This document shows, in pieces, positions 1 through 14,427 of a stretch of DNA of 14,427 nt (positions within the stretch are counted from its first letter, which is position 1; every line of letters begins with the position of its first letter). The notes under the pieces were generated by a model. That model saw nothing but the letters and a program-made list of their open reading frames with translations, had not been told where the DNA came from and searched no databases. The position numbers and the translations under genes are program-made. The stretch comes from an uncultured Lachnospiraceae bacterium (GTDB taxonomy: Bacteria; Bacillota; Clostridia; Lachnospirales; Lachnospiraceae): positions 1-14,427 of the forward strand of contig USKC01000043.1 in NCBI GenBank assembly GCA_900555195.1, written 5' to 3'.

Positions 1-2
1 AG

Positions 3-47
3 CAGTACTAACGCGCCAAAATACAGCGCGTAAGTACTGGCGTTTTT
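3..47 (+). terminator. Intrinsic terminator of an upstream gene
   Basis: The arms CAGTACTAACGCGC (3-16) and GCGCGTAAGTACTG (26-39) pair at 13 of 14 positions around a 9-base loop. GCG and a run of five T (43-47) follow. This is a standard rho-independent terminator for a rightward gene that ends before the window, and it isolates the pth-mfd transcription unit from that gene. Confidence 0.8.
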
Positions 48-167
48 AGAGGCTCCCCGTCAAAAAAGATACCAACCCCCGGCTGCAGACGGAAGCACCC
101 CTGCCGGTCCGGACAACAGGCGGAAGCTGAGCAGTCATTCCGATTCATTTTTAGCGCCTGCTTGGCA

Positions 168-196
168 TTGACAGGAACCGGGCGGGGAATTAAACT
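168..196 (+). promoter_or_regulatory. Sigma-A-like promoter for pth-mfd
   Basis: A perfect -35 box TTGACA (168-173) is followed after 17 bases by TAAACT (191-196), a 4/6 match to TATAAT. Transcription would start near 203 and give a leader of about 65 bases before the pth ATG at 268. It lies after the terminator at 3-47, the expected place for the promoter of this unit. Assignment is by motif and position only. Confidence 0.55.
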
Positions 197-267
197 GGAG
201 AAATGGAAGAAGGACGAGGCCGCATTCGGACGGAAATGTGGCTCCGGGAGGTAGAAAGGAAGAGAAG

Positions 268-864
268 ATGTTTGTAATCGCAGGTTTGGGCAATCCCAAG
301 AGGGAATATGAGAAGACCCGGCATAACGTGGGATTTGACTGCATAGATGCCATTGGCGAAGAATATGGAATCCGGGTGATCGACAGGAAACACAGGGCGC
401 TCGTGGGCAAAGGAATGATCGGGGGAGAGAAGGTGCTTCTGGTAAAGCCTTTGACATTCATGAACCTGAGTGGTGAATGCCTCCGGGAGATCATAGATTA
501 TTATAAGGTAGACCCGCAGACACAGCTGCTCGTGATCTGCGATGATATCAGCTTGGATGTGGGGCAGCTGCGCATCCGCAAAAAGGGAAGTGCTGGCGGC
601 CATAACGGGCTGAAAAATATCATCCTGCATCTGGGAACGGAAGGATTCATGCGGCTGCGGGTCGGCGTGGGCGAGAAACCGGCGGGATGGGATCTGGCGG
701 ATTATGTGCTGGGCCACTTTGCACCGGATGAGAAAAAAAAGATGGAAGAAAGCGTCCGCCTTGCGGCACAGGCAGCCGCGGCGGTGGTGAAAGAAGGGCC
801 GGATGCGGCCATGAACCAATATAATCAGAAACGCCGGGAAGGAAAGGAACCGGCGGAAGGCTGA
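268..864 (+). CDS. pth: Peptidyl-tRNA hydrolase
   Basis: This cytoplasmic enzyme cleaves the ester bond of peptidyl-tRNAs dropped by stalled ribosomes, recycling tRNA. The 198-residue product is of normal length and has the whole Pth signature: GLGNPKREY (6-14, with Asn9), RHNVG (18-22, with catalytic His19), KPLTFMNLSG (60-69, with Asn66), the acidic CDD at 91-93 holding the His-activating Asp, and GSAGGHNGL (107-115, with Asn113). The ATG at 268 is chosen over an in-frame GTG at 238 because AAGGAAGAG lies just before it and the family begins with a short strand into GLGNP. In Bacillus the same gene is called spoVC and precedes mfd, as here. No gene corresponding to Bacillus fin lies between pth and mfd. 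Confidence 0.97.
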   Translation: MFVIAGLGNPKREYEKTRHNVGFDCIDAIGEEYGIRVIDRKHRALVGKGMIGGEKVLLVKPLTFMNLSGECLREIIDYYKVDPQTQLLVICDDISLDVGQLRIRKKGSAGGHNGLKNIILHLGTEGFMRLRVGVGEKPAGWDLADYVLGHFAPDEKKKMEESVRLAAQAAAAVVKEGPDAAMNQYNQKRREGKEPAEG

Positions 865-895
865 GACTGCCGTTGGCGGAGGGACGGGAGCAAAT

Positions 896-3800
896 ATGAA
901 ATCGTTAACAGCACCACTTGGAGAATTGGCGGAATTTGAAGAAGGACAGGCGCTGCTTCGGAAAGAAAAGGCCTGCGTCGCATTTACGGGCTGTGTGGAT
1001 TCCCAAAAACTGCATATGGCGTATGGACTGAGCGATGGCTTCCTTTATAAAGTCATCGTTACGTTCAGTGACCTTCGGGCGAGGGAAATCTATGAAGAAT
1101 ACGCTTTCTATGATAAAAGCACGATCCTTTATCCCGCAAAGGATCTGATTTTCTATCAGGCAGACATCCACGGGAATCAGCTGGTGGCGGAGCGGATGAA
1201 GACGCTGCGCCGTCTGATCGAGGGAAAACCGGTGACGGTGGTCACCACTTTTGCAGCCCTGATGAGCCCGCAGGTATCTCTGGAAGAGATCGCGGACGCG
1301 GTGATCCATGTGGACGCAGACAGCAGCCTGGATGAGGTGAAGCTGGCGGACAGCCTGGCACGGATGGGATATGAGAAAACCTATCAGGTAGAAGCGCCCG
1401 GGCAGTTTTCCATCCGCGGCGGGATTGTGGATATCTTCGACCTGACGGAAGAGAATCCCTATCGGATTGAATTATGGGGAGAAGAGGTGGAGTCCATCCG
1501 TTCTTTTGATCTGGGAAGCCAGAGAAGCGTGGAGAAGTTAACCCAGATCGATATTTATCCGGCAACGGAACTGATTTTGACCGGAGAACAGAAACGGGAA
1601 GGGCTTTCGCGGATCGAAAAAGAGGCGAAGGCTTTTGCAGGAAAATTGAGAGAGGGTTTTCATACGGAAGAGGCGGCCCGTATCACCGGCCAGGTGAGAG
1701 AGGTTGCACAACAGCTGCGGGAGGGCATACAGGTGACGAGCCTGGAGAGCTATATCCGCTATTTCTATGAGGATACGGTATCCTTCCTGCAGTTTTTTCC
1801 GGATCGCTATACCTGCTTTTTCCTGGATGAGCCCCTGCGCCTTGCGGAACAGGGAAAAGCGGTGGAGATGGAGTTTCGGGAGAGCATGAGCCACCGGCTG
1901 GAGAAGGGATATATCCTGCCGGGGCAGGCGGATCTGCTGTATGGCTTTGAGGAGACAGCCTCCCGCCTGGCCGGAATGCGGACTGTGCTGCTCTCTTCCA
2001 TGGACAGCCGGAATGCGCTGATCGCGCCGCAGAAAAAATTCGATGTGAACGTCAAAGGAATGGCCTCTTATAATAACAGCTTTGAAGCGCTGACTGCGGA
2101 TCTGAAGCGGTATAAGAAGAACGGATATCGCGTGCTGCTTCTGTCAGGTTCCCGTACCCGGGCAAAGCGGCTGGCCGAGGATCTGCAGGAGGAAGGCCTG
2201 GCGAGTTTCTACAGTGAGGATGCGAACAGGGAGGTCCTGCCGGGAGAGGTGGAGCTTCTCTATGGCCATGTGAAAAGGGGATTTGAATATCCGCTGCTCA
2301 AGTTTGTGGTCATCACTGAGAGCGATATCTTTGGGGCCCAGAAGAAAAAGAAGAAGCGCAGGAGGCAGTTTGAGGGGCAGAAGATCCAGGATTTTGCGGA
2401 GCTGAAGGTAGGGGACTATGTGGTGCATGAGACCCATGGACTCGGTATCTATCAGGGGATCGAGAAGGTGGAGATGAACGGCACCATCAAGGATTATATC
2501 AAGATCTCCTATCGGGACGGGGGCAATCTGTATGTGCTGGCCACGGGATTGGATGTGATTCAGAAATATGCTTCCGCTGATGCTGCCAAGCTGCCCAAGC
2601 TGAACAAACTGGGAACCCAGGAATGGACCAGAACCAAGACGAAGGTGCGCAGCGCCGTGGATGAGGTCGCCAAGGATCTGGTGGAATTGTATGCGGTAAG
2701 ACAGCAGAAAGAGGGATTTGCCTTTGAAAAGGATTCCGTCTGGCAGAAGGAATTCGAGGAGATGTTTCCCTTTGATGAGACGGAAGACCAGCTGGCTGCC
2801 ATTGCGGCTACTAAGGAGGATATGGAAAGCCACCGCATCATGGATCGGCTGATCTGCGGCGATGTGGGATACGGAAAGACGGAGATTGCCATCCGGGCGG
2901 CGTTTAAGGCGGTACAGGATGGGAAGCAGGTGGCGTTCCTGGTGCCCACCACCATCCTCGCGCAGCAGCATTACAACACCTTTACCCAGAGAATGAAGGA
3001 TTTTCCTGTGCGCATCGACCTGATGAGCCGTTTCCGAACACCGGCGGAGCAGAAAAAGACGGTGACAGACCTGAAAAAAGGGTTGGTGGACATTGTGATC
3101 GGAACGCACCGCATTCTGTCCGCGGATATCCAGTTCAAGGATCTGGGCCTTCTGGTCATCGATGAAGAACAGCGCTTTGGTGTGACGCATAAAGAGAAGA
3201 TCAAGAAGCTGAAGGAAAATGTGGATGTGCTGACGCTTACGGCCACCCCCATTCCCAGGACGCTGCATATGTCCCTGATCGGAATCCGGGATATGAGCGT
3301 TTTGGAAGAAGCGCCTCAGGATCGGCAGCCTATTCAGACCTTTGTGTGCGAATATAATGAGGAAATGATTCGGGAGGCCATTGTGCGGGAACTGTCCCGG
3401 GGCGGGCAGGTCTATTATGTGTATAATCGTGTAAACAACATCGCAGATATGGCTGCCATCATTCAGAAGCTGGTTCCGGAGGCTGCGGTAGCGTTTGCTC
3501 ACGGCCAGATGAAGGAACATGAACTGGAACGGATCATGTATGATTTCATCAATGGAGAGATCGATGTGCTGGTCTCCACCACGATCATCGAAACCGGACT
3601 GGATATCTCCAATGTGAATACCATGATTATCCATGATTCGGATCAACTGGGACTGTCTCAGCTTTACCAGCTGCGCGGCAGGGTGGGCCGTTCCAGCCGC
3701 ACGGCCTATGCCTTCCTGATGTATAAGCGGGATAAGATGTTAAAAGAGATCGCGGAAAAGCGTCTGTCCGCCATTCGGGAATTCACGGAGCTGGGAAGCG

Positions 3801-4453
3801 GATTCAAGATCGCCATGCGGGATCTGGAGATCCGCGGCGCAGGCAATCTGCTGGGAAAGAAACAGTCCGGACATATGGAAGCGGTCGGATACGATCTGTA
3901 CTGCAAGATGCTCAATGATGCGGTAAGGACGCTGAAGGGAGAAAGCAGAGCTGTAGATTTTACCACTACGGTGGAACTGGAAGCGGATGCATTCATCCCG
4001 CCCGCATATATTGTCAACGAACAGCAGAAGCTGGACATCTACAAACGGATCGCGGGTGTGGAGAATGCGGCAGAAAGCGCGGACATGAAAGAGGAACTGC
4101 TGGACCGTTTCGGAGAAGTTCCCCGCTGCGTGGACAATCTGCTCCGGATCGCGCTCATCCGGGTAAAAGCCCATTCGCTCTATGTGACGGAGATCAAGGG
4201 GAGGGACGGGGAACTGAAGCTCCTTCTGCGGCCGGATGCGCTGCTTCGGGTGGAGAATATCCCGGAACTCCTGCACCAATATGGTTCGCCCTTGACCTTC
4301 ACAGCCAAAGGCACACCCTATTTTCTCTTGCGCTATAAGAAATGCGGCGTGGTGGAAAAAGATGCGGAGCATCTGATCAGCCTGACGGAAAAGCTGCTTG
4401 CGGATATGGAGCGGCTGTTAGGAGAAAACGACCGGACGAATATCCTGCAATAG
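896..4453 (+). CDS. mfd: Transcription-repair coupling factor Mfd
   Basis: Mfd is a DNA translocase that pushes stalled RNA polymerase off damaged template and recruits UvrA. The 1185-residue product is full length. In order it has a UvrB-like N-terminal module (roughly 1-350), a lysine/arginine-rich linker (about 482-491), the CarD-like RNA-polymerase-interacting domain starting at KVGDYVVHETHGLG (about 502-570), and the superfamily-2 helicase core. That core shows Walker A GDVGYGKTE near 655, DEEQ at about 759-762, TATPIPRTLHMS near 780 and motif VI QLRGRVGRS near 925. The C-terminal TRCF domain begins near 1033 (FIPPAYIVNEQQKLDIYKRI). The start at 896 follows GGGAG (886-890) and a second GGAGGG further upstream. 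It begins 31 bases after pth and no terminator lies between, so the two are probably co-transcribed. Confidence 0.98.
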   Translation: MKSLTAPLGELAEFEEGQALLRKEKACVAFTGCVDSQKLHMAYGLSDGFLYKVIVTFSDLRAREIYEEYAFYDKSTILYPAKDLIFYQADIHGNQLVAERMKTLRRLIEGKPVTVVTTFAALMSPQVSLEEIADAVIHVDADSSLDEVKLADSLARMGYEKTYQVEAPGQFSIRGGIVDIFDLTEENPYRIELWGEEVESIRSFDLGSQRSVEKLTQIDIYPATELILTGEQKREGLSRIEKEAKAFAGKLREGFHTEEAARITGQVREVAQQLREGIQVTSLESYIRYFYEDTVSFLQFFPDRYTCFFLDEPLRLAEQGKAVEMEFRESMSHRLEKGYILPGQADLLYGFEETASRLAGMRTVLLSSMDSRNALIAPQKKFDVNVKGMASYNNSFEALTADLKRYKKNGYRVLLLSGSRTRAKRLAEDLQEEGLASFYSEDANREVLPGEVELLYGHVKRGFEYPLLKFVVITESDIFGAQKKKKKRRRQFEGQKIQDFAELKVGDYVVHETHGLGIYQGIEKVEMNGTIKDYIKISYRDGGNLYVLATGLDVIQKYASADAAKLPKLNKLGTQEWTRTKTKVRSAVDEVAKDLVELYAVRQQKEGFAFEKDSVWQKEFEEMFPFDETEDQLAAIAATKEDMESHRIMDRLICGDVGYGKTEIAIRAAFKAVQDGKQVAFLVPTTILAQQHYNTFTQRMKDFPVRIDLMSRFRTPAEQKKTVTDLKKGLVDIVIGTHRILSADIQFKDLGLLVIDEEQRFGVTHKEKIKKLKENVDVLTLTATPIPRTLHMSLIGIRDMSVLEEAPQDRQPIQTFVCEYNEEMIREAIVRELSRGGQVYYVYNRVNNIADMAAIIQKLVPEAAVAFAHGQMKEHELERIMYDFINGEIDVLVSTTIIETGLDISNVNTMIIHDSDQLGLSQLYQLRGRVGRSSRTAYAFLMYKRDKMLKEIAEKRLSAIREFTELGSGFKIAMRDLEIRGAGNLLGKKQSGHMEAVGYDLYCKMLNDAVRTLKGESRAVDFTTTVELEADAFIPPAYIVNEQQKLDIYKRIAGVENAAESADMKEELLDRFGEVPRCVDNLLRIALIRVKAHSLYVTEIKGRDGELKLLLRPDALLRVENIPELLHQYGSPLTFTAKGTPYFLLRYKKCGVVEKDAEHLISLTEKLLADMERLLGENDRTNILQ

Positions 4454-4483
4454 GCAGCAGAATAATGAAAAAACGGGCCGGGC

Positions 4484-4498
4484 ATGAAAACGGATACT
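4484..4498 (+). promoter_or_regulatory. Candidate cre (CcpA) site before lrgA
   Basis: ATGAAAACGGATACT matches every defined position of the published cre consensus WTGNAANCGNWNNCW. It ends on the base next to the lrgA Shine-Dalgarno (TGGAG, 4498-4502). CcpA bound here could block transcription coming through from mfd, or initiation close by. LrgAB-type pyruvate transporters are known cre/CcpA targets in Bacillus subtilis (pftAB) and Streptococcus mutans (lrgAB), so the placement fits. The right half-site is weak and no clear promoter was found next to it. Confidence 0.5.
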
Positions 4499-4510
4499 GG
4501 AGAAAAACAA

Positions 4511-4885
4511 ATGAAAATCATCTATCAAATCGGCATTATTTTTTCCATATGCTGGCTGAGTGAAATTGTGGAAGCGCTGCTTCCGTTTGATTTCCCGGCC
4601 AGTGTGATTGGTATGATCCTGCTGTTTGCGCTGCTTGCGGCGCGCATCCTGAAGGTGGAGCATGTTCAGGAAAAATCGGATTTCCTCCTGTCGAACATGG
4701 CCTTCTTCTTTGTCCCTGCGGGGGTGAGCATCATCAATTATTTTGATGTGCTCTCTGGCAGCGTGTGGAAGCTGTTTCTGATCTGTTTTATCACCACGGT
4801 GCTGACCTTTGCGGCCACGGTCTATGCCATTAAGGGAACGCTGTGGCTGATGAGAAGGAAGAAGGGAGGCACAGAGAATGGCTGA
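4511..4885 (+). CDS. lrgA: LrgA/CidA-family membrane protein
   Basis: This is the small holin-like subunit of an LrgA/LrgB pair. The family was first described as antiholin-like regulators of murein hydrolase activity; the Bacillus homologues PftA/PftB form a pyruvate transporter. The 124-residue product has four hydrophobic segments (about 3-23, 28-46, 62-80 and 86-110) and a basic C-terminus (RRKK). Family motifs are visible: LPFDFPASVIGMILLF corresponds to the LP-x-P-x-P-G-S-x-I-G-M segment, and FFFVPAGVSIINYFD to the FF-VPAGV-I segment. The ATG at 4511 is preferred to the in-frame ATG at 4484 because TGGAG lies 8 bases before it and the N-terminus then starts directly with the first membrane segment; the earlier codon is part of the candidate cre site. 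It overlaps lrgB by 8 bases, which points to translational coupling. No LytS/LytT regulator is present in the window. Confidence 0.88.
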   Translation: MKIIYQIGIIFSICWLSEIVEALLPFDFPASVIGMILLFALLAARILKVEHVQEKSDFLLSNMAFFFVPAGVSIINYFDVLSGSVWKLFLICFITTVLTFAATVYAIKGTLWLMRRKKGGTENG

Positions 4886-5555
4886 AGTGACTGCATCCCC
4901 GTTTTTTGGAATTGCAATTAGCATCCTTGCTTTTGCCATTGGCATATGGGTTCAGAAGAAAACAGGGCTGATCATCTGCAATCCGCTGATCATTGCAATC
5001 GTCCTGGTGTCGGGCGTATTGCTGATCTTTAAGATCCCATATGAGCATTATAATGAGGGCGGCAGCATCATCAATATGTTTCTGGCCCCTGCTACCAGCT
5101 GTCTGGCGGTATCCATCTACACGCGTGTGGAACTGCTCAAGAAAAATTGGCTGCCTATCCTGGTTGGGTGTACGGCGGGTTCCCTGACGTCCATGGGAAG
5201 CGTGCTTCTGCTGTGCCGCCTGTTCGGACTGGATGAAACCATGACCGTTTCCCTTCTGCCCAAATCCGTCACCACGCCCGTCGCTGTGAGCATCTCGGAA
5301 AGCCATGGCGGCCTGGTTCCCATCACGGTTGTGGCGGTCATCATAACCGGGATTCTGGGAAGCATTCTGGCGCCCTGGCTGATCCGGATATTCCGGGTGA
5401 AGGATTCGGTTGCCGCGGGCCTTGCCATCGGCGCCTGCAGCCATGCCATGGGAACATCCAAGGCGGTGGAGCTGGGTGAGACGGAAGGCGCCATGAGCGG
5501 TCTGGCCATTGGAATCTGTGGAATCATGACGGTAATTTTTTCATTGTTTCTGTAG
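4878..5555 (+). CDS. lrgB: LrgB/CidB-family membrane protein
   Basis: This is the larger polytopic subunit of the LrgA/LrgB system, probably acting with LrgA to move pyruvate or related small acids, or to modulate autolysis. The 225-residue product is full length with about six to seven membrane segments. It has the family motifs LLPKSVTTPVA (126-136), SHAMGTSKAVELGE (188-201) and GAMSGLAIGICG (204-215). The ATG at 4878 lies inside the end of lrgA and has GGGAGG (4864-4869) before it. The rhamnosidase start is 33 bases after its stop, with no terminator, so sugar breakdown and this transporter may share a transcript. A role in overflow pyruvate or lactate handling is an inference from homologues. 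Confidence 0.92.
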   Translation: MAEVTASPFFGIAISILAFAIGIWVQKKTGLIICNPLIIAIVLVSGVLLIFKIPYEHYNEGGSIINMFLAPATSCLAVSIYTRVELLKKNWLPILVGCTAGSLTSMGSVLLLCRLFGLDETMTVSLLPKSVTTPVAVSISESHGGLVPITVVAVIITGILGSILAPWLIRIFRVKDSVAAGLAIGACSHAMGTSKAVELGETEGAMSGLAIGICGIMTVIFSLFL

Positions 5556-5588
5556 GGGAAACGGATGCTTGCAAATGGAGGAAGAAAC

Positions 5589-8465
5589 ATGGGAAAGATA
5601 AAGAATCAGAAGGTACAGTATCTGGACAATCCGATCGGTCTGGGTTGCCGGAGGCCTGTTTTCTCGTATGAAGCTGTCTTTGACCGCAGAGGAGCGAGGC
5701 AGAGCGCGTATCGGATTCTGGTGGCGTCCACGGAGAAACTGCTGGAAAATGAAAAAGCGGATCTGTGGGACAGCGGAAAGCGGCAAGAAGGCCGCTGCTT
5801 TGGAATCGTTTATGAAGGCGAGGCGCTTCGTTCCAGGCAGGAAGCGTTCTGGAAGGTCTGTGTCTGGGATGAACGGGATCAGGAGAGCGCATGGAGCGAA
5901 CCGGCGCATTTTGAGATGGGCCTTTTGGAAGAGGAAGACTGGAAGGCGGAATGGATCGGAAGGGGTGATGCGTATGAAGGGGACAAGTCCGCTTCTCCTG
6001 CGATCGCCGGCTCCTTTGTGGTTTCGGATCTCGCAACGGTGCGAAAGGCCAGGCTCTATATCAGCGGGCTCGGCCTCTTCTGGGCAACGCTGAACGGCAG
6101 ACAGGTGACGGATGCGCTGTATGAGCCCGGCGAGAGCGAATATGAACGCCGCGTGTATTATGTGACCTATGATGTGACGGGGCTGCTGCAGGAAGGGGAG
6201 AACGTGCTGGGCGTGCTTCTCGGAAACGGCCAGTATGCCAATTTTGCAGTGGATCCGGTCATGAAAATGCCTGACGGCAGCTTGTCGGAGAAGCACCGCT
6301 ATCAGAAAGATGATACGAGTTATCTGAGAGACGGCATATGCGGGGATGTGAAGCTGCTGGCCCAGGTGGAAGTGGAAAGAGAAGACGGGCGGCGGGAGAT
6401 CGTGGCCGCCAGCAGGGAGGGCTGGAAGATCGCAGATGGCCCGGTTACCTTCCAGAACTGGTATGGCGGAGAGGATTATGACGCGGTCAGGGCGCTGGAG
6501 ATGAAAGGCTGGGACACCGCGAAGGCGGATCGCTCCGGCTGGGCGGATGCAAGGCGCATGGAACCGCCGAAGGGAAGGCTTGCGGCGAAGGAATTTCCTC
6601 CCATCCGCATCTGGGAACGCTGGCAGGCGAAGCAGATAAGCAGGCTGCCCGGAAACAGATGGCTGGTGGATATGGGAAAAAACAGCGCGGGCTTCATCTG
6701 CCTGAAGCTGAAGGACACACAGGGCTACGCGGGGCAGAAAGTACAGCTGTATCCTGCGGAGGTGGTAAAAGCGGACGGAAGCGGTGTGGATCAGTCTTCC
6801 TGTACCCAGAGCTGCGATACGCTGTATGACTGCCGCGTGCAGGACAGCTATACCATAGCGGGGACGGGGACGGAGGAATGGCATCCCCATTTCTGTTATC
6901 ATGGCTTCCAGTATGTGGAGGTGTCCGGTTTTCCAGGAGAACCCTCTGTGGAGAACTTTGAAGGCTGTGCCGTTCGTCTGATGAATGAGAAGGTGTCCGA
7001 TTTTGAGACGGACAATTCCCTGATCAACCGGATCAACCAGATCACGGAACGCTCCATTGAAAGCAATATGATGTGCAGTTTCACGGACTGCCCGCAGATC
7101 GAGAAGCTGGGCTGGCTGGAGACCACACAGCTGATGTTCTCTTCCATGGCCGCAGGCTATGACATCCGTGCCTGGATCCCGAAGATCCTGGCGGATATGC
7201 GGGACGCGCAGGTGACGGGCATACCGGAAGATGGAAGAGGCGTAAAAGAGGATCCAAAGAAATATCCGGGCTGCGACTTCGGCCAGCTTGAGAAAAAAGA
7301 GACGGAAAGCGCAGGCTTTGTGCCCGGCATTGCACCGGAATATTTCCGGATCCGCGGCTTATATAAGGATCCCAACTGGGGCGGGGCCTGCATCATGACT
7401 CCCTGGTATGACTATATGGAATACGGAGAAGAAGGGATTCTGCGGCAGAACTATACCATGATGAAAGCCTATCTGAACCATCTGGAAGAACAGTCCGTAA
7501 ACGGCGTCTTACGCGGCTATGCCCAGATGGGAGAATGGGGCCAGCTCAATGAACAGACGCCCGCCGCGCTGGTAGCTACCTGTGCCTTTTATCTGCAGGC
7601 GCGCACCCTTGCCGATATTGCGGGTGTGCTCGGTCAGGAAGCGGATCAGGCGCGTTATGCGCATCTGGCCGATACGATTCGGGAGGGCTTCTACGCGGAT
7701 GAGGAATGTTTTCAGGAGAAAACAGGGATCTATGGCAATGGAAGCCAGGCCAGCTATGGCTGTGTCCTGTTTTCCGGGATCATAAAGCCGCAGGAGACGG
7801 AACGGGCACTGGCCGGACTTGTACAGGCGGTGGAAGCGACGGACTGGCATCTGACTTCCGGAGAAGTGGGCCTAAAGCAGGTATTCTGTGCCCTGGCTTC
7901 TCATGAGAGAAATGATGTGGTATATCGGATGGTGATGAACCCCACGCAGCCTAGCTACAGATACTTTGTGGCTCAGGGGCTGACCACGCTGCCGGAATAC
8001 TGGAATTATACGGAACTGTGGCACGGCATGGGAAGATCCCGCAATCATGCCATGATGGGGCATGTGAAGGAATGGCTGTGCCGTTTCGTGCTTGGCATCG
8101 CTCCGCTGGAAGCGGGATACAGAAAGGTGCGGATCCATCCCTGGCTGTCGGAAGAGATCGGACGGGTGAAAGGTTCTATCCTCACTCCTTTTGGAAGCGT
8201 GTGCCTTGCCTGTGAAAAAAGGGCCGGCGTATGGGAACTGCATGTGGATATCCCCGCCGGAAGTACGGCGCAGGTGTGGATACCATACAGAAATGGCCAG
8301 CATTGCTTCCTGGATGGGGAAGAGATAGAGGAGACGTCCGGTTTGTTGGAGAGCAAAACAGAAGCAGTGCTGCAGGCAGATGTGAAATTGCCGCTTAAGC
8401 GGGAAGCGGATTTCCTTGTGGCTTCCGTTCCGTCCGGAACCTATGTGTGGACGGTGCGTGGGTGA
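5589..8465 (+). CDS. GH78 alpha-L-rhamnosidase, cytoplasmic
   Basis: The enzyme hydrolyses terminal alpha-L-rhamnose from plant glycosides or polysaccharide fragments. The 958-residue product has the usual GH78 order: an N-terminal fibronectin-like domain (about 10-120, ending DWKAEWIG), a Bac_rhamnosid_N beta domain (about 140-330, with YISGLGLFWATLNG and LGVLLGNGQY), a concanavalin-like domain (about 350-460), the (alpha/alpha)6 catalytic barrel (about 470-840) and a C-terminal beta domain with IHPWL. In the barrel, FTDCPQIEKLGWLE (498-511) gives conserved acids Asp500, Glu505 and Glu511, and TTLPEYW places Glu803 where family members have TTLWExW, the probable general base. No signal peptide is seen, so imported rhamnosides are likely processed inside the cell. 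The start at 5589 is chosen because GGAGGAAG (5577-5584) precedes it; an in-frame ATG at 5565 lacks such a site. The substrate cannot be told from sequence. Confidence 0.93.
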   Translation: MGKIKNQKVQYLDNPIGLGCRRPVFSYEAVFDRRGARQSAYRILVASTEKLLENEKADLWDSGKRQEGRCFGIVYEGEALRSRQEAFWKVCVWDERDQESAWSEPAHFEMGLLEEEDWKAEWIGRGDAYEGDKSASPAIAGSFVVSDLATVRKARLYISGLGLFWATLNGRQVTDALYEPGESEYERRVYYVTYDVTGLLQEGENVLGVLLGNGQYANFAVDPVMKMPDGSLSEKHRYQKDDTSYLRDGICGDVKLLAQVEVEREDGRREIVAASREGWKIADGPVTFQNWYGGEDYDAVRALEMKGWDTAKADRSGWADARRMEPPKGRLAAKEFPPIRIWERWQAKQISRLPGNRWLVDMGKNSAGFICLKLKDTQGYAGQKVQLYPAEVVKADGSGVDQSSCTQSCDTLYDCRVQDSYTIAGTGTEEWHPHFCYHGFQYVEVSGFPGEPSVENFEGCAVRLMNEKVSDFETDNSLINRINQITERSIESNMMCSFTDCPQIEKLGWLETTQLMFSSMAAGYDIRAWIPKILADMRDAQVTGIPEDGRGVKEDPKKYPGCDFGQLEKKETESAGFVPGIAPEYFRIRGLYKDPNWGGACIMTPWYDYMEYGEEGILRQNYTMMKAYLNHLEEQSVNGVLRGYAQMGEWGQLNEQTPAALVATCAFYLQARTLADIAGVLGQEADQARYAHLADTIREGFYADEECFQEKTGIYGNGSQASYGCVLFSGIIKPQETERALAGLVQAVEATDWHLTSGEVGLKQVFCALASHERNDVVYRMVMNPTQPSYRYFVAQGLTTLPEYWNYTELWHGMGRSRNHAMMGHVKEWLCRFVLGIAPLEAGYRKVRIHPWLSEEIGRVKGSILTPFGSVCLACEKRAGVWELHVDIPAGSTAQVWIPYRNGQHCFLDGEEIEETSGLLESKTEAVLQADVKLPLKREADFLVASVPSGTYVWTVRG

Positions 8466-8515
8466 CGCAGGAACGGCCGGCTGAAAATGCCTTTCTGATT
8501 ATTCGATCTGTCAAC

Positions 8516-8544
8516 GCATAAAATTCTTCGACCTACAGATACTA
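8516..8544 (+). promoter_or_regulatory. Sigma-G/sigma-F-like promoter of spoVT
   Basis: GCATA (8516-8520) and GATACTA (8538-8544) are separated by 17 bases. They resemble the forespore sigma-G/sigma-F -35 (G-x-ATA) and -10 (CATACTA) elements. The promoter sits 42 bases before the spoVT start codon. In Bacillus subtilis spoVT is transcribed by sigma-G, so motif and position support each other. Confidence 0.6.
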
Positions 8545-8586
8545 TTCCAAGAAACGGAAAGTATAGCAAATGGAGGAACTTCTTAT

Positions 8587-8658
8587 ATGAAAGCGACAGG
8601 AATAGTCAGGCGGATAGACGGATGCGTTATAATAGGACAAAGTCGGAAAGCCGCATAA
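8587..8658 (+). pseudogene. spoVT: 5' fragment of spoVT, interrupted after codon 11
   Basis: SpoVT is an AbrB-type forespore transcription factor. Its usual opening in Clostridia and Bacillus is M-K-A-T-G-I-V-R-R-I-D-D-L-G-R-V-V-I-P-K. Here an ATG at 8587, with GGAGG (8572-8576) ten bases upstream, encodes MKATGIVRRID, identical to that opening. It then diverges to GCVIIGQ and stops at TAA (8656-8658) after 23 codons. No sequence for the remaining roughly 155 residues, including the GAF-like domain, occurs in the window. The location after pth and mfd matches the Bacillus gene order, so this is probably the native gene and not a stray copy. Mobile-element genes follow, making element insertion the simplest explanation. 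The retained V-I-I after the break may be chance or part of an attachment core. Confidence 0.8.
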
Positions 8659-8755
8659 ATACTGGGGTTTCGCTGATTTCGTCCAAAATGTCAGAGGGTA
8701 AATCCCTGCGACTGTCTACTGAAAATCAAACTAGAAAGAGAGGTGGATGGCCGAA

Positions 8756-8775
8756 CGGCATATTGCAATATGCCG
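8756..8775. repeat. 20-bp perfect palindrome
   Basis: CGGCATATTGCAATATGCCG is its own reverse complement with no spacer. It lies about 380 bases upstream of parA, in the only sizeable gap of the partition operon's upstream region. Perfect two-fold symmetry suits a dimeric DNA-binding protein, such as a ParB centromere site or an operator. As RNA it could fold into a hairpin. Confidence 0.85.
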
Positions 8776-8799
8776 ATACAATTTGATGAAACTGCGTAA

Positions 8800-8838
8800 G
8801 GGACTAGCGGGAACTTTCCATCCTGCTGGTCCCTTTTT
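8800..8838 (+). terminator. Strong intrinsic terminator before the par-rep operon
   Basis: GGGACTAGCGGGA (8800-8812) pairs with TCCTGCTGGTCCC (8821-8833) over 13 positions, using G-U pairs, around an 8-base loop. TTTTT (8834-8838) follows. It ends the leader-like RNA and also blocks read-through from the chromosomal genes into the element, unless it is conditionally opened. Confidence 0.88.
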
Positions 8839-8891
8839 GTTTCAAAATGACCCAATATGGCAATGCTATCAATAAACAGGAGGAGTTGTCT

Positions 8892-9104
8892 ATGAAACAG
8901 GGTGTTTTAGTTTTTGATGAGGAATATGAAAGGATGGATATCCGGTTTGATTTAAACGATTATTATGGAGGATTACACTGCGGTACACCAATGGATGTTT
9001 TGGTTGGAAATCGTTGGATTCCCACTAGGATCGAATTGGGAAATGCTTGGTATTTGGTAGGGATAAGAACTTCAGAACTAACGGGATTGCGCGTGCGGAT
9101 TTAA
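8892..9104 (+). CDS. DUF5348-type small protein
   Basis: The 70-residue product has no known biochemical role. Its sequence (VFDEEYERMDIRF, then YYGGLHCGTPMDVLV, WIPTRIELG and WYLVGI) resembles what I recall of DUF5348 proteins, which are small, probably beta-rich and common in mobile elements of Clostridia. The ATG at 8892 is chosen over an in-frame ATG at 8847 because AGGAGGAG (8878-8885) lies 6 bases upstream. The family pattern also begins at M-K-Q-G. It has no membrane segment or signal. It is the first gene of the par-rep operon, 52 bases before parA, and follows a terminator, so its expression may depend on read-through or a promoter I could not find. Family assignment is from memory. 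Confidence 0.78.
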   Translation: MKQGVLVFDEEYERMDIRFDLNDYYGGLHCGTPMDVLVGNRWIPTRIELGNAWYLVGIRTSELTGLRVRI

Positions 9105-9156
9105 AGTGGCTGGAGACAAAAACATAAGAAAGGGCCTTGGATAAGCAGGAGGAGAT

Positions 9157-9933
9157 ATGAGCAAGACGATTATAGTTGCCAACCAAAAGGGAGGCGTTGC
9201 AAAGACAAGTACAGTGCGTAATCTGTCTTATTCCCTTGCTGAATTGGGAAAACATGTTTTAGCGGTAGATTTTGATCCGCAGTTTAACCTGACTACAAGC
9301 TTTGGGATAATGCAGAAAGAAATCCGTCATACAACGGGAACGCTGATTACCAGCATGCTTATGGAAGAGGAATTGCCGAATAAGGGAGAATACATACAGC
9401 ATATTGGTAAGGTGGATTTGTTGCCCTCAAGCAGAATGCTGACTGTCGCGGAGGTAAACTTATTGATGACACCTGATAGTGACGATTACCTCACTTCGCT
9501 TCTGTCACCATTAAAACAATCTTATGATTATATTATTGTAGATACCAATCCGTCTCTGGGTTCCCTGACAATTAATGCGTTGACGGCGGCCGATGAAGTA
9601 ATCATACCGATTGATCCGGAACTGTTTGCGCTCACAGGTTTACAAGCTTTACTAGATACGATTAAAAAAATCAAAAAGAAATTAAATCCAGAAATAAAAG
9701 TACGCGGTATCCTTTTTACCAAATGCAATAATCGTACTCTTTTATATGCCAGGACTTATAAACAGGTCGTTGAAAGTTTTCAATCATTACCGGTTTTTCA
9801 TTGCCAGATTCCTAATACGATAAGGGTGGGCGACGCAAACAGTTATGGTATGAGTGTTATGGAGATGGACAGAATGAACCCAGCCGCGATAGCATATATG
9901 GAATTGGCGAAGGAGGTGATGGAAAATGGCTAA
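9157..9933 (+). CDS. parA: ParA/Soj-type partition ATPase
   Basis: ParA ATPases bind non-specific DNA when ATP-bound and, with ParB, position replicons for segregation. The 258-residue product has the deviant Walker A KGGVAKTS (11-18, with signature Lys11 and catalytic Lys16), the A' motif VDFDPQ (37-42) and the Walker B strand YIIVDTNPS with Asp near residue 129. Ala15 replaces the more usual Gly, a change often seen in Firmicutes. There is no N-terminal helix-turn-helix extension, so it is the short Soj/type Ib form and is unlikely to repress its own operon. AGGAGGAG (9147-9154) precedes the ATG. Its 3' end overlaps parB by 8 bases, which indicates coupled translation. The protein helps maintain the excised or plasmid form of the element. 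Confidence 0.94.
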   Translation: MSKTIIVANQKGGVAKTSTVRNLSYSLAELGKHVLAVDFDPQFNLTTSFGIMQKEIRHTTGTLITSMLMEEELPNKGEYIQHIGKVDLLPSSRMLTVAEVNLLMTPDSDDYLTSLLSPLKQSYDYIIVDTNPSLGSLTINALTAADEVIIPIDPELFALTGLQALLDTIKKIKKKLNPEIKVRGILFTKCNNRTLLYARTYKQVVESFQSLPVFHCQIPNTIRVGDANSYGMSVMEMDRMNPAAIAYMELAKEVMENG

Positions 9934-10936
9934 AAAAATACCAAGGATAAGATCTATGGATGAACTTTTGGGGTTGGAAGATGCGGAACAAGAATTCTCA
10001 GAAGAGACAGGACAAGGAGTAAAAGAAAACAGAGTCGAATACCTGTCTCCGGCCTCAATTCGGATGTTCCGAAGCCATCCTTTTCATTTGTATGAGGGTG
10101 ATAGACTGAAAGAACTTGTGGAAAGCATTTCCCAAAATGGAATCTTAGTTCCTGCCATTGTGCGGAAGATTGAACCGGACGAGAATGGATACTGCTATGA
10201 AATGTTGGCAGGCCACAACAGGCAGCAAGGGGCAATGATTGCAGGATTGGATAAAATTCCATGTATTGTAAAAGAGGGGCTATCCGATAAGGAGGCGTGG
10301 ATATATGTAATAGAAACAAATGTAATACAGCGTTCTTTTACAGAATTATGTCCTTCGGAGAAAGCGGCTATTTTATCCGTCCGATACCAAAAAGTGATTT
10401 CTCAGGGAAAAAGGAATGATATTATAAAAGAAATAAAGAGGCTTGAAAACGGATGGGATGAGGACGGGGAAACCACCTGTGGAAATGAGTTCCACAAGTC
10501 TCGAGATACTCTTGGCGCTGAATACGATCTTACAGGGCGGATGGTAGCAAATTATCTGCGTATTAATGAATTACTTCCAACTCTAAAAAAACGAATAGAT
10601 AATGGAGAAATTACCTTATCATCTGGAGTGAATTTATCTTATTTGTCAGAAGAGGAGCAGGGGATTTTAGAACATATTCTGAGCGAAGGTGTATGCAAAA
10701 TAAATTCACGAAATGCAGTATTGCTGAGAGGCAGCCATGGGAAATTAACGGATGAATTAATGCGGGAAATTCTGATTGGAAACAGAAATGTAACTGTTGC
10801 AAAACCGATTACATTCAAAATAAAGCCTGCCATCTATCAAAAATATTTTACAGACAAAATCAGTCAAAAAGAGTTTGATAATATTATAGATCAGGCTCTA
10901 TCCCTTTACTTTGCGGAAGGCAAAACAGCAGAGTAG
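9926..10936 (+). CDS. parB: ParB/Spo0J-family partition protein
   Basis: ParB binds centromere-like sites and stimulates ParA. The 336-residue product has a ParB N-terminal domain (about 36-118): HPFHLYEGDRLKELVESISQNGILVPAIVR, then YEMLAGHNRQQGA. These are followed by the ETNVIQRSF helix (130-138) and a central helix-turn-helix (about 195-217, EYDLTGRMVANYLRINELL). The CTP-binding GERR box of chromosomal ParB is GHNR (96-99) here, a variant common in element-encoded ParB proteins. An insertion rich in charged residues (170-195) separates the N-domain helices from the HTH. The start inside the end of parA and the shared operon make the pairing secure. The 20-bp palindrome at 8756-8775 is a candidate target but is not shown to be one. 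Confidence 0.92.
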   Translation: MAKKIPRIRSMDELLGLEDAEQEFSEETGQGVKENRVEYLSPASIRMFRSHPFHLYEGDRLKELVESISQNGILVPAIVRKIEPDENGYCYEMLAGHNRQQGAMIAGLDKIPCIVKEGLSDKEAWIYVIETNVIQRSFTELCPSEKAAILSVRYQKVISQGKRNDIIKEIKRLENGWDEDGETTCGNEFHKSRDTLGAEYDLTGRMVANYLRINELLPTLKKRIDNGEITLSSGVNLSYLSEEEQGILEHILSEGVCKINSRNAVLLRGSHGKLTDELMREILIGNRNVTVAKPITFKIKPAIYQKYFTDKISQKEFDNIIDQALSLYFAEGKTAE

Positions 10937-10958
10937 GAATGGCTTGGAGAACCAGAAG

Positions 10959-12188
10959 ATGAAAGAGATGCTGTTGGACTATTTTTATGGAACACAAGCG
11001 GAACAATTTAACTTTTATAGGCTTCCAAAGATTCTCATAACGGATAAGCGGTTTCAAGGAATATCCAGCGACGCTAAGATCCTATATGGCATTATGCTTG
11101 ATAGGATGTCTTTGTCAATGAAAAATAAATGGATAGATGAAGAAAATAGGGTGTATATCATTTTTACTTTGGAAGATGTGATGGAAACATTTACATGCAG
11201 CGAAAGGAAGGCAAGCCGTCTATTGAATGAACTGGATTCCAGAACAGGAATTGGTCTGATTGAAAAGAGACGTCAAGGACTTGGAAAACCGAATATCATT
11301 TATCTGAAAAATTTTATTTCAGAACAGGGGATAGCCGTTTCTGCAGGAAAGAAAGAAGGTGAAAATGAACAACGTAGAGACTGCCAGATTGTACAACTTC
11401 AGAATAGCCAAATTTGGCAACTCTGCGATAAGAAAAAAGAAGAGGGCAGAGACCAGATATCTGCGTATACGCCGGTTGAAGGGAATAAACAAGAGCAGTG
11501 TCAGATAAAAGAAGATAAAAGACAAGAATCAAGCGAACCTCCTATTATGGAAGCGTCTTCTCAGAGTGGCCAAATTTGGCAACTCAAGAGTTGCAAGATT
11601 AATCCTGTAAACAAAATTCAGGAGAAGAGCTTGTCTGTATCTTCTTCAAAAGATGCTCAGAATGGTCAAAAATGGCAGATCCAGAATAGCCAGAATAGAC
11701 TACTCCAGAGTAGCCATAATTTACTGACTAATAAGACTGATAATAAAAAAACTGATCACAGTAAGATGGATACTATCTATCCATCGTTCCATCTTTCTAA
11801 AAGTGATCTTTCATTTGAAGATTATGAGCAGCTTATTAGAAAGCAAATTGAGTATGACTATTTAAAAGCAGATTGTAGAAAAGGGGATGAAGCTTGTCTG
11901 GATGAATTGGTAGAAATTATAGCTGAAACCCTCTGTATTGTGGATGATTCTATTAGAATCGGGAATAAAAACTATACTAGTGATGTTATTCGGAATAGGT
12001 TTATGCGATTAGATGCTTCGCATATTCGGTATGTGATGGATTGTCTGCATAAAAATACGACCAATATCAAAAATATCAAGGCTTATCTGCTCGCTGCATT
12101 GTTGAATGCGCCGTTAACAATTGATAATGCATATAGATCCCAGGCCAACTATGATTTATATGCTGCGGATGAATCATCTATACATTGA
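10959..12188 (+). CDS. RepA_N/DUF6017 replication initiator
   Basis: This is a plasmid-type initiator that would bind iterons and start replication of the element. The 409-residue product has an N-terminal RepA_N winged-helix domain: YGTQAEQFNFYRLPKILITDKRF (about 10-32), SSDAKILYGIMLDRMSLS, then VYIIFTLEDVMETFTCSERKASRLLNELD and GIGLIEKRRQGLGKPNIIYLKNF (to about 120). A polar, glutamine-rich linker (about 125-280) and a C-terminal DUF6017 domain (about 285-395, with IRNRFMRLDASHIRYVMDC and IKNIKAYLLAALLNAP) complete it. The ATG at 10959 has GGAG (10946-10949) 9 bases upstream and is preferred to an in-frame TTG at 10911 that lies inside parB. The linker is encoded by 24-bp repeats giving 8-residue copies such as SQIWQLCD, which may be the origin itself. 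It is the last gene of the par-rep operon. Confidence 0.92.
   Translation: MKEMLLDYFYGTQAEQFNFYRLPKILITDKRFQGISSDAKILYGIMLDRMSLSMKNKWIDEENRVYIIFTLEDVMETFTCSERKASRLLNELDSRTGIGLIEKRRQGLGKPNIIYLKNFISEQGIAVSAGKKEGENEQRRDCQIVQLQNSQIWQLCDKKKEEGRDQISAYTPVEGNKQEQCQIKEDKRQESSEPPIMEASSQSGQIWQLKSCKINPVNKIQEKSLSVSSSKDAQNGQKWQIQNSQNRLLQSSHNLLTNKTDNKKTDHSKMDTIYPSFHLSKSDLSFEDYEQLIRKQIEYDYLKADCRKGDEACLDELVEIIAETLCIVDDSIRIGNKNYTSDVIRNRFMRLDASHIRYVMDCLHKNTTNIKNIKAYLLAALLNAPLTIDNAYRSQANYDLYAADESSIH
11383..11736 (+). repeat. 24-bp iteron-like repeats inside the rep gene
   Basis: Units of 24 bases begin at 11383, 11407, 11569, 11665, 11689 and 11713, with a poor copy at 11593. They share a core like GCCAAATTTGGCAACT followed by an A/T-rich tail ending AGAATA. 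Two clusters are directly tandem (11383-11430 and 11665-11736). All keep the same codon phase and encode degenerate 8-residue repeats in the initiator's linker. RepA_N plasmids such as pSK41 carry their origin within the rep coding region, so these are candidate initiator binding sites. Protein-level repetition alone is the alternative. Confidence 0.7.
11569..11594. repeat. Nested palindromes at the centre of the iterons
   Basis: GCCAAATTTGGC (11569-11580) is a perfect 12-bp palindrome and also occurs at 11407-11418. It overlaps a second inverted repeat, GCAACTC-AA-GAGTTGC (11579-11594). This symmetry inside a coding region is not required by the protein sequence and marks a likely protein-binding or strand-opening site. 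Confidence 0.7.
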
Positions 12189-12215
12189 AGTAATTTGATG
12201 TTTTAGACGTATAAT
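12185..12215 (+). promoter_or_regulatory. Possible promoter for the 12297 gene
   Basis: TTGAAG (12185-12190) is followed after 19 bases by a perfect TATAAT (12210-12215). The spacing is longer than ideal. A start near 12222 would put the hairpin at 12232-12264 right at the 5' end of the transcript. Confidence 0.35.
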
Positions 12216-12231
12216 TGAATATATCAATAAC

Positions 12232-12264
12232 AAGGACAGGCAAAGTACCTATTTGTCTGTCCTT
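12232..12264 (+). terminator. Hairpin after rep: terminator or 5' stem-loop
   Basis: AAGGACAGGCAAA (12232-12244) pairs with TTTGTCTGTCCTT (12252-12264) at all 13 positions, one as G-U, around a 7-base loop. The following ATGTTTTGC has only a short T run. It probably ends the par-rep operon, though it may be leaky. It could instead protect or attenuate a transcript of the next gene. Confidence 0.6.
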
Positions 12265-12296
12265 ATGTTTTGCAGATTAAAAAGGGAGTATGAGTT

Positions 12297-12821
12297 ATGA
12301 ATAATGGGAAAGAAGAAAAAAAGAAATCTATCTACCACGATACATGGATGCTATTAAAAAAGTACCGAGATGTTGTATGGAGCCTCGAATTGTCCGTTCA
12401 GCAAGTGCGTAACAGATTTCAGATAGAATATGGCAGTACAGTAGACGAATTCCTTGATTCAATTTATTGTGCCGGCGCTGATATTGGGGGGAGTGATATA
12501 GAATATCATGCTAGGAGTATTGAACGAAGTAGAAATATGCTTAGACTTTTGGATTCTTCGATCGATTTACTTCGTAAAAAACACAAATATGGCGAGGATT
12601 ATTACTGGGTATTGTACTATGCGTTTCTTTCTCCCCAAAAGCTCCAGAACGTAGAAGAGATTATAGAAAAATTACATTCTCATATCCGAGATATTAGTAT
12701 ACGAACCTATTATCGTAAACGCAAAGAGGCGATTGAAGCGTTAAGTTCAGTTCTGTGGGGATATACATCTAAAGATAGTTTGGATGTGCTGGAACATTTT
12801 TTCCCTGAGCATGAATTTTAG
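12297..12821 (+). CDS. Uncharacterised protein with regulator-like C-terminus
   Basis: I do not recognise this 174-residue protein with certainty. It is hydrophilic, with no membrane segment or signal, and is mostly helical. It starts with a lysine-rich MNNGKEEKKKS. The C-terminal third (about 115-155) reads LQNVEEIIEKLHSHIRDISIRTYYRKRKEAIEALSSVLWG. This resembles the DNA-binding end of ArpU/RinA-type and sigma-70-region-4-like regulators (a turn, then R-T-Y-Y-R-x-R-x-E-A-I-x-x-L-x-x-x-L-W-G). A role in transcription control of the element is therefore a reasonable guess. The ATG at 12297 has GGGAG (12284-12288) 8 bases upstream. It stands alone between a hairpin and a bidirectional terminator, converging on the leftward genes. 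It belongs to the AT-rich element DNA. Confidence 0.75.
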   Translation: MNNGKEEKKKSIYHDTWMLLKKYRDVVWSLELSVQQVRNRFQIEYGSTVDEFLDSIYCAGADIGGSDIEYHARSIERSRNMLRLLDSSIDLLRKKHKYGEDYYWVLYYAFLSPQKLQNVEEIIEKLHSHIRDISIRTYYRKRKEAIEALSSVLWGYTSKDSLDVLEHFFPEHEF

Positions 12822-12865
12822 AAAGAAAACATCAAGTGGTTTGTTCCAATTTATTCAAATGTTAA

Positions 12866-12915
12866 AAAGAAGAAGCCTTCAATTATGGATATAACGCGAT
12901 TGAGGCTTCTTCTTT
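12866..12915. terminator. Bidirectional terminator between convergent genes
   Basis: AAAGAAGAAGCCTTCAAT (12866-12883) pairs with ATTGAGGCTTCTTCTTT (12899-12915), with one bulged base. The arms carry A and T runs on their outer sides, giving U-rich ends in both directions. It serves the rightward gene ending at 12821 and the leftward gene ending at 12945. Confidence 0.85.
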
Positions 12916-12944
12916 AACTACGATATATTCTAATTTAGAAAAAA

Positions 12945-13157
12945 CTATTTGCTTATTTCAGCCAAGACTTCTGCTACTGTTTTTCCGGACTCCTGAATTT
13001 TTTCATAGAGCGCTTTCAGGTCAGCTTCTTCTTTGCACTGTAAAATCTCTTTTCGGCGGTTTTTTAACTGCTTAAGTAATTCAGAGGTTTTTTCGATTTC
13101 TTTCTCTAAATAATTTAATTCCTCTTCAAGTGTCATGTTCTTTTTCCTTCTTGCCAT
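12945..13157 (-). CDS. Small coiled-coil protein of unknown function
   Basis: The 70-residue product is charged and predicted helical. A basic start (MARRKKN) leads into a heptad-like stretch TLEEELNYLEKEIEKTSELLKQLKNRRKEIL (about 9-39), suggesting a coiled coil. A second helix, LKALYEKIQESGKTVAEVLAEISK, ends the protein. The overall plan, a short coiled coil followed by a small helix, resembles DUF4315-type proteins of conjugative elements, but I cannot assign it. AAGGAGGT lies 5 bases before the ATG, a near-perfect ribosome binding site. A plausible promoter lies at 13206-13233. It is transcribed leftward and ends at the bidirectional terminator. A DNA-binding or adaptor role is only a guess. 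Confidence 0.8.
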   Translation of the reverse strand: MARRKKNMTLEEELNYLEKEIEKTSELLKQLKNRRKEILQCKEEADLKALYEKIQESGKTVAEVLAEISK

Positions 13158-13205
13158 GTGTACCTCCTTTTAAGCATTTTGGAATTTTGACTCATTTGTT
13201 CCGAT

Positions 13206-13233
13206 ATCATATTTTACTATATACTTTTATCAA
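13206..13233 (-). promoter_or_regulatory. Promoter of the small coiled-coil gene
   Basis: Read leftward, TTGATA (13233-13228) and TATGAT (13211-13206) are separated by 16 bases and match sigma-A boxes at 5/6 each. A start near 13199 would give a leader of about 42 bases before the ATG at 13157. Confidence 0.5.
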
Positions 13234-13291
13234 TGAATAGTAAAGAAAAAAATAAGAAAGATTTTTAAACGGTATATATCCTATGATTATC

Positions 13292-13360
13292 CTAATTTTT
13301 CTTTAAACATGGAACCCCGCCCAATTTCCAGGCAGGGTTCCATGTTTAAAGGAAAATTAG
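13292..13360. repeat. 30-bp inverted repeat overlapping a stop codon
   Basis: The arms 13292-13321 and 13331-13360 are complementary at 28 of 30 positions around a 9-base loop. The core is TTTAAACATGGAACCC on one side and GGGTTCCATGTTTAAA on the other. The right arm contains the TAA stop (13357-13359) of the leftward sigma-like gene. Neither outer side carries a clear T run, so it is an imperfect terminator. It may act as a terminator, an RNA 3'-end stabiliser or a palindromic repeat unit. Confidence 0.85.
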
Positions 13361-13785
13361 AATTCTTTCTTCAGTTTTCTTAAAATCTTTTCTTTCCGAT
13401 TTATAATTGTTTTTCTGGATACCCCCTTTCTCCTTGCAAACTCTGCAGCTGAAATATCTTCATAAAACAAGGCATAAATTAGTTCCAGTTCACTATCCGT
13501 TAGGCACATCAAAGCTTTCCTCAGCTTTTCCTTTAGGAGTTCTTGCAAAACGAATGTTTCTACATCTGTTGTGTCCTGGAAAAAATAACCTTGGTCGTTT
13601 AAAGCATCTATAGAAATTTCTCTTGGGGGCATTTTGATGTATTCTCCGCTTTGCGCATCCTTATAAGTTCTTCCATATTTTAAATCACTCATAAAGTAAC
13701 GTTCTTTACGGAGGCCTTTATAATATGTATAGTAGACATCTTCTGAAACTTCTATTTCTATTCCATTTATCTTGATAATGTACAT
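13357..13785 (-). CDS. Sigma-70 region-4-like regulator of the element
   Basis: The 142-residue product resembles short sigma-70-like proteins of Tn916/Tn1549-type conjugative elements. The N-terminal part, MYIIKINGIEIEVSEDVYYTYYKGLRKERYF, matches their conserved opening (a short strand pair, then V-x-E-x-V-Y). The C-terminal part (about 80-142) is a region-4-type helix-turn-helix: LLKEKLRKALMCLTDSELELIYALFYED, then SAAEFARRKGVSRKTIINRKEKILRKLKK. Such proteins probably direct or modulate transcription of transfer genes. No region 2 is present, so it may not be a full sigma factor. The ATG at 13785 is chosen because GAGGT lies 7 bases upstream; the open frame extends to 13986, but that extension crosses a terminator and has no family similarity. 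Its stop lies within the long inverted repeat at 13292-13360. Confidence 0.83.
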   Translation of the reverse strand: MYIIKINGIEIEVSEDVYYTYYKGLRKERYFMSDLKYGRTYKDAQSGEYIKMPPREISIDALNDQGYFFQDTTDVETFVLQELLKEKLRKALMCLTDSELELIYALFYEDISAAEFARRKGVSRKTIINRKEKILRKLKKEF

Positions 13786-13917
13786 ATACCATACCTCATC
13801 CTTTTTAAATTTTGGACTTCTGCATAGGCAGAAATGATTTATAGTATTTGGGATAGGTAGTGGTACAGGAGGAGATCTGGCCCGTTTTGGGATGGGAGCA
13901 AAAGAAAATAGAAAATT

Positions 13918-13956
13918 AAAAAACAGCTTCATCATTTGGGAAAAATGATGAGGCTG
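13918..13956 (-). terminator. Leftward intrinsic terminator
   Basis: CAGCTTCATCATTT (13924-13937) and AAATGATGAGGCTG (13943-13956) form a 14-bp stem with one G-U pair and a 5-base loop. Read leftward it is followed by TTTTTTAATTTT. It ends a transcript coming from the right and separates it from the sigma-like gene. Confidence 0.85.
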
Positions 13957-14069
13957 CCTTTGTAAAAACAGGAAATATTTTGTCATGCATTGACCTCACT
14001 ATTTGTCCGGTTTTTAAAAATGCATTGCAATTTCCGCTTTCGGCATAAAATATACCGCTAAAAATTGAA

Positions 14070-14171
14070 TTAAAAATAAAACCTGTTTAGCACCAAATTA
14101 TTTACTTCTTGAAATGTATGAGAATGAAATATTTTTGAGCATTTTGATAAGGTAGAATTCATACGTTTCAT
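14070..14171 (-). CDS. Possible 33-codon small ORF
   Basis: Read leftward, an ATG at 14171 opens 33 codons beginning MKRMNSTLSKCSKIF, ending at TAA (14072-14070). AGAGAGG (14187-14181) lies 9 bases before it. A terminator follows about 110 bases later. No promoter, similarity or codon signal backs it up, so it may be chance. Confidence 0.22.
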   Translation of the reverse strand: MKRMNSTLSKCSKIFHSHTFQEVNNLVLNRFYF

Positions 14172-14213
14172 ATGTTTTAACCTCTCTCAGAAATGCTGTG
14201 TTTAAATTCAAAT

Positions 14214-14240
14214 AAAAACGGACTGAATGACTCAGTCCGT
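14214..14240 (-). terminator. Leftward intrinsic terminator
   Basis: ACGGACTGA (14218-14226) and TCAGTCCGT (14232-14240) form a perfect 9-bp stem with a 5-base loop. Read leftward it is followed by TTTTTATTTG. It lies 40 bases past the stop of the leftward reading frame at 14281 and supports that frame being the end of a real gene. Confidence 0.85.
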
Positions 14241-14280
14241 TCATATAATTGTTTGAAATTCCTTGGAATTCAATGATTTA

Positions 14281-14427
14281 TTAAAGTTTTGGATAATAAA
14301 TATCTTGCATTTTATTGAGTTTATAAAGGCTATCTTTTGCTTCATAATTGCCCTCCAAATAGAATTGAGGTATCCATTTTAAGAGAGAATAATATTAAAG
14401 TATAATTTGTGCAGTAAAATTAGTTAT
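14281..14427 (-). pseudogene. 3' end of a leftward gene with an in-frame stop
   Basis: Read leftward from the window edge, one frame gives ITNFTAQIIL, then TAA (14397-14395), then 37 codons including LKWIPQFYLEGNYEAKD and LYKLNKMQDIYYPKL, then TAA (14283-14281). The amphipathic, aromatic-rich composition looks like a genuine protein C-terminus, and a good terminator follows 40 bases later. There is no ATG or ribosome binding site to start the 37-codon part near its beginning. It is therefore best read as the tail of a gene broken by a nonsense codon. A frameshift or chance open frame is possible. I do not recognise the protein. Confidence 0.4.

Follow-up and report, generated by a model that had tools for sequence, protein, structure and literature searches.

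The start of spoVT in this DNA raises the question of why a sporulation gene should stop after eleven codons, to what kind of element the genes behind the break belong, and what becomes of spoVT when that element leaves. The window analysed here, i.e., the whole stretch of 14,427 nucleotides, carries in its 5′ part pth and mfd, then lrgA, lrgB, and a GH78 alpha-L-rhamnosidase gene, upstream of the spoVT start. The first-pass annotation had called this the pth-mfd-spoVT order of Bacillus, which holds loosely, as lrgAB and the alpha-L-rhamnosidase gene intervene between mfd and spoVT. Its placement of a sigma-G-like promoter, a ribosome binding site, and MKATGIVRRID ahead of the break was borne out by the coordinates and by the regular-expression matches compared with shuffles. 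After codon 11, the frame continues as GCVIIGQ where spoVT has DLGR, and the following features were assigned to the spoVT start (ATG at 8587):

8516 to 8544, plus strand: sigma-G-like promoter of spoVT, GCATA-N17-GATACTA, 3′ end 42 nt before the ATG
8572 to 8581, plus strand: spoVT ribosome binding site region, GGAGG at 8572, read from the sequence
8587 to 8619, plus strand: spoVT 5′ fragment, codons 1–11 (MKATGIVRRID), by comparison with intact relatives

The arrangement GCATA-N17-GATACTA upstream of the window spoVT is one that we take to be sigma-G-like, judged against the sigma-G consensus. A sigma-G-like regular expression matched 16 of 24 spoVT upstream regions (window included) vs 0.5% of shuffles, i.e., a promoter-like motif upstream of spoVT exceeds chance expectation. 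The expression is not sensitive, because it missed the spoVT promoter in 8 of the 24 upstream regions, including those of G127 and G345.

Close relatives with an intact locus, with which a comparison had been proposed, were found at three loci carrying intact spoVT (L002, L003, and L028); their sequences run an identical course to the window through ATAGAY and are divergent thereafter. In Candidatus Eisenbergiella merdavium (L002) and Candidatus Eisenbergiella stercorigallinarum (L003), the order is pth-mfd-lrgA-lrgB-GH78-spoVT with an intact spoVT start, and mfd identity between the window and the Eisenbergiella relatives with intact spoVT is 86%; the L028 locus shows the end of lrgB, GH78, and spoVT. 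Because L002 and L003 share the gene order, the fragment in the window is the native spoVT locus and not a stray duplicate. The original description of a spoVT start broken at codon 11 and followed by mobile-element genes is hence confirmed by a native locus in which homology ends at codon 11.

Of its own element, the window covers the initial 5.8 kb, with genes for a DUF5348 protein, ParA, ParB, RepA_N, a sigma-70 region 4 protein, and two further proteins of no clear family, among them:

8892 to 9104, plus strand: DUF5348 protein, 70 aa, first element gene (PF17295, 9.5e-27)
9157 to 9933, plus strand: ParA-type partition ATPase
9926 to 10936, plus strand: ParB-type protein
10911 to 12188, plus strand: RepA_N / DUF6017 replication initiator-like protein
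12297 to 12821, plus strand: 174-aa element protein, family search without match
13357 to 13776, minus strand: sigma-70 region 4 protein; five other elements (L134-L138) encode homologues near RepA

No near match to the element DNA of the window was found among phage or plasmid records, the ParB protein as a probe of genome contigs gave no match, and the RepA loci inspected (L053-L082 and L133-L138) showed no spoVT junction.

Five further left ends were located at exactly spoVT codon 11, in the genomes G012, G345, G127, and G332 and in IMG/VR contig 2897530398. G012 was recovered with a junction-spanning DNA query; its spoVT ends at the same codon and is followed by a homologous left end, where the DUF5348 protein is 63% identical to that of the window and lies in the same place. 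The junction in G345 is identical and was found by a DUF5348 search of 397 Lachnospiraceae genomes, in which the spoVT junction was absent from 29 of 30 DUF5348 loci; DUF5348 occurs mostly within other elements. The host context in G345 is unlike that of the window, with tRNA-Ala upstream and no pth, mfd, or lrg match nearby. The 64,246-bp contig IMGVR_UViG_2897530398_000009 contains both junctions; over the 3′ part, its SpoVT and the L002 protein share 45% identity.

LSR3, the recombinase adjoining spoVT, had some match in 303 of the 397 Lachnospiraceae genomes. Among the 30 LSR3 loci listed, all four with at least 45% identity (G345, G127, G332, and G408) continue into spoVT at the same codon, and the other 26 (at most 41% identity) do not run into spoVT within their short flanks. 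In these four genomes, the TIGR02851 match to spoVT begins only at position 8 or 9. Left halves of the elements were also located in G127 and G332, and none was found in G408. A right-end pattern requiring TTGACA matched 3 of 392 genomes of the order (G345, G652, and G594). Beyond 6 of the 12 right ends collected, a full-length SpoVT frame follows without stops (G345, G127, G332, G408, G652, and the IMG/VR contig), and a contig end lies at or close to three others (L184, L185, and L252). The right ends of G594 (L257), L183, and L186 were observed to run into only 24–57 codons starting DDLGR, after which a different frame follows; a short spoVT-like paralogue or decay of the target may lie behind this. 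In-frame starts precede the spoVT 3′ half in G345 and G332; separate expression of this half was set aside because no ribosome binding site is visible at these starts by reading. The prediction that the far end would hold the 3′ half, with its orientation unchanged and a recombinase beside it, thus came true in the related elements wherever that end was readable, the neighbours being serine recombinases.

An intact second spoVT, which the first-pass annotation had named as evidence against its reading, was absent by TIGR02851 from all five interrupted genomes (G012, G127, G332, G345, and G408). Within the genus, the same profile matched 12 of 13 genomes, 11 of which have exactly one match above the cut-off; it matched nothing in G012, whose assembly contains no spoVT 3′ half. 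One further genome, G015, was considered as interrupted and rejected: two of its contig ends overlap to yield a consistent intact spoVT, and it was therefore taken as an assembly break. That an intact spoVT lies elsewhere in the same genome, the fragment in the window being a chimera of the assembly or a stray duplicate, is highly improbable given the native gene order, the single above-cut-off match in those 11 of 13 genomes of the genus, and an identical junction in the independent assemblies of the five further left ends, the genomes searched being those of relatives and of other carriers.

The far end of an element was read in G345, in which both spoVT halves lie on one contig and on the same strand (5′ part ending near C1 105,989; 3′ part at 43,149-43,664), separated by an insert of ~62.3 kb. 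Three large serine recombinases are encoded in tandem beside the spoVT 3′ part (Pfam assignment for two). Families were scanned for 18 of 48 selected ORFs, which yielded the transfer genes for a T4SS coupling protein, a VirB4-like ATPase (TraG P-loop), and a MobA/VirD2-type relaxase, as well as an NlpC/P60 protein, a topoisomerase, an ImmA-like peptidase, and a PemK-like toxin; a group II intron reverse transcriptase also lies within the element (L124:6856-8670). Because relaxase, coupling protein, T4SS ATPase, and integrase occur in one integrated element, the G345 element is an ICE. A row of genes at L125:5459-17322 (PAPS-reductase-domain protein, 1401-aa protein without family, DUF7862-7864 protein, BrxL, and class V aminotransferase) looks like a phage-defence cargo island. 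An element-encoded recombinase was seen in the related elements, and the window stops short of that region; as only the left 5.8 kb is visible, we infer that the remainder of the window element, i.e., recombinase, transfer genes, and the spoVT 3′ half, is like that of G345.

Comparison of the ends placed two further features in the window:

8617 to 8618, plus strand: GA dinucleotide common to left and right ends, proposed crossover core (6 left vs 12 right ends)
8628 to 8633, plus strand: TATAAT, proposed -10 half of an excised-circle promoter (6 left ends compared)

With GA as the proposed crossover core, the window element would begin at or near 8619. When the flanks were joined in silico, they read MKATGIVRRIDDLGR, and the frame was exactly restored in 4 of 4 paired elements (G127, G332, G345, and the IMG/VR contig). 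At the left ends, TATAAT (5/6) or TATATT (1/6, G127) always stands 9 nt after GA, and at the right ends, TTGACA stands six nucleotides before GA in 12/12; these hexamer counts are not independent, because the elements share ancestry. Since five right ends (G652, G594, L184, L252, and the IMG/VR contig) and one left end (the IMG/VR contig) had been found or placed with patterns requiring the hexamer, the unbiased counts are 7/7 on the right and 5/5 on the left. The joined ends of all four paired elements give TTGACA-N17-TATAAT (or TATATT) reading into the left-end genes, which amounts to 12/12 promoter matches in three elements and 11/12 in G127, compared with best matches of 8–9/12 at attL (6 elements) and 7–9/12 at attR (4 elements) in the integrated junctions. 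Among 60,001 random 80-mers of the same composition, a score of 12 was reached by 5 and a score of at least 11 by 65 (a slight undercount from the pre-filter), and a perfect promoter site occurred 3 times in 576,110 strand-bases of 16 loci. The conservation of TTGACA and TATAAT may be due to recombinase binding rather than promoter formation. A search of IMG/VR for excised circles returned 55 pattern matches, all of them unrelated-looking by eye (~40 nt flank).

We consider it probable (roughly 80%) that the element in the window is an ICE, seen here from its left end, that uses spoVT codon 11 as its attachment site and whose excision would rebuild spoVT and assemble a promoter on the circle. 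This reading draws on sequence, namely on the insertion, the shared codon, the far end in related elements, and the restoration of the frame. In the proposed course of events, recombination at the GA core would most likely be the work of the recombinase next to spoVT, and excision would rebuild spoVT and simultaneously join the right-end TTGACA to the left-end TATAAT. A consensus promoter, by sequence match, would then be present in the excised circle only, where it would read into the DUF5348 gene and the genes for replication and partition. As long as the element is integrated, the host would be without intact spoVT and the left-end genes would be without the joined promoter.

Between spoVT and the first element gene, two further features were noted in the left leader:

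8671 to 8685, minus strand: left-leader motif TGGACGAAATCAGCG, also present at the start of the first-recombinase 5′ leader of related elements
8798 to 8835, plus strand: terminator-like hairpin with T tail

The hairpin is weak, because shuffles average 0.7 such structures against the one found. The 15-nt motif recurs inverted at the start of the first-recombinase leader (sites L250:1115, L255:8945, and L174:6370). The two copies are exact in the IMG/VR contig and share an extra A in G345, and in G127 the left-side copy has two mismatches; with as many as three mismatches allowed, the motif was not found in the available pieces of G332 and G408. Possibly, this motif is a shared operator or an RNA contact or switch. 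The leader of the first recombinase folds with its ribosome binding site in a stem in 6/6 elements (z -2.3 to -4.6). Pairing of the left leader with the recombinase leader of the same element scored above all 200 shuffles in the three elements that were comparable, and we considered that the left leader may act as an antisense to the recombinase leader; one match across elements is as good as the own match, the cross-pair in one element scoring above its own pair (51 vs 50), and the duplex energies lie only slightly beyond the shuffle minimum. A perfect 20-nt palindrome was also observed in this leader, at 8756-8775 of the window. Rfam gave no match in the leader of the window or in five further loci.

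Among known systems, the circular form of Tn4451/Tn4453 is said, going by the title of Lyras and Rood 2000, to make a promoter for the recombinase gene. A large serine recombinase, a 2-bp core, and a circle-made promoter are what the spoVT element would have in common with Tn4451/Tn4453; the Tn4451 circle promoter serves the recombinase gene, whereas that of the spoVT element would serve DUF5348, replication, and partition genes, with the recombinases at the other end. TnpX of the Tn4451/Tn4453 type has a 2-bp target site, as given in the cited section (PMC3158075). Expression that depends on circularisation is described for ICEKp1, ICEclc, and Tn916; the part of the source cited here places the whole promoter of ICEKp1 and ICEclc at one end, upstream of attP, whereas the -35 and -10 of the spoVT element would lie in opposite ends (PMC13023037). 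The element gin, in gerE of Bacillus cereus ATCC10987, is 28.6 kb long, rearranges in sporulation, and restores its gene, and it is like the spoVT elements in being non-phage, in splitting a small sporulation regulator gene, in having three serine recombinases, and in exact gene restoration, as far as the cited part of that paper goes (PMC5595907). The same portion of text describes gin as different in other respects: it is without conjugation genes according to its authors and sits in a mother-cell gene, two of its recombinases are in an operon and the third is apart (three in a row in G345), and its rearrangement in sporulation is demonstrated, whereas excision of the spoVT element is predicted (PMC5595907). 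Skin in sigK, vfbin in spoVFB, SPbeta in spsM, and yin in yabG resemble the spoVT element as removable elements that split a sporulation gene and use a serine recombinase; in the cited part of the source, they are described as prophage or prophage-like with other target genes, and spoVT is not named (PMC10747680). No report of an element in spoVT was found among open-access titles and abstract starts, with subscription journals and bioRxiv preprints outside that scope; GerW is the subject of the only paper there in which spoVT and attB both occur.

SpoVT acts in the forespore, and what the insertion means for sporulation was read in three ways. One possible, tentatively held reading is plain disruption, in which the element lands on a conserved sequence in spoVT, the loss of SpoVT leaves its carriers with poor or no sporulation, and transfer is all that excision is for. 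G012, which is without the spoVT 3′ half and without spoIVA, is consistent with this, as are the three right ends that enter short other frames (G594, L183, and L186) and the behaviour of ordinary ICEs, which likewise excise and restore their sites; against it stand full-length spoIVA in 4 of 5 interrupted genomes and six intact spoVT 3′ frames. The same observations, i.e., full-length 3′ frames without stops and spoIVA (the only other sporulation gene searched), together with the retained promoter, ribosome binding site, and codons of the 5′ part, would suit a programmed gene-intervening element, in which sporulation switches on excision and SpoVT is restored when needed, as with skin and gin; we regard this as rather doubtful. 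A precedent is gin, which with likewise three serine recombinases does so in gerE, as described in the cited portion of its report (PMC5595907). Against programmed excision, the insensitive regular expression matched no forespore-type promoter in the ~400 nt that precede the first recombinase (five elements), G012 has neither spoIVA nor the 3′ part, the search for excised forms found none, excision in the forespore, where SpoVT acts, would pass to the spore, and the insertions may simply be recent. It is also conceivable, and in our view improbable, that excision takes place in the forespore, the joined promoter drives the replication and partition genes, the circle is kept in the spore, and reinsertion follows after germination. 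If true, this would be a gene-intervening element that travels through the spore in plasmid form, in contrast to those that disappear along with the mother cell.

Judged by sequence, the mode of action of the spoVT elements would resemble that of skin and gin, the split gene being one for a forespore regulator, for which no such report was found. With them, spoVT, a forespore regulator gene, would join the list of sporulation genes split by removable elements, and a conjugative element would appear as a sporulation-gene splitter in gut Lachnospiraceae. A promoter split between the two ends would give an ICE a simple means of registering its own state, integrated or excised. Because mother-cell-only excision would not help a forespore gene, either the circle passes through the spore or the carriers manage without SpoVT. 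In view of the subtilis work cited here (PMC5061766), the consequences for spore-borne dispersal of gut commensals could be large or small.
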